Positions 1 to 64,000 of a DNA stretch of 64,000 nucleotides are shown here, in pieces (position 1 is the stretch's first letter; every line of letters begins with the position of its first letter). The stretch covers positions 248,001 through 312,000 of the forward strand of contig JAHEXY010000006.1 of NCBI GenBank assembly GCA_023251875.1. The letters run 5' to 3'. The notes under the pieces were generated by a model, which was given only the letters and a program-made list of their open reading frames with translations, had not been told where the DNA came from and searched no databases. Source of the stretch: Bacteroidota bacterium (lineage in GTDB: Bacteria; Bacteroidota; Bacteroidia; JAHEXY01). The translations under genes were made by a program, and so were the position numbers.

Positions 1-987
1 TGATAAACTTGCTTCGGCTAATCCGTATACCGGAAAAAGACACTCTTTCTTTAATCCATATTTTTTAGCTTCAGTTAGAAATTGTTCACATAATGAAACT
101 GAAATAGGTTCTGCACCATTTAATAATAAACGAATAGAAGAAAGATCTATTTCAGAGGATAATTTCCTTAAACCATGCTTAAGTGTATAACTTAATCCAA
201 AGTTTGGAGATGCTGTAACACTAATTTTATTTTCACTTATTTTTTGCAACCAAATAGCGGGTGATTTGATAAAATTTTCTGTAGGAATAATAAATTGATT
301 AATTCCTTTTACTAATGGCGTGATATGAAATCCAATTAAGCCCATATCATGAGACAAAGGCATCCAACTTAAAGTACTATCTAAATCACATAATTGAGAT
401 CTATTAATGCTATCTCTAATATTTGTAATTAAGTTTTGATGTGTTAATACAACCCCCTTTGCCTGAGAAGTAGAGCCTGAACTGTATTGTATAAAGGCGA
501 TATCATTAACTTCAGGCTTATGAAATAATTCATCCTCTACAAGTGAAGTTGTATTATCTGAAATATTATCTAAAAAAATAGATCTTTCTTTTATTTGTGA
601 TGGAATATTCTTTTGCTCAAATGCTAAAACTATATATGGATTATTTAACTGTTCCCATATTTTTGAAAGTTTTTCAGTAGAATTTTTATCATTCGTTCCG
701 GAAATGGGAACCGGAATAATACCACCTAAAATGCATGCCCAAAAAGAATAAAAAAATTCTCCCTGTTTATTGTTTGAGGAATTGATAATTAATTCATCTC
801 CTATTTTAATTCCATTGCTTTTAAAAAAAGATAAATATTGTATCGCTTTAGTATAAAGCTCTTGATAAGAAATAAATTGTTGTTGACTACTTGATCCAAC
901 AATAGTAATACCTTTCTCTTTATTTGTTGAAGAATAAAGAAAAAAATCAAATAAAGTGTTTAAACCTATGGGGGATGGTTTACACAT
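1..987 (-). CDS. Fatty acyl-AMP ligase / acyl-CoA synthetase (AMP-forming), 3' end cut by the window
   Basis: The first 329 codons of an adenylate-forming enzyme read from an ATG at 987 to base 1 without a stop, so the C-terminal part lies outside the window. Adenylate-forming enzymes activate a carboxylic acid with ATP to an acyl-AMP. The phosphate-binding motif is visible as YSSGSTSQAKGVVLTH near residue 165, followed by LSWMPLSHDMGLIGF and, near the cut, YGLAEASLS. The HDMGLIG pattern is typical of the fatty acyl-AMP ligase (FAAL) branch, which loads fatty acids onto carrier proteins in lipopeptide or polyketide pathways. That assignment is by family resemblance. The substrate and neighbouring genes are not visible. 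It is transcribed out of the window, divergently from the TPR gene at 1513. Confidence 0.85.
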   Translation of the reverse strand, partial: MCKPSPIGLNTLFDFFLYSSTNKEKGITIVGSSSQQQFISYQELYTKAIQYLSFFKSNGIKIGDELIINSSNNKQGEFFYSFWACILGGIIPVPISGTNDKNSTEKLSKIWEQLNNPYIVLAFEQKNIPSQIKERSIFLDNISDNTTSLVEDELFHKPEVNDIAFIQYSSGSTSQAKGVVLTHQNLITNIRDSINRSQLCDLDSTLSWMPLSHDMGLIGFHITPLVKGINQFIIPTENFIKSPAIWLQKISENKISVTASPNFGLSYTLKHGLRKLSSEIDLSSIRLLLNGAEPISVSLCEQFLTEAKKYGLKKECLFPVYGLAEASLS

Positions 988-1512
988 TGTTAGATTTCTA
1001 AATGATTAAATACTAAAGCAGAATATATAAAGAACTCCTTTATTAAACTGCATTTTGAGTAAACTTATCTTTTTCAGCCATTTAAAAACAATACAAAAAG
1101 AAAAGAATATCCAGTTATTTTTCAGCAATTTTACAATCAATTATACATTCTAATGCTTGATTGTCAAATTATTATCTACAACATAAAATCTAACAAATAA
1201 TTCTAAAATAGAGGGATGGTTCCCTTATTATCTCATCAATTCAATTAAGAAATAGAATTTAGTTTTTACGTTTTTAAAACATTTGATCAGCTATTCTTTT
1301 CTCAAATAATTTTCAATAAAAAAACTTTCCCGATTTAATTTCACTTACTTTCCATCCAATTCAAAACACTCATCTTCAAATACTTGAATATATTAAATTT
1401 ATTTTAGAGCCATTTGCACACATAATTTTAAATACAATTTAGAATTTTAAATTCTAGCTCTCACAGATAGTTTAGGTCTTGTAAAAACAAACCAACAAAC
1501 AAACCTAAAACT
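988..1512. other. Intergenic region, very AT-rich, no gene seen
   Basis: This 525-base gap separates two divergent genes and holds no ORF with coding character. The one notable structure is a 17-nt palindrome at 1440-1456, TAGAATTT-T-AAATTCTA, about 57 bases before the TPR gene start. It could be an operator, but at this base composition it may be chance. I found no convincing TTTG/TAnnTTTG promoter pair. Confidence 0.5.
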
Positions 1513-2319
1513 ATGAAAACAAAAAATCAATCATTTCAAAACAAAACAGAAAACATTACAACAGTTTCTTTTTTCTCTATTTTAACAATCACATTAATAT
1601 GTCTATTAGTTGCTTTTATTAGCATTTCCAAAGGTGCTGATAGAATTGATAGCACTGAGTATCATATTATAACAAAAGCAGAAGAGAATCAACAGGAAGG
1701 TAAATATAAATCGGCTTTGACTACATATAATCATTTAATTAGAAAAAATAATAATAACAAAGATGCATTATATCAAAGAGCTGAGTGTAAAAAACAATTG
1801 GGAAAATATCAATTAGCTATTAACGACTATGTAAAATATATAAAGATCACAGGAGATTCTTTAACAGGATTAAAACAGATAGCATTAACTATATTGAAAG
1901 CAGGCAATGATCCGTTTGAAGTAATAGAAGTTTGTGATATGGCTCTTGCAAAAAATAGGGATGATGCCGATGTAATTTATTATAAAGGAGTAGCGCAATA
2001 TGAGGCAGGAATGTATGAGGATGCAAAATATACACTTTTAAATGCTATTGACATGAAATCTGATCGAGTTGATGCTTATAAATACCTTGGATTAGTATAT
2101 GGAGCCATGAAACAATATAATAAAGCCATTGCTACTACAGAAAAAATTATTGCTATCAATAACAATGATGCCGGGGCATATTATAATTTGGGATTATTTT
2201 ATAATCACTTAAGTGATTATCATCATGCCTATATGAATATAAATAACGCAGTAGAATTAGGTTATAAAGTAGATCAAAAAATATATAAAAAACTTTATAG
2301 AAAACAGAAAAAACAATAA
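1513..2319 (+). CDS. Membrane-anchored TPR repeat protein
   Basis: A 268-residue protein with one hydrophobic segment at residues ~22-40 (SILTITLICLLVAFISIS), preceded by a polar basic N-terminus. This suggests a single-pass inner-membrane anchor or an uncleaved signal. The rest is tetratricopeptide repeats: successive ~34-residue units such as YQRAECKKQLGKYQLAINDY, YYKGVAQYEAGMYEDAKYTL and YKYLGLVYGAMKQYNKAIAT. TPR solenoids mediate protein-protein contacts, and no catalytic domain is present. The ATG is preceded by an A-rich stretch, as is usual in Bacteroidota, rather than a Shine-Dalgarno sequence. It is a single-gene unit ending in a strong hairpin. The specific partner is unknown. Confidence 0.8.
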   Translation: MKTKNQSFQNKTENITTVSFFSILTITLICLLVAFISISKGADRIDSTEYHIITKAEENQQEGKYKSALTTYNHLIRKNNNNKDALYQRAECKKQLGKYQLAINDYVKYIKITGDSLTGLKQIALTILKAGNDPFEVIEVCDMALAKNRDDADVIYYKGVAQYEAGMYEDAKYTLLNAIDMKSDRVDAYKYLGLVYGAMKQYNKAIATTEKIIAINNNDAGAYYNLGLFYNHLSDYHHAYMNINNAVELGYKVDQKIYKKLYRKQKKQ

Positions 2320-2350
2320 AATATTATCTTATTAATGATCTAAAAAAGCA

Positions 2351-2384
2351 AAATCCATCTTTCAAATTGAAGATGGATTTTTTT
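2351..2384. terminator. Bidirectional rho-independent terminator
   Basis: An 11-bp perfect stem, AAATCCATCTT (2351-2361) with AAGATGGATTT (2370-2380), has an 8-nt loop and continues into a T-run. A-rich sequence on the left gives a T-run on the other strand. It lies between convergent genes (TPR protein and the minus-strand surface protein), so it can serve both. Confidence 0.8.
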
Positions 2385-2432
2385 ACATAAGCAAGTAACA
2401 TCTATCATAGACCAGCCATAAAGCTCAAATAT

Positions 2433-5400
2433 TTACCTACGTACAACTAAACGTTTTTGATAAATTTTATTATCTTCTCTTAACATGATGAAGTAAATTC
2501 CACTATCAAATTGACTCATATCAAACTTAAATGTATGCTTTCCATTTTCAATTGTACCTGCATAAATTTTTTGTGTCATTTTTCCACTTAAATCATAAAT
2601 ATTTATTTCTACATCACTTTCTGTATTTTCAATAGTAACATCAATATTGGCAATATCAGCAGCCGGATTTGGGTACAGCCATAAAATTTCATCTTCATTA
2701 GTTTCTATTTCACTAATATTGTCTAAATCGGTTTTTGCAGCAGGCATCTCATCAGCGCCTATATCCGGAGTTGTTATACTTCTTGATTCACCATCTATAT
2801 CTGTAGTTACATCAGAAAGCGGAGTTCCCACATTATTTAATGCAGAGGCCGAAATTTTAAGATTTGTTGTAGATACAAAATTTGGATTAGTTGAAAGTGA
2901 GTTGGCATCTAAAGACGAAGCTGATTGCCATGCCGCTAAATCAGTTCTGTTTGTACTTGACCAATAAGCTAAATTAGTTCCGGTTTTATAAAGATCGTTA
3001 TAATTGCAAGATGACGATGTATTTGATGTGCTTGAAGCATATATTACATAGCCTCCTCCTGTATTTGCAAAAATATTATTTTTGATTTGAAGATTATTCA
3101 AGCTGCCTGAAAAATACAAGGCGGCTGAATTGCTGGTAGTGGCAGTTCCTGTAATATTTACACTATTGTGATAAATTTTAAGATATGAATTGCTACTTAA
3201 ATATATTCCACGGCTGGTTGATCCGCCAACTTGAATAAAATTATTTGCTATAAGCGCATTTGCAGTTGAAGATCCGGCAATGTTGCTTAAATAGATGCCA
3301 TAACCATATCCTCCTGTTATTTTATTTTTTTCTATTCGAATGCTATTGCTTCCACTGCATGTACTATTAGGCACATAAATACCGTAAAAAGAAGTATAAG
3401 CATAACCTGTAATGTTATTTTGAGAAATGGTAGCAGAACTCAAATAGCCCATATAAATTGCTCTGGATTTTACACTTGAAATTGTATTGCCTGTAACAGT
3501 TATATTGGGAGCTAAATCAGAACTGCTTGTGCCTTTTCCAAAATAGTAAATCCCATAAGATCCTGTTTGAATGGTATTATTTGTTATTGAATTATTCTGA
3601 TTTAAAATTCCGGAACCACAATATACAAGAGCTAAATTAGTAGATGTACTTGAACTGGAGCCCCCATAAATGACACAGTTGTCAATTGAATTATTATCTG
3701 CATTATTGGTAAACTCTAACACCCTCGAATAAGAAGTACTGCTATTTTGCAGTTTTACATTTTTTATACTTACATAATCAGCTCCATTTAATTGAATAAT
3801 ATAATTATTAGTGCTAGAACCGGAAGCACTTATTGTAACGTCAGTATTATTACCGGAAGTGGATTGAATTGTTAATGTATTAGCAGAAGAAGATCCGCTA
3901 ATTTGTGAAACACTAACTTGATCAGTATAAGATCCAGAATTGATATTCAAAGTTACAGCACCAACCATTCCTCCATTTTGCAGAGCTGTATTAGCACTGC
4001 TTAGGCTTGTAAAATTGGCGCCTGATGGTCCTATAGTATATGTTCCGCTGTATGCAGCATACAAAGGGCTTGAAGTAATTTGATTGTTACTGCCTTTTGC
4101 ATCTGTATGTCCGTTTGGAGAACTTACTGTTGCAACAATTGTATATGATGTTCCTATAGAAAACGAATAATTGCCTAATGTAGCTGTAATGCTTGCTCCT
4201 GAAGCTAATGAACCATTCCATGAGGCATTGGTTTGTGCAACACCATTTACCGACCATACAATGCTTGCACTAGAAATGGTATTTACGCCATTGTTAAACA
4301 AAGTAACTTTCACACTTTGAGAACCTGTAGCAAATGGTTTAGTAGGGCTTGTAAAAGAAATAAGAGCTGCATCATCTGTTAATACCTGGTATTCATCAGC
4401 ACCTATATCGGGCGTGCTTGCGCTTCTGCTTACTCCATCAATATCGGTAGTAACTTCTGCAAGAGGAGTTCCTGCATCGCACAATGTTGATGATGCCGTA
4501 TGCAAATCAGTAGTTGATGTAAATGAAGGATCAACTGCATAAGAATTTGCATCAAACCCTGTTGTTGATTGCCAATTAGAAAAAGAACTTACACTTGTTG
4601 TTCCCCAAAGTGCGAATGATGATCCGCTTGTATAAAAATCATTATAATTAAATTGTACACTAGTGGGCACGGTAGAGGCATCTACTAATTCACCACCTGC
4701 TGCATTTACAAAAATATTATTGTAGAAATACAAGTTATTATTAGACCCGGCAGTTGAATTAAAATACAGTGCAGCCCTATTAGTGGATGTAGAATAGATT
4801 TGTGAAATATTGATACTATTGTAATATGCTTTTAAATAAGTTTGCCCTTTTAAATAGATACCATAAGCATTAAAAGCAGTTGAAGATCCCAATTGGATAA
4901 AATTATTAGTAATTAATGCATAGGCAGAAGAGCTTGAAGAATTTGTTACCATGTATATTCCATATCCCCAAATACCTGAAATTTTATTTTTCTCTATTGT
5001 AATAGAATTAGAGCATGTAGAGAGTTCAATAGCTGCATAACTATTGTTATCACTATTACTTCCTACAATGGTATTTTGAGAAATAAGAGGAGCAGACATG
5101 TATACCAACGCAATTGCGCCATTGCTTTGTCCTGTAAAAGTATTATTTGAAATAACCAAGCCATTAGCCACAGAAGAAGTTTTGCCCCAATAATAAAACC
5201 CATAACTCCCATTCTGAAATAAATTATTGGTAAACTGATTGTAATGATTATTATAGCTTCCACTTGTATAAATAATAGCCCCATCTAATGAACCTGATGT
5301 ACCGGTTAAAATATTATGATCTAACAAATTATTATCTGCTCCATTTGTAAAAACAATTACGTAGGGATAACTGGCAGTACCTGTTATCTGAATGCTTAGA

Positions 5401-5789
5401 TATTTAAACTTAATATAATCTGCTCCATTCAATTTTATTACATAATCGTAGGTAACAGATGCTGAATACGTAATTATTACATCAGTGTTAACTCCCGTTT
5501 CTGATTGAAATGTAATTGTATTCGTTGATGATGCGCCACTAATGGCGTTAATACTAATTTGCTCATTATAAGTACCGCTTCTAATATTAAATATTACCGC
5601 ACCCGAAACTCCGTTACTATTGATAGCGCTAACGGCTGCACCAATGCTTGAATAAGAAGGAGAACTACCCCCAATAGTATATGTGCCACTTAGGCCGGTA
5701 GCATAAGTATTCAAGTATAAAAAGAAAAAGATTACAGGCAGAATTAAATCTGAAATAATTTTTGATACTGAGCTGTTAAGGGTTTTCAT
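2433..5789 (-). CDS. Secreted beta-helix repeat protein with T9SS type A sorting domain
   Basis: The frame is open from 5894, but the ATG at 5789 is the likely start because it gives a standard signal peptide (MKTLNSSVSKIISDL followed by a hydrophobic core). The product is then 1118 residues. It holds two copies of a ~430-residue right-handed parallel beta-helix module, roughly residues 33-465 and 583-1015. Each begins with GTYTIG and ends with a TDIDG...TPDIGADE signature, with an Ig-like linker between them. Repeated short turns such as NNNF and YYNSIN mark the helix rungs. The last ~85 residues (LYPNPAADIANIDV ... KRLVVRR) form a T9SS type A sorting domain, so the protein is exported across the outer membrane. 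Its modules match those of the giant gene upstream, implying duplication. Function is probably adhesion or glycan contact; no catalytic residues are evident. Confidence 0.85.
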   Translation of the reverse strand: MKTLNSSVSKIISDLILPVIFFFLYLNTYATGLSGTYTIGGSSPSYSSIGAAVSAINSNGVSGAVIFNIRSGTYNEQISINAISGASSTNTITFQSETGVNTDVIITYSASVTYDYVIKLNGADYIKFKYLSIQITGTASYPYVIVFTNGADNNLLDHNILTGTSGSLDGAIIYTSGSYNNHYNQFTNNLFQNGSYGFYYWGKTSSVANGLVISNNTFTGQSNGAIALVYMSAPLISQNTIVGSNSDNNSYAAIELSTCSNSITIEKNKISGIWGYGIYMVTNSSSSSAYALITNNFIQLGSSTAFNAYGIYLKGQTYLKAYYNSINISQIYSTSTNRAALYFNSTAGSNNNLYFYNNIFVNAAGGELVDASTVPTSVQFNYNDFYTSGSSFALWGTTSVSSFSNWQSTTGFDANSYAVDPSFTSTTDLHTASSTLCDAGTPLAEVTTDIDGVSRSASTPDIGADEYQVLTDDAALISFTSPTKPFATGSQSVKVTLFNNGVNTISSASIVWSVNGVAQTNASWNGSLASGASITATLGNYSFSIGTSYTIVATVSSPNGHTDAKGSNNQITSSPLYAAYSGTYTIGPSGANFTSLSSANTALQNGGMVGAVTLNINSGSYTDQVSVSQISGSSSANTLTIQSTSGNNTDVTISASGSSTNNYIIQLNGADYVSIKNVKLQNSSTSYSRVLEFTNNADNNSIDNCVIYGGSSSSTSTNLALVYCGSGILNQNNSITNNTIQTGSYGIYYFGKGTSSSDLAPNITVTGNTISSVKSRAIYMGYLSSATISQNNITGYAYTSFYGIYVPNSTCSGSNSIRIEKNKITGGYGYGIYLSNIAGSSTANALIANNFIQVGGSTSRGIYLSSNSYLKIYHNSVNITGTATTSNSAALYFSGSLNNLQIKNNIFANTGGGYVIYASSTSNTSSSCNYNDLYKTGTNLAYWSSTNRTDLAAWQSASSLDANSLSTNPNFVSTTNLKISASALNNVGTPLSDVTTDIDGESRSITTPDIGADEMPAAKTDLDNISEIETNEDEILWLYPNPAADIANIDVTIENTESDVEINIYDLSGKMTQKIYAGTIENGKHTFKFDMSQFDSGIYFIMLREDNKIYQKRLVVRR

Positions 5790-5949
5790 GGATAAAAATT
5801 TAGTTGGTTTGGTATCTAATACCGATAATGTATACGCGATACACCGAGAAATCAAGCAAACTTTTGGCACATTTTTACTAGTCAGAAATGGCAATTACAA
5901 AGGGTTATATTGAAAAACATTTGAAAACAAGCAACATACGTTTTTCTTT

Positions 5950-5993
5950 AAGCCCTCACCCTGCCCTCTCCCAAAGGGAGAGGAGAGCTTGGA
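5950..5993. repeat. Dispersed hairpin repeat, copy 1
   Basis: The core is CCTCTCCC-AAA-GGGAGAGG (5965-5983), preceded by GCCCTCACCCTG and followed by AGAGCTT. The same arrangement recurs at 43498, 44524 and 58694, and in an interrupted form at 51347. It lies between the two beta-helix surface-protein genes. Confidence 0.75.
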
Positions 5994-6015
5994 ATTTTTC
6001 AAAATATAAACTCTA

Positions 6016-9000
6016 TTAGTTTTTAACTACCACTAATTGTTTTTGATAAACTTCATTATCAATGCTGATTTTAATAAAATAAATTCCGCTAGTAAATTTA
6101 TTTGTATCCCATTGATAAGAATGTTTACCTGAATTTAATTTTCCTTTGTATAAGGTTTCAACAATTTGTCCGTTTACATTGATCACATTTACTTCAACAT
6201 CGCTTTCTTGATTTACAACATTAACATCAATATTAGCGATATTAATTACAGGATTTGGATACAACCATAAAACCTCATCTCCTTCAACATCTCCAATTTC
6301 ATTGATGTTTAATGTTTTTGTAGAACTTACGGTTACAGATTGTGTTTTTGTGCCACTACCACAAGTATTGGTTGCTGTAAGTACCACACTATAGGTTCCT
6401 CCTGCACTATAAGTATGTGAAGGAGAAGTTGCAGTACTTGTTGTTGCATCACCAAAGTTCCAACTATAAGAAGTTGCGCCTGTTGAAGTGTTGGTAAACA
6501 CCGCCTTTTTAGCAGATGGAGTAGTGTAAGTATAATTGGCTGTAGGTTTAGATAATTTAGTCATGGTTTTGCTTGCACTTGCCGTACAACCGCTGGCATT
6601 TGTTACGGTTACTGTATAAGTACCGCTTGCGGTAATACTAATAGATGATGCAGCACTTCCTGTTGACCAGAGATAGCTTGATGCTGAACTTGCAGTTAAA
6701 GTAGCAGAGGTGCAAAAGTTAGTACTTGAGCCTGTACTTGAAGTAATGCTTGCGCTTGGTAATGCATTTATTGTAAATGAGGCATTTGATACATCATACA
6801 TATTGGCATTAGATGCATTAGCAACTTTAACCCAATAGCTGCCCGATGTACTTGGCAATGACCAATTATAAGAACTACCTGTAACATTTGATGCAATGCT
6901 TGTATAAGAAGTTCCATTTGTTGAATAATACAAATTAAAGCTACTTACATTGCTTGAACTCCATGTAATGGTTCTAGAACCGGAAGCACAAGAAGATTCT
7001 CCTCCATTGGGAGAAGTAAGGCTTATGCTACCAATTGAAGTAGTAACATCGGCAACAGATTTTGTTTCTTGATTTCCTACGCTATCAATTGCTACAACAT
7101 AAAAAGATAAGCTTACATCCGATGAACTGCCAGTATAATCTACCGAGGCAGCTGAAGTGTTTTCAGTATACAGTTCATAAGCAGCTCCGTTTCTAGAAAA
7201 ATACACATCATAATCATAGATACCACAACCTTTGCCTGCATCATCAGCACCACTCCAATTTAAAGTAAAGGCAGGAGAAGTATAAGATGCCGCTAAAGCT
7301 GTCATGCTTGTTACAGGAGCATGAGCATCTACAATATTATAAATTGTTGCTGTTCTAATAGGTTCATTTATATCAAAAGTATTATCAGCATAAGCAAAAA
7401 TAGTATCACCGGTATTGCAAGTAGAGGCTGGTTTGATTGAATATATTACAAAACCTTGTCCTGCGTTTGTTGAATCATTAGGAATTAAAATTCCTTTGTT
7501 TGGATCAATTGGCGTTTTTCCCGTATTAGGGTCAATAGCATTGAATATCCAGAAAATACTATTATTTACAATATCTAAACCTGCTGTTACTTCTACATCT
7601 ACACCCAAAGTATCAACTAAATCAAGAGTAGTAGAATAAGTAATGCTATTTTCAGGCACATCAAAAGACATGTTTGCAAAGCCATATTTACCCAGCCTAA
7701 AACTATAAGGATCAACATGAGCATCTAATTGTTGTTCAATTTTAATATATTGAGCAGGAGCTGTAGCATCTGAATCGTTTTCTGTATAAATAGTGTAAGA
7801 AAGATTGTCATTTACAGAAACCCAGTGTTTTTCTCCTATCCCTGCAGGGCCAATAATTTCGTTGGGTTCCCAAGGCTTCCACCATGGAGCTTTATGATTA
7901 TCTCCTCCGGTAGGTGCCGGATCATGAGGCGGATGAGGAGAAGGATCATTTTCAGGATTACAAACAGGTTTAGCATCTGCATTTTGCAAGTTTTCATCTA
8001 CTTCTGCTGCATCTAAAAGAGCATTTAACATATCTAAGATTTCATTTATAACAGCAATTTGTTCTAAAGTAACACTTGTTCCCGGAACCTCAACTTCATC
8101 CACATCTACGTCAAAAACATATTCCAATGTATTTTCATCAACTTCTTGGGCAGTTCCAATATTATCACCGTTAGTAATAATATTCATAAACTCTTCATAG
8201 CTTTCCGCATCTTCTAACTCTGCAGTTAATTCAGACAATTCCATTATCAAATCTCCTCCCTCGCCTAATCCAAGTTTTTCTATGTATTCAAGAATGTCTG
8301 CCATTTTCTGATTATAATCGCTAATGGCTCTTGCTGTAATTTCTGCCAATTTTTGCCCTTCATCTACATAACAATCATCCGTAGTATTTGTACCTAAAGC
8401 TTTTGAACTCAAGTTTTGTTTTGAAGTAATTGATGAATTAGAATTAGTAATGATGCTGGAATAATTCATAGATAATAAATCATCACCCGATAAAGCTCCT
8501 CTTAGGTATAATAAATCAAAATATATTTCTCTAAATTTAGTTTGATCACTTACCCTATTAACAATAGCACTTCCAAAGCTTTTAGTAGAAGCAGATACAT
8601 CACTAAGAATTTTTTCTCTTACAGAATCAGCGCTGGCTAAATGATTATTAATGTATGTTTGCCTGTCAAATGTTGTATAAGCAAAAACAAAATTGAAACT
8701 GTCAGCATCGGAAATAAAATTTGTTAAGGTAAAATCAAGTTTCACTTCTTTATTGGGTTGCATATCTACAAAATGAATGGGAATATATTTCCTTTGGCCT
8801 ATATAAATCCAGCATACAGGGTCTTTAGTTACGGGATCTATATAGCGAGAATTATATACTACATCATTTACTTTTGCTTGAGAAACCTGAATGGTTGAAT
8901 CAAACATGAAATACCCCATAAAATAAGGAATATCAACATTTGAAACATTTGAAATTTTATACGTATAAAAAGCTGAGTGGCCTTTCCAAATATTTTCGGG

Positions 9001-12000
9001 AGCATATTTTACATATTTAATATTAAAATCTTTAGCCGGTTCAACTGTCAATCCATTACTAAGTGATACAGTAGAATTATCTGTATTTACAGCTACTATA
9101 TCATACGCTCCCACAGCTACATTTGTTAATGACCATCTAATAGTAAATTCCATGCTGCTTACCTCTTTTCTTATTTCTGCCATAGCAACAGTAGCGCTTC
9201 CGCTTTTTAAATAAACTTGCATACCTGTTCTAAAACCTGCACCTTTTAAATTACAAGTAACCACACCCTGACCTACAGTGCTTGGATCGATATTTAAAAT
9301 TTGGAATGAAAGTTCTTGAGCTAATACTGAAATTGTTTGTGTAGATGAAAACATCGATAATGTTTTGATCATGATATAATAGGTTCCGGATTGTGTTGAT
9401 GGCACTAAAACTTCCGGATTAATTCCATCTTCTTCCTGCATAAAATCATAATCTGTTTCTGAAGGTATCCTATTGTAAGCTACATACATTTCGTTATAAC
9501 CTTCGCTTTGATTACTTGCTACTTTTAATTGTAAGTCTTTATTGGCACTAACATCTACTTTATAATAAATATTATTATCAACTTGTAAATTACTTGAACT
9601 TGCGGTACCTAACATTAATGCATTTACACTTACCGTAGAAGTAGAACTGCTTGCTAATGTATTATTAGAAGTGCTGGTCTCACTAATGCTGTTTAATGCA
9701 TTTGTATTTAAAATTCCATAATAGCTACCCGGTATTACATCGGTTACTTGTCCGCTTAAAGAATAAGTTGCAGAGTTTCCCGCAGCTAAAGAAATGGTTT
9801 GATCATAATAGTTAATCATTTTATCTATACTTCCATCCAATGCATTATCAGAAGACAAGTATGCAATGTCTCTTAAATCACCCACCACAGTGCTTGATCC
9901 ATTATTTTTAATGGTGTACGAAACACTTGCTGAATTACCTAAAATAATGGATGAGGGCATTGTAATTGCAGTTACAATTAAATCTGAAGGATTGGTAACA
10001 AGAATATTTCTTAAACTTGCATTGAGATTATTACTTTCGTTTGAGCTCTCATATAAATCGTCATTGCAATCGGCCATTACAATAATGTAATAATTACCTG
10101 AATAGTATGATGGAATAGTAACATCCATGCTACTTGAATAAGATGCATTTGTACTTAATGTTGTACTCGCTTTTTTCTGAGTCAATTTTTTATATTCATC
10201 AGATAAATCAGGAGTGTTGCTAATGTATATTCCGGTATACCAATTACCGGTTTCTGTAGTTCCGGTACCTTGATTTTTTATTGTATAGGAAATAGAAATT
10301 TTTTCTCCTGCGTAAAATGAAGAGGGAACTGTTGCATTACTCACAATTAAATCAGAAGGGGTGATTCCGCTAACACCAATTGCTTGTGATAAATAATTAT
10401 TAGAAGTTGCTGTTTCATTATCAACGGTATGGCTAGCATCAGTTACTAAAATTAAATAATAGTTTCCTGAAACATTATTAGGAATACTAATACTTACAGA
10501 TGATTGACTATATGAAGCACCTGCATCTAACACACCATTTTTGTATGTTGTTTTTAATTTAGTATCATTAGCATCGTAAACATTATCATTTGATAGATAA
10601 ACATAATCAGCCCATAAATCTTCATAGGTTTTTCCACTTCCAATATTTTGTATCGTCCATGAAGCACTTATAGAATTTCCTGCAGTAACAGATGAAGGTG
10701 CTGTAAAGCTGCTAATATTTAAATCTGCATACTTCCATGTCATGCTTACAGATTTTGAAATTGTATTATTAGATTCTCCATTGTATTCATAAACTGCATC
10801 GTCATAATCCGTACTAATAATGATGTAATACGTTCCAATAGCAACATCATCATCAAATGTAATGGTAGTGCTTAATGATGCTGTTTGGTTTGCAGCTAAA
10901 GTTGATGCTTTAACGGTATCTAACAATTCATCTTTTGAATCTAAAATATTATCTGTTGAAAGATAAATTGCATTTATATATGATGCGGCAGTAGCACTTC
11001 CTTGATTTTTTACGCTCCATGAAATGGATGTTGAATAAGCAGCATACATAGTAGCATCTGTTGTTGCTGTTGGAATGGTTAAATCTGGAGATGCTGACAA
11101 AGACACTACTACTGCACTTGTACTTTTTAAAGTATTATCATTATCACTATTGTATTCATAAACCATATTATCAGCATCAGCAACAACATATACGTAATAA
11201 TTTCCACTTATTCCGTTCGGTAAAGTATAGGATTCTGTTTCAGTATATGAAGTTCCTACACTAAGAGAAGTGCCACTTGTTTTATAATAAGTACCAAGTA
11301 ATGTAGCCGTGTTAGCATCAAATGTAGATGAAGTAGAAATATAAATTTTATCATTCCATAAAGATTCATAAGGGGCATTAGAGCCATTATTTTTTACCGT
11401 CCAACTTACGGATAAATCTTGGCCTGAATTGCCTGTTGATGGAACTGTAATTGCAGTTGGCACAAGATTAGCAGGAGGTGTTAAAGTAATACTTATAGAT
11501 GAACTTGAAGTGGTATTAGAATACGTATTTGCATATTCGTTTACGCTTGCATCTGCATTAGCAGTTACATACACATAATAAGTTCCATAAATGGCATTAG
11601 GGATGGTTATATTTTGAGTATTGGAATAAGATGCATTTACAGCTAAACTAACAGATGAATTAGAATAAGAACCCAAATAAGTTGCTGTGCTGGCATCAAA
11701 GGTTGAAGACGAACTAATATAAATATAATCTTTCCACGAACCACTTGTAATACTTGCAGCGCCTTTATTTTGTACCGTATAGGTAAGAGAAACTGTAGTT
11801 CCGCTATAAGCGGAACTAGGCACTGCAACTGAACTTACTTGTAAATCAGGAGCATTAGGATTAGTCAGTGAAATTGTTGCATATTTATAATTATTATCCT
11901 CGTATAATTCGTCAATATGATTACCTGTTCCACCTACATGAGAATATCGGGCACAACCATCATAACAAGATCCAAGACAATACGCATCATACATATCAGA

Positions 12001-15000
12001 AGTAACAAACACATAATAGGTACCTGCTTTAATAGTTGAAGGAATTGCAATACTGGTCGACTGATCATAACTTTGTCCGGCTTGTAAATAAGTTAAATTG
12101 CTAAGGCTGGTTAAAAGTACATCGTCAGAATATCTTAAATCTTCATCGGTAGAGAGCCATATATTATCATACCAGCTTTCTGAACCAGTACTTCCATTTC
12201 CGTTGTTTTCAACCGTCCATGAAAGTTCGAGATTTTGTGCTAATGTAAATGAGCTTGCAATAGTAATATCACTTACTTCTAAATCCGACAACCATTCTAA
12301 TGTAACAGATAAGGTATCGTCTGATGACTTTGCATCACTTGAAAGTATGGTATATGCTTTTATTGGCAATGATTTTAATGCAGCTAATCCACTAGGAACA
12401 GCTGCAAACGTATAATCAATTTTATCTCCTGCATTAAGAGTACCACTAATACTTTCTGTAACGGGTGTTCCATTATCAATACTATAACCAACTTTAATAC
12501 CCGAAACAGCAACACTTCCCATATTTTCAACTCTCACTTGTACCGTGCTGCTTTCACTTAATCCATTAGTAACCGAAGGAGATAATATGGCATTTATTCC
12601 AATATCTGTTAAGGCAGTAAGGCTCGATGTTTCATCTGCCCCTATATCAGGAGTAGATGAATTTCTTGTTGTTCCATCAATATCTGTTGTAACTTCAGTA
12701 ACAGTTGTTCCTGTATTGTTTAATAAATATTGATTCAGATGTAAATCTGTTGAAGAAGTAAATTGAGGATTGTATTGATATGAATTTGCATCAAAACCGG
12801 TTGCGGTTTTCCAGGTACTTAATGAGGTGTAATCTGTAGATGCTATTTTAGCTACATTAGTTCCTTTCACATAATAATCATTGTAATTACAAATACTAAT
12901 TACAGATGATGCGCTCAGATAGATGCTATATCCACCGGAATTATTCGCAAAAATATTATTTTTTACTTTTAAATTGCTTCCATCATTTATATAGGCAGCA
13001 TAGCAATTGGTTGGAGATTCTGTTCCCTCAAAATTAATACTGTTATAATATACATTTACATAATCTGAACCATTCATATAAAGGCCATAGGCACTATAAA
13101 TAGTTGAGCCCGCAACATAATTACCGGTTTGAATAAAATTATTTGATAATAGTGCATAAGAAGCCGAAGTGCCGTCAGCATAAGATAAATAAATACCGTA
13201 TCCTATACTTTCTGTTATTTTATTGCTTGATATTTGAAATCCATTACTTGATAATGTTAATGCAATTCCTTTATAAGAATATAAATTACTCGAAGGTGTA
13301 ATGGTATTGCCTGTAATAACTGGCCCACTTACATAATATAAATAAATTCCTCCGCTCCCTTGATCTGTTATAGTATTATTGGTAATACTCAATCCCGCTG
13401 CTCTGGTACTATTATCTTGTCCCCAATAATAAATGCCATAATCGCCATATTGCATAACATTATTACTAAAAGTATTGTATTGGTTTGAAGAACCGGTATA
13501 ACAATAAATAACAGCATTTATATTTTTGAGTCCAATTAAATTATTGCCATCAAATGTATTGTAATTAGATCCTCCGGTTATTTCAACTACTCTTCCGTAA
13601 GCGGAACTACCAACACTCTTTATTGTAAGATTTTTAAATGTGATATAATCAGCACCGTTTAATTGCACCACATAATTTTTAGCACTTGTATTATCATACG
13701 AAATAGTTACATCTGTTTTTAATCCTGAGGTAGATTGAAAAGTAATTTTATTTGTAGATGACGCTCCCGGAATTTCTGCAATACTTATTTGTTCATTATA
13801 TGTAGCACTAGCAATATTTAATGTTACGGCACCAAGCAATCCACCATATTGTAATTTTGTTACAGCATCGGTTAAGCTACTAAAAGTTGCACCTGAACTT
13901 CCAATGGTATAAGTTCCACTATAACCAGGATACAAATTACTTGATGTTACCGCATCGTTTGCTGAATTTACATCTGTATTCCCGTTTGGAGAACTTGCAG
14001 TAGCTACAATTGTATATCCGGTTCCTAAAGAAAAAGAATAAGTGCCTAATGTAACGGTTGCGTTGCTGCCTGCAGCAATAGATCCCGAATAATGATAAGC
14101 AGTTTGCGAAACACCATTTACCGACCAAGAAATAGTAGCACTTGTAAGAGCAGATGCACTATTATTTAAAAGAGTAACGGATACATTTTGTGAACCAGCC
14201 GCAAATGGAATTGCGGGAGAAATTAATGCTGTAATACCTGCATCATATGTTGCTAAAGCTAATTCATCAGCGCCAATATCCGGATTTGTTGTGTTTCTTG
14301 TTTCCCCATCAATGTCGGTTGTTACTTCTGCTAAAGGAGTAGCCACATTATTAATTTCGGTTGCAGCAGCATGTAAATCTGTTGATGAAGTATACGTTGG
14401 ATTTGCATTTACAGCATGTGTATCATACGTTTTCCATGATGCATAAGTCATGTCAGATGCATGCCAATTCATAAATTTAGTTGAAGAACTGGTGTAATAA
14501 TCATTATAATCAAATGTTGATGATGGGGCGGATAGTGTGGTATATGAATAAGCCACATAGCCCCCTCCGGTATTGGCAAAAATATTATTGTATATTTTTA
14601 AATTTGGTGTAGTACTATTATTGTCGTAATAAAAAGCAGCAGCAGAACTACTTGAAGCGGTTCCTGTAATATTAACATTGTTGTAATAAATTTTTAGATA
14701 GGTACTGTTATATGTTCTAATTCCTTTACATGTTGAAGTTCCTCCAACTTGAACAAAATTATTATCAATTAATGCATAATCAGTTGCTGTACCATTTAAA
14801 TTCGACAAGCTAATACCATAGCCATAGCCTCCGCTAATTTTATTTTTCTCAATTTTTATTCCATTATTTCCTGCAATTGTAATTCCATAAAAAGAACTGT
14901 ACGCGTATCCGGTAATTGTATTTTGAGAAATAACAGCAGCATTTACATAATTCATACTTATTCCGGAATTTTTTACACTAGAAATAGTATTACTTGTAAC

Positions 15001-17271
15001 AGTAATGCCAGACGCAGAAGTAGAACTAGTTCCTAAATAATATATTCCATAAGCTCCTGTTTGAATGGTATTATTTGTAATGGTATTATTTTCATTTAAA
15101 TAGGATGAACCGCTATAAACAAGAGCTAACTCAGTTGATGTACTAGAACTAGAACCTCCATAAATTAAACAATTACTAAGCGTATTGTAGTTAGCACCGT
15201 TTGTAAATTCAAAAACTCTTGAATAAGTAGTACTAGTATTTTGCAATTTTATTTTTTGAACGGTTACATAATCTGCTCCATTTAATTGAATCACATAATT
15301 GGCGGTACTTGTACCGGCATAGCTTACTATTACATCTGTATTGGTTCCGGTTTGTGATTGTATGGTTAATGTATTGGTAGATGATGATCCTGTTATTTGA
15401 GGAATACTTACCTGTTCACTATAGGTGCCCGTTTTTAGATTTAAGGTAACAGCACCTAGCATTCCTCCATTTTGCAATGCCGAAATTGCTGATGTTAAAC
15501 TTGCAAAATCTCCTGATGTACCCACTGTATATGTGCCATTGCAAGCTGCATATAATGTACTTGATGTAACCGTATTATTGGTGCTGGTTGCATCTGTTTG
15601 CCCGTTTGGAGAACTTACTGTTGCAGAAATTGTATAAGCAGTACCGGGAACAAATGTATAATTTCCTAATGCTACTGTTGCAGAACCGGCAATGGCCATT
15701 GAACCTGAATATGAATAAGCAGTTTGTGCTACACCATTTACTGTCCAGTTAATAGTTGCACTTGTCATGACTACTGAACAATTATTGCTTAATGTTACAC
15801 TTACACTTTGTGAACCTGCAGCAAATAGCATTGCAGGGCTTACAAAAGCTGTAAGTCCTGCATCGTAAGTTGTACTCACCGTTTCATCTGCTCCAATATC
15901 GGGTGTACCCGTACTTCTGGTAGCGCCATCAATATCTGTTGTAACTTCTGTTATGGGTGTTCCTTTATCGGCAACTGATGATGATGATGTGTGTAAATCT
16001 GTAGATGATGTAAACGTTAAAGTGCTATTCACAGATTTTGCATCAAGGGCAGAAGCTGTTTGCCATGTGGATAAACTTGAGCATGCAGTTCCTTTCCAAT
16101 AAGCGAGGGTTGATCCTGAAGTGTATAAATTATTATAATCACTGATGCATGAAGTTAAAGTGGTAGATGTTGATAAAACATAAATAGCATACCCACCTCC
16201 TGCATTATAATAAATATTATTATTGAATAATACATTTGAAATAGTTCCTGATAGGTATAATCCTGTTGCCTTATATCCCGTAGCAGTACCATAAAGATTA
16301 ATACTATTATAGCAAATTTTAACATAAGATCCACTAGTAGTCATTGAAATTCCAGTATTTGTAGATGAACCGCTCACTTCAATAAAATTATTATCTACCA
16401 AAGCATAAGAACTGGCAGAACCGCTTAATGCATAAAGATTAATTCCATAACCATCACTAATTGTAACTTTGTTTTTTTCAATCAGCCCTCCGCTACTATA
16501 TGCAATACTTATAGCCGTATAATAAGTGGCAGTTGAATTTTCTGTAATAGTATTACTTAATATTTGGGCACTAGAAACATATTGTAATATTATTGCGCCA
16601 TTATATTGACCAGAAAAAGTATTGTTTGATATTGTAATTCCTGAGGCATAACTAGAGGTACTTTGACCATTGTAATAGATTCCATAAGATCCATTTTCAA
16701 ATGTATTATTAGTAAATTGATTATTTTGATTAAGTGTGGTTGTAGTGCAATATACACCGTAGCCAACTGTATTAGAAGTGGCTCCAGCTATTATTTTATT
16801 ATTGTCAAATTTGTTGTTATCAGAAGTAAGATTAAATGTAACAACATAAGCATATGAGGTACCCGTTGCCTGAATAGTCATATTCTTAAATGTTACATAA
16901 TCTGCTCCATTCATTTTAATAACATAATTATTATTTGAAGTAGCTGCAGAATAAGAAACTATAACATCAGTATTGGTTCCTGTTTCTGATTGAAACGTTA
17001 CAGTATTGGTTGATGAAGTTCCTGTAATGGCCCCTATACTCACATGCTCGCTATACGTACCACTCCTAATATTAAATGTTACCGGACCTGAAACTCCATT
17101 TGTTGTTAATGCACTTACCGCAGTTGTTAAAGTTGAATAACTAGGGGAACTTCCGCCAATGGTATAAGTACCACTTAATGCAGTTCCGTAACTAAAGGAG
17201 TAAAAAAATGTGCAAATGATAATTGAAAAAAGAACAAAATACTGCTTGTTAGAAAATAGGGGACTTTTCAT
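6016..17271 (-). CDS. Giant multidomain T9SS surface protein (3751 residues)
   Basis: A signal peptide (MKSPLFSNKQYFVLFSIIIC...) is followed by three ~430-residue beta-helix modules ending near residues 460, 1000 and 1543, each closed by a TDIDG...PDIGADE signature. Between them lie Ig-like linkers sharing SPNGxTD. Residues ~1660-2546 hold seven CARDB-like repeats with the pattern xxLSWTVxNxG. Next come a PPC-like region (~2546-2650), an IPT/TIG-like region (~2655-2740), an acidic helical stretch (~2860-3090), a Pro/His/Trp-rich linker (~3104-3134) and a conserved DPNE-type domain resembling DUF7619 (~3130-3300). The C-terminal part has FN3-like, SPNGGE Ig-like, a second Ig-like and PKD domains. 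A T9SS type A sorting domain ends the chain (~3660-3751, LYPNPVINIANIDV ... KQLVVVKN). It is probably a cell-surface or secreted adhesin; no enzyme active site was recognised. Domain borders are approximate. Confidence 0.88.
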   Translation of the reverse strand: MKSPLFSNKQYFVLFSIIICTFFYSFSYGTALSGTYTIGGSSPSYSTLTTAVSALTTNGVSGPVTFNIRSGTYSEHVSIGAITGTSSTNTVTFQSETGTNTDVIVSYSAATSNNNYVIKMNGADYVTFKNMTIQATGTSYAYVVTFNLTSDNNKFDNNKIIAGATSNTVGYGVYCTTTTLNQNNQFTNNTFENGSYGIYYNGQSTSSYASGITISNNTFSGQYNGAIILQYVSSAQILSNTITENSTATYYTAISIAYSSGGLIEKNKVTISDGYGINLYALSGSASSYALVDNNFIEVSGSSTNTGISMTTSGSYVKICYNSINLYGTATGYKATGLYLSGTISNVLFNNNIYYNAGGGYAIYVLSTSTTLTSCISDYNNLYTSGSTLAYWKGTACSSLSTWQTASALDAKSVNSTLTFTSSTDLHTSSSSVADKGTPITEVTTDIDGATRSTGTPDIGADETVSTTYDAGLTAFVSPAMLFAAGSQSVSVTLSNNCSVVMTSATINWTVNGVAQTAYSYSGSMAIAGSATVALGNYTFVPGTAYTISATVSSPNGQTDATSTNNTVTSSTLYAACNGTYTVGTSGDFASLTSAISALQNGGMLGAVTLNLKTGTYSEQVSIPQITGSSSTNTLTIQSQTGTNTDVIVSYAGTSTANYVIQLNGADYVTVQKIKLQNTSTTYSRVFEFTNGANYNTLSNCLIYGGSSSSTSTELALVYSGSSYLNENNTITNNTIQTGAYGIYYLGTSSTSASGITVTSNTISSVKNSGISMNYVNAAVISQNTITGYAYSSFYGITIAGNNGIKIEKNKISGGYGYGISLSNLNGTATDYALIDNNFVQVGGTSTCKGIRTYNSTYLKIYYNNVNITGTASSSSAAAFYYDNNSTTPNLKIYNNIFANTGGGYVAYSYTTLSAPSSTFDYNDYYTSSSTKFMNWHASDMTYASWKTYDTHAVNANPTYTSSTDLHAAATEINNVATPLAEVTTDIDGETRNTTNPDIGADELALATYDAGITALISPAIPFAAGSQNVSVTLLNNSASALTSATISWSVNGVSQTAYHYSGSIAAGSNATVTLGTYSFSLGTGYTIVATASSPNGNTDVNSANDAVTSSNLYPGYSGTYTIGSSGATFSSLTDAVTKLQYGGLLGAVTLNIASATYNEQISIAEIPGASSTNKITFQSTSGLKTDVTISYDNTSAKNYVVQLNGADYITFKNLTIKSVGSSAYGRVVEITGGSNYNTFDGNNLIGLKNINAVIYCYTGSSNQYNTFSNNVMQYGDYGIYYWGQDNSTRAAGLSITNNTITDQGSGGIYLYYVSGPVITGNTITPSSNLYSYKGIALTLSSNGFQISSNKITESIGYGIYLSYADGTSASYALLSNNFIQTGNYVAGSTIYSAYGLYMNGSDYVNVYYNSINFEGTESPTNCYAAYINDGSNLKVKNNIFANNSGGYSIYLSASSVISICNYNDYYVKGTNVAKIASTDYTSLSTWKTATGFDANSYQYNPQFTSSTDLHLNQYLLNNTGTTVTEVTTDIDGTTRNSSTPDIGADETSSLTALTDIGINAILSPSVTNGLSESSTVQVRVENMGSVAVSGIKVGYSIDNGTPVTESISGTLNAGDKIDYTFAAVPSGLAALKSLPIKAYTILSSDAKSSDDTLSVTLEWLSDLEVSDITIASSFTLAQNLELSWTVENNGNGSTGSESWYDNIWLSTDEDLRYSDDVLLTSLSNLTYLQAGQSYDQSTSIAIPSTIKAGTYYVFVTSDMYDAYCLGSCYDGCARYSHVGGTGNHIDELYEDNNYKYATISLTNPNAPDLQVSSVAVPSSAYSGTTVSLTYTVQNKGAASITSGSWKDYIYISSSSTFDASTATYLGSYSNSSVSLAVNASYSNTQNITIPNAIYGTYYVYVTANADASVNEYANTYSNTTSSSSISITLTPPANLVPTAITVPSTGNSGQDLSVSWTVKNNGSNAPYESLWNDKIYISTSSTFDANTATLLGTYYKTSGTSLSVGTSYTETESYTLPNGISGNYYVYVVADADNMVYEYNSDNDNTLKSTSAVVVSLSASPDLTIPTATTDATMYAAYSTSISWSVKNQGSATAASYINAIYLSTDNILDSKDELLDTVKASTLAANQTASLSTTITFDDDVAIGTYYIIISTDYDDAVYEYNGESNNTISKSVSMTWKYADLNISSFTAPSSVTAGNSISASWTIQNIGSGKTYEDLWADYVYLSNDNVYDANDTKLKTTYKNGVLDAGASYSQSSVSISIPNNVSGNYYLILVTDASHTVDNETATSNNYLSQAIGVSGITPSDLIVSNATVPSSFYAGEKISISYTIKNQGTGTTETGNWYTGIYISNTPDLSDEYKKLTQKKASTTLSTNASYSSSMDVTIPSYYSGNYYIIVMADCNDDLYESSNESNNLNASLRNILVTNPSDLIVTAITMPSSIILGNSASVSYTIKNNGSSTVVGDLRDIAYLSSDNALDGSIDKMINYYDQTISLAAGNSATYSLSGQVTDVIPGSYYGILNTNALNSISETSTSNNTLASSSTSTVSVNALMLGTASSSNLQVDNNIYYKVDVSANKDLQLKVASNQSEGYNEMYVAYNRIPSETDYDFMQEEDGINPEVLVPSTQSGTYYIMIKTLSMFSSTQTISVLAQELSFQILNIDPSTVGQGVVTCNLKGAGFRTGMQVYLKSGSATVAMAEIRKEVSSMEFTIRWSLTNVAVGAYDIVAVNTDNSTVSLSNGLTVEPAKDFNIKYVKYAPENIWKGHSAFYTYKISNVSNVDIPYFMGYFMFDSTIQVSQAKVNDVVYNSRYIDPVTKDPVCWIYIGQRKYIPIHFVDMQPNKEVKLDFTLTNFISDADSFNFVFAYTTFDRQTYINNHLASADSVREKILSDVSASTKSFGSAIVNRVSDQTKFREIYFDLLYLRGALSGDDLLSMNYSSIITNSNSSITSKQNLSSKALGTNTTDDCYVDEGQKLAEITARAISDYNQKMADILEYIEKLGLGEGGDLIMELSELTAELEDAESYEEFMNIITNGDNIGTAQEVDENTLEYVFDVDVDEVEVPGTSVTLEQIAVINEILDMLNALLDAAEVDENLQNADAKPVCNPENDPSPHPPHDPAPTGGDNHKAPWWKPWEPNEIIGPAGIGEKHWVSVNDNLSYTIYTENDSDATAPAQYIKIEQQLDAHVDPYSFRLGKYGFANMSFDVPENSITYSTTLDLVDTLGVDVEVTAGLDIVNNSIFWIFNAIDPNTGKTPIDPNKGILIPNDSTNAGQGFVIYSIKPASTCNTGDTIFAYADNTFDINEPIRTATIYNIVDAHAPVTSMTALAASYTSPAFTLNWSGADDAGKGCGIYDYDVYFSRNGAAYELYTENTSAASVDYTGSSSDVSLSFYVVAIDSVGNQETKSVADVTTSIGSISLTSPNGGESSCASGSRTITWSSSNVSSFNLYYSTNGTSYTSIASNVTGSSYNWSLPSTSGSYWVKVANASNANMYDVSNASFTINALPSASITSSTGSSTNFCTSATLTASSASSYLWSTGSAASSISITASGTYTVTVTNASGCTASASKTMTKLSKPTANYTYTTPSAKKAVFTNTSTGATSYSWNFGDATTSTATSPSHTYSAGGTYSVVLTATNTCGSGTKTQSVTVSSTKTLNINEIGDVEGDEVLWLYPNPVINIANIDVNVVNQESDVEVNVINVNGQIVETLYKGKLNSGKHSYQWDTNKFTSGIYFIKISIDNEVYQKQLVVVKN

Positions 17272-17325
17272 GATTAAGTATTATTAGTTAGAATACGAAA
17301 GAACAATTGGATGTTTAAATCCTGT

Positions 17326-17357
17326 TCAATGTATCTGCCCTATTAATACAGCTCAAA
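17326..17357 (-). promoter_or_regulatory. Putative promoter of the giant surface-protein gene
   Basis: On the minus strand, TTTG (17354-17357) is followed after 20 bases by TACATTGA (17326-17333), close to the Bacteroidota TTTG-N19-21-TAnnTTTG pattern but with two mismatches at the end of the -7 box. Transcription would start near 17320, about 50 bases before the ATG. Confidence 0.4.
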
Positions 17358-17405
17358 CATTTTTAGGTGGGATGTTTACGCGTCTAGATTAAAGTTTTAG
17401 ATTTA

Positions 17406-17452
17406 TATACAATAATAATATGCTGAAAATCAGTTTATTATTATTTTGTATA
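17406..17452 (-). other. AT-rich hairpin downstream of aroA
   Basis: The arms TATAC / GTATA, ATAATAATA / TATTATTAT and CTG / CAG nest around an AAAAT loop. It sits 35 bases after the aroA stop and before the promoter of the giant gene. It may end the aroBA transcript, but no long T-run follows on the minus strand. Confidence 0.4.
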
Positions 17453-17487
17453 ATTTTAGGAAGATAAGAAAGTAGAAAAGAGAAGTC

Positions 17488-18804
17488 TTAATTTGTAATT
17501 AGTATGGGCTTAACAGCTTTTATTTCAAAACCAACCGACTTAAGATCATCCCAAAAATTAGGGTAAGATTTTTTTACCACGTTGGGGTTTTCAATATTAA
17601 TAAATCCCATTTTTAGGGCAAGTGGAGCAAATGCCATAGCTATTCGATGATCGTTATGCGTTTCAATAACGGTAGCTTCATCGGCTCGTTTTAATTCTGC
17701 AGGAGTAATTTCAATACTTACATCATCATGTTCATCAATTTCAGAACCCAAATCCACTTCTTTTAATTTAATTCCTATTTTTTTAAGCTCGGTTTTTAAA
17801 GTTTGAATGCGATCACTTTCTTTTATTTTCAAATTTTTAACCCTAGAAAATGTAGCAATCATGTTTTGCGCAGCAGTGGTAACCGCTAATGTTTGAGTAA
17901 GATCGGGATGATGAATAAAATCATAGGTAAAATGAGCCACTTCATTGGGATAAGCTGTATTGATATAATTATTGGTACGTTCAGCGGTTCGTGTTAAATG
18001 AATTTTATTTTTTAGATAAGTAGTTTGAATACCAAAATCAGTAAAAATACCGGCAACCACAGCATCTCCTTGTAAACTATCTTTTTTTAAACCATGCAGG
18101 GTTAAATCAACTTTTTCTGAAAATGCAGCCATCTCATACCAATACGATGCTGCACTCCAATCATTTTCTATAGTATAATCAGCAGCAACGTATTCTTGTG
18201 GATTAATTTTAATCATGTTGCCTTCTCGTTTAACATGAATACCAAAATGCTGCATAATACCCAAAGTCATTTGTATGTATGGCTTTGAAACAATAGTACC
18301 CGTAAGTTCAATTGTTAATGCCTCTGGCAATAAGGGAGCAATTAATAAAATAGCACTAATAAACTGGCTACTAATTGTTGCATCGGCTTCTAAGTAGCCT
18401 CCTTTAAGCTCTGTACCATGAATTTCTATTGGAGCATAGCCATTTCTTTCGAGATAATTAATTTGAGCTCCTAGTTTGCGAAGCATATCAACCAATTTGC
18501 CAATAGGGCGTTCTTTCATTCTTGCCGTTCCCGTAAGTATAACTGTTTTGCCAGTTTGCATTGCAAAATAGGCTGTTAAAAAACGCAATACAGTTCCCGC
18601 ATTTTCGCAATCGAGTATTTTTTTCTTACTGCTTAAAAGTGATTGTAATAATTGGGTATCATCCGCTTTTGAAAGATTATGAAGGGTAAATTTATTTTTA
18701 CATAAAGTTTGTATGATCAAAGCTCTATTACTTTCACTTTTAGAACTAACCAAATGAATATCTCCTGAAATGATTGGGTTTTTTATGGATACTTTGTATA
18801 CCAT
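17488..18804 (-). CDS. aroA: 3-phosphoshikimate 1-carboxyvinyltransferase (EPSP synthase)
   Basis: AroA catalyses the sixth step of the shikimate pathway, joining phosphoenolpyruvate to shikimate-3-phosphate in the cytoplasm. The 438-residue length is normal. Visible family motifs are SSKSESNRALI near residue 21 (substrate-binding Lys/Ser/Arg), LTGTARMKERPIGKLVDML, KESDRIQTLKTEL and the C-terminal NDHRIAMAFAPLAL. The N-terminal motif of this divergent Bacteroidota form reads SKSESNR where most bacteria have PSKSxSNR. It follows aroB on the same strand with a 61-base gap made almost entirely of a 7-base repeat, so the repeat occupies the translation-initiation region. Together with aroB it forms a two-gene shikimate unit. 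Confidence 0.95.
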   Translation of the reverse strand: MVYKVSIKNPIISGDIHLVSSKSESNRALIIQTLCKNKFTLHNLSKADDTQLLQSLLSSKKKILDCENAGTVLRFLTAYFAMQTGKTVILTGTARMKERPIGKLVDMLRKLGAQINYLERNGYAPIEIHGTELKGGYLEADATISSQFISAILLIAPLLPEALTIELTGTIVSKPYIQMTLGIMQHFGIHVKREGNMIKINPQEYVAADYTIENDWSAASYWYEMAAFSEKVDLTLHGLKKDSLQGDAVVAGIFTDFGIQTTYLKNKIHLTRTAERTNNYINTAYPNEVAHFTYDFIHHPDLTQTLAVTTAAQNMIATFSRVKNLKIKESDRIQTLKTELKKIGIKLKEVDLGSEIDEHDDVSIEITPAELKRADEATVIETHNDHRIAMAFAPLALKMGFINIENPNVVKKSYPNFWDDLKSVGFEIKAVKPILITN

Positions 18805-18807
18805 TTA

Positions 18808-18869
18808 TAGTTATTAGTTATAGTTATTAGTTATTAGTTATTAGTTATTAGTTATTAGTTATTAGTTAT
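18808..18869. repeat. Heptamer tandem repeat (TAGTTAT) between aroB and aroA
   Basis: About nine tandem copies of TAGTTAT, with one copy one base short, run from just upstream of the aroA start (18804) into the aroB stop codon (18866-18868). On the coding strand this reads as AATAACT repeats. A degenerate relative lies at 60935-61014. Confidence 0.9.
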
Positions 18870-19945
18870 TTGTTGTTAATTTTTTCAACAACAGCATAAT
18901 AATATTCAAATGATTTTTTAATAATATCCAATGAACAAGTTTGATTAAATAATGGTTTACCAATTTCTTTTAACAAAGTAAAATTGATGGCCTTATTCAC
19001 ATTCTTTTTATCATGGGTCATTAAATGTAATAATTTGTCTTCAAAACCCAATACCTTGTACGGTGGATAAACGGAAAGAATAAATTGAGTAATACTATCC
19101 AAATCTATTTGTGATAAACCACATATTTCTTTTGAAAGATAACTTTCGCATATCATGCCAATAGCAATGGCTTCTCCGTGTGTTAAAGAGTCCTTATCTT
19201 TTTCTAAAGATAAAGTTTCAATGGCATGACCAATGGTATGACCAAAGTTTAAAATTTTTCGAATTCCATTTTCATGAGGATCTTGCTTTACAATTTCCTC
19301 TTTAACTTGAATCGATTGAAAAATTAATTTTTCTAAATCAATTGCTTGAGAGAACAGTCCTCTTTTCCCCTGCAAAAAGGTTAGAGCCTTCCAATATTCT
19401 CTAGAATCAATCAATGCATGCTTTAGCATTTCTGCATAGCCACATAGCCATTCTTTTTCATTAAGTGTTTGTAAAAAATGATGATTGATAAGGATGGCTG
19501 TGGGATTGCAAAATGTGCCAATTTGATTTTTGAGTAATTGAAAATTGATTCCTGTTTTACCTCCAATGGAAGCATCAACTTGAGCCAACAATGTGGTTGG
19601 AATATTGATGTAATCTATTCCTCTTTTATAGGTAGAAGCTGCAAATGCGCCCATATCACACAATACACCACCTCCTATATTTACAAGTACTGAATTTCTA
19701 TCAGCATGCTCCTTCATTAATTCTTGCCAAATATGCTGGCAAGTCTCCATGTTTTTATGAATCTCTCCCGAAGCAATTTGAATTGGATGAGCTGGTTTTA
19801 TAAAGGGTTTAAGAATGGGCCAGCAATGTTGTAATGTATTTTCATCAAGTAAAACAAAAATGCCTGAATACTTATTAAGCAAAACATCAAATGTTTCTTG
19901 ATTAAGGTTTCCTATAATTATATTATCTGCTTTGCTATTTTGCAT
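18866..19945 (-). CDS. aroB: 3-dehydroquinate synthase
   Basis: AroB converts DAHP to 3-dehydroquinate, the second shikimate step, using NAD+ and a divalent metal. The 359-residue protein shows GEIHKN near residue 80, the NAD-binding stretch NIGGGVLCDMGAFAAS, and PTTLLAQVDASIGGKTGIN. It also has a metal-ligand His in the NFGHTIGHAIE motif and a further one in LTHGEAIAIGM. These are the standard family signatures and the length is normal. It lies 38 bases downstream of the large SBBP protein gene and just upstream of aroA, so aroB and aroA are probably co-transcribed. The stop codon is the edge of the heptamer repeat. Confidence 0.95.
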   Translation of the reverse strand: MQNSKADNIIIGNLNQETFDVLLNKYSGIFVLLDENTLQHCWPILKPFIKPAHPIQIASGEIHKNMETCQHIWQELMKEHADRNSVLVNIGGGVLCDMGAFAASTYKRGIDYINIPTTLLAQVDASIGGKTGINFQLLKNQIGTFCNPTAILINHHFLQTLNEKEWLCGYAEMLKHALIDSREYWKALTFLQGKRGLFSQAIDLEKLIFQSIQVKEEIVKQDPHENGIRKILNFGHTIGHAIETLSLEKDKDSLTHGEAIAIGMICESYLSKEICGLSQIDLDSITQFILSVYPPYKVLGFEDKLLHLMTHDKKNVNKAINFTLLKEIGKPLFNQTCSLDIIKKSFEYYYAVVEKINNK

Positions 19946-19983
19946 AAAGCATAAATATAAATTAAAAAAAGCTTTCTTGTTTT

Positions 19984-22900
19984 TTATAGTACGGTAATAC
20001 GTCCTACTAAATGAATATTCTTATCACTTGTACAAATTGTTTTATAATCTACCACCCATACATATACTCCCGATTCAACCATTTTTCCATTTGCCATACC
20101 GTCCCAACCTTTACTTATAGTATCTGTAATAAATACCGATCTCCCCCATCTATCAAATACTTGAAGATGAAATTCTGTTATATCTATTCCCTTAGAAATA
20201 AAAATATCATTTAAGCCATCTTGGTTAATAGGAGTGAATGTATTGGGAGTATAAATATTTTCACTTTTATAATGCCCAATTACATCAATAGAGTCTGTAT
20301 AGGTACATTGTTCATGTACTACATTTACCCAATAAATTCCGGGCTCATAAACCGTAATAGAATCATTTGTTTCTCCCGTATTCCATAAATAAGTAACATT
20401 GGTTTCATTAAGGGTTGCCTTTATTACTGCATCGGGTTGTTCACACAAACTTATATCGGGTCCAAGATTTACTAAATTTTTTAATGAAACCGTTATTTGA
20501 TCTGTTGATTCACAATTGGCAACATAAACGGTAACACTATAGGTTGAAGGTTCATTGATTTCTATTTCTGCCGTAGTATCTCCCGTATTCCATACATAAG
20601 AAAATGCAGTACTTATTGGGGCACTAAGATCTATTGAAGTGCCTTTGCACATTACTGTATCACCACCTAAATTTACACTTGGTTTGGGTAACATTACAAT
20701 ATCAACAGTATCTTTTTCTACACATATTCCTCCTAAAACTTCAACCCAAATATTACCCGAATTAGTAACGGATATGGTTTGAGTATTTTCTCCAGTACTC
20801 CATAAATAAGAAGCTCCTGTATTGTGTGCATTTAAAGTTAATGCTGTGCCTTCGCATACTGTAGTATCGTTTCCTAATTCAGGTTTTTCAATTACGTTTA
20901 CCATAATACTATCAGATGCAGTGCAAAAATCATTGCTTACTTTTACCCAATAAGTTTTGGCTTGACTAACCGAAATACTAGAAGTACTTTCTCCTGTTGA
21001 CCAAGTGTAACTTGTAACACCAGTACTTATTGGATTTAATGTTAAGGTTTCATTGTCACAAATAACCGTATCATTACCTAAATCAACATCAGGTTCCGGC
21101 AATATGGTTAAATTAAAAATAGTACTATCTGTATAGGTACAACTATTGGTATTGGTTGCAACCAATTTTACAGGATAAGTACCAGGGGCATTATAAGTAT
21201 GTTGCGGATTAGCAGTTGTAGAACTTGCACTACCATCGCCAAAATCCCATAAATAATCTACAGCATTGGTGCTTATATTATTAAATGTAATATTGGTTCC
21301 AACACAAACAGAATCTCCTGGAGTAAAAGAAGCATTGGCAATAATACCCGCAAATTGAAAATCCATCTTAATTACTGCATTATTACAATTAGAACTTTTA
21401 TTATTTTTCGACCATGCTCCCGTTGTAGTAGGAAATGCATTACTACCACCACAGCTTGCACAAACCGATTGGTAAATTACTCCTGATTTATCAAATCTAC
21501 TCGTACCTCCATCAACATGATCATCAGCATATGGGTCTCCAAAAAAACTTGCGTAAAGCAAACTTGTAGCATTAGCCGATAAAACAAAGAAATAAAAATC
21601 GCAGCCGTCAGTAGTTTTTTGTTGCGCATTAGAGGTAGTAACTAAACCGGTTGTAGTACCGTAGGTACTACCAAGACTACATGTTCCCCATCCCGAACAA
21701 TAAATATTAGTACACGTATCAACCAAAAAAGCTGTTGGTGAAATATCGGGAAATGATGAGCCGGAACCGAAAACGGTACTCATTATTGAAGTAGATAAAT
21801 CAGAAGATAACTCATGAATAAATTGGCGTCCATTTGAATTTGAATAAACACCTGAACTTACAGGATACGATCCTTCTGTTTGTCCGTATACATATATGTT
21901 ATTATTATAATCCGATTGGATCATAAAACTTTGGTCATATTTTGAAGTACCCACAAATGTTGATGCAATTAAAGCACTACCTGAACTGGATAATTCTGCA
22001 ATAAACCCATCAGTTGAACCACCCGCATATGATTTCTTATATGCAGCACTAGTAGTTGGAAAATTAGAACTTGTAGTTCCTCCTGTTACATAAATTTTGT
22101 TAGAAGGATCTTGAAGAATACCAAAGCAAGCATCATCATTACTTCCTCCAATAAAAGTAGCCCAGGTTAGGCTTGTAAGATTTTGGTCCATTTTAAAAAC
22201 AAGGCCATCTTGGTCACCGGCAAGATTAGTTTGATAAGCTCCATTTGTAACCGGAAAATCTTTTGAAGATGTAGAAGTAGCAACATATACATTACTACTT
22301 TTATCTAAAATAATTTCTCCACGTGCATCATCTCCATAGTTATATTTTGTAGTTTGATAATAAAAAAAATCGCTGGAAATGTTTACACCATCATTATCAG
22401 AACCGCCTAAAAATGTTGAAGCTAGTAGGGTTGTAAAACTCGAATTAAATTTAGCAATAAAAATATCTGATCCTGCATCATGCGAAACATCAAAACAACC
22501 TGTTTTTACAGGAAAATTTGTAGAATAAGTTTCTCCTAATACATACAATTCTCCATTATCATTTACCACGAGACTATGAGGAGATTCATTATCCGAACCG
22601 CCTATATAAGTTGAAGAAAGCAAAGTTGCTCCGGTAGAATTAAATTTACTTACTACAATATCTAAAGGGTATGACATATTGTTGCCTCCGGCAAAAGTAG
22701 TTTGAAATGCTCCTGTAGTAATTGGATAGCCAAAATCAGCAGCAATACCACCTGTATAAATATTTCCATCTTTATCGTACGTAGCAGTATAACCCCAATT
22801 ATCGGCCTTTGATCCTGTATAGGTTGATACAATTAAAACCGGATCAATAATCAATGTTTGCGAACCATCATAACCACTCGGAAAATAAAAAGAAAGCACA

Positions 22901-23631
22901 TTATTATTCAATTGAAATTCGCATGCAATTTCTTTTTTTTGATTTCCTATAATTTGATAAGCATAAGGTTTTTGCTCACAAATATATCCAAGAGAAGTCA
23001 TCACCATTAAATTACCTTTATCGATATACATTTTATCAGCACCTTTATATTGTATTTGAATAGTATTTGTAGAGGCATTGGGCTTTACAATAAAATCATA
23101 TTTTAAAAATTGCCCTTGTGTATACATATTGATATCAATACCCTCATACATGTTTTGGTAAAAAAGTTTTTCATACAATTTTACATTCGATGACCATTTT
23201 TCAGCATCATTGCCAATGAAATAATTTTTATAATACGGATACGAATCTGTAGGTTCTAAAACAGTTGATTCATTTGCATTGAGAAACTTTGCTTGTAGGG
23301 CATGAAATTTTATACTTTTTTGAGCCGTTGCAGAAATATCTTTATTAGGATGATGCAAATTTTCTAAATCATCTTGATCATAAAACAAATAGGTAAAGGC
23401 ATTTTTTTCAAGAAATAAAGAGCCTCCAAAAAATTCACATTTATATTGAACATTGCTGTTCCATTGACCTTTATTTTCTTCAAATTTAAAACCCTCAGCA
23501 GAAACAAATGAATGAACAAAAAGAAAAATAATTACAATCAAAAACCAGCTTCTTATTGCAATAAGAATTGAAGAACAAAAAGACCTTATTCTAATAAAAT
23601 TGAAATTCACCTTATGTAATTTATTTTCCAA
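19984..23631 (-). CDS. Secreted SBBP-repeat/PKD protein with T9SS type B (gliding-motility-type) sorting domain
   Basis: A 1215-residue protein with a signal peptide ending near residue 46 (hydrophobic WFLIVIIFLFVHSFVSA). Residues ~47-265 resemble the N-terminal domain found before SBBP repeats (FEENKGQWNSNVQYKCEF). Residues ~270-740 are SBBP-type propeller repeats with recurring DIVVSKFNSTG, STYIGGSDN and NFPVTxG patterns. A PKD domain follows (~764-840, DYLWDFGDGSASS). Three or four Ig-like units carry a LxLxxxxTG..YxWSTGE pattern (~840-1110). A CHU_C/type B sorting domain closes it (~1126-1215, YTPNTFTPINQDGLNDIF ... DRWGRSVF). It is a probable outer-surface protein. The gene starts divergently from lanB. 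Confidence 0.85.
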   Translation of the reverse strand: MENKLHKVNFNFIRIRSFCSSILIAIRSWFLIVIIFLFVHSFVSAEGFKFEENKGQWNSNVQYKCEFFGGSLFLEKNAFTYLFYDQDDLENLHHPNKDISATAQKSIKFHALQAKFLNANESTVLEPTDSYPYYKNYFIGNDAEKWSSNVKLYEKLFYQNMYEGIDINMYTQGQFLKYDFIVKPNASTNTIQIQYKGADKMYIDKGNLMVMTSLGYICEQKPYAYQIIGNQKKEIACEFQLNNNVLSFYFPSGYDGSQTLIIDPVLIVSTYTGSKADNWGYTATYDKDGNIYTGGIAADFGYPITTGAFQTTFAGGNNMSYPLDIVVSKFNSTGATLLSSTYIGGSDNESPHSLVVNDNGELYVLGETYSTNFPVKTGCFDVSHDAGSDIFIAKFNSSFTTLLASTFLGGSDNDGVNISSDFFYYQTTKYNYGDDARGEIILDKSSNVYVATSTSSKDFPVTNGAYQTNLAGDQDGLVFKMDQNLTSLTWATFIGGSNDDACFGILQDPSNKIYVTGGTTSSNFPTTSAAYKKSYAGGSTDGFIAELSSSGSALIASTFVGTSKYDQSFMIQSDYNNNIYVYGQTEGSYPVSSGVYSNSNGRQFIHELSSDLSTSIMSTVFGSGSSFPDISPTAFLVDTCTNIYCSGWGTCSLGSTYGTTTGLVTTSNAQQKTTDGCDFYFFVLSANATSLLYASFFGDPYADDHVDGGTSRFDKSGVIYQSVCASCGGSNAFPTTTGAWSKNNKSSNCNNAVIKMDFQFAGIIANASFTPGDSVCVGTNITFNNISTNAVDYLWDFGDGSASSTTANPQHTYNAPGTYPVKLVATNTNSCTYTDSTIFNLTILPEPDVDLGNDTVICDNETLTLNPISTGVTSYTWSTGESTSSISVSQAKTYWVKVSNDFCTASDSIMVNVIEKPELGNDTTVCEGTALTLNAHNTGASYLWSTGENTQTISVTNSGNIWVEVLGGICVEKDTVDIVMLPKPSVNLGGDTVMCKGTSIDLSAPISTAFSYVWNTGDTTAEIEINEPSTYSVTVYVANCESTDQITVSLKNLVNLGPDISLCEQPDAVIKATLNETNVTYLWNTGETNDSITVYEPGIYWVNVVHEQCTYTDSIDVIGHYKSENIYTPNTFTPINQDGLNDIFISKGIDITEFHLQVFDRWGRSVFITDTISKGWDGMANGKMVESGVYVWVVDYKTICTSDKNIHLVGRITVL

Positions 23632-23961
23632 TATTGATTTTTATACAATTTCTAAAAAGAACATGTGTTACAAAGTATTACATTACAAACTCTTAGCACA
23701 ATAAAAATATCTTATTACATGATCATACAGCAAAACACTTAAGGAATAATATCAGGGGAAAGCTATTATTTGCTGCAAAACCCGCTCTTAACGTGAAAAT
23801 TCAAAATAAATTCTGCAGCCAGAAACTAGCCATGCACTAAACATGCGCAAACACGCATGAATATAACATGGCGTATTCCATATGACTATTAAAAATTAAA
23901 TTATATACATATGAAATAGTATGGCAAAAATAACTATTTTAAGCGGCATAAACCATTAACA
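23632..23961. other. Divergent intergenic region upstream of lanB
   Basis: A 330-base gap between the SBBP protein and lanB. It contains a hairpin CATGCG-CAAACA-CGCATG at 23842-23859 in a locally GC-richer patch. A 12-codon ORF at 23921-23959 (MAKITILSGINH) ends two bases before the lanB ATG and could be a leader ORF or chance. No credible precursor-peptide gene was seen on either strand. Confidence 0.5.
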
Positions 23962-26900
23962 ATGAAACTATTTCCATACGTATTAACCCGCTATAGCGGA
24001 GGTTCATTCAACGATTTTGAAAGCCTTAAAATCAAGGATACCCATCAATTGGTTCATCAAATACATGATTTTAAGCAAGAACTGAAGGCCATCAAGAATA
24101 AAATTAGCGATGCTATCCATCCGCTTATTCCGTCTTTCAACGAAAAGCCTGAGATTCAAAAGCAATTGATCAATTTACGAAGAGATGTATTCAATGAACG
24201 AAACATTAAGGATGATAAAATTAAATTGGCCGAAGAAGTTTTAGCTCCTGAAATTATAGCTGACATACAAGAATATATTGGATTGTATATACAATTAGAG
24301 GGTTTGGTAAAACATGGCGCCAATATCTATGAAAATGAGCTAAGGGAATCTCGTTTGCGCTTAAAAAAAATTATTGGCAACCCAGATTTTCAAAAAGGCT
24401 TAATTCTATCGAGTCGCTCCATTCTTGATCAATTGAATAAGTATCTTGAAAAAGACCCCAATGATTATCGAAAAAAAGAAATTCAAATTGAACAAGGAAT
24501 GATGAAATACATTTCACGCATGTATTGCAAAACATCTCCTTTTAGTACTTTTACCAATCTTTCTGCAGGAAAAATAAAACCCTTAAACAATCCCTCATCT
24601 ATTATTGATCATGAAAAATCAGAGACCAATTTTGAACTAAAAAGCCATATTCGAATCAATAATTACCTTTATCATTTTACAAGAGGCCTTCTTTTAAAAA
24701 ATAAAGATATTTACTGTTGGTTTTTAGTTCGTCTTAATCCTACAGTTCAAAAAACAGAAGAAACCTATCTGTTTTTAACAAATAGCAATAATGTGGAAGC
24801 TTTTCAGCGCATTCCTTTTTCTCCTGTACTCGATTTTTTTATTGAATTGATTTCAGAACAAACAGAAGGTATTGTTTATAACGATTTACTATCTGCCTTA
24901 CTCGAAAATATAGAAGCTTCATCAGAAGAATTACAAGCCTATATCAATCAATTAATCGAATACGGTTTTCTAGAATTCAACATTGGTGTTTCGGGCACAG
25001 ATCCTGATTGGGATATTACCTTACAAAACAAATTACACTATGCATTTGAAAAAAATGCGCCTCATATAAAAGAATTGACAGCAACCTTGGCAAGTGTTAG
25101 AAATTTAGCACGACAATATGAAATTGGTTCCGTACAAGAACGGCAACAACTACAACAAGAAGCATACAATCAACTTAGAGCAATTTGCATGCAATTACAT
25201 GAGGCAGCTGGTTTACCCGCTGACGAACGCAAAACACAAGACGTATTAATAGCCGAAGCAAAGCAAAAAAGAGAAGCATTTGAACAAGAACAAAAACTTG
25301 CAAAAGAAAAAGAAGCAGAAAATGCTGAGAAAAAAGAACAAGAAATAAAGGCGGAGCCAAAAGAAGAAATTAAGAACCTAAATACAACAGAGCAGCCCAC
25401 TGAAAATACAATTGATGATGAACAAGTAATTTTTAAGCATCAAGCATCCACCTATTTTTATTTTAAGCCCGAACAAATGTTTTATGAAGATACAACCGTT
25501 GAAGTGGCTCCTCTTTTTAATACCAGCGATACAGAAACACTAATGGCTAAATTTTATAAATTGATTAGTACCTATAAATCATTTGAACATACTTTTGATG
25601 AACGTGAAAAAATGGCTCAATTTTTTGCCAATAAATATGGTAAAAAAACAAAAATAGACCTGCTTACTTTTTATGAAGATTTCTATCGTGATTACAAGAA
25701 AAAAGAATTAGAGGATATTAATAAGGCGCAACAAGAACAAAGAAAAAAAGCCGAAGAAGCCATAGAGAAATTAAAAATTAAGAATGAAGAATTAAAAATT
25801 GGGGAGTCAAAACAAGATGAGAACGCCAAAAGGGAAGATGTAAAAACAGAAAATATTGAACCGATAAAAATAGTTGCAGCGCGCATAAAACTGCGTCAAG
25901 AAATGAATGCCAAATGGCTAGAAGCATTTGTTTCAGTTTGTAAAGAAAAAATCGAATGGAATAACGATGAAATAAATATCAAAGCTAATTTATTTGATGA
26001 AGCAACAGCAAACGTTCCTATTCATTTATATGATAACCCTAAAAGTTCATATGCGGCATTTATGATGCCCTTTATTAAAAGTGATGCTGATGGAAATAAA
26101 AAGTTAATGATGGTGATCAATTCTTCTTTTCCGGGATATGGAAAACTATTTACCCGTTTTTTACATATTCTTGAGCCAAACGTAACTGATACAATCAGAA
26201 AATGGAATGCAGAAATTAATCAAGGTTACATAAGCGCAGAAGATACCGATGCTTCTTTTTTCAATGCCAATTTACATCCACCTCTACTTCCCTATGAAAT
26301 GTGGATTCCCAATGGTAATAATAGTTTACCTGCAGAACAACAAATTCCCATTACAGATGTTGAAGTAATTTTTAATCATTCAACAGAACAACTCACCTTG
26401 ATTCATAAAAAATTACAGAAAGAGATAAAAATATTTGATCTCTGTTTTCAAGGAATCAATGGCCGCTCTCAATTATTTCAATTGCTCGAAAAATTTTCAT
26501 CATCTCGCTATCCTATCTGGATGAATGTAACCATGACCATTAATAATTCAAAACCACAAGAAGAAAATGTTGACAATACTAAACCTCGTGTATGGCAATG
26601 GCCGCGTATTGTTTTTGAAGATCAACTTATTTTAAAACGAAAATCTTGGTTTGTTCCCAAAGCTTTATTGCCTATTCGGCAACCTAATGATAACAATTGG
26701 TTGTATTTTGAACGCGTTAATTTATGGAGATTGGAACACCGTATTCCCAAAGAAGTTTTCATTTATATTGTTAACAGAAATGAGTTGGATGTATTGCCTC
26801 CAAGCCAAAGAAAAAATTTAAATAGAGATGATTACAAACCACAATATATTTCTTTCGAAAATCCTTTTATGGTTCATCTGTTTGAAAAGTTAATCGAAAA

Positions 26901-27009
26901 AGTACCTACTAATTTAAGAATTGAAGAAATGTTACCCGGAGCTGAAAACCTATTAGAAGTAAACGGACAAAAACGCATTACAGAATTACTGGTTCAGATT
27001 TATGAATAA
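23962..27009 (+). CDS. LanB-like lantibiotic dehydratase, glutamylation domain only
   Basis: LanB enzymes transfer glutamate from glutamyl-tRNA to Ser/Thr of a peptide; a second domain then eliminates it to give dehydro-amino acids. This 1015-residue protein carries the N-terminal family features: the start MKLFPYVLTRYSGGSF, and ISRMYCKTSPFSTFTNLSAG near residue 190, which corresponds to the R-x-TPFG-LFAG region. The late part PRVWQWPRIVFE ... LWRLEHRIPKEVFIYI at ~885-960 is typical of the end of the same domain. The chain stops where a separate SpaB_C-type elimination domain would begin. The extra length comes from two Lys/Glu-rich coiled-coil inserts (~430-475 and ~579-634). It could be half of a split dehydratase or a PEARL ligase. 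No precursor, transporter or elimination partner lies beside it; a LanC-like gene is 8 kb downstream. Confidence 0.8.
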   Translation: MKLFPYVLTRYSGGSFNDFESLKIKDTHQLVHQIHDFKQELKAIKNKISDAIHPLIPSFNEKPEIQKQLINLRRDVFNERNIKDDKIKLAEEVLAPEIIADIQEYIGLYIQLEGLVKHGANIYENELRESRLRLKKIIGNPDFQKGLILSSRSILDQLNKYLEKDPNDYRKKEIQIEQGMMKYISRMYCKTSPFSTFTNLSAGKIKPLNNPSSIIDHEKSETNFELKSHIRINNYLYHFTRGLLLKNKDIYCWFLVRLNPTVQKTEETYLFLTNSNNVEAFQRIPFSPVLDFFIELISEQTEGIVYNDLLSALLENIEASSEELQAYINQLIEYGFLEFNIGVSGTDPDWDITLQNKLHYAFEKNAPHIKELTATLASVRNLARQYEIGSVQERQQLQQEAYNQLRAICMQLHEAAGLPADERKTQDVLIAEAKQKREAFEQEQKLAKEKEAENAEKKEQEIKAEPKEEIKNLNTTEQPTENTIDDEQVIFKHQASTYFYFKPEQMFYEDTTVEVAPLFNTSDTETLMAKFYKLISTYKSFEHTFDEREKMAQFFANKYGKKTKIDLLTFYEDFYRDYKKKELEDINKAQQEQRKKAEEAIEKLKIKNEELKIGESKQDENAKREDVKTENIEPIKIVAARIKLRQEMNAKWLEAFVSVCKEKIEWNNDEINIKANLFDEATANVPIHLYDNPKSSYAAFMMPFIKSDADGNKKLMMVINSSFPGYGKLFTRFLHILEPNVTDTIRKWNAEINQGYISAEDTDASFFNANLHPPLLPYEMWIPNGNNSLPAEQQIPITDVEVIFNHSTEQLTLIHKKLQKEIKIFDLCFQGINGRSQLFQLLEKFSSSRYPIWMNVTMTINNSKPQEENVDNTKPRVWQWPRIVFEDQLILKRKSWFVPKALLPIRQPNDNNWLYFERVNLWRLEHRIPKEVFIYIVNRNELDVLPPSQRKNLNRDDYKPQYISFENPFMVHLFEKLIEKVPTNLRIEEMLPGAENLLEVNGQKRITELLVQIYE

Positions 27010-27135
27010 CTTTGCCACCCGTACTGCATTTACAAATGCGGTCCGAATAATATTAAAAAATCCTCCCCCGCAGAAAAATTGTTAAGGAGTATCTTGGCTT
27101 TAACAACATCTATTTATTATCTCACAAAACTACAA

Positions 27136-30100
27136 TTACTCAATAATAATTTTTTGGTTCAAATTCTCATCTTTTGTTTTCATTTTAAAGAAATACACTC
27201 CGCTTGCAAAAGTGTTAATTGCAATTGACGATTTATAAGTTCCGGAATGTATTTCATCCGTTCCACTATATACAATATTTCCACTAATATCACTTAATTC
27301 ATAAGTGAACGATTTGTTTTTTTGATCATGCAATACAATATTTAAAATATCTTTTGCCGGATTTGGGTAAAGATACAATTGCTTTTCTATGTTATTAGAT
27401 TGATCTAATACTGCTGTAATAGTAGTTCCCGTTGAAATTATATTAATGTCGTCAAGAAAAAGATTATTGCCATAATCACATGTTGACTCAAATTTTAATA
27501 CAACAGACTGTCCGGCATAATTTGATATGTCTACACTTTCTGCTCTCCAATCATTTGCTTGCGTAGGATAAAATTCAGTTGTATTAGGAGAAACAGTTGC
27601 AAGAGAATTTCCACTTTTGCTAAATATTGGCGTTGCATTATAATTATCTCCACAGTCGGTAGAAACATAAACTTTTAATGCATCATCTTCATTACTATAT
27701 TGACCATAGGCTACATTAAATGTTAAATATACACTGTCTTTAGTATTAGAAAGATCAATTGCATCCGTAAGTAAATTATCTTTTTGGCCAATGCTGCTAT
27801 AATTATACAAATGCATGTACGCACAATTTGAAGTACTTCCATTAGCAGATACTGCAGAAGTTTGATCCCAGGTTATGCCATTATCGCTATTTACAATTTC
27901 CCAGCCGCTTGGAGGAAATGCAGACGCATTTAGATCTTCAGTATACGGAAGGCTTTCTCCTCCTACATTAATATAAGATGTTTTAGTAGTGGTAGTGCTG
28001 CCATTTTTGTTGGTGGCAATAAGGGTAACATCATACACTCCGGCTGTAGCATAAGTAACTGAAGGGTTTTGATCTGTAGAAGTTGATGGATTTCCTCCCG
28101 GAAAACTCCATGCCCAAGAGCTGGGTGAATAACCGGAGTTATCAGTAAATTGAATGGTTGTACCAAGACAAACATCAGTTGCACTTGTATTAAAATCAGG
28201 TGTTGGTGCCATTGATTGAGATGAATTTAAGGGTGATTCCCACACACCTCTTCCAAAAGTAGCAGCTTTAATTACACCTGAAGTATATTGAATTTCAAGT
28301 TCGTCAATTACAACACTTGGTAATCCATTTGAAAATGAAATCCAATCTGTCATGGAATTATCTTTATAATAAATACCAATATCAGTACCAATGTATAGTC
28401 CATCGCTTGATCCTTTTTCGTAAGTAATACAGTTAACCGGTAAATTAGGAAGCGTTCCGGAGATATTCGTCCAAGAGCTTCCTGCATTTTTTGTTTCATA
28501 TACCTTTTTTCCTGATGAATAGCCTGAAAAAGTAACATACACATGTTGAGCATCTGCAGGATCAATAGTAATGTAAGTTAAAGATGCGCTTGATACAGGT
28601 AAGCCCGAAGATATGTCTGTCCAGTTGCTTCCTCCATTACTTGTTTTATATATCTTACTATATGTTGCTGCATAAATATAGGATGTATTGGAAGCGGCAA
28701 CCGCTATTGCATTTAAAGTATTAGAGCTTCCAAAATTTGAAATGGCAGTCCAGCTATTGCCTCTATCAGTTGTTTTCCAAACATTGTTAAAACCGGCATA
28801 TAAAATTTTAGGGTCAGATGGATCCATTATAAAAGGTGTTACCCATGCTCCCGTTTCTGTTATTCCACTGTTAATGCTTGTAAAGCTGAGACCGCTATTT
28901 GATGATCTTTCAAGGCTTCCGTAATAATATTCGCCATACATGTATTTTTCATCAGTATAATCTATAAAACATTCCATTCCATCTCCGCCTAAAACACGAG
29001 TCCAAGTTCCTGATTTATTAGCATCCGTTCCATTATCTTGATTTCCGATCATAAACAAATCTTTATTGGTAACTGAAAGCCCAATGCGGTAACTTTGGTG
29101 AATAACCAAGCCATCGCTTATATCTGACCATGTAACTCCGCTATTAGCCGTTTTAAATAAACCACCATCGCAACCGGCATATAAGTCAGTATTATTAAAT
29201 TTTAAGCAATGAATATCAGCATGTACATAAGGATTTCCATTTTGTCCGTACCAATGCGAATTAACAGTCCAGTTTGAACCGCCATCTGTTGTTTTCCAAA
29301 TATTAACGCCACCTATATACACTTCATTTGCAGAAGTTGGAGAAGCAACTATTGATAAATCATACCACCCCTGTCCACCGGCATCAGATCCATCCGACTC
29401 CCATCCTAATAAATTTGGAGTGGTAGCTTTTGCCGTAAATGTAGTGCCATTGTCCGTTGATTTATAGAAACCATAAAATCCATAATCACTATTGTTGGAA
29501 GCAAGAATATAAACGTAGCTTGAATTTGCAGTTGTAGTAGCAATAGCAAATCTTGAAATTGAAGAAGAAGAAGGTAAGCCGGATGTTATTTGGCTAAAAT
29601 TTCTACCCCCATCAGTTGATTTATAAAAATATTCTCCACATGCATAAACAATAGAAGGATCACCGGGTTTAAATTCAATATCCTTAAAATTTCCACTTTG
29701 AGAAAGACTCCATGAATTACCTGCATCTAATGACTCATATATTCCTCCATTAGTGGCTGCAATAATTATAGAGGTATCACTGGTACTCATGAGCAGTTTA
29801 TTTATTTTATAGCCTGCAGAAACCGACCATCCTAATCCGGTTGAACTCCATGTAACACCTGCATCGCATGATTTTAGTACACCTATGCTATAGGTGCTTC
29901 CACCATCACCATCACCTGTAGCCAGATACATTACGGTAGGTTTTTCGGGGTTAATAATTAAGTCGCTAGTTCCAATTACTTCAAGATTATCTGTGTTTGT
30001 ATTCCATGTACTACCTCCATCATTTGAATACCACAAGCCTCCCCCGGGAGATCCTACATAAATTGTATTGGAACTAGTGGGATGAAAAGTAACAAAATTA

Positions 30101-30477
30101 ATTCGTCCTGCACCTCCATCACCTGATGGAACAGTTGTAGGGCCAACTAAAGACCAACTGCCTGCGGCATTTGTTTTTTGTTTCGTATTTAGTTTATTAT
30201 TTTGATCATGAAAGATTGAATACTCTTTCATCATTTGAGTTCTTTCTCCGCTTGGGTATACGCGAGGTTCAACAAACCATTCCCATCGTTTATACTGTTT
30301 GTAGCCTTTGCCCTTTTCAATTTTTCTATTTTTCCAATAAGCATTAAAGTCTTGTTGTACTTGATAAAAATTTACATTATTATCATCCATTTTTTTTGCC
30401 CAATTTTGGGCATTAGCAGAAAATTGTACACATGCTAATAGAAGGACTCCAATTTTCTTTATGTATTTGTTTTTCAT
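27136..30477 (-). CDS. Secreted sortilin/BNR-repeat protein with PKD, anchor-J-like and T9SS type A domains
   Basis: A 1113-residue protein with signal peptide MKNKYIKKIGVLLLACVQFSANAQ. Residues ~105-740 are beta-propeller repeats of the sortilin/BNR type, recognised by recurring S-NDGGSTWN, TTDGGSNWT and KSTDGGRNFS Asp-box motifs. A PKD domain follows (~756-840, SSWAWSFPGGNPSTS). A choice-of-anchor J/MAM-like jelly roll comes next (~845-1010, LPYTEDLNASAFPPSGWEI ... NNLFLDDINI). The C-terminus (LYLYPNPAKDILNI ... NQKIIIE) is a T9SS type A sorting domain. Such propellers are found in glycan- or protein-binding surface proteins and some glycosidases, but Asp boxes alone do not prove an enzyme. 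It lies on the opposite strand between lanB and the redox cluster. Confidence 0.85.
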   Translation of the reverse strand: MKNKYIKKIGVLLLACVQFSANAQNWAKKMDDNNVNFYQVQQDFNAYWKNRKIEKGKGYKQYKRWEWFVEPRVYPSGERTQMMKEYSIFHDQNNKLNTKQKTNAAGSWSLVGPTTVPSGDGGAGRINFVTFHPTSSNTIYVGSPGGGLWYSNDGGSTWNTNTDNLEVIGTSDLIINPEKPTVMYLATGDGDGGSTYSIGVLKSCDAGVTWSSTGLGWSVSAGYKINKLLMSTSDTSIIIAATNGGIYESLDAGNSWSLSQSGNFKDIEFKPGDPSIVYACGEYFYKSTDGGRNFSQITSGLPSSSSISRFAIATTTANSSYVYILASNNSDYGFYGFYKSTDNGTTFTAKATTPNLLGWESDGSDAGGQGWYDLSIVASPTSANEVYIGGVNIWKTTDGGSNWTVNSHWYGQNGNPYVHADIHCLKFNNTDLYAGCDGGLFKTANSGVTWSDISDGLVIHQSYRIGLSVTNKDLFMIGNQDNGTDANKSGTWTRVLGGDGMECFIDYTDEKYMYGEYYYGSLERSSNSGLSFTSINSGITETGAWVTPFIMDPSDPKILYAGFNNVWKTTDRGNSWTAISNFGSSNTLNAIAVAASNTSYIYAATYSKIYKTSNGGSNWTDISSGLPVSSASLTYITIDPADAQHVYVTFSGYSSGKKVYETKNAGSSWTNISGTLPNLPVNCITYEKGSSDGLYIGTDIGIYYKDNSMTDWISFSNGLPSVVIDELEIQYTSGVIKAATFGRGVWESPLNSSQSMAPTPDFNTSATDVCLGTTIQFTDNSGYSPSSWAWSFPGGNPSTSTDQNPSVTYATAGVYDVTLIATNKNGSTTTTKTSYINVGGESLPYTEDLNASAFPPSGWEIVNSDNGITWDQTSAVSANGSTSNCAYMHLYNYSSIGQKDNLLTDAIDLSNTKDSVYLTFNVAYGQYSNEDDALKVYVSTDCGDNYNATPIFSKSGNSLATVSPNTTEFYPTQANDWRAESVDISNYAGQSVVLKFESTCDYGNNLFLDDINIISTGTTITAVLDQSNNIEKQLYLYPNPAKDILNIVLHDQKNKSFTYELSDISGNIVYSGTDEIHSGTYKSSIAINTFASGVYFFKMKTKDENLNQKIIIE

Positions 30478-30577
30478 AATAGCGTTTTTAAATAAAACTT
30501 CTTTACGTAAATGGTTTTTAAAAGGTTACGGTTTAAACTAAAATTTGTGGGCTAACATTTACTTTTTAGCTTCATCG

Positions 30578-30608
30578 TTTGAAAAAACATTTAATTTGAC
30601 TAAATTTG
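30578..30608 (+). promoter_or_regulatory. Bacteroidota-type promoter of the redox/LanC cluster
   Basis: TTTG (30578-30581), a 19-base spacer, then TAAATTTG (30601-30608) match the TTTG-N19-21-TAnnTTTG consensus exactly. The start point would fall only a few bases before the ATG at 30616, implying a very short leader. Confidence 0.6.
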
Positions 30609-30615
30609 TTGTTTT

Positions 30616-31011
30616 ATGCTGAAACGTTTTATAATACCAATTATGCTTTGGGTATATCTAACAACCATGTTAGGTGTATTTTTTCATCTACATTATTGTG
30701 GCGGTCAATTAGAATCAGTTTCTCTTTTTAAAGCAAACGATGAAGCCTCATGTTGTGGTGGAGAAATGAAATCGGGAGGCTGTTGCAAAGATCAAACGGT
30801 TTATATCAAACTAAATGCTGACCAAAAGTCTACCATAGACATTACCGTTCCATCTATTTCATCTAAAAGCGTGTTATCTCTTACCTATTTTGTCATCCAA
30901 TTATTTACTTTAACAAATGAGATTAAAGAAATTGCTCCTAAATATTATTCTCCTCCTTTAGTCTTTGAGCATTCTCCCTTGTATATCCTGCATAGTATCC
31001 TAATTATTTGA
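30616..31011 (+). CDS. Small Cys-rich membrane-associated protein of unknown function
   Basis: A 131-residue protein with a hydrophobic N-terminus (FIIPIMLWVYLTTMLGVFF), probably a signal or anchor, followed by HLHYCGGQLESVSLF and a Cys cluster, ASCCGGEMKSGGCCKD, near residues 47-62. The His-rich N-terminal edge and paired cysteines suggest metal (for example copper) or redox binding. Similar HYCGG...CC proteins are, as I recall, common uncharacterised proteins in Bacteroidota; I cannot name a Pfam family. It is the first gene of a plus-strand run that includes secreted redox proteins and a multicopper oxidase, which fits a metal-related role, but that is inference. Confidence 0.7.
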   Translation: MLKRFIIPIMLWVYLTTMLGVFFHLHYCGGQLESVSLFKANDEASCCGGEMKSGGCCKDQTVYIKLNADQKSTIDITVPSISSKSVLSLTYFVIQLFTLTNEIKEIAPKYYSPPLVFEHSPLYILHSILII

Positions 31012-31095
31012 TTCAGCCTTTTCTTTTTTTATAAGTGTTAACATCTCAATGTTAATCACTGTTTTCTTTATATAAATAACTGTAAAATTTATAAA

Positions 31096-31677
31096 ATGCT
31101 AAAAACAAAAATTGTTGCATTAATATTAATTGCAACAGCGGTTACCATAACCGCAATGGTACCTGAACGATCAAGTTCTGGTGCTCCTGCCTCACACACG
31201 GGTGCTCCTGGTGAGCAAACTTGTGCCACCACAGGATGTCATGACGATAACTCTGTTAATTCAGGCAGTGCCAAACTAAATATTGATATGGGTACTACTA
31301 TTGCTTATGTGCCAAATCAAACTTATACCATTAAAGTCAAGATTACGGATAACTCAATTGAGCGTTTTGGATTTCAATTAGTGGCTTTGGTAAATACGGA
31401 TACTGCAAATAGTGGTACGTTTCAAATTACTGATTCCTACAGAACACAAATGACACATAATAAATACCAATTTAATGATAGGCAATATGTAACCTATACG
31501 TTTGATGGCACGGATGCTGTTTCAACAGGAATTGGTGAATGGGAAGTAAATTGGGTAGCACCTTCTTCTAATGTGGGGCCAATTACATTTTATGCTGCAG
31601 CAGTATCAGCCAATGACGATGGTATGGACAAAGGAGATTATGTATATACAGTAGCAAAAACAATTAACGCTAAATAA
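31096..31677 (+). CDS. Choice-of-anchor V (Reeler-like) domain protein with CX4CH motif
   Basis: A 193-residue protein with an N-terminal hydrophobic signal (IVALILIATAVTITAM). Then comes SHTGAPGEQTCATTGCHDD, in which C-ATTG-CH is a CX4CH pattern of the kind that can attach c-type heme in some multiheme cytochromes. The remainder (YVPNQTYTIKVKITDNS ... GFQLVAL ... GEWEVNWVAPSSNVGPITFY) is the Ig-like anchor-V/Reeler fold. No T9SS sorting domain is present, unlike the paralogue that follows 8 bases after its stop. The two genes are evidently a tandem duplication. Heme binding is inferred from the motif only. Confidence 0.75.
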   Translation: MLKTKIVALILIATAVTITAMVPERSSSGAPASHTGAPGEQTCATTGCHDDNSVNSGSAKLNIDMGTTIAYVPNQTYTIKVKITDNSIERFGFQLVALVNTDTANSGTFQITDSYRTQMTHNKYQFNDRQYVTYTFDGTDAVSTGIGEWEVNWVAPSSNVGPITFYAAAVSANDDGMDKGDYVYTVAKTINAK

Positions 31678-31685
31678 CTGAAACC

Positions 31686-32561
31686 ATGAAACTAAAAATA
31701 CGCAAGAAAACAATTGCAGTTATTGCATTTGTTGCAATACTACCTGCACTCATATCTTCTCGTCCGAAAACATCAGGAGGACATCCTTCTTCTACCGGGG
31801 GACCGGGGGAAAAAACCTGTGCTCAATCAGGTTGTCATTCAACTGCTAGTATAGATCCCGGAACTGGAGTCAATACACTTTTTTTTCCAACAGCTGATTC
31901 AACTTATGTACCAGGTCAAACTTATAGTATTATACTGGGGGTCAAAAAAACTGGTATAGCCAAATTTGGTTTTGAATTTTTGGCATTGGAAGATAGTGGT
32001 GAAACTAGTACAGGACAGTTGGTAGTAACGGATGCCGATAGAACACATATAGTGAGTGGTACTATTAGCGGAAAAACGCGGAAATACATGACACATAGTA
32101 CAGATGGCACACCTGCGTTAACAACAGACAGTACCAATTGGTCCTTTGACTGGACAGCTCCTTCTACTAATGTAGGAACTATTACTTTTTATTACATTAC
32201 AAATTGCACCAATGATAATGGTGCAAATACTGGAGATGCCTTATATGAATCTTCCTTTCAAATTAAACCGCAAGCAACAAACTCAATACAAGAATTAGTG
32301 GAAGGTGGAGATATTGCTGTGGGTTATACTCCATCGAATCATTCAATAAGTATTACATATGCCTTAAAACATTCTTCCAAAGTATGTATCAATCTATTTG
32401 ATGTTCAAGGAAAGGATCTAAAGTCAATTGCGCAAAGCGTTAAAACAACTGGTGTACATTCAGATATAATTGAGCTGGGTAAAAATGTAAATGCAGGTAT
32501 ATACAGCCTAAGTTTTATGATAAATAATCAATCAATATCCAAGAAGATATTTATTCAATAA
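31686..32561 (+). CDS. Choice-of-anchor V protein with CX4CH motif and T9SS sorting domain
   Basis: A 291-residue paralogue of the preceding protein. It has a signal segment (IAVIAFVAILPALISS), then GGPGEKTCAQSGCHSTA, again a CX4CH motif. The anchor-V domain follows (YVPGQTYSIILGVKKTGI ... FGFEFLAL ... WSFDWTAPSTNVGTITFYY) to about residue 190. The last ~80 residues (ISITYALKHSSKVCINLF ... SISKKIFIQ) look like a T9SS type A sorting domain, though the usual YPNP start is not preserved. Secretion to the cell surface is therefore likely. It is separated by only 8 and 16 bases from its neighbours, consistent with one operon. Confidence 0.75.
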   Translation: MKLKIRKKTIAVIAFVAILPALISSRPKTSGGHPSSTGGPGEKTCAQSGCHSTASIDPGTGVNTLFFPTADSTYVPGQTYSIILGVKKTGIAKFGFEFLALEDSGETSTGQLVVTDADRTHIVSGTISGKTRKYMTHSTDGTPALTTDSTNWSFDWTAPSTNVGTITFYYITNCTNDNGANTGDALYESSFQIKPQATNSIQELVEGGDIAVGYTPSNHSISITYALKHSSKVCINLFDVQGKDLKSIAQSVKTTGVHSDIIELGKNVNAGIYSLSFMINNQSISKKIFIQ

Positions 32562-32577
32562 TTAAAACAACAATCAA

Positions 32578-33366
32578 ATGAAAACAAGATTCATTTTACT
32601 CTCTTTATTGTTAATTACCGTATTTTCCAATGCCCAACAAACAACCGCTATTGATTTTAGCATGGATGATTGTAATGGGCAAATGCATCATCTTTATTCT
32701 GAACTCGATTCTGGAAATGTAGTTATTCTTGAATTTTTTATGTTAAGCTGCAATGGCTGTATTGTTGCAGGAGATGCCTTAGAAGCTATGCATCATGATT
32801 TAGAGATGCAATATGGTGAAGGAAAAATTCGATTCTATCATTTCGGTTACAGCAATACCTATACCTGTAGTTCAATAAGTAATTGGGTTACTACAAATGG
32901 ATATTCATCAACTCCTTTTGATTCTGGTGGCACGCAAGTAGCATATTATGGCGGTATGGGAATGCCTACCATTGCTGTAGTAGCAGGTAGCGCACACGAT
33001 GTGTTATTTACCAACGTTGGTTTTTCAGATAGTGATACAGATACTATTGCTACTGCTATCAAAAGTTTTTTGGGTACAAATGCAGGTATTCAAAATGAAA
33101 GTTCAGCAATTGGTTCTATAGAGGTTTTTCCTAATCCTTGTGCTGATAATTTTACACTTTCTTTAGTAACAAAAGAAAGTGGTATGCTTAGATTAGAATT
33201 AACAGATATTGTTGGGAAAAAAGTGCAGGTTCTGGCTATAGAAAAGTTAGAGAAAGGAATTTGGAATCAATCGTTTCCTGTTAACTATCTTTCTAGTGGT
33301 ATTTATTTTATCAAAGGGGAATTTAACGATAAAATATTTCTGAAAAAAATCAGCATCCAGGAATAA
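32578..33366 (+). CDS. Secreted thioredoxin-like protein with T9SS type A sorting domain
   Basis: A 262-residue protein with signal peptide MKTRFILLSLLLITVFSNAQ. The segment VVILEFFMLSCNGCIVAGDAL (residues ~48-68) is a thioredoxin-fold beta strand followed by a CXXC-type site (C-N-G-C). A further GGMGMPTIAVVAG with a cis-Pro-like MPT near residue 123 supports the fold. The C-terminus (VFPNPCADNFTLSL ... IFLKKISIQE) is a T9SS type A sorting domain. It would act outside the cell as a disulfide reductase or oxidase, or as a metallochaperone-like Cys protein. It is tightly packed between the anchor-V protein and the multicopper oxidase (gaps of 16 and 24 bases). Confidence 0.8.
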   Translation: MKTRFILLSLLLITVFSNAQQTTAIDFSMDDCNGQMHHLYSELDSGNVVILEFFMLSCNGCIVAGDALEAMHHDLEMQYGEGKIRFYHFGYSNTYTCSSISNWVTTNGYSSTPFDSGGTQVAYYGGMGMPTIAVVAGSAHDVLFTNVGFSDSDTDTIATAIKSFLGTNAGIQNESSAIGSIEVFPNPCADNFTLSLVTKESGMLRLELTDIVGKKVQVLAIEKLEKGIWNQSFPVNYLSSGIYFIKGEFNDKIFLKKISIQE

Positions 33367-33390
33367 CCATTTTATAATCCAATTTTTAAA

Positions 33391-35118
33391 ATGAATAAAT
33401 ATTTTATTTTATGCCTTTTGATTTCATTAGGTTTGGATACCTATTCTCAAAATGCATTGTATATACCAGATACCTTGAGTGGCACCACATTTAATTTAAA
33501 TGTACAAGCAAGCACTAAAGTATTTTATACCGGGTATAATACCCCCACGTATGGTTACAACGGCAATTTTTTAGGTCCTACTTTATTAATTAATAAAGGA
33601 GATAGTATAACGCTGAATGTAACTAACAACCTCAGTGTTGCTACTACGGTTCACTGGCATGGCTTTCATGTTGCGCCTATGAATGATGGTGGGCCACATC
33701 AAATAATTAATCCTGCAAGTACATGGAGCCCATTTTTTAAAATGAGAAATGATGCCGCCACCTTTTGGTACCATCCCCATGGAGAAGGAAAAACTGAGAT
33801 CCAGATTTCAAAAGGTTTGGCGGGAATGATAATCGTACGAGATAGCACTGAAGCTACTTACAAATTGCCAAGAAAATATGGAGTAGATGATTTTCCATTA
33901 ATTATTCAGTCAAAATCTTTTGATGTATTGTATCAAATTGCAACGGCATCCCATGAAGATAGTATTATGATGGTGAACGGTACTATTGATCCTTACTTAG
34001 AAGTTCCCAAACAAGTGGTACGATTACGTTTATTAAATGCATCTGCTGATAGAACCTATTATTTTGGCTTATCTGACAGTTCTAATTTCTATCTTATTGC
34101 TTCAGATGGAGGTTTGCTTGCTCAGCCTTATTCAACCAATCGTTTACGGTTATCCACCGGAGAACGTGCAGAAATCTTAATAGATTTTGGAGCTTACAAC
34201 ACAGGAAAACAACTTTACTTAAAAAGCTATGCTTCTGAATTGCCACAGGGTATTATAGGTGCAGATTCTGTTGGAACAAGTACCATAACCATTTCAGAAG
34301 GCTATTATGGTAATCATCTAAATGGAGCAGATTTTAATGTATTAAGATTTGATGTAGTTGCTGCTACCGCTAATCCCATAATTACTATTCCAAGTTCATT
34401 TTTACCTCTAATTCCTTACGATGAATCTTTGGCAACAGTAAATAGAAGTATAAACTTATCACCAGATACTTTATCTGCCATGAGCGGTATACAAGCCTAT
34501 GTAGATGGTCCATTTTTAATGAATGATAAAAGTTTTGAAATGGATTCAATAAATGAAGTTGTTTATCTAAATGACGTAGAAATTTGGACATTGACCAATA
34601 GCACCATGGTTGCTCATCCATTCCATATTCATGATATTGAATTTTATGTTTTAGATATTAATGGTAATTCCCCACCGCCAGAATACAGCGGCTTAAAAGA
34701 TGTGATTTTGGTACAAGCAAAAGATACAGTAAGATTTATTACAAAGTTTACCACCTTTGCTGATAACTCTACGCCTTATATGTATCACTGTCATTTATTA
34801 CATCATGAAGATGAAGGTATGATGGGTACTTTTTTAGTAGTTGATACAACGTTGTCTGGAATAAAAAATACTAATAAGAGTAAACCATTTAAACTATATC
34901 CCAATCCAGCATCTTCCATTATTCATTTGGAGTTTGCTGCTTCTTTAACTTTAAGAGCCCAACTAAGTATAATAGATGTTTTCGGTAAAATAGTTATGAG
35001 TGAAACTATAAAAATAGAAACGAATGATATAGATATTTCTAATTTAGCAAGTGGAATTTATTTTATTAAGATACATGATAAATATAGTTTCTATTCTTAT
35101 AAGTTTTGCAAGCTATGA
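33391..35118 (+). CDS. Secreted multicopper oxidase with T9SS type A sorting domain
   Basis: A 575-residue three-cupredoxin-domain oxidase that couples one-electron substrate oxidation to reduction of O2 to water. The signal peptide is MNKYFILCLLISLGLDTYSQ. All four copper-ligand motifs are visible: HWHGFH (~residue 88), WYHPHGEG (~127), HPFHIHDIEF (~410) and the type-1 motif HCHLLHHEDEGMM (~468), whose Met is the axial ligand. The last ~80 residues (YPNPASSIIHLEF ... SYKFCKL) are a T9SS sorting domain. The family includes laccase-like and CueO/cuprous-oxidase enzymes; the substrate cannot be told from sequence. Its TGA stop overlaps an ATG that opens a 32-codon ORF leading exactly to the LanC-like gene. 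Confidence 0.9.
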   Translation: MNKYFILCLLISLGLDTYSQNALYIPDTLSGTTFNLNVQASTKVFYTGYNTPTYGYNGNFLGPTLLINKGDSITLNVTNNLSVATTVHWHGFHVAPMNDGGPHQIINPASTWSPFFKMRNDAATFWYHPHGEGKTEIQISKGLAGMIIVRDSTEATYKLPRKYGVDDFPLIIQSKSFDVLYQIATASHEDSIMMVNGTIDPYLEVPKQVVRLRLLNASADRTYYFGLSDSSNFYLIASDGGLLAQPYSTNRLRLSTGERAEILIDFGAYNTGKQLYLKSYASELPQGIIGADSVGTSTITISEGYYGNHLNGADFNVLRFDVVAATANPIITIPSSFLPLIPYDESLATVNRSINLSPDTLSAMSGIQAYVDGPFLMNDKSFEMDSINEVVYLNDVEIWTLTNSTMVAHPFHIHDIEFYVLDINGNSPPPEYSGLKDVILVQAKDTVRFITKFTTFADNSTPYMYHCHLLHHEDEGMMGTFLVVDTTLSGIKNTNKSKPFKLYPNPASSIIHLEFAASLTLRAQLSIIDVFGKIVMSETIKIETNDIDISNLASGIYFIKIHDKYSFYSYKFCKL

Positions 35119-35213
35119 AAGCTATATTACAGTTTTGCAATAGTACAAATTCAAAACTTAGTTGTAACAACATTATTTTTTATTTTAGGCTATTCATTAA
35201 TTCCTTTCTATAG
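35115..35213 (+). CDS. Possible small ORF (32 aa) bridging the oxidase and LanC genes
   Basis: The ATG overlaps the oxidase stop (ATGA). The frame runs 32 codons and ends with TAG directly abutting the LanC ATG, so the three genes are perfectly packed. The peptide has Cys at positions 8 and 17, Ser/Thr at 10, 11, 13, 16 and 30, and a hydrophobic aromatic C-terminal half. It has no recognisable leader motif. It could be a RiPP precursor or a translational-coupling ORF, but a run this short can be open by chance in AT-rich DNA. Confidence 0.25.
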   Translation: MKAILQFCNSTNSKLSCNNIIFYFRLFINSFL

Positions 35214-37202
35214 ATGAGTGGCTCAAAATATTTGCAACACGCCATTGATATTGCAGAATCACTAATTGCCAAAGCTGAATATAATGAACATGGCATGTAC
35301 TGGAAATCCATGTCAATGGATATGCAAAATGATAATGCAATTATATGGAATGTATCAGATTCAATTTACAATGGAGTAGCCGGTATTACATTATTTTTTG
35401 TTGAACTCTACAAATCGGTTCCCGAAAAAAAATATTTAAAGGTTATTGAACAATCTGCCGCTTGGCTAATTGAAAATGATAAAAATAATCCTACCCATTA
35501 TTATAGTTTGTATTCCGGTCGTTTAGGAAGTGCTTATTGCCTATCTAAAATATATACACTCACTAAAAATCAGATTTACAAAAAGGCATCTGTTGAAATA
35601 GCTTTAAAAGCAGATGTGTTTTTAAAGGGTGAAAATTTAAAATATGATTTATTGGTTGGGCCTCCCGGATGTATAATTGGGCTATTACATATTTATGAAG
35701 CTACTAAAGAAAATAAAATACTTGAAGTGCTAGATCTCTATGTTGCAACTGTTTTAGATAATTTATATTCTTCAGAGGCCGGCATTTATTGGAATAGAGG
35801 GAAAGACTATATACATGGTTTATGTGGGTTTTCTCATGGAGCAGCCGGTATGGCCTATATATTTCTTGAACTGGGCCATTATTTTAATAATGATAGTTTT
35901 CTATGGCTTGCTGAACAAATTTTCAAGTATGAAAATTCTTATTATGATGCAAAAAATAGCAATTGGCCTGATTACAGAAAATCAATATATAAAGAAGGCG
36001 ACTATAAAGATTTTATAAAAAAATATGAAGAAAAACAATTTGATTTTTTTACCAAGGGAGGAGATATGAATGCTTGGTGCCATGGAGCAGCAGGTATTGG
36101 ATTATCAAGAGCGAGAGCTATTGAATGTTTACATGATGAACAATATAAAACTGATTTACAAAATGCCATCTATAAAGTGATACAATCAAATATAGAACCT
36201 AATCAAAAAATAAGAGAACTATATGGCTTATGCCATGGCGCGTGTGGCAATGCAGAAATTTTTGTCGATGCATTTGAAATTTTAAAAGATAACAAACTAA
36301 AAAAATATGCAGAGCAAATTGCTGATAACGCTATTGTAGAAGAAAAAAAATATGGAGGCTATTTAAGTGGCTATTCTACCTCAAATGAACAAAATGATAC
36401 GAGTTTATTTATGGGTAATGCAGGCATTGCCTACTTTATGCTTCGTATGAATGATTCAACTAAAACAGAAAGTGTTTTAGCTCCAAAATTAAAATCCATT
36501 TTTACTGGAGATGTGAAAAAATATACATCCATTACTATTTCCCCATCTCAACTGAAACGACAAATAATTAAAAAGCATTTTTTAAGAACCATAAACCTAA
36601 TAGAAGAGAATTTTAGCTCGACATTAAATTCATTTTTCGAAAATACTATTTCATCACAAAAATCGTTGCAGCATGATTTTTTTCAATTTATAAACGCTGT
36701 AACTTTTTATAAACAATACCCAATTATAGAAGAAATATTTTCTTTGGAATGGGAAAAGTATTTAGCAACCGAATCTATTAAAAGTGATGTATTGAATTAT
36801 GTTCAAGCCTTATATTCAATCGAAAAATTTGAGGAATATCAAAATCTAGCGACTCAAGATTTTCTTAATCTTAAATTAAAATTTATTGACGAAGCTAAAA
36901 TCATTACCACGCATTTTAATTGGCAAGAATATATATCAATTGATATTCAATCTCCTCTTCCGGAAAATGAATTATACGTTTTATTACTTCCTTTTTTTAG
37001 TGGAACGATTGAACTTCAAATTTCTGATCTATTAGCTGCTTTATTAACTTCATTTACTGAAGCAAATAAAGTCGAAATGGTCTTGAATGAAGTAGTAGAT
37101 AATTTTAAAGATGAGCCTGATGATGTGCAGTCTCAAATAAAAAACGCTGTTATTCAAAATATCATGTATGGCATTCAAAAGGGAATGCTAATTCCAGAAT
37201 AA
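35214..37202 (+). CDS. LanC-like lanthionine synthetase C family protein with C-terminal extension
   Basis: LanC cyclases add Cys thiols to dehydro-amino acids in an alpha/alpha toroid with a catalytic zinc. In this 662-residue protein the key motifs are intact: GFSHGAAGMAY with H208 (catalytic-His position), AWCHGAAGIG with C289, and YGLCHGACGN with C340-H341 (the zinc set equivalent to NisC Cys284, Cys330, His331). Seven GxxG-type repeats end near residue 408 (MGNAGIAYFML). Residues ~430-662 are an extra mostly helical region, absent from standard ~400-residue LanC. Its tail (LQISDLLAALL ... IQNIMYGIQKGMLIPE) resembles a small winged-helix-like module. The gene appears to be last in the redox cluster. 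Whether it cyclises a peptide or has another role is open. Confidence 0.85.
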   Translation: MSGSKYLQHAIDIAESLIAKAEYNEHGMYWKSMSMDMQNDNAIIWNVSDSIYNGVAGITLFFVELYKSVPEKKYLKVIEQSAAWLIENDKNNPTHYYSLYSGRLGSAYCLSKIYTLTKNQIYKKASVEIALKADVFLKGENLKYDLLVGPPGCIIGLLHIYEATKENKILEVLDLYVATVLDNLYSSEAGIYWNRGKDYIHGLCGFSHGAAGMAYIFLELGHYFNNDSFLWLAEQIFKYENSYYDAKNSNWPDYRKSIYKEGDYKDFIKKYEEKQFDFFTKGGDMNAWCHGAAGIGLSRARAIECLHDEQYKTDLQNAIYKVIQSNIEPNQKIRELYGLCHGACGNAEIFVDAFEILKDNKLKKYAEQIADNAIVEEKKYGGYLSGYSTSNEQNDTSLFMGNAGIAYFMLRMNDSTKTESVLAPKLKSIFTGDVKKYTSITISPSQLKRQIIKKHFLRTINLIEENFSSTLNSFFENTISSQKSLQHDFFQFINAVTFYKQYPIIEEIFSLEWEKYLATESIKSDVLNYVQALYSIEKFEEYQNLATQDFLNLKLKFIDEAKIITTHFNWQEYISIDIQSPLPENELYVLLLPFFSGTIELQISDLLAALLTSFTEANKVEMVLNEVVDNFKDEPDDVQSQIKNAVIQNIMYGIQKGMLIPE

Positions 37203-37339
37203 CTAACATTAAGTTTTTTGGATAAATAAAATCTATTCATAATATAATGCGGTTGGAGACCTAAGTTTACAAACGTAGTAATCTTTTTCTAGCACATCAA
37301 TTATAGATTATGCCATTTTTTAGTCTTGATAAATAAGCC

Positions 37340-37347
37340 TACCTTTG
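37340..37347 (+). promoter_or_regulatory. Putative -7 promoter box (TACCTTTG)
   Basis: TACCTTTG matches the Bacteroidota TAnnTTTG box and lies 31 bases before the start at 37379. The expected -33 position holds only a T-run (37315-37320) rather than a clear TTTG. Confidence 0.45.
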
Positions 37348-37378
37348 CACCCGATTTACTAACCCTGATATCTGATTT

Positions 37379-40300
37379 ATGAACCCATCCAAGATTGCTA
37401 CATTCATGGTAGCAAGTTTATTATTATCATATTTTTCTTTTTCGCAAAACGCCAGTGTAAAATCATATAAAAAAATAAGTGACACACAAGGTAATTTTAG
37501 TGGTACTTTAATTGATACTGCAAGATTTGGTTCTGCCGTTGCCAATATTGGAGATTTAAATAACGATGGAGTTACTGATTTTGCTGTTGGTGCAGAATAT
37601 GATACTGATGGAGGTATAGGCAGAGGTGCTGTTTGGATTCTTTTTATGAAAAATGATGGAACTGTAAAAAGTTATCAAAAAATTAGTTACACACAAGGTA
37701 ATTTCAATGGCTATTTATATAATTACGATCATTTTGGTTGTGCTATAACATCTTTAGGTGATTTAGATAAAGATGGTATTACGGATATTGCCGTTGGCGC
37801 AAAGGGTGATGATGAAGGTGGCACTAGTACAGGATCTGTATATGTTTTGTTTCTCAAAACAGATGGAACCGTAAAAAGTTATCAAAAAATAAACAATGAA
37901 TTTGCAAATGGGAGCAACTTTACGGGCCCACTTGATAGTTTAGATTGGTTTGGTTATTCATTAGCCAATATTGGAGATTTTAATGGTGACGGAATTGTAG
38001 ATCTTGCTGTTGGAGCTCCTCAAGACGATGATTACTATGGCAGTTATGAATACAACAGCGATAATTATGGAGCTGTTTGGATTTTGATGCTTAGTACGGA
38101 TGGTACAGTAAAGTCCTATAAAAAAATTAGTGCAGACCAAAATATGATGCCTTTATTTCATGCCTATTTAGATGAAGGAGATAATTTTGGAAATTCGGTT
38201 ACTGTAATAGGCGATGTAAATGGTGATGGTATAAATGATATAGCTATTGGAGCTCCTTTTACCGATGATGGAGGAGTGGGTTATAGCGCAAATTATGGTG
38301 CTATTTATATTCTATTTCTTGACCCTACAACAGTACTAAAAACTTCTGCACCCCCTCAAATGATTAGTAGTTTAAATGGCAGTTTTACTGCATCTCTTGA
38401 TAGTGCAGATTATTTTGGAATCTCGCTTACAGCGGCAGGAGATTTAAATGGAGATAATATTCCGGATGTAATTGTAGGAGCTCATCAGGATGATGATGGA
38501 GGAACAAATCAAGGAGCATTGTATTCTTTATTTCTAGAAACCAATGGTAAAGTAAAATCGTATCAAAAAATAAGTGAAACCAGTGGAAATTTTTTAGGTA
38601 GTTTAGATGCTAATGATCAATTTGCTTATTCGCTGGCTTATGTAGGAGATGTAAATGGAGACAATGATCCTGATATATTGGTTGGAGCTGTTTATGATGA
38701 TGATGGAGGAGCAGATCATGGAGCAGTTTGGCTTTTAAATTTAAAAGCCACTCATACTTTAACTTTATCTACTACAACTTATGATCCGGTTTGTTATGGT
38801 TACAATACAGGAGAAGCAACGGTAAGTGTTACAGGAGGAGTGAGCCCGTATACTTATTTATGGGATGATATTTATTCTCAAACTACAGCTACAGCATATG
38901 GGTTATCTGCAGGTACATATTCTGTAACGGTTACAGATTATAATGGCACAAGTAGCACAACAAGTGTAACCATTACTCAACCTTTAACTGCAATTAGTAT
39001 TAGTGGAACCGTTACCAATACAAGTAGTGGGTTAAATAATGGTTCAATAAATATTAGCGTGAGTGGAGGTACATCTCCTTATACTTATAATTGGTCAAAT
39101 TGGGAAACTTCACAAGATGTTAGTGGATTAAGTGCAGGAACTTATAATGTTTGGGTGTATGATGATAATGGATGTTTTACTGTGGATACCTTTGTTGTAA
39201 GTGCAAGCTCAAGTACACTTACTGTTTCTGGAACAATAAAAACGGAAACAGGTGCCACAGTAAATAAAGCTATTGTTAGTTTAAGCGGAAACTCCACTTC
39301 TTCTTATACAACAAGCAGTAATGGCACATACAGTTTTAGTGTAAGTTCAAATAAAAATTATACAATCACACCATCAAAAATAAATGATGTTAATACCAAT
39401 AATGGCGTTTCAACTTTAGATATCTTATTAGTTCAACAGCATATCTTAAATGCTAGTTTACTCTCATCTGCATATAAAATAATTGCGGCAGATGTAAATA
39501 ATTCTAAAAGCATAACAACATTAGACATACTGTATATTCAATCATTAATTTTGTCCAATACCACCAGTTTTCCGGGAAACAAACTTTGGAGCTTTGTATC
39601 TTCTGATTATACTTTTTCTGACCCGTATAATCCTTGGGGTTTTGACTCAACTAGAGCTTATAACAGTATTACTTCTAATTATACCAATCAAGATTTTATT
39701 GGTGTTAAACTCGGGGATGTAAATAACAGTTGGGATAATTCCATTAATAAAACTTCAAGCAATAAAAATATTACTTTTTATATTGAAGATGCAAGTGGAT
39801 CATTAGGAGATACCATAGATATTAAAATAAAATTAGCAGATGCAATTCAATTATTGTCGTTTCAATTTACTTTAAATTGGGATGAGAATCATTTACAATA
39901 TTTAAACCTAGAAAAAAATGGGCTAGATAATATTCAATTAGGAGAATCTCAAATTAGTGATGGCAAATTGGGATTACTTTGGTATGATAAGAATTTAACA
40001 GGAGAAGAGTTTACCGACACATCAACTGTACTTACCCTACATTTTTTAATTAAAACGAATTCGCTATCAAATAGTGATTTAAAAATTGACGGATCAATGG
40101 TAGCTGAAGAAGCTATTGACGATGCTATGCAGCCTGTAAATATTATAAGTAAAAATGGAACTTTAATTACAAATGGAATTAATGATGAGAAAAATTCTAT
40201 TTCAAATATTTCAGTTTATCCCAATCCAACAAATGAAGAAGTAAGCATAAGTTATTTAAATAAATGCAAACAAAATATTTCAATTGAATTGTATAATTGT

Positions 40301-40462
40301 ATTGGAGAAAAAATTCTCGAGAGCAATAATTTATTAGATCAAGGAATTCAAAAATTCTCTATTAACAATAAAGAAATTAAAGGAGCTGGTATTTATTATC
40401 TTTCTATTCGTACATCAAATAATAGTATCCGCATCCTAAAAAAAATAATTTGGGTAGATTAA
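37379..40462 (+). CDS. Secreted FG-GAP/SprB/dockerin-like/cohesin-like protein with T9SS type A sorting domain
   Basis: A 1027-residue protein with signal peptide MNPSKIATFMVASLLLSYFSFSQ. Six FG-GAP propeller repeats (~25-455) each carry a DxNxDGxxD calcium loop, for example GDLNNDGVTDFAVGA. Two SprB-like repeats follow (~465-610, GGVSPYTYLWDD and GGTSPYTYNWSN). A carboxypeptidase-regulatory-like fold is at ~613-670 and a dockerin-like pair (VNTNNGVSTLDILLVQQHIL, VNNSKSITTLDILYIQ) at ~668-780. A cohesin-like domain (~797-920, SFQFTLNWDENHLQYL) and a type A sorting domain (~943-1027, VYPNPTNEEVSISY) finish it. FG-GAP propellers are integrin-alpha-like binding folds, so a surface binding role is likely. 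Having both dockerin-like and cohesin-like parts in one chain is seen in Bacteroidota secreted proteins and need not mean a cellulosome. Confidence 0.85.
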   Translation: MNPSKIATFMVASLLLSYFSFSQNASVKSYKKISDTQGNFSGTLIDTARFGSAVANIGDLNNDGVTDFAVGAEYDTDGGIGRGAVWILFMKNDGTVKSYQKISYTQGNFNGYLYNYDHFGCAITSLGDLDKDGITDIAVGAKGDDEGGTSTGSVYVLFLKTDGTVKSYQKINNEFANGSNFTGPLDSLDWFGYSLANIGDFNGDGIVDLAVGAPQDDDYYGSYEYNSDNYGAVWILMLSTDGTVKSYKKISADQNMMPLFHAYLDEGDNFGNSVTVIGDVNGDGINDIAIGAPFTDDGGVGYSANYGAIYILFLDPTTVLKTSAPPQMISSLNGSFTASLDSADYFGISLTAAGDLNGDNIPDVIVGAHQDDDGGTNQGALYSLFLETNGKVKSYQKISETSGNFLGSLDANDQFAYSLAYVGDVNGDNDPDILVGAVYDDDGGADHGAVWLLNLKATHTLTLSTTTYDPVCYGYNTGEATVSVTGGVSPYTYLWDDIYSQTTATAYGLSAGTYSVTVTDYNGTSSTTSVTITQPLTAISISGTVTNTSSGLNNGSINISVSGGTSPYTYNWSNWETSQDVSGLSAGTYNVWVYDDNGCFTVDTFVVSASSSTLTVSGTIKTETGATVNKAIVSLSGNSTSSYTTSSNGTYSFSVSSNKNYTITPSKINDVNTNNGVSTLDILLVQQHILNASLLSSAYKIIAADVNNSKSITTLDILYIQSLILSNTTSFPGNKLWSFVSSDYTFSDPYNPWGFDSTRAYNSITSNYTNQDFIGVKLGDVNNSWDNSINKTSSNKNITFYIEDASGSLGDTIDIKIKLADAIQLLSFQFTLNWDENHLQYLNLEKNGLDNIQLGESQISDGKLGLLWYDKNLTGEEFTDTSTVLTLHFLIKTNSLSNSDLKIDGSMVAEEAIDDAMQPVNIISKNGTLITNGINDEKNSISNISVYPNPTNEEVSISYLNKCKQNISIELYNCIGEKILESNNLLDQGIQKFSINNKEIKGAGIYYLSIRTSNNSIRILKKIIWVD

Positions 40463-40607
40463 CAAACTGTTTTAATCCAGACCGACAGATGCACTGTTAT
40501 GCAGAGCATGCAATGTTGTTCTTTTCTTCAAAAATATAAACATTTGATAGCTCAATAACATTTTTTATTAGGTTTGTACTTAATCTAAAATATACCGATA
40601 CTAATTT

Positions 40608-42029
40608 ATGAATTCAAGCAAACAACAATCACAATTATATACTCTGGTAGTAGTATTTTTCTTTTGGGGATTTGTAGCTGCATCAAATGGAATTTTTATT
40701 CCCTTTTGTAAAAACCATTTTAATCTTTCTCAGTTTCAAAGTCAATTGATCGACTCTACTTTTTATGGCGGTTATTTTATTGGCTCTCTTATTTTATTTT
40801 TTCTTTCTGCTTTTGTAAAAATTGATATCCTTAATAAAATTGGTTACAAAAAAGGAATTATATACGGATTACTTATTTCAATAGTTGGAGCCCTAGCCAT
40901 TATTCCATCGGTAAATGCAGGTTCATTCAATTTAATTTTAGCCTCTTTTTTTATTATTGCATTAGGTTTTAGTTTGCAACAAACTGCTGCGCAACCCTTT
41001 GTTGTTGCATTGGGCCCAATAGAATCTGCATCGCACCGTTTAAATTTTGCAGGAAGTGTGAATTCTTTAGGTACAACCTTTGGCCCTTTAATAGTAAGTT
41101 ATGTTTTATTTGGCTCTGTGAGTGGAGCAAGCGAAGCTACACTTGGCAACATTAGTAATTTATATTTAATTCTTGCAGGAGTTTTTTTAGCTGTGGTTAT
41201 TTATTTCTCCATTTCAAAAATGCCTGAAGTTACCAGTAAAGAAAACTATGAAAATGCTTTAGGTGTTTTAAAATACTCTCAATTGGTATTGGGTATGATA
41301 GCCATATTTACCTATGTGGGTGTTGAAGTAAGTATACAAAGTAATATGGGTGCTCTTTTAAAATTACCTGAATTTGGTTCTTTTGATGCTGCACATATCT
41401 CCAGTTTTATTTCATTGTATTGGGGAAGTTTAATGATTGGTCGTTGGACAGGAGCTCTCTCAGCTTTTCAATTAAACAAATTAACAAGAAATATTCTCAC
41501 AGTTGTAGTTCCATTTATTGCATTTGGGATAGTGCTTTTTGTAAATCATTTAAGAGGTAATGATATTAGTGAATTATATCAATATGGCATTTGTGTATTG
41601 GCTATTATTGCTTGCATTTTCTGGGGACAACAAAAACCGGCTCAATCACTTTTTGTTTTTTCTATTTTAGGATTTGTAGCCATGCTTATTGGTATATTAA
41701 CTACAGGCAAAATTGCTACTTATGCTTTTTTAAGCGGAGGTTTAGCATGCAGCATTATGTGGCCCAATATTTTTAGTATGGCTTTAGCAGGTTTAGGAAA
41801 ATATACCAGCCAAGGAAGTTCATTTTTAATTATGATGATTTTAGGCGGGGCTATTATCCCTCCTTTACAAGGCACCTTGGCAGATATGCCAAGCATTGGC
41901 ATTCATTATTCATATATAGTAGCCTTACTTTGTTTCGCCTATATTGCTTTTTTTGCAATAAAAGTGAAAGCTGTTTTAAAAACTCAAGGCATTAACATAG
42001 ATGAGTTAAAAACAGAGGCAGGGCATTAA
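40608..42029 (+). CDS. MFS sugar:proton symporter, FucP/GluP type
   Basis: A 473-residue protein with about twelve hydrophobic segments. The N-terminus FFFWGFVAASNGIFIPFCK and the FGPLIVSY and GLACSIMWPNIFSMALAGLGK segments are typical of the FHS subfamily (L-fucose permease and glucose/galactose transporters). It moves a hexose into the cytoplasm with protons. The sugar (fucose, glucose or galactose) cannot be decided by eye. It stands alone between the FG-GAP gene and a palindrome that separates it from the convergent aspartate kinase gene. No sugar-catabolic genes adjoin. Confidence 0.88.
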   Translation: MNSSKQQSQLYTLVVVFFFWGFVAASNGIFIPFCKNHFNLSQFQSQLIDSTFYGGYFIGSLILFFLSAFVKIDILNKIGYKKGIIYGLLISIVGALAIIPSVNAGSFNLILASFFIIALGFSLQQTAAQPFVVALGPIESASHRLNFAGSVNSLGTTFGPLIVSYVLFGSVSGASEATLGNISNLYLILAGVFLAVVIYFSISKMPEVTSKENYENALGVLKYSQLVLGMIAIFTYVGVEVSIQSNMGALLKLPEFGSFDAAHISSFISLYWGSLMIGRWTGALSAFQLNKLTRNILTVVVPFIAFGIVLFVNHLRGNDISELYQYGICVLAIIACIFWGQQKPAQSLFVFSILGFVAMLIGILTTGKIATYAFLSGGLACSIMWPNIFSMALAGLGKYTSQGSSFLIMMILGGAIIPPLQGTLADMPSIGIHYSYIVALLCFAYIAFFAIKVKAVLKTQGINIDELKTEAGH

Positions 42030-42056
42030 AGAAATAATATTATTTTATTACAAAAC

Positions 42057-42124
42057 TGAGGTAACAAATTATCCGATAATTTACTACCTCATGGTGCAAA
42101 ATTATCGGATATTTTATAACCTCA
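42057..42124. repeat. 35-nt interrupted palindrome plus a partial direct copy
   Basis: TGAGGTA-ACA-AATTATC-C-GATAATT-TAC-TACCTCA spans 42057-42091. Both outer (7 bp) and inner (7 bp) arms match perfectly, with one mismatched 3-base spacer. The right half recurs with a few changes at 42100-42124 (AATTATCGGATATT...AACCTCA). It lies between convergent genes, so a bidirectional terminator role is possible, but there is no T-run. Confidence 0.75.
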
Positions 42125-43465
42125 CTATGCCAATACTTCTTGTGGCATAAACAAAACATCATTTACTGACTGCAATGCTTGCTTTTTGTATTTGCTATTA
42201 ATCAGCAATGAAATATTCTTCTTGCTTCCGCCATAGGAAATCATACGGATAGGAATCTTGCTGAATGCTTTTAACACATCTTGCGCATGGCCATAACTTT
42301 CTGAAGCAAAATTACCCACTATACAAATAATAGTTTGGTCTTTATCTACATCAACACTTGCGTATTCTTCTAATTCCTTTAAAATATCTTTTAGGTGAGT
42401 AGTATCGTCAATAGTAAGCGATACGGCTACTTCAGAAGTAGTAATCATATCAATTGGTGTTTTGTATCTTTCAAATACTTCAAAAATGCTTCTTAAAAAT
42501 CCATAAGCAAGTAGCATGCGGCTCGATCGAATTTTAATAGCCACAATACCATCTTTAGCCGCCACAGCAACATATGTTCTGTTTGAATCATTAGTAGAAA
42601 TTAAGGTGCCCTTAGCCTCCGGCTGCATTGTATTTAATAATCGAACCGGAACGTTTTCTTGCCAAGCCGGTAAAATACTTGAAGGATGCAAAATTTTAGC
42701 TCCAAAGTAAGCGAGCTCTGCAGCTTCATCAAACGACATTTCTGCAATAGGATACGTTTTATCTACAAATCGAGGATCATTATTATGCATACCATCAATA
42801 TCCGTCCAAATTTGAATCTCGTCAGATTTTAATGCCGCACCAATTAAAGAAGCTGTATAATCACTTCCTCCACGTTTTAGGTTATCTACTTTACCATAAG
42901 AATTTCTACAAATATAACCTTGAGTAATAAATAACTTACAATCTTTATGTTTATTTAATTCTATATTTAAATTTTCACGAATGTAATCGAGCATGGGCTC
43001 TTTATCTTCATCAATACGCATAAATTCAAGAGCGGGTAAAAGAACCGACTTCTCTCCTATTTCTTCTAAATAATATTGAAACAAAGCCGTTGAAATTAAT
43101 TCCCCTTGAGCTAAAATTGCTCTTTCTTCATGAACCGTAAATAAATCATTAGCAAAATTGAGGAGAAACTTAAAATGTTCTTCTAATAAAGCTACCGCTT
43201 TCTTTTTTGCATCTTCTTTTGAGTATAGTTTTGCAATAAACCCCTGATACTTTTCGTGTAATTGTTTAATGTGCAAAGCAGCCTTGTCTTTATCTCCATT
43301 ATGATAGCATTTGCTTATCTCAACCAATTGATTCGTAACTCCTGACACGGCTGATAATACAACTATTCTTGTATCGTTTGATCGAATTAATTTGGCTACA
43401 TCAAACATTCTTTCAGGTGCTCCAACAGAAGTACCTCCAAATTTTAATACTTTTTTAATATGCAT
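42125..43465 (-). CDS. lysC: Aspartate kinase (monofunctional, ACT-regulated)
   Basis: Phosphorylates L-aspartate as the first step toward Lys, Met, Thr and diaminopimelate. The 446-residue length fits monofunctional enzymes. The N-terminal kinase motif KFGGTSVGAPERM, VVLSAVSGVTNQLVE and the later LKRGGSDYTASLIGAAL with QIWTDIDGMHNNDPR are diagnostic. Residues ~310-446 form two ACT domains (DMITTSEVAVSLTID, IICIVGNFA) that normally bind lysine or threonine for feedback inhibition; the effector is not predictable here. It is a single gene, convergent with the sugar transporter and divergent from the lipid kinase. Confidence 0.93.
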   Translation of the reverse strand: MHIKKVLKFGGTSVGAPERMFDVAKLIRSNDTRIVVLSAVSGVTNQLVEISKCYHNGDKDKAALHIKQLHEKYQGFIAKLYSKEDAKKKAVALLEEHFKFLLNFANDLFTVHEERAILAQGELISTALFQYYLEEIGEKSVLLPALEFMRIDEDKEPMLDYIRENLNIELNKHKDCKLFITQGYICRNSYGKVDNLKRGGSDYTASLIGAALKSDEIQIWTDIDGMHNNDPRFVDKTYPIAEMSFDEAAELAYFGAKILHPSSILPAWQENVPVRLLNTMQPEAKGTLISTNDSNRTYVAVAAKDGIVAIKIRSSRMLLAYGFLRSIFEVFERYKTPIDMITTSEVAVSLTIDDTTHLKDILKELEEYASVDVDKDQTIICIVGNFASESYGHAQDVLKAFSKIPIRMISYGGSKKNISLLINSKYKKQALQSVNDVLFMPQEVLA

Positions 43466-43497
43466 AATTTAAACTTGATTAAAAATTACATTCAAAT

Positions 43498-43534
43498 CTC
43501 CTCTCCTTTGGGAGAGGTCGGGTGAGGGCATAAA
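43498..43534. repeat. Dispersed hairpin repeat, copy 2
   Basis: The core is CCTCTCC-TTTG-GGAGAGG (43500-43517), followed by TCGGGTGAGGGCAT. It is in the opposite orientation to copy 1 and almost identical to it when reversed. It lies just upstream of the aspartate kinase start. Confidence 0.75.
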
Positions 43535-43574
43535 AAAATAATTTTTAAAACCCATACAACTAACAATTATTTTG

Positions 43575-43582
43575 CAAAAGTA
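43575..43582 (-). promoter_or_regulatory. Putative -7 promoter box for aspartate kinase
   Basis: On the minus strand this reads TACTTTTG, a TAnnTTTG box, about 110 bases before the start at 43465. The -33 region has only a weak TTTC. If correct, the hairpin repeat at 43498 lies in the 5' leader. Confidence 0.4.
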
Positions 43583-43633
43583 CAACATATCATTCGAAAT
43601 GTCTATTTTCGTGGTTTGTTTCGTTTGTAAAAG

Positions 43634-44506
43634 ATGAAGAAAATTCGATTTATTATTAATCCTATTGCCGGTACAGGTAAGCACCGACAGGTAGAAACCG
43701 TAATTAACCGTGTTCTAGACAGAACATTGTTTAATTACGATATCCATTATACCCGTTACGCAAAACATGGAACGGCTTTAAGTGAAGAAGCTATCAAAGA
43801 AAATTACGAAATAGTAGTTGCAGTAGGTGGTGATGGAACTGTAAATGAAGTGGGCACTCCATTAATTGGCACAAATGTTACCATGTCCGTTATACCCACC
43901 GGTTCGGGCAATGCCTTAGCAAGGCATTTAAAGGTATCCATGAATGTTGAAAGTGCCATTAAAAAAATTAACCAGCTAAAAATTGCCAAAATTGATACCG
44001 CTATTATTAATAGTCAAAAATTTATTGGTGTTTCGGGTGTGGGTTTCGATGCTTTTATTGCAGGATTATTTGCCAAAGTTGAAAAAAGAGGATTTCAAAA
44101 CTACATACGTTTGGTTTCACGTGAGGTTTTTAAATACAAACCTGAAGAATATACCATTCGTTTTGACGGAAAAGCCATTATCCAAGAAGCTTTTTTAATA
44201 TGCGTAGCCAATTCATCTGAATATGGTAACAATGCTAAAATAGCACCCGGTGCCGATATTGAAGATGGTTATCTTGATTTATGTATCATTAGTAAATTCC
44301 CTTTAATAAAAACACCTGCCATTACACTCAAACTTTTTAATCAAACCATTAATACTTCGCAATACAACGAAATGTTTAGAGTAAAATCAGTAAAGATTAG
44401 TAAAAAAGATGCCATACTTGCGCATATTGATGGCGAACCGGTTGACATGGGCAATGAAATAGAAATTAAAGTAAATCCACTTTCTCTTCAAATCATTGTT
44501 CCATAA
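43634..44506 (+). CDS. Diacylglycerol kinase-family lipid kinase (YegS/DgkB type)
   Basis: A 290-residue cytoplasmic or membrane-peripheral kinase. FIINPIAGTGKH at residue ~6 and VAVGGDGTVNEVGTPLI at ~60 are the catalytic-domain signatures. IPTGSGNALARHL is the nucleotide-binding PTGSGN motif. GVGFDAFIAGLF and HIDGEPVDMG follow in the C-terminal beta domain. Members phosphorylate diacylglycerol, sphingoid bases or similar lipids; the substrate here is unknown. Sphingolipids occur in many Bacteroidota, so a sphingosine-type substrate is worth considering but unproven. It begins divergently from aspartate kinase and is followed by parC on the same strand. Confidence 0.88.
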   Translation: MKKIRFIINPIAGTGKHRQVETVINRVLDRTLFNYDIHYTRYAKHGTALSEEAIKENYEIVVAVGGDGTVNEVGTPLIGTNVTMSVIPTGSGNALARHLKVSMNVESAIKKINQLKIAKIDTAIINSQKFIGVSGVGFDAFIAGLFAKVEKRGFQNYIRLVSREVFKYKPEEYTIRFDGKAIIQEAFLICVANSSEYGNNAKIAPGADIEDGYLDLCIISKFPLIKTPAITLKLFNQTINTSQYNEMFRVKSVKISKKDAILAHIDGEPVDMGNEIEIKVNPLSLQIIVP

Positions 44507-44523
44507 TTATTAAAAAAAATTCC

Positions 44524-44567
44524 AAACTCCCCCTTCTCCCTTGGGAGAAGGATGGGATGATGGCATA
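44524..44567. repeat. Dispersed hairpin repeat, copy 3
   Basis: The core is CCTTCTCCC-TT-GGGAGAAGG (44532-44551), with flanks CTCC on the left and ATGGGATGATGGCATAA on the right. It lies between the lipid kinase stop and the parC start. The paired base changes in the stem (C-T to A-G) keep pairing, which suggests the hairpin itself is conserved. Confidence 0.75.
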
Positions 44568-44583
44568 AAAATTAATTTAAAAA

Positions 44584-47199
44584 ATGAGCGAAAATAATTC
44601 AGAAACAAATCCTACAAATAATAGCGAAGGCCAACAAATCATTCATCTTTCAGGAATGTTTGAAAACTGGTTTTTAGATTATTCATCTTATGTAATATTA
44701 GAGCGTGCTGTGCCCCATATAAATGATGGATTAAAACCTGTTCAACGCAGGCTTTTGCATTCATTAAAAGATATGGACGATGGCCGTTTTAATAAAGTGG
44801 CTAACGTAATTGGCCATACCATGAAATACCATCCGCATGGCGATGCTTCTATTGGCGATGCTTTGGTAAACATGGGTCAAAAAAACCTGCTTATTGATAC
44901 TCAAGGAAACTGGGGCAATATTCTTACCGGTGATAGTGCAGCAGCTCCTCGGTATATTGAAGCTCGACTTTCAAAATTTGCACTTGAAGTAGTTTTTAAT
45001 CCTAAAACTACTGAATGGCGTATGTCGTACGATGGGCGCAATAGAGAGCCTGTTACATTACCCATGAAATTTCCGCTTGTGCTGGCACACGGAGTAGAAG
45101 GTATTGCTGTTGGCCTAGCTTGTAAAATTCTATCTCACAATTTTATTGAATTAATAGATGGCTCCATTGATGTATTAAGAGGAAGAAAACCTGAAATATA
45201 TCCCGATTTTGCTACCGGAGGCTTGGCAGATTTTTCTCGTTACAACGATGGTATGCGTGGTGGCAAAATTCGTGTAAGAGCCAAAATTACCCAGTTAGAT
45301 AAAAAAACATTAGTAATTACTGAAATTCCTTGCGAAACTACCACATCCGCATTGATGGATTCAATTGTGAATGCATCTGAAAAGGGGAAAATAAAAATCA
45401 AAAAAATTGAAGACAATACGGCTGAAAAGGTTGAAATTTTAGTGCATTTAGCACCCGGTATTTCTCCCGATCAAACCATTGATGCCTTATATGCTTTTAC
45501 AGATTGCGAAAAATCTATTTCGCCCAATGCCTGTATTATTGAAAATGACAAACCAAGATTTGTTACCGTAACCGAAATTTTAAAAATATCTACCAAATAT
45601 ACTGTTGAGTTAATAAAACGAGAATTAGAAATTCAATTAGGTGAATTAGAAGAACAATGGCATTTTGCATCGCTTGAAAAAATATTTATTGAGAAAAAAA
45701 TATACCGAAACATTGAAGATGCTGAAACATGGGAAGCCGTTATTCAAACCATTCATGATGGCTTAAAACCCTATAAGAAAAAATTGAAGCGAGAAATAAC
45801 GGATGAGGATGTAGCCCGACTTACTGAAATAAAAATCAAACGTATTTCTAAATTCGACTCTAAAAAAGCAGATAACAACATTAAAGAAATAGAAGATGAG
45901 TTGGATAAAGTAAAGCATCATTTAGCCAATCTTATTGATTATGTGGTTGCTTACTTCCGTGGATTAAAAGAAAAATACGGCAAAGGCCGTGAACGCAAAA
46001 CAGAAATAAGAAATTTTGAAACTATTGTTGCTGCTAAAGTTGCTGTAGCCAATGCAAAATTGTATTACGATAGAGAAGAAGGCTTTGCCGGAACAAGTCT
46101 TAAAAAAGCCGATTTAATTGGAGAATGTTCTGACCTTGATGATATGATCGTATTTTTCGATAATGGCACATTCAAAGTTTCTAAAGTAAGCGAAAAAACA
46201 TTTGTAGGAAAAAATGTATTGCATCTTAATATTCTTAAAAAAGATGACAGACGTACTACTTATAACATGATTTATATGGATGGCGTAAATGGCCCTTCAT
46301 ACATGAAACGTTTTAATGTAACCGGAATTACCCGAGACAAAGAGTATGATTTAACAAGAGCAACAAAAGGCTCTAAAGTGCTTTATTTTACTGTAAATAC
46401 TAATGGAGAATCAGAAATTGTATCGGTGTTTTTAAAGCCGCTTCCAAAACTCAAAAAACTTTATTTTGAAGTTGATTTTGGAACTATGGCCATCAAAAAC
46501 CGTTCTGCACAAGGTAATTTGGTTACCAAATATCCAATCAGAAAAGTAGTATTTAAAGAAAAAGGGGCTTCAACATTAGGTGGATTAGACATGTGGTTTG
46601 ATGATGTAGTGAAAAGATTGAATACCGATAAACGAGGAATGTTCCTAGGTAATTTTAACGATTCAGATAGAATTTTAGTGATTACCAAAGATGGAAACTA
46701 CAGAACTACCACATTTGAATTAACCAATCATTATGATGAAGACGATATTGTTGTAATTAAAAAATTTGAGCACAATGATGTGGTTACTGCCATTTATTTA
46801 AATGACGAAGCAGAAATGTATGTGAAGCGTTTTAATCCTGAAAAAACAGATAAAAAAATTAAGTTTATTGACGAAACAGAAAAATCGAAATTGATTCATG
46901 TTTCGATGGATAAATACTCACGTGTTGAAGTTATTTACAAAGCAACAAAAGGTGGCACCAGGGCCAACGAAGAATTTCAATTGCATGAATTTATTGGCAT
47001 AAAAGGCGACCAAGCTAAAGGAAAAAGATTAACTACTTATCCGGTAAAAACAATAAACAATTTAGAACCCACCATTGTTGACCCGGAACCTGAAGAAACT
47101 AACTTTGATTTAGCAGATGGAGGAGTGCCCGATAAATCTTCTCCTACAATAGAATTTGATGTGGATAGTAAAAAGCAAACGAAAATGAAGTTGGAGTAG
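44584..47199 (+). CDS. parC: DNA topoisomerase IV subunit A (GyrA/ParC family)
   Basis: An 871-residue type IIA topoisomerase breakage-reunion subunit that decatenates daughter chromosomes. AVPHINDGLKPVQRRLLHSL is the N-terminal signature and YHPHGDASIGDALVNMGQ is the quinolone-resistance region. The catalytic tyrosine lies in APRYIEARL near residue 124. A coiled-coil tower (~340-460) and a C-terminal beta-propeller-like domain with weak repeats follow, and the last ~60 residues are acidic. The Bacteroidota gyrA paralogue is distinguishable mainly by length and by its GyrA box, which I do not see here, so ParC is preferred. The partner parE is not in the window. Confidence 0.85.
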   Translation: MSENNSETNPTNNSEGQQIIHLSGMFENWFLDYSSYVILERAVPHINDGLKPVQRRLLHSLKDMDDGRFNKVANVIGHTMKYHPHGDASIGDALVNMGQKNLLIDTQGNWGNILTGDSAAAPRYIEARLSKFALEVVFNPKTTEWRMSYDGRNREPVTLPMKFPLVLAHGVEGIAVGLACKILSHNFIELIDGSIDVLRGRKPEIYPDFATGGLADFSRYNDGMRGGKIRVRAKITQLDKKTLVITEIPCETTTSALMDSIVNASEKGKIKIKKIEDNTAEKVEILVHLAPGISPDQTIDALYAFTDCEKSISPNACIIENDKPRFVTVTEILKISTKYTVELIKRELEIQLGELEEQWHFASLEKIFIEKKIYRNIEDAETWEAVIQTIHDGLKPYKKKLKREITDEDVARLTEIKIKRISKFDSKKADNNIKEIEDELDKVKHHLANLIDYVVAYFRGLKEKYGKGRERKTEIRNFETIVAAKVAVANAKLYYDREEGFAGTSLKKADLIGECSDLDDMIVFFDNGTFKVSKVSEKTFVGKNVLHLNILKKDDRRTTYNMIYMDGVNGPSYMKRFNVTGITRDKEYDLTRATKGSKVLYFTVNTNGESEIVSVFLKPLPKLKKLYFEVDFGTMAIKNRSAQGNLVTKYPIRKVVFKEKGASTLGGLDMWFDDVVKRLNTDKRGMFLGNFNDSDRILVITKDGNYRTTTFELTNHYDEDDIVVIKKFEHNDVVTAIYLNDEAEMYVKRFNPEKTDKKIKFIDETEKSKLIHVSMDKYSRVEVIYKATKGGTRANEEFQLHEFIGIKGDQAKGKRLTTYPVKTINNLEPTIVDPEPEETNFDLADGGVPDKSSPTIEFDVDSKKQTKMKLE

Positions 47200-47432
47200 G
47201 CAATGTATTTATGGGAATTTTCTGTAGATATCTTTTCTATGTTTGATAATAATTATTCTTAAACGTACAGAAAATCATTAATAAAAGCATATCCTCCTTT
47301 ATAGAGAAACCCAGTGCCATCTATTAATATCCATTTACCTAAGAATATGATTTAATATGTATAGAATATAAAATGATGATGATGTGATTGTCCCTTTTAG
47401 AGACAAAATATTTAATGCTATTATTTTTTCAT

Positions 47433-47464
47433 AAAAAAAGCCTCTACAAATAAATGCAGAGGCT
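47433..47464 (-). terminator. Rho-independent terminator of pnp
   Basis: On the minus strand, AGCCTCTGCA pairs with TGTAGAGGCT (one G-T pair) around a 5-base loop and is followed by seven T. It lies 23 bases past the pnp stop. The remaining gap to parC (47200-47432) holds no gene; it has a 10-bp inverted repeat ATTTTCTGTA / TACAGAAAAT at 47217-47226 and 47266-47275. Confidence 0.85.
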
Positions 47465-47487
47465 CTTCATTAGTTTCAAATAAAAAA

Positions 47488-49641
47488 TTACTGCTGCATA
47501 GCAGTTTCAGATTGCTTTTCTTCTTTAGGCAAAAGTACTTTACGAGAAAGTTTAAGCTTGCCCGTTTTTTTATCTTTCTCCAGTAGTTTTACTTGTATTT
47601 TATCTCCAGGTTTTAATACCTTTTCTGCCGATTCAATTCTTCTCCACTCAATTTCTGATACGTGAAGCAAGCCTTGATGACCAGGAAGAATTTCAACAAA
47701 AGCACCATACGGTTGTACATTTTTTACAACACCATCATATACTTCACCAATTTCAGGTTCTGTAACAATAGCCTTAATACGCGCCATAGCTGCATTGCGA
47801 GATTCTGCATTAGCAGTTAAAATTTCTACAATGCCTCTTTCATTTACTTCTTCTATTGAAATGGTAGCACCAGTTTCTCTTTGTATTTCTTGAATTACTT
47901 TTCCTCCGGGGCCTATAATTGCTCCAATATATTCTTTAGGAACATAAAGTGTATCAATTCTTGGCGAATGAGGTTTTAATTCAACATTAGGAGCAGCAAT
48001 GGTTTCAAGCATTTTTCCTAAAATATGCAAGCGACCTTCTTTGGCTTGAGCCAAAGCTTTTTCTAATACATCATAAGTTAATCCATCAACTTTTAAATCC
48101 ATTTGGCAAGCAGTAATACCTGTAGCTGTGCCGGCTACTTTAAAGTCCATGTGACCTAGGTGATCTTCATCTCCTAAAATATCGGATAACACAGCATATT
48201 TTCCATCTTTACCCATAATCAATCCCATGGCAATGCCGGAAACAGGAGCTTTAATTTTGATACCTGCATCCATAAGCGCAAGAACACCTGCACATACGGT
48301 AGCCATAGATGAAGAACCATTTGATTCTAAAATATCGGATACAACACGAATGGTATATGGATTATCATCATCATCAGGCAAGCAATATTTAATAGCACGT
48401 TGTGCTAAATTTCCATGGCCTACTTCTCTCCTACTTGTTCCTCTTGAAGCTTTTGCTTCACCAGTTGAGAATGGAGGGAAATTATAATGTAAAATGAATT
48501 TTTCTGAATCGTCCCTTAATGCGCTATCAATAGTTTGTGCGTCATTTTTAGCACCTAATGTAACGGTAGTAAGAGATTGAGTTTCGCCTCTTGTAAAAAG
48601 AGCTGAACCATGCGTTGCGGGCAAATAATTTACTTCGCTCCAAATAGAACGAATTTCATTTAGTTTACGACCGTCTATTCTCATTTTTTCATTCAGCACA
48701 AAGGCTCTTACGCCTTCTTTTTCTACATCATGAAAATAACGGCTAATCATTCCGACTTTTTTGCTTAGTTCTTCATCTGAAAATTGTTTTAAGAATTCTT
48801 CTTTAACAGCATGAAAAGCTTCTGAACGTTTGTGCTTATCGGCAGTCATTGCTTTGGCAACATTATATACTTTTTGATAGGTTTCGTCCCAAACCTTTTT
48901 CTTTAAATCCGCATCATTTTCTTCGTGACAATATGTTCTCTTAGGTTGAGATTTTGTAACAGCCTTAGCTAATTCAAGCTGAAGATTGCAATGTACTTTA
49001 ATTTCGGCATGAGCTAATTTTATTGCTTCCAGCATATCGGCTTCAGTGATGTTTTTCATTTCACCTTCAACCATTACAATGCTATCAATAGAAGCACCTA
49101 CTACCATATCAATATCCGATTCTTTAAGTTCTGAAAAAGTAGGATTCAATACCCATTGGCCTTTAACTCTAGCTACACGAACTTCTGAAATAGGCCCTTG
49201 AAAAGGAATATCAGACACCATTAAAGCAGCAGAAGCTGCTAATGTTGCCAATGTATCAGGAATAATATTGGTATCGGCAGAAATTAAATTAACCGTTACA
49301 AAGGTATCTGCATGATAATCTTCAGGAAAAAGTGGACGTAGTACACGATCAATTAAACGACATACTAAAATTTCATAATCAGAAGGACGTGCTTCGCGCT
49401 TTAAAAAACCACCGGGAAATTTTCCGGCAGAAGCAAATTTTTCTTTGTATTCAACGGAAAGAGGTAAAAAATCGGTTCCCTCTTTAGCTTCCTTGGCAGA
49501 AACAACTGTAGCGAGCAACATGGTATCGCCCATTTTAACAACAACAGATCCATCGGCCTGACGGGCTAATTTTCCTGTTTCAAGTGAAATGGTTTTTCCA
49601 TTTCCTAAATCTAAGGTTTTTGTAATTGCAGTAAGTGGCAT
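47488..49641 (-). CDS. pnp: Polyribonucleotide nucleotidyltransferase (PNPase)
   Basis: A 717-residue 3'-5' phosphorolytic exoribonuclease of mRNA decay, working as a trimeric ring. Two RNase PH-like domains are visible: [24 protein letters not shown] and [19 protein letters not shown] in the first, and RTL-type [13 protein letters not shown] with [18 protein letters not shown] in the second. A KH domain (~555-615, [19 protein letters not shown]) and an S1 domain (~620-695, [20 protein letters not shown]) follow. Length is normal. It lies downstream of rpsO, the classical bacterial order, with a terminator between them and a small leader hairpin before its start. Confidence 0.96.
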
Positions 49642-49667
49642 AAGTTTTTTTTGAGTGTGGACAACAT

Positions 49668-49686
49668 GGTAATTTTTAGAATTACC
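49668..49686 (-). promoter_or_regulatory. Small hairpin in the pnp leader
   Basis: GGTAATT and AATTACC pair around a 5-base loop, 27 bases before the pnp start. In enterobacteria a leader hairpin takes part in PNPase autoregulation. Here only the position is similar, and the stem is short. Confidence 0.3.
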
Positions 49687-49722
49687 AAATAAAATTTAAT
49701 AAAGAGAATATAGTAAACACAA

Positions 49723-49751
49723 AAAAAGGCAATTGTTAAAATTGCCTTTTT
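49723..49751. terminator. Terminator between rpsO and pnp
   Basis: AAAAAGGCAATT (49723-49734) pairs perfectly with AATTGCCTTTTT (49740-49751) around a 5-base loop, giving a T-run in the direction of rpsO transcription. Partial read-through into pnp is likely, as the next promoter is not obvious. Confidence 0.85.
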
Positions 49752-49766
49752 AAGAGAAGTTTAAGA

Positions 49767-50036
49767 TTACTTACGGATATTCAGTTTTTTGATAATATCT
49801 CTGTAACGATCTATTTCAGTATCTTTTAAATAACTAAGTAGTTTTTTTCTTTGACCTACTAATTTTTGAAGAGAATATTGAGTTGCTCTGTCTTTTTTAT
49901 ATGTTTCTAAGTGAGCAGATAAATGTTGTATTCTATGCGTAAAAAGTGCAATTTGAGATTCAGCAGAACCTGTATCTGTAGCACCGTTTCCATACTTTTT
50001 AAATAATCCTTTTTTTGTTTCTGTAGTTAAATACAT
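49767..50036 (-). CDS. rpsO: 30S ribosomal protein S15
   Basis: An 89-residue primary 16S rRNA-binding protein of the small subunit platform. The family pattern is clear: KYGNGATDTGSAESQIALFTHRI, HLSAHLETYKKDRATQYSL and LVGQRKKLLSYLKDTEIDRY. It has its own strong promoter and terminator. The rpsO-pnp order is the same as in many bacteria. Confidence 0.97.
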   Translation of the reverse strand: MYLTTETKKGLFKKYGNGATDTGSAESQIALFTHRIQHLSAHLETYKKDRATQYSLQKLVGQRKKLLSYLKDTEIDRYRDIIKKLNIRK

Positions 50037-50082
50037 AATTGAATTTCAATTAAAAATTGTTATAATCATCCTTTAGTCGGGG

Positions 50083-50114
50083 CAAAGATAAGGATTTTTA
50101 GAATGTTGGACAAA
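50083..50114 (-). promoter_or_regulatory. rpsO promoter (TTTG-N20-TATCTTTG)
   Basis: On the minus strand, TTTG (50111-50114) and TATCTTTG (50083-50090) are separated by 20 bases, an exact Bacteroidota promoter. A start near 50077 gives a leader of about 40 bases. Confidence 0.75.
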
Positions 50115-50134
50115 ATTATAGTAATTTTTATTCA

Positions 50135-51076
50135 TTAATTCGTTCTTATTCGCCTTTGAAGAGATAGAATATCCCCAACAGGAGGCTGTTCACCATATTT
50201 TAGATTGTTCTTTTTGTATAACTTTTTAAGCCTAATGCCATACAATTGAGAAATAGATAACATAGTATCGCCCGGCTTAACCGTATAAAACTTTGTTTCT
50301 GAATTTACTGCTCGTTTTGGTTTTAAATAAAGATATTGCTCTTCTTTCAATTCATCTATTTTATTTACATCATTGTAATGGTATAACAAACGGAGATCAA
50401 TATCAAATTCTTTGGCAATACTAAAATAAGTATCACCTTTTTTAATAATAATATAGGGTGTTCTATTATTTATTAAAACATCATGATGAATAAATGAAGC
50501 AGTAGTACTTGTTGCTTCAATCTTTTCTTTTTCTTTTAAGTGTTTTACAGCATTTATATTTTTTACTTTATCAAACTGATCAAGCTTGTTGTCTTCAATA
50601 AGCTTAATTAATTTTTCGGGATAAGCAGGATTGGTAGCATATCCGGCTTCTTTTAAGCCATAAGCCCAAGCTTTGTAATCTGTAATGTTTAATTGAAACA
50701 AAGAAGCATATCTCGGCCTATCTTTTAAAAAAAGCGAGTGATCTCGATACGATTCTCTCGCATCATTATACACTCTAAAGCACTCATCTTTTTTATCATC
50801 ATCCTGAATATAGGTAGGGCCGTTCCATTCGAGATGGCATTTTATCCCAAAATGGTTTTTTGCATTTATTGCTAATGGACTGTTTCCGCAATCAGATTCT
50901 AACATACCCTGTGCAATGGTAATACTAGCAGGAACACCATATTCAAGCATTTCATTTATGGCTTCGTATTTATAAATTTCAATATATTGAGCAGCCGTTA
51001 TTTTTGCATTCGATGAAAATGCAATACAGCTAAAAAAAACAGCTAAAAAAAACCGAAAAGCCCAAAATCTATTCAT
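50135..51076 (-). CDS. Secreted N-acetylglucosaminidase-domain protein with two LysM repeats
   Basis: A 313-residue cell-wall hydrolase. The signal peptide is FWAFRFFLAVFFSCIAFSSNA. The glucosaminidase (GH73-like) domain spans ~30-170: AAQYIEIYKYEAINEMLEYG, SITIAQGMLESDCGNSPLA with the probable catalytic Glu, NHFGIKCH, and KDRPRYASLFQL. Two LysM peptidoglycan-binding modules follow (~207-250, KKGDTYFSIAKEF; ~262-307, VKPGDTMLSISQLYGI). It would cut the glycan strand in the periplasm during growth or division. The start lies 20 bases after the stop of the PLP enzyme gene, so the two are probably co-transcribed. Confidence 0.9.
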   Translation of the reverse strand: MNRFWAFRFFLAVFFSCIAFSSNAKITAAQYIEIYKYEAINEMLEYGVPASITIAQGMLESDCGNSPLAINAKNHFGIKCHLEWNGPTYIQDDDKKDECFRVYNDARESYRDHSLFLKDRPRYASLFQLNITDYKAWAYGLKEAGYATNPAYPEKLIKLIEDNKLDQFDKVKNINAVKHLKEKEKIEATSTTASFIHHDVLINNRTPYIIIKKGDTYFSIAKEFDIDLRLLYHYNDVNKIDELKEEQYLYLKPKRAVNSETKFYTVKPGDTMLSISQLYGIRLKKLYKKNNLKYGEQPPVGDILSLQRRIRTN

Positions 51077-51096
51077 GAATTCTTAATTCTGCATTA

Positions 51097-52059
51097 TCAA
51101 TTCTCAATTTTCAATTGTTGTATTCCCTGCAATCCCCCTGTATGTATTGCAATAATAACGCTATTTTTTTCAAAATAATTATTTTGAATGAGATCATATA
51201 AGCCATACATCATTTTGCCTGTATAAATGGGATCAAGCGGAATTTGATGCTTCAATTTAAAATTTCTTATAAACTCTATCAAGTTTTTTGTGATTTTTGC
51301 ATAACCTCCAAAATGATAATGGGTTTCGAGATGCCAGGCCACTTCTCCCCACCCCTCTCCAAAGTTATCCTGAGCTAGGTCGAAGGAGGAGAGGGAGTGT
51401 TTGTTTTTTTTTTGTGATGAATGATCATTTTTTTGTTCCTTCCAATTATGTATCATCGTCTTTATGTCTTCTTTCAAAAAATCTCCCCCTTTTAAAACGG
51501 GAAACCCAATAGCATGTTGGTTTTTATTTAAAGAGGCAATAATGCCTGCAAGTGTAGTACCCGTACCACATGCGCATGTTATATAATTGAACGGAATATT
51601 TATTTCATTAATAATTTCTTTGCAGCCTTTAAATCCCAATTCATTTGCTCCGCCTTCAGGTACAAGAAAAAAATTACCGAATTGTTTTTTAACATTTTGC
51701 AAAAATGTAACACCATTTTTTTGTTTGTATTGTTCACGAGAAATATAATGCAATTGCATGCCACATTCTTTGGCAAATTGTAAAGTAGGGTTGAGTGGAA
51801 GATATTCTTCACCCCTAATTATCCCTATAGTTTTTATATGATTTATTTTTCCGGCATAGGCTGTGGCTGCAATATGATTAGAATAAGCTCCTCCAAAAGT
51901 AAGCAATGTCTCACACTTTAACTTTTGCATTTCTTCGATGTTATATTTTAGCTTGAACCATTTATTGCCTGAAATATGTTCGTGAATTAAATCGAGACGA
52001 AGGAGATAAAGTGAAATTGATTTTTCTGAAATAAAATCTTCTTGAATGAATTGAAGCAT
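51097..52059 (-). CDS. PLP-dependent ACC deaminase / D-cysteine desulfhydrase family protein, with in-frame repeat insertion
   Basis: A 320-residue tryptophan-synthase-beta-fold enzyme. GNKWFKLKYNIEEMQ (~residue 32) holds the PLP Lys. SNHIAATAYAG is the cofactor or substrate loop, and GTGTTLAGIIASL binds phosphate. YHFGGYAKITKNLIEFI and PLDPIYTGKMMYGL are typical C-terminal motifs. Relatives act on 1-aminocyclopropane-1-carboxylate or D-cysteine; the true substrate is unknown. Residues ~219-239 (SLSSFDLAQDNFGEGWGE) are the translation of a dispersed hairpin repeat that sits in frame between two conserved blocks, and a Lys/Gln/Asn-rich stretch precedes it. The enzyme may remain active if this is a surface loop. 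Confidence 0.85.
   Translation of the reverse strand: MLQFIQEDFISEKSISLYLLRLDLIHEHISGNKWFKLKYNIEEMQKLKCETLLTFGGAYSNHIAATAYAGKINHIKTIGIIRGEEYLPLNPTLQFAKECGMQLHYISREQYKQKNGVTFLQNVKKQFGNFFLVPEGGANELGFKGCKEIINEINIPFNYITCACGTGTTLAGIIASLNKNQHAIGFPVLKGGDFLKEDIKTMIHNWKEQKNDHSSQKKNKHSLSSFDLAQDNFGEGWGEVAWHLETHYHFGGYAKITKNLIEFIRNFKLKHQIPLDPIYTGKMMYGLYDLIQNNYFEKNSVIIAIHTGGLQGIQQLKIEN
51347..51400. repeat. Dispersed hairpin repeat, copy 5, inside a coding gene
   Basis: CCCCTCTCC (51352-51360) and GGAGAGGG (51388-51395) are arms like those of the other copies. The loop is enlarged to contain TTATCCTGAGCTAGGTCGAA, a second motif of the kind found in dispersed bacterial repeats. It reads in frame through the PLP enzyme. 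Confidence 0.65.
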
Positions 52060-52085
52060 TTGTAATTTAAAATTGTTGATTGGCT

Positions 52086-52139
52086 ATTGAATATTTAAAT
52101 TGCAAATAATTATTCATTCATCAATAATAAATATTCAAT
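52086..52139. repeat. 12-bp inverted repeat in a divergent gap
   Basis: ATTGAATATTTA (52086-52097) and TAAATATTCAAT (52128-52139) are perfect arms with a 30-base AT-rich loop. They lie between the divergent PLP enzyme and DUF5522 genes. It may be regulatory, or a chance pair in AT-rich sequence. Confidence 0.5.
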
Positions 52140-52144
52140 AATAA

Positions 52145-52324
52145 ATGGCCAACTGGCTCGACAAATATGAAGCTGATGAATTTTACTTGAGCCCTGAAGG
52201 GTTTATTGTATTCACAGAAAAATACCATTTAAAGCGTGGTTATTGTTGCCAAAACAATTGCAAACACTGCCCATATGGTTTTAAGAATAAATTGAAACAG
52301 AAAAAGAAACCTGGCGATGAGTAA
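52145..52324 (+). CDS. DUF5522 family small protein
   Basis: A 59-residue gene reading MANWLDKYEADEFYLSPEGF and then VFTEKYHLKRGYCCQNNC and KHCPYGFKNKL, ending at TAA 52322-52324. The core YHLKRGYCCxxxCxHCPY is the DUF5522 signature, a short conserved protein of Bacteroidota and others, sometimes fused to larger proteins. Its four cysteines in CC-x3-C-x2-C suggest a zinc or Fe-S site, which is inference; no function is established to my knowledge. It is convergent with the AddB-like gene, with 24 bases between stops. The ATG is preceded by an A/T-rich stretch, normal here. Confidence 0.88.
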   Translation: MANWLDKYEADEFYLSPEGFIVFTEKYHLKRGYCCQNNCKHCPYGFKNKLKQKKKPGDE

Positions 52325-52348
52325 AATTGTAATTTTTGGAACGGCCTA

Positions 52349-55237
52349 TTAGCTTTTATTACAAATTTCCACATATGCACAGTTTTCGCATTTTTTAATA
52401 TCCTGTGTTTGATCAAAAGGTTTTTGAACATTAAAAATTTCTTCTAAAAATTGCTGTAGGTATTTTTGATATTCGTCTGTGATGGCATCTATGTTTAAAA
52501 GAGGTGTTTTATCAATTGTAAATCGGCTGGTAAAATCATCCAAAAACATTTCTTTTACATTATATAAGCCAGGTTCTATTTGAGCCAAAGCCGCATATTT
52601 GTATTGGTACAACAGGCCATATAATATCGTTTGAAAAGCTGCTTTGTTTCTTTTTTTATTTTCAGGAGAAAACAAAGATGCAATATCCTTTATTTCTTTA
52701 CTATCTTTTCCGGTTTTGTAATCAATTATTCTAACAGTATTTTCTTTTTTATCTACACGATCAATCTTGCCTCCAATACGAATCTTTTTTGCTTGATTAT
52801 TAATAGTACAATTAAAATCATAAAATAATTTTTCTTCACTCCCTAGTTCTATTCCAAGCATTTCAAAAGGAGCATATACAGCATCTTTTTTAAGAATTGC
52901 TAATATATATTCTTCAATAACATTTTTAATAATAATATTTTTACCTTCTAAGGCTTGTACTTTTTTTGTAGCACTATTGCTTCCATAATGTTCTTCAAAA
53001 GAAAATAAAATTACAGCTTCAACATCCTTCTTTAGTTCATCAACGGTATCCTTAGTAATTACTTTATTAATATAAGGTTTATAAAGCTTTTCTAAAGCGG
53101 TATGTAATAAATTGCCAAAATCAGCAGCATCTATTTCTTCTGTTATTTCATCTTTTTCATATAGGCCCGCTACATATTTAAAATAAAATCGCAATCTGCA
53201 ATCTAAGTAAGTATTAATGGCAGAAGGAGAAAGAATAGAAGTTTCAGCAGTTTCTCCAACTATGTATTTTTTCAATTTTTCTTTTATGCTATCATTAACC
53301 GGAATTGATATTTTTTGTGATGGCAATGATTTAATTTGTCTGTTTAAGATACTAAATGCTACATCGCCAAAACCAGACTCATATTTTAATTGGTAAAGAA
53401 ACCTACTCATCTCACCAGAAAGACTATCATCAGCAGCTTCTGTATTATAGAGTAAGTAAATATTTTTAGCACGCTGAATGCTTCTATAAAAATAGTAAGC
53501 AAAAATAGCATCATTGTGATCACTTACAGGCAAATGAAAACCCTTACGAATATTATAGGGGATAAAAGATATTTGAACAGATTTTGAAGGTATAATACCC
53601 TCATTCATGCTTAAAATAAAGATGTTTTCAAAATCGAGACAACGTGTTTCCATCAAACCCATAATTTGCAAGCCTTCTAATGGCTCTCCTGCGAATGGAA
53701 TACGCAATTGTTGAATAATTTTTTGTAATAACCTGTAAAAAATTTCAAGGCTTATATCAATTTTATTTTGGGTAATTATTTCGTTTAAGCGTTTTAAACT
53801 TAAAGTAAAATGATAAATGTATTCCTGCTCAACGGTATTCGATTCTTCTGCTTTTTTATTAGTAATACTATATACATCATCTAAAATTTCAAGTAAATAA
53901 TGGGTGACATCTGTAATTTGTTGTAATGGTTTACAAATTTTTTGAATAAATACATCTTCTTGCCATTGTTCTACTGAAACATAAATACTATTTTGTTTTT
54001 GTATTTGCGCAATAATATTTTTTGAAAGCTCGGCATTATACGAAACAAAATAAGAATGTTTTAAAACAGCAATAAAGGATTTATGATAAAATTGAATGTA
54101 TCCCTTTTTATGTTTGGCTGTTTGCTGTAATTCAATTAGGCTTTCTATAAAATTATGCAATTGAGTATCTTTAAAAGGATAACCCATGGTCACATTCATT
54201 TGCTTTATTTTATCAGGAATGGAATGCAGTACAGGAAATAATAAATGTTCATCAGCCAATACTACAGCAGTTTGCTCATGCTTATAATTATTATTTTGCA
54301 GCTCCTCTCCTACTACTTTTGCTTGCCCCACCTCAAGCGGAACGCCAATAATTTTAATTTGTTTGGGGAATTTAATTACTTCCGTATTTTCTTCTTTACT
54401 CAAAGGCGAAGCCGACAAAGGAAATTTACTACTTTCAAAATACCGTATCCTGTTTTTTCTTAAATAATGGCCGGCTTCATTAAACTTATCATTGAGATAA
54501 TAATCATTGGCATCCCAATAAAATTCAGCTCGTTTTTTTTCTTGTAAATAATCAAATAAACTTTCTTCGCATTTACTTAATGCGTTAAAGCCAACAAAAA
54601 TTATTTTTGGATTATCAAAAACAATTTCATTTTTATGCAACCTTTCAATAATATCGCGGTAATTCATTCCCTCATAGGCAAGATTTTTAGTAGCCAACGA
54701 TTTTTTAAATTCTTGATAAACGTTGTTTAATACCTCCCATACTTTTACAAATTCTTTTTGTTGAGATGAAAGTTCATCTTTATCAAAATTTTTCCAAAAC
54801 TGTTTTAGAACTTGTTTCTGCTCTTCATCTAAATAGTTGAATTGTTCATCAAGATTTTTTTGATATTCAATCATTTGAAAAATAGCTGCTGCTTTAACCA
54901 TATATTGATCAACATCATTAAAATCTCTAAGCAAGGTTTCTCCCCAATAAAAAAAATTGTCGAAACTTTCTTTATAACCCGTTACATTTATCCAAGTAGT
55001 GTAAAGTTCAAAAAGTAAAGTAAGCTGATCGGCAGTTTGCCATTGGGCATGTTGTAGAAAGAAATCATTAATGGTGGTTATTTCTGGCGACCAAATAGGT
55101 TCAACAAGTAATTCTGATAAATATTTTCTAAAAAATAAACTTGCTCTTCTATTCGGAAACACAATACAAACATCTGCTAATTGTTCTTGATAGCGCTTGT
55201 ATAAATCTTCGGCTATTGTTCCTAAAAATGTTTGCAC
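52349..55237 (-). CDS. AddB-like PD-(D/E)XK nuclease-helicase family protein
   Basis: A 962-residue protein of the AddB/RexB kind, which with an AddA-type helicase-nuclease processes double-strand DNA ends for recombination. The N-terminus VCIVFPNRRASLFFRKYL resembles a degenerate Walker/helicase-like domain lacking a canonical GKT. The C-terminal nuclease shows LDCRLRFYFKYVAGL (~residue 676), GGKIDRVDKKENTVRIIDYKTGK (Asp, Asp and Lys of PD-(D/E)XK, ~840) and a Cys cluster CENCAYVEIC at ~947. Together with an upstream Cys this can hold a 4Fe-4S cluster. A PLSASPLSKEEN linker is seen near residue 270. The partner addA is not nearby. It starts 3 bases after the rhomboid gene ends, so it is co-transcribed. 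Confidence 0.85.
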   Translation of the reverse strand: MQTFLGTIAEDLYKRYQEQLADVCIVFPNRRASLFFRKYLSELLVEPIWSPEITTINDFFLQHAQWQTADQLTLLFELYTTWINVTGYKESFDNFFYWGETLLRDFNDVDQYMVKAAAIFQMIEYQKNLDEQFNYLDEEQKQVLKQFWKNFDKDELSSQQKEFVKVWEVLNNVYQEFKKSLATKNLAYEGMNYRDIIERLHKNEIVFDNPKIIFVGFNALSKCEESLFDYLQEKKRAEFYWDANDYYLNDKFNEAGHYLRKNRIRYFESSKFPLSASPLSKEENTEVIKFPKQIKIIGVPLEVGQAKVVGEELQNNNYKHEQTAVVLADEHLLFPVLHSIPDKIKQMNVTMGYPFKDTQLHNFIESLIELQQTAKHKKGYIQFYHKSFIAVLKHSYFVSYNAELSKNIIAQIQKQNSIYVSVEQWQEDVFIQKICKPLQQITDVTHYLLEILDDVYSITNKKAEESNTVEQEYIYHFTLSLKRLNEIITQNKIDISLEIFYRLLQKIIQQLRIPFAGEPLEGLQIMGLMETRCLDFENIFILSMNEGIIPSKSVQISFIPYNIRKGFHLPVSDHNDAIFAYYFYRSIQRAKNIYLLYNTEAADDSLSGEMSRFLYQLKYESGFGDVAFSILNRQIKSLPSQKISIPVNDSIKEKLKKYIVGETAETSILSPSAINTYLDCRLRFYFKYVAGLYEKDEITEEIDAADFGNLLHTALEKLYKPYINKVITKDTVDELKKDVEAVILFSFEEHYGSNSATKKVQALEGKNIIIKNVIEEYILAILKKDAVYAPFEMLGIELGSEEKLFYDFNCTINNQAKKIRIGGKIDRVDKKENTVRIIDYKTGKDSKEIKDIASLFSPENKKRNKAAFQTILYGLLYQYKYAALAQIEPGLYNVKEMFLDDFTSRFTIDKTPLLNIDAITDEYQKYLQQFLEEIFNVQKPFDQTQDIKKCENCAYVEICNKS

Positions 55238-55240
55238 TTT

Positions 55241-55855
55241 TTAATGAATAAATTGCATTACACCCTCTGCAAAATCTAATAACAAACTGGGTTTTAATAA
55301 CACAGGAAAGAAAAAACCAAATATTGCTCCCCAAAAATGCACATCGTGACCAATATTATCTCCGCCTTTTTTAGACATGTAAGCTGAAAAAAGCAAGTAA
55401 AGAACACCAAAGCCAAGTGCCGGAACAGGAATAAAATAAACATAAATAGTGCTCAATGGGTTAAACAAAATATAGCTAAACAAAACTGAAGAAACAGCAC
55501 CTGAAGCACCTATTGCATTATAGTGGTAATTATCTTTATTTTTTTCGAAACTATAAATGGTTGAAAAAAATACGCCACCAATATAAAGCATGATAAAATA
55601 CAATATGCCACTTTCTCCAAACACATCTACAAAAAAACCTTGAACCGCGTTTCCAAAAAAGTAAAGCGTGAGCATATTAAATATCAAGTGCGCCCAATCG
55701 GCATGCAAAAGTGCATAAGTAAAAAAACGGTAACATTGCTTATTATGCTTAATCGAATAGGCATTAAATTGAAAACGATACATTAGTTCCCTCTTATTAA
55801 AAGCAGAAATAGAAACTAATGCTGTTATAAAAATTATCAAATATGTTATTGGCAT
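55241..55855 (-). CDS. Rhomboid-family intramembrane serine protease
   Basis: A 204-residue protein with about six membrane segments. LHADWAHLIFNMLTLYFFGN is the oxyanion-loop and His/Asn motif. GASGAVSSVLFSYI (~residue 113) contains the catalytic Ser in GxSG, and GHDVHFWGAIFGF (~170) contains the catalytic His. It cleaves single-pass membrane proteins inside the bilayer; substrates are unknown. The gene lies 55 bases downstream of the SpoIIE phosphatase gene and 3 bases upstream of the AddB-like gene, suggesting one transcript. Confidence 0.92.
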   Translation of the reverse strand: MPITYLIIFITALVSISAFNKRELMYRFQFNAYSIKHNKQCYRFFTYALLHADWAHLIFNMLTLYFFGNAVQGFFVDVFGESGILYFIMLYIGGVFFSTIYSFEKNKDNYHYNAIGASGAVSSVLFSYILFNPLSTIYVYFIPVPALGFGVLYLLFSAYMSKKGGDNIGHDVHFWGAIFGFFFPVLLKPSLLLDFAEGVMQFIH

Positions 55856-55910
55856 AGGTTTTTGAGTTCTCTAATTTTTTCAAGCCGCTTCTACTACTCT
55901 CAGCGCGACA

Positions 55911-58421
55911 CTATATTTTTACTCCTAAAACACAAATATCGTCAATTTGTTCATTATCTCCTTTCCAATCGTAAAAAGCACTTTCGAGCAATATTTTTTG
56001 CTCGGCCATTGCTTTATCACTTATTTTCAATAATAATTCTTTAAGCTTACGATATTGAAATTTTTTTCTTTTAGGTCCGCCAAATTGGTCGGCATAACCG
56101 TCAGAAAAAAGAAACAAACGGTCCCCTTCTGCCAATACAAATTTATGATTAGTAAATTGTTTTCTGTTTTCGAAAATGCCAATGGGCTGACGATCTGCTT
56201 TTATTTCATACAACACATTATCATCTACAACAATAGGCTCTACATCAAAAGCATTTACTCCACCTTCATTGTATTTTCTAACAATATACAAGGGATTGTT
56301 GGCTCCTGCATATTCAAGTTCTCTCGTTTTAGTATCATACATACACAGCGCTATATCCATTCCATCTTTTAATTCTTGAAAGTCTTTTTGCCGAAGTATT
56401 GCTTCTATTTCATCATTTAATTTATCAAGAATATTAGCAGGGCTATAAATTAAGTTTTCTCTCACTATTTTATTCAAGCTATTAAATCCAATCATACTCA
56501 TCAATGCGCCAGGCACTCCATGTCCGGTACAATCAACTACGGCAAAATAGATAATATCATCCTTTTTTTCTAACCAATAAAAATCTCCGGAAACAACATC
56601 TTTTGGTTTATATAAAACGAAATAGTTTTGTAAATTTTCCTGTAAAAGCGCTTGCGGAGGAAGTATGGCGGCTTGTATTTTACTTGCGTATTGAATACTA
56701 TCGCTAATGGATTTATTTTTTTCTTCAAGCGTACGGGCAAAAAATTGCAATTGTTGCTCTGCTTTTTTCTTTTCGGTAACATCACTACCTATTGCAATAT
56801 ATTTTTCAATTACTCCAGCTTCACTATATACAGGGCTTACATTAAATGACAGCCATACGGGGCTGCCATCTTTTCGATAATTTAAAATTTCTTCAGTAAA
56901 TGGCTTTCCAGAATTTTTTTTCTCGTTAATTCTATTAATAGTTTCTATATCTGTTCCATTACCTCTAAGTAAAGAGGGCAAACTTTTATTTTTTACTTCA
57001 TCAGAATCATAGCCCGTAATACGAGTAAAACCATCATTAGTCCAACTAATAATATCATCTTTATCCGTTATACTTACATAATTATCTGTTTTGCTGGCAA
57101 CAATAGAAAGTTTGGTTAAGGTTTCAGCCATTTTCTTTTTTTCCACAAACCGATAATACACTATTATTCCCATAACAATCAAAAGAAGTACTACAACACC
57201 CAATAATGCAATAATAGCCTTCTGTTTATTGGCTGCAATAGATGCAATTTTATTTTGCTGCGTTAACAAAGCATTTTCTTTATCTTTTTTATCCGCTTGA
57301 TATTTTACCTCCATATCTGCCATTTGCTTTGTTGTTTGTTCATTTAACAAACTATCATTAGCCGAAACGTATAAATTTTGAAATTGATATGCTTTTTTAA
57401 AATCATTTAAATCTGCATAAGCAATTGATAAATGTTTATAAGAAGCTTTTAAATCATCTAAATCACCACTTAATTTTGCCATAGAAAGAGCTTTATTAAA
57501 ACACTCAAGGGCTTTATCATATTGGTCAAGCCTAGTATAAATTTCGCCACAATTGTTGTATGACATGATTACCCCTTTCGTATTATTTTGTTCAAGCTCC
57601 AGCTTCAATGAACTAAGATGAAGATCTAGTGATTTTTCATAGTTTTGTTGATAATAGTAAACATTTGCGAGGTTATTATACGTTCTCGAAACACCAAATT
57701 TATTATTGATTTCTTTATACATATCCAAGGATTGAGTATAAAATTCAATTGCTTTATCAAACAAGCCACGAGTAGTATAAACATTTGCAATATTGGTTAA
57801 CCCTGTAGCAATTCCTTTTTTATTATTCAAACGGCCAAATATATCTATCGTTTTTTTATAATATCCAATTGCCATATCCGCATTACCTTCACAAAAATAG
57901 ATATTCGCTATTCCATTCAATGCCCTGCCTTGCCCTTGTAAATCATTTAATTGTTCGTGTATTTTTAAAGAATTTATACAATATTCAAGTGCTATCTTGT
58001 ATTCTGCTTTATTCCTATAAACAATTCCTAAATTACTGTTAACCCTGGCAATGTACTCTTGCATATTAAGCTTCTTAAATAGTACCAATGCCTGATTAAG
58101 CAAATCAACAGCTTTATCGTAATTAGACAAATCATCATACTCCATTGCAATTGCATTTAAGGCTTTTGCCTGCCCACTCAGGTACTGAAGTTTTTCAGAT
58201 TCCTCCAATGCCATATAACCATAGTCTATTGATTTTTTAGTATCATTTTCAGAATAATAATTGGATATAGTAATCAGCGTATTGATTCTTGATGTATCAG
58301 TACTATTTGCTAAATCGCTCAATAAGCTATCAATATTACCAGCCTCAGCAAATGAAGTTGTTGAAACAGTAATACATAAAAAAAACAAAAGTAAGGCTGA
58401 GATTCTTTTAAGGGTTTTCAT
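55911..58421 (-). CDS. TPR-PAS-SpoIIE sensor phosphatase
   Basis: An 836-residue membrane protein. The signal peptide MKTLKRISALLLFFLCITVSTTSFA precedes about eight TPR units (~40-370, e.g. ARVNSNLGIVYRNKAEY), which would lie in the periplasm. A TM helix follows (~400-424, AIIALLGVVVLLLIVMGIIV). A PAS/PAC domain is at ~440-555 (SITDKDDIISWTNDGFTRIT) with a short coiled coil. The SpoIIE/PP2C phosphatase domain is at ~570-836 (IQYASKIQAAILPP, VVSGDFYWLEKKDD, DCTGHGVPGALMSMIG, LFLFSDGYADQFGG). Asp residues in GDFYW, DCTG and SDGYxD are the metal ligands. It probably transduces an envelope signal to a phosphorylated anti-sigma-antagonist-like target, but no such partner is nearby. Confidence 0.88.
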   Translation of the reverse strand: MKTLKRISALLLFFLCITVSTTSFAEAGNIDSLLSDLANSTDTSRINTLITISNYYSENDTKKSIDYGYMALEESEKLQYLSGQAKALNAIAMEYDDLSNYDKAVDLLNQALVLFKKLNMQEYIARVNSNLGIVYRNKAEYKIALEYCINSLKIHEQLNDLQGQGRALNGIANIYFCEGNADMAIGYYKKTIDIFGRLNNKKGIATGLTNIANVYTTRGLFDKAIEFYTQSLDMYKEINNKFGVSRTYNNLANVYYYQQNYEKSLDLHLSSLKLELEQNNTKGVIMSYNNCGEIYTRLDQYDKALECFNKALSMAKLSGDLDDLKASYKHLSIAYADLNDFKKAYQFQNLYVSANDSLLNEQTTKQMADMEVKYQADKKDKENALLTQQNKIASIAANKQKAIIALLGVVVLLLIVMGIIVYYRFVEKKKMAETLTKLSIVASKTDNYVSITDKDDIISWTNDGFTRITGYDSDEVKNKSLPSLLRGNGTDIETINRINEKKNSGKPFTEEILNYRKDGSPVWLSFNVSPVYSEAGVIEKYIAIGSDVTEKKKAEQQLQFFARTLEEKNKSISDSIQYASKIQAAILPPQALLQENLQNYFVLYKPKDVVSGDFYWLEKKDDIIYFAVVDCTGHGVPGALMSMIGFNSLNKIVRENLIYSPANILDKLNDEIEAILRQKDFQELKDGMDIALCMYDTKTRELEYAGANNPLYIVRKYNEGGVNAFDVEPIVVDDNVLYEIKADRQPIGIFENRKQFTNHKFVLAEGDRLFLFSDGYADQFGGPKRKKFQYRKLKELLLKISDKAMAEQKILLESAFYDWKGDNEQIDDICVLGVKI

Positions 58422-58425
58422 GCTA

Positions 58426-58659
58426 CTATTTATTAAGGGATTCTAAGTCTAAAAACATATCATTAAATCTATCGTGAATTTTTGATAGAAAGGTTGGGGT
58501 CAATAATTTTTTTATTCCTTCAATACCGGCAATTTTATTTTTTTCAATTTTAAAAGCCTGCATCATAGGGCCGGCTTCAATTTGAATGGAATATTTAGTA
58601 TCTAAACTATAAACCAGTATTCTAAAATTAGGATGTGGTATTTGAGCTTCTATTCTCAT
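58426..58659 (-). CDS. Small conserved-looking protein of unknown function (77 aa)
   Basis: A 77-residue soluble protein with a compact alpha/beta look: MRIEAQIPHPNFRILVYSL, YSIQIEAGPMMQAFKIEK and an acidic amphipathic C-terminal helix (LSKIHDRFNDMFLDLESL). No recognised domain. The stop is 4 bases before the SpoIIE phosphatase start, which strongly suggests translational coupling and a related role. A real gene is likely from this spacing and from the absence of an overlapping longer ORF in another frame. Confidence 0.7.
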   Translation of the reverse strand: MRIEAQIPHPNFRILVYSLDTKYSIQIEAGPMMQAFKIEKNKIAGIEGIKKLLTPTFLSKIHDRFNDMFLDLESLNK

Positions 58660-58693
58660 GTTATTGGGTAAATACTTACTTTTATAAAAAATC

Positions 58694-58740
58694 CAGACTC
58701 CCCCTCTCTTTCGGAGAGGGATGGAGAGAGGTGTTAAACA
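58694..58740. repeat. Dispersed hairpin repeat, copy 4
   Basis: The core is CCCTCTC-TTTCG-GAGAGGG (58702-58720), followed by ATGGAGAGAGGTGTT. It lies in the divergent gap between the 77-residue gene and the DUF4340 gene, ending about 10 bases before the latter's ATG. Confidence 0.75.
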
Positions 58741-58749
58741 GCAAAGTTA

Positions 58750-59772
58750 ATGATAATGAAGAACAAAGCCCTAATCATTATAGTATTTATTTTAAGTGCC
58801 ATCGCTATTTATTTAGTGTTCAATAATAAAAATGGGACTATAAAGCAAGAATTAAAAGATTTTGCTGTAGAAGATACGGCTTCTCTTTATAAAATATTTT
58901 TGGCCGATAAAGGTAACCAACAAGTTTTGCTCGAACGACAAGAGGATGGTACATGGAAAGTAAACGGAAAATATTACGTGCGAAACGATGCCTTACGAAT
59001 TTTACTCGAAACACTTAAGCGCATGGAAATTAAAGCCCCTGTTGCTAAAGCTGCTCACGATAATGTTATTAAAAGCATTGCAGGAGGTGCCATAAAAGTT
59101 GAATTATATGAAAAAAATGCAGATAAGCCATTCAAAGTAATTTATGTGGGAGGTGAAACTCCTGATCATTTAGGCACTTATATGTTATTAGAAAATTCTT
59201 CCTCTCCGTTTGTTATGCAAATTCCCGGGTTTAATGGCTATTTATCATCTCGTTTTATTGTAAGCGAAGATGGCTGGAGAGACAGAAGCATTTTCAATTA
59301 TTCAAATCCTGCAAAACAAATTAGTTCTATTTCATTTGAAAGCTTTAACAAACCCGATGAATCTTTTAAAATAGATATCGCAAATGGAGAAATTAAATCG
59401 GTTTCAGGGTTAAAAAATAATATAGCTATTGATTACGATTCAGCAAAAGTGATGGCTTATGTTACCAAGTTTACTCAAGTTGGGTTTGAATCAATTGAAG
59501 AGGGCTTGCCTCAAACCAAAGTAGATTCAATTCTTACCGCAGTACCCGTTTTTATTTTTACAATAAAAGAAGTAAATGGTAAAGAAAAAAGTGTGATCAT
59601 ACATCTTATGGCTGCTCAAGCCGACCAATTAGATGTAAACGGAAACCCACTTAAATTTAACCTCGATCGGTTTTACGCACAAATCATTTCTCCGGAAGGA
59701 AAAGATTTTACCATTGCCCAATATTATGTATTTGATAGGTTAATAAAACCTTTGAGTTTTTTTAAGAAGTAA
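58750..59772 (+). CDS. DUF4340 domain protein
   Basis: A 340-residue protein with one N-terminal membrane segment (ALIIIVFILSAIAIYLVF). A DUF4340-like repeat domain follows, seen in VLLERQEDGTWKVNGKYYVR and DALRILLETLKRMEIKAPVA, then GGETPDHLGTYMLLE and GRFIV-like SSRFIVSEDGWRDR. DUF4340 proteins often accompany gliding/ABC-type (GldG-like) membrane complexes, but none is next to it here. ATGs occur at 58750 and 58756; the first is used. The gene ends 47 bases before dnaN. Confidence 0.85.
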   Translation: MIMKNKALIIIVFILSAIAIYLVFNNKNGTIKQELKDFAVEDTASLYKIFLADKGNQQVLLERQEDGTWKVNGKYYVRNDALRILLETLKRMEIKAPVAKAAHDNVIKSIAGGAIKVELYEKNADKPFKVIYVGGETPDHLGTYMLLENSSSPFVMQIPGFNGYLSSRFIVSEDGWRDRSIFNYSNPAKQISSISFESFNKPDESFKIDIANGEIKSVSGLKNNIAIDYDSAKVMAYVTKFTQVGFESIEEGLPQTKVDSILTAVPVFIFTIKEVNGKEKSVIIHLMAAQADQLDVNGNPLKFNLDRFYAQIISPEGKDFTIAQYYVFDRLIKPLSFFKK

Positions 59773-59785
59773 GAATTTTAAATAC

Positions 59786-59793
59786 TATATTTG
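59786..59793 (+). promoter_or_regulatory. Putative -7 box of the dnaN promoter (TATATTTG)
   Basis: TATATTTG is an exact TAnnTTTG match 26 bases before the dnaN ATG. The -33 position lacks a TTTG, so the promoter is only half supported. Confidence 0.45.
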
Positions 59794-59819
59794 CGATTAT
59801 ACTCTTAACCAAAAAAGAA

Positions 59820-60938
59820 ATGAACTTTATTGTATCAAGCGCATCCTTACTTAAGCATTTGCAATCTATAGCAGGAGTTTTAAGCTCTAGCAACACACTG
59901 CCTATTCTTGACAATTTTTTGTTTGAACTTTCTGAAAAATCTTTAGCTGCTTCTGCTTCTGACATGGAAACAACCATGACTACCAAGCTAAGTGTTGAAG
60001 CAAAAGAAGCCGGTACTATTGCCGTTCCTGCAAAATTATTACTTGATATTTTAAAAACGTTACCTGATCATCCGCTTACTTTTGTTATCAACACCGAAAA
60101 TTTTGGAATTGAAATAGTATCAGACTATGGTAAATATAAACTTACAGGACAAAATGGAGCGGAGTTTCCTAAAATGCCTAAATTAGAATTAGCTTCTTCC
60201 GTAAAATTAAATGCGGAGATCGTTTTAAAAGCTATCAATACTACTTTATTTGCTACAGGTAATGATGATTTACGCCCCGTTATGTGCGGTGTTTTTTGCC
60301 AATTAGCAGCTGATAACATTACTTTTGTTGCAACAGATGCCCATAAGCTAGTTCGCTACATTCGTACAGATGCAAAATCAAGCCTTGCCGGATCCTTTAT
60401 TCTTCCTAAAAAACCACTAAACCTTTTAAAGAATATATTAAATGGAAAAGATGGTGAAGTAAGTATAGAATACAATAAATCAAATGCTTTATTCTCAATT
60501 GGAGGAGCTACACTTATTTGTCGCTTGATAGATGGTAAATATCCAAATTACGAGGCTGTTATCCCTCTTAATAATCCCAACCGTTTAACAATAGATCGTA
60601 AACTGTTATTAGATTCCATTAAACGTGTTGCTATTTTTTCTAATAAAACTACACACCAAGTTCGTTTAAAAATTGCAGGTAGTGAATTAAATATCTCTGC
60701 CGAAGATCTTGATTTTTCTAACGAAGCCAATGAAAGACATACTTGTCAATATGAAGGGCGTGATATTGAAATAGGCTTTAACTCTAAATTTTTAATTGAA
60801 ATGCTTTCAAATATTGAAAGTGAAGAAATTAATTTAGAAATGTCGGACCCTAATCGTGCCGGAATATTTTTACCAACTAAAACCAAAGAAGGTAAAGAAG
60901 ATTTATTAATGCTTGTTATGCCGGTAATGATTAATTAG
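59820..60938 (+). CDS. dnaN: DNA polymerase III subunit beta (sliding clamp)
   Basis: A 372-residue three-domain clamp that encircles DNA and holds polymerase III. It begins MNFIVSSASLLKHLQSIAGV and SSNTLPILDNFLFEL. CLAxx-like GGATLICRLIDGKYPNYEAVIP (the RLIDG-FPNY motif) is in the central domain, and LLMLVMPVMIN is the C-terminal hydrophobic strand. Length is normal. The TAG stop overlaps the first unit of a heptamer array. No dnaA or recF is in the window. Confidence 0.96.
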   Translation: MNFIVSSASLLKHLQSIAGVLSSSNTLPILDNFLFELSEKSLAASASDMETTMTTKLSVEAKEAGTIAVPAKLLLDILKTLPDHPLTFVINTENFGIEIVSDYGKYKLTGQNGAEFPKMPKLELASSVKLNAEIVLKAINTTLFATGNDDLRPVMCGVFCQLAADNITFVATDAHKLVRYIRTDAKSSLAGSFILPKKPLNLLKNILNGKDGEVSIEYNKSNALFSIGGATLICRLIDGKYPNYEAVIPLNNPNRLTIDRKLLLDSIKRVAIFSNKTTHQVRLKIAGSELNISAEDLDFSNEANERHTCQYEGRDIEIGFNSKFLIEMLSNIESEEINLEMSDPNRAGIFLPTKTKEGKEDLLMLVMPVMIN

Positions 60939-61014
60939 TTATTGGTTATTGGTTAATAGTTATTAGTTATTAGTTATTGGTTAATAGTTAATAGTTAATA
61001 GTTATTCGTTATTA
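60935..61014. repeat. Degenerate heptamer array after dnaN
   Basis: About eleven units of TTAGTTA, TTGGTTA, ATAGTTA or TTCGTTA start in the dnaN stop codon and end at 61014. The segment GTTATTCGTT (61001-61010) pairs with AACGAATAAC (61050-61059), giving a 10-bp hairpin with a 39-base loop before the sulfotransferase start. Confidence 0.85.
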
Positions 61015-61079
61015 GAAAAGATGAATTTATTTTTTTTGAATAACCCAACAACGAATAACTAAAAACGAACAAAAAAGCA

Positions 61080-62078
61080 ATGATTGCTCAGCTTGATAAA
61101 GCATACATTAAAATACGTCCTACAAAAGTTATTTCTCGATTAATAAGTTATGCTTTATTTGAAGGAAGACCGGCAACAACAAGTGGGCGTTGGATAAATT
61201 CACTCGTATTTGCTTTTTTTGCTTGCTACAAAAATTTACCCTTCTTTAAAAAATTTAAACAACCCATTTATATTATTGGCACAGGTCGCAGTGGTACAAC
61301 TATCTTAGGAGTTGTATTGTCAATGCACAAACAAATTGGTTTTTTAAACGAGCCCAAGGCTTTATGGCATGCAGCCTATCCTTATGAAGATGTAATTGGT
61401 TCTTATACCCAAAATGCCGGAACATTTAGGCTTTCTGAAAAACAAGCTACTCAAAATGTGATTACCAATTTTCAACGTTTATATGGAGCCTATACTTGTG
61501 CTATTTTTACGCCAAGGGTATTGGATAAATATCCGGAAGCCGTATACAGAGTTCCATTTTTGAAAAAAATATTTTCAGATGCAAAATTTATTTTTCTTGT
61601 GCGTAACCCTTGGGATACTTGCCATTCAATCGCAAACTGGTCGGTAAGAAAAGGGGTTGAAGGAAGCGAAGTAAAAGAAGATTGGTGGGGCGTGAATGAT
61701 TTAAAATGGCACATTATGTTGAATGAACTGGTAAAAGAAGATGAAATACTCAAGCTTCATTTTGAGCAAATACAATCTTTTACCGATGATAAATACCGCG
61801 CACTTATTGAATGGTATCTCTGCATGAAAGAAGGTTTAAAAGTAAAAGAAAAATACGGCTCTGATGTATTGCTTGTTAAATATGAAGATTTAACAAGCAA
61901 TCCTACGCAAATACTAAACGACATTGCTCAGGCTTGTCAACTAAAAACAGATCCTGCTATGTTTACTTATGCAGAAAAAGTTTTAAATCCGGCTCCTCAT
62001 AAAACTGCATTTGATTTACCTGAATTTTTGAAAATACCTGTGCAACAACTTTGCTTGCAATTGGGGTATAACATTTAG
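61080..62078 (+). CDS. Sulfotransferase family protein
   Basis: A 332-residue protein. IYIIGTGRSGTTILGVVL (~residue 68) is the 5'-phosphosulfate-binding PAPS loop, and AKFIFLVRNPWDTCHSIANW (~165-185) is the 3'-phosphate-binding region with the conserved Arg and Ser. The C-terminal part shows LLVKYEDLTSNPTQIL, also typical of this family. It would transfer sulfate from PAPS to a hydroxyl on a lipid, glycan or small molecule; the acceptor cannot be predicted. PAPS-synthesis genes are not nearby. Confidence 0.88.
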   Translation: MIAQLDKAYIKIRPTKVISRLISYALFEGRPATTSGRWINSLVFAFFACYKNLPFFKKFKQPIYIIGTGRSGTTILGVVLSMHKQIGFLNEPKALWHAAYPYEDVIGSYTQNAGTFRLSEKQATQNVITNFQRLYGAYTCAIFTPRVLDKYPEAVYRVPFLKKIFSDAKFIFLVRNPWDTCHSIANWSVRKGVEGSEVKEDWWGVNDLKWHIMLNELVKEDEILKLHFEQIQSFTDDKYRALIEWYLCMKEGLKVKEKYGSDVLLVKYEDLTSNPTQILNDIAQACQLKTDPAMFTYAEKVLNPAPHKTAFDLPEFLKIPVQQLCLQLGYNI

Positions 62079-62092
62079 CTTCTTTAAAAATA

Positions 62093-62277
62093 TTAACCAC
62101 ATAGACACACAGGGTACTAAGATTGCAATAGATTCATATAGGATTGAAGCTTCACTTTAATAGCAATTTCTTCTATGTTAAAAATTTATTTTTCTATGGA
62201 ATAATCTTTATAATAAGTATGTATAAAGCTATTTGCACCAGTTATAAATCCTTGCTTTAATAAATCTATGTGGTTAA
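62093..62277. mobile_element. MITE-like element with 13-bp terminal inverted repeats
   Basis: TTAACCACATAGA (62093-62105) and its exact reverse complement TCTATGTGGTTAA (62265-62277) bound 185 bases with no ORF. It lies between convergent genes (sulfotransferase and M28 peptidase). No clear target-site duplication was seen, and no transposase is present. Confidence 0.45.
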
Positions 62278-62289
62278 AAATGTTTAGTG

Positions 62290-63693
62290 CTATTGAACCC
62301 CGTATTTACTAAACAAATACACCAATGAAGCTATAGAGGCTGCCCCTAATTCGAGCTCTCGCTTATTTACTGCATCTATTGTATCTGCTGAAGAATGATG
62401 GTAATCAAAATAACGTTGTGAATCTGGGACTAATCCAAGTAGTACAGCATTGTTTTCTTTAAGTCCGCGAATATCAACACCGCCACCTCCTTTAGCAAAG
62501 GAATATATGCCATAAGGCTCAAACAAAGGCTTCCATTTGGCAAGTTTACTTAAGCATACATTAGCAACTGTATCCCTACCATCTACTTCAAAACCTCGAG
62601 GAGAAAAACCTCCGGCATCTGATTCAATTGCAACAATGTGTTTTTCATTTTTTGCAATGGCAATTTCAGCATATTTTTTTCCGCCTTTTGCACCATTTTC
62701 TTCATTCATAAATAAAACACAGCGAATCGTTCTTTCAGGTTTAATTTTGATTGATTTAAATAAATTAATTACTTCCATCGACTGTGCGCAACCTGCACCA
62801 TCATCTTGCGCACCTTGTGCGAGATCCCAACTATCAAGATGGCCACCCACAACAATAATTTCTTCAGGATGTTTTGTTCCTTTTATTTCAGCAATCACAT
62901 TATAAGAAAGTGTATCGGCCAAAGCCTTACAACTCATTTTTAAATACAATTGCAAGTGAGCATCTCCTTTTAGCCAATTACTCAATAAATCTGCACCATT
63001 AGTCGATAATGCAGCGGCAGGAATCTTTGGCAAACTATCATTATAAAATAATGTACCGGTATGTGGGTAATCGTCATTTCTTAAATTTAAAGAACGAATT
63101 ACAACTGCAACAGCTCCATACCTTGCTGCTTCTGAGGGGCCATAAAAGCGTTGATCAAAAGCTCCTCCATAAGCATCAAATGTATTAATGCATGTTGGAT
63201 CCATCGAACGATTGAAAAATACTATTTTACCTTTTATTTTACTTTCACCTAATTGTTTTAATTCTGCCAAGGTTTTTACTTCAACTATTTCTGCTTTTAT
63301 ACCTGCCGATTCTGTTGCTACAGATCCACCCAATGCACAAACAGGAACAGCCAACTCATCCTTTTTACTTATAATTTTTGCTTGCTCTTTTTCACCTCTT
63401 ACCCAATGCGGCACCATTACTTCTTGCAAATAAACAGTATCGGCTCCCATCTCTTTTAATCGTTTGGCAGTCCAGGTAACTGCTTTAGCCGCATTTGAAG
63501 AACCACTTAAGCGCGGACCAATATTTACACATAAATAGTTGAGATTATCATAAGCTTTGCCATGTTCCATACCTTCATCAAAAATGGATTTGATGGTAAT
63601 AGAATCTTGAGATTGAGCAAATAATGAAAATGGAAAAATAAATAAAATTACCAGCGTAATTTTTTTATTTAGGTATTGAAAATCGTAAATCAT
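62290..63693 (-). CDS. M28-family metallopeptidase (carboxypeptidase Q-like)
   Basis: A 467-residue secreted zinc aminopeptidase/carboxypeptidase. The signal peptide is KKITLVILFIFPFSLFAQS. A PA-like lid domain is seen in SVATESAGIKAEIVEV and KIKGKIVFFNRSMDP. The M28 catalytic core shows VVGGHLDSWDLAQGAQDDGA (~280: His and two Asp), FMNEENGAKG (~331: Glu pair), SDAGGF (~358: Asp) and YHHSSADTIDAVN (~433: His), a complete zinc-ligand and catalytic set. It cleaves peptides in the periplasm. The start is close to a long perfect palindrome shared with the divergent HMA-domain gene. Confidence 0.92.
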   Translation of the reverse strand: MIYDFQYLNKKITLVILFIFPFSLFAQSQDSITIKSIFDEGMEHGKAYDNLNYLCVNIGPRLSGSSNAAKAVTWTAKRLKEMGADTVYLQEVMVPHWVRGEKEQAKIISKKDELAVPVCALGGSVATESAGIKAEIVEVKTLAELKQLGESKIKGKIVFFNRSMDPTCINTFDAYGGAFDQRFYGPSEAARYGAVAVVIRSLNLRNDDYPHTGTLFYNDSLPKIPAAALSTNGADLLSNWLKGDAHLQLYLKMSCKALADTLSYNVIAEIKGTKHPEEIIVVGGHLDSWDLAQGAQDDGAGCAQSMEVINLFKSIKIKPERTIRCVLFMNEENGAKGGKKYAEIAIAKNEKHIVAIESDAGGFSPRGFEVDGRDTVANVCLSKLAKWKPLFEPYGIYSFAKGGGGVDIRGLKENNAVLLGLVPDSQRYFDYHHSSADTIDAVNKRELELGAASIASLVYLFSKYGVQ

Positions 63694-63718
63694 GTAAATC
63701 TTTATTTGAAATTATTAC

Positions 63719-63754
63719 CAAACAGAAAGATATAAATTTATATCTTTCTGTTTG
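63719..63754. promoter_or_regulatory. 36-bp perfect palindrome in a divergent promoter region
   Basis: CAAACAGAAAGATATAAA is followed immediately by its exact reverse complement. The 18-bp arms have no spacer. It lies 25 bases before the M28 peptidase start and about 90 bases before the HMA-domain gene start, so it could be an operator for either or a cruciform. Confidence 0.8.
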
Positions 63755-63846
63755 TATTCTTAAAGAAGTTCTTATCCTTTATGAGATGATGACTCTCTTT
63801 TTATTCTCTAAATTGTAAGTTTAATGAAAATATGTACCTTGAGTAA

Positions 63847-64000
63847 GTGAAAAATCATGAACACCATACCGATGAACTTACTACATTAAAAGTAGAAGGC
63901 ATGACTTGCTCAAATTGTGCCTTAGGAGTTACAAATACCATTAAAAAAGAAGGACTACATCATGTAAATGTAAATTTTGTTACAGGAGATGTACAGTTTG
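63847..64000 (+). CDS. Heavy-metal-associated (HMA) protein, probably the N-terminus of a copper-type P1B ATPase, cut by the window
   Basis: Fifty-one codons from a GTG at 63847; an in-frame TAA lies just before it, and no in-frame ATG precedes the domain. The translation begins with a His-rich stretch, MKNHEHHTDELTTLKVEG, then MTCSNCALGV, the HMA metal-binding motif GMTCxxC, and continues in frame to the window end. A P1B-type copper ATPase (copA-like) is the usual owner of such an N-terminus. A stand-alone copper chaperone is possible, since it would be only ~70 residues. The metal and the full length cannot be seen here. Confidence 0.7.
   Translation, partial: MKNHEHHTDELTTLKVEGMTCSNCALGVTNTIKKEGLHHVNVNFVTGDVQF

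Follow-up and report, generated by a model that had tools for sequence, protein, structure and literature searches.

A probable split LanB glutamylation subunit in a Bacteroidota genome with scattered pinensin-type precursor genes

The gene studied here encodes a protein of 1015 amino acids which is very probably the LanB_B-type subunit of a pinensin-type split LanB, responsible for glutamylation and working with a separate elimination subunit, LanC, a C39 transporter and substrates carrying pinensin leaders. The gene lies in a stretch of 64,000 nucleotides, hereafter the window (C8:248001-312000), from a genome (G000) of 4.81 Mb with 100% completeness and 0.17% contamination. Split LanB is already known from pinensin-type systems. 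What appears to be new, provisionally, is the layout, with pathway genes and at least six peptide substrates scattered over the chromosome. A lanthipeptide layout with scattered substrates is known mainly from marine cyanobacteria, where the enzymes are unrelated.

The glutamylation gene in the window

The gene coincides exactly with the limits of an open reading frame starting with ATG (Table 1). Lant_dehydr_N was the sole domain recognized by Pfam, and no match to Lant_dehydr_C was obtained on the chain, which is thus not a full-length LanB; the earlier note had described the reading frame as lacking an elimination domain, and this was confirmed. In the profile search of the whole genome the lone Lant_dehydr_N match was again this gene (model positions 2-277 and 351-629).

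Table 1. Positions of the genes and protein segments discussed. Plain numbers refer to the window; the others refer to contigs (C), other genomes (G) or extracted loci (L).
Feature	Position	Strand	Basis or remark
Glutamylation subunit (LanB_N), split class I lanthipeptide dehydratase, 1015 aa	23962..27009	+	PF04738 E 2.5e-30, no PF14028; TbtB 6ec7 fold TM 0.80; sole PF04738 gene of the genome
Signature motif, residues 183-195 (YISRMYCKTSPFS)	24508..24546	+	Matches NisB Y80, R83, R87 (here K), T89 (here S); same pattern in TbtB
First charged insert, residues 426-488	25237..25425	+	AlphaFold2: helix 426-455, disordered 457-488
Second charged insert, residues 567-663	25660..25950	+	AlphaFold2: helices 567-613 and 640-663 flanking disordered 614-637
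LanC-like cyclase, 662 aa	35214..37202	+	PF05147 E 2.7e-58; WCHG and CHG motifs; 54% identical to LanC on contig C10
Protein of 3751 aa	6016-17271	-	CARDB, beta-helix and PKD domains; T9SS sorting tail
Elimination subunit 1, match	C14:78048-79001		Lant_dehydr_C
Elimination paralogue 2, match	C10:259567-260505		Lant_dehydr_C
Elimination paralogue 2, gene	L008:9537-10514	-	C10
Luciferase-like (LLM) oxidoreductase	L008:8182-9078	-	C10, between precursor and LanC
Truncated leader, 28 aa	L053:1486-1572	-	C23, no core
Proteins of ~510 aa	L196:9975-11540	-	No Pfam match
	L197:11474-13030	-	
	L202:5902-8970	+	
Related large proteins	L196:2126-8809	-	No Pfam match
	L197:16838-19501	+	
Pinensin leader, G011	C5:5261-5350		
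Two weak Lant_dehydr_C matches, G011	C5:10197-11847		
Microviridin/marinostatin-type precursor, G354	L016:15329-15586	+	NF033738, E 2e-17

The AlphaFold2 model of the protein, built on an alignment with 41 homologues, reached pLDDT 87 and pTM 0.84. The best PDB matches to the model were the glutamylation protein TbtB of the thiomuracin pathway, with the TM-score calculated by target length, and GodF of the goadsporin pathway (TM 0.73); the full-length enzymes MadB, NisB and MibB ranked behind these two (TM 0.52-0.56). The likeness to TbtB and GodF extends over the whole-chain fold and includes the motif YxxRxxxKxSP (PDB 6ec7, 6ec8, 9jhq), whereas identity is only 14-17%, the two proteins belong to pathways of azole-containing peptides, and neither has comparable inserts. 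TbtB was matched by the model from end to end. The C-terminal 300 residues align with the C-terminus of TbtB and are therefore part of the glutamylation domain; within residues ~700-1015, where the earlier note had left room for an elimination domain, there was no match to Lant_dehydr_C.

The two motifs cited in that note were found at residues 185-198 and 875-886. Residues R10, Y183, R186 and K190 are invariant among the 41 homologues, and S192 is always S or T. With positions assigned by motif, these five correspond to R14, Y80, R83, R87 and T89 of NisB, and the replacements K for R87 and S for T89 occur in TbtB as well. Mutants of NisB at these five positions lose dehydration or show it at a lower level (PMC4341554).

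The two charged coiled-coil inserts described earlier are real and appear in the model as helices and disordered stretches. They do not set apart a single odd protein and are common to a clade of pinensin-type split LanBs. Across the family they are charged and vary in length from almost none to longer than in the window protein; relatives from Chitinophaga and Pedobacter have shorter ones. Longer and more charged inserts accompany higher numbers of precursors (Spearman rho 0.70 and 0.66, respectively), a correlation confounded by relatedness, which we treat as a lead only. Perhaps the inserts serve promiscuous handling of substrates or partners.

The immediate neighbours of the gene encode proteins secreted by T9SS. 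Since none of the directly adjoining genes belongs to the pathway, the assignment of the protein to a pathway is built on genome content and on relatives. The earlier statement that no partner gene, transporter or precursor adjoins the gene was right for the direct neighbours, but it overlooked the LanC gene, which follows 8.2 kb downstream in the same orientation; other parts of the genome contain elimination subunits, precursors and a C39 transporter. The window also contains a very large protein with a T9SS sorting tail (Table 1).

Partner genes and scattered precursors

Lant_dehydr_C matches in the genome were limited to two stand-alone genes of ~325 aa on other contigs, C14 and C10, and the remote elimination gene which the earlier note had thought of as decisive was thereby found. 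The machinery is distributed over three contigs: C8 carries LanB_N and the first LanC, C10 carries the elimination paralogue and the second LanC, and C14 carries the first elimination subunit, with a C39-peptidase ABC transporter at a distance of ~6 kb. On C10 a precursor and the luciferase-like oxidoreductase stand side by side with the elimination paralogue and LanC. Thus, LanB_N and the elimination genes do not share a cluster; this is a difference in layout and does not affect the kind of protein. LanB_N and LanB_C were on separate contigs also in genomes G398 and G405, an observation limited by the short contigs. Both LanC copies have kept the WCHG and CHG motifs. In the alignment the C10 elimination paralogue reads YKPETILLGG where its relatives have YxPExxRYGG, although the histidine motif is retained; RYGG was kept or nearly kept in all split partners compared. 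Judged from these residues, the paralogue may be inactive in elimination, impaired, or repurposed, and its loss of RYGG counts against the explanation we prefer. No match to class II LanM (PF13575, DUF4135) was obtained in the genome, and the control genomes likewise gave none, the search being one with no positive control.

The pinensin leader model NF038180 gave seven matches above the cut-off, situated on six contigs and comprising six complete precursors and a truncated one on C23, which probably is a decayed precursor gene. Around the five complete precursors outside C10 the models used detected no LanB, LanC or C39 transporter within ~9-10 kb on each side. Their leaders are of Gly-Gly type, and their cores are intact and rich in Cys, Ser and Thr. 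If dehydration of these scattered precursors follows the class I route, it would be carried out by the window protein, which is encoded by the only Lant_dehydr_N gene of the genome. Proteins of ~510 aa without Pfam match, starting like LIKSLTKGEKRYFKLF, were seen beside or a few kb from two of the scattered precursors and from one precursor in genome G029. The proximity may be due to chance. At the same two loci of the own genome (L196 and L197) there are also related large proteins near the precursors.

Of 395 genomes from the class, five contained pinensin leaders, and each of the four genomes having a strong LanB_N relative was among them. Genome G011 contains such a leader and two weak Lant_dehydr_C matches in a stretch of less than 7 kb; no Lant_dehydr_N was found in that genome. 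Among 40 genomes reached via the relatives, leader matches were most numerous in a Cyclobacteriaceae MAG (40), MAG MO_135.B14 (32), Fulvivirga imtechensis (29), F. kasyanovii (20) and F. marina (14), and they were spread over many contigs. In most of the precursor-rich genomes there is a single LanB_N of the pinensin-type split family and a single matching elimination gene; an ordinary LanB accompanies the split one in F. imtechensis, and in MO_135.B14 there are two elimination genes and, besides the first LanB_N, an additional match that is partial. In the precursors that were read out, mean identity within a genome was 49-61% for leaders versus 23-26% for cores, shuffled cores giving 21-24%, and nearly all cores contained at least two Cys. 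When F. kasyanovii was compared with F. imtechensis, six cores were 50-82% identical, with synonymous sites saturated or nearly so, which indicates purifying selection on individual Fulvivirga cores.

The split LanB_N might serve the small C10 cluster alone, the other leader peptides being decayed or left unmodified. The grouping of precursor, elimination paralogue, LanC and luciferase-like oxidoreductase on C10 would fit such an arrangement, and so would the truncated precursor on C23. We nevertheless regard it as improbable, as the C10 leader (44 bits) is outscored by four of the five remaining complete leaders (48-51 bits), which are followed by intact cores, and as the scattered cores of Fulvivirga are conserved between species.

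Relatives in other genomes

A scan of 84,980 genomes with a four-sequence alignment yielded 75 distinct loci, and with 75 relatives the window gene is not a chance occurrence. LanB_C was present in the fetched stretch at 71 loci, and at 68 of the 75 it was the next gene, lying no more than 500 bp downstream in the same orientation. The stretches also contained LanC (64), the pinensin leader (57) and the C39 transporter (55), all these counts being lower bounds, since many stretches stop at a contig end. In G029 an ortholog with 42% identity is followed directly by a Lant_dehydr_C gene; this genome, the second case of gene separation combined with many precursors, likewise retains an intact LanB_N copy. 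Genome G354 has LanB_N, LanB_C, four precursors with pinensin leaders and LanC grouped in one place. Just downstream of this split LanB/LanC cluster there is a microviridin/marinostatin-type precursor, so that two peptide pathways adjoin.

In the tree the window protein was placed inside the pinensin-type split LanBs, separately from three full-length LanBs that come from Bacteroidota, and in a 12-row set with support 96; membership in an ordinary full-length LanB clade, which the earlier note had named as a refutation, was not seen. The outgroups form long branches, and for this reason only the inner grouping was used, the deeper placement being unsure. The state of having five or more precursors is spread over the tree with 9 changes, the counts from MAGs being uncertain, and precursor dispersal may, from this distribution, have arisen or been lost several times.

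The earlier note had offered two possibilities, half of a split dehydratase or a PEARL. The former is borne out by the partner genes, the 68 neighbourhoods of 75 and the folds of TbtB and GodF; the latter we have rejected. PEARLs such as TglB and BhaB_C use ATP and aminoacyl-tRNA to lengthen a scaffold peptide at its C-terminus and have no elimination partner; in BhaB_C-Trp the ATP-binding residues are Glu813, Arg815 and Asp558. They are LanB-like, resemble the glutamylation chain and lack the elimination domain, as does the window protein (PMC11962472). However, the window family is consistently linked to an elimination subunit, whose gene comes next in those 68 relatives and is present in two copies in the own genome, so that working without an elimination partner does not hold for the family; the associated precursors are rich in Cys, Ser and Thr with Gly-Gly leaders, and the nearest structures are TbtB and GodF. 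Neighbourhoods, partner genes and substrates together make a PEARL very improbable. Slightly less credible still is a relic that lost its cluster partners through rearrangement and is no longer used, as the missing adjoining pathway genes could suggest, given the intact frame of 1015 codons with the residues invariant in 41 homologues, the persistence of intact partner genes, including LanC in the window, and the intact copy in G029.

In the plasmid search the nearest outside relatives were mostly split LanBs of thiopeptide-like clusters, and no PEARL was recognizable among them; a search of phages was negative. Clusters of this Bacteroidota-type family were also seen in MAGs labelled Aminicenantes, Acidobacteriota, Chloroflexi and Phycisphaerae (L054, L065, L068, L071, L079, L088, L092). 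Some bins reach the very large size of 10-12 Mb, so that mislabelling or mixing of bins is suggested, or else gene transfer.

Comparison with known systems and proposed pathway

The closest known system is that of pinensin from Chitinophaga (Mohr et al. 2015), described as a split LanB in passages of PMC7268733 and PMC7296275. Common to both are separate glutamylation and elimination proteins, LanC, the NF038180 leader, leaders of Gly-Gly type and a C39 transporter; in pinensin the genes form one cluster, whereas here both the genes and the precursors are spread through the genome. In its arrangement the system resembles a class I equivalent of prochlorosin production in picocyanobacteria (ProcM, SyncM), with which it shares a conserved leader, highly variable cores rich in Cys, Ser and Thr, scattered precursor genes and one synthetase set. 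Prochlorosins differ in depending on one class II LanM and Nif11 leaders (PMC10783134), in place of the class I split LanB, separate LanC and pinensin leaders found here.

On balance we favour the view that one split LanB, together with one or two LanC enzymes, modifies as many as ~40 scattered precursors with highly variable cores in trans, as a natural class I, tRNA-type peptide library that evolved independently of the class II prochlorosins and in which the inserts perhaps aid promiscuity. The open-access papers searched describe no dispersed class I precursors, and the novelty is accordingly provisional. Genome mining with precursors limited to seven genes around LanC has missed distant prochlorosin precursors (PMC7268733), and with such a limit most of the scattered precursors would be missed too. 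The role of prochlorosins is still an open question (PMC11251773). If the view is correct, a second system with scattered substrates exists on different chemistry and in cultured Fulvivirga, so that the purpose of peptide libraries and parallel promiscuity could be asked about, and a promiscuous class I set of dehydratase and cyclase would be at hand for peptide engineering.

In the pathway we propose, the window protein would most likely glutamylate Ser and Thr in the cores of pinensin-leader precursors in a glutamyl-tRNA-dependent manner. The elimination subunit on C14, perhaps also that on C10, would remove glutamate to give Dha and Dhb, and the stand-alone LanC enzymes of the window and C10 would close (methyl)lanthionine rings by addition of Cys thiols. 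The C39-peptidase ABC transporter on C14 would probably cleave at Gly-Gly and export the product. The computations establish the domains, the fold, the conserved residues, the neighbourhoods in relatives and the scattering of precursors and partner genes; every chemical step, the use of tRNA, the contacts between partners, the site of cleavage and the product are inferences. The LLM oxidoreductase on C10 could, as a putative tailoring enzyme, reduce dehydroamino acids.
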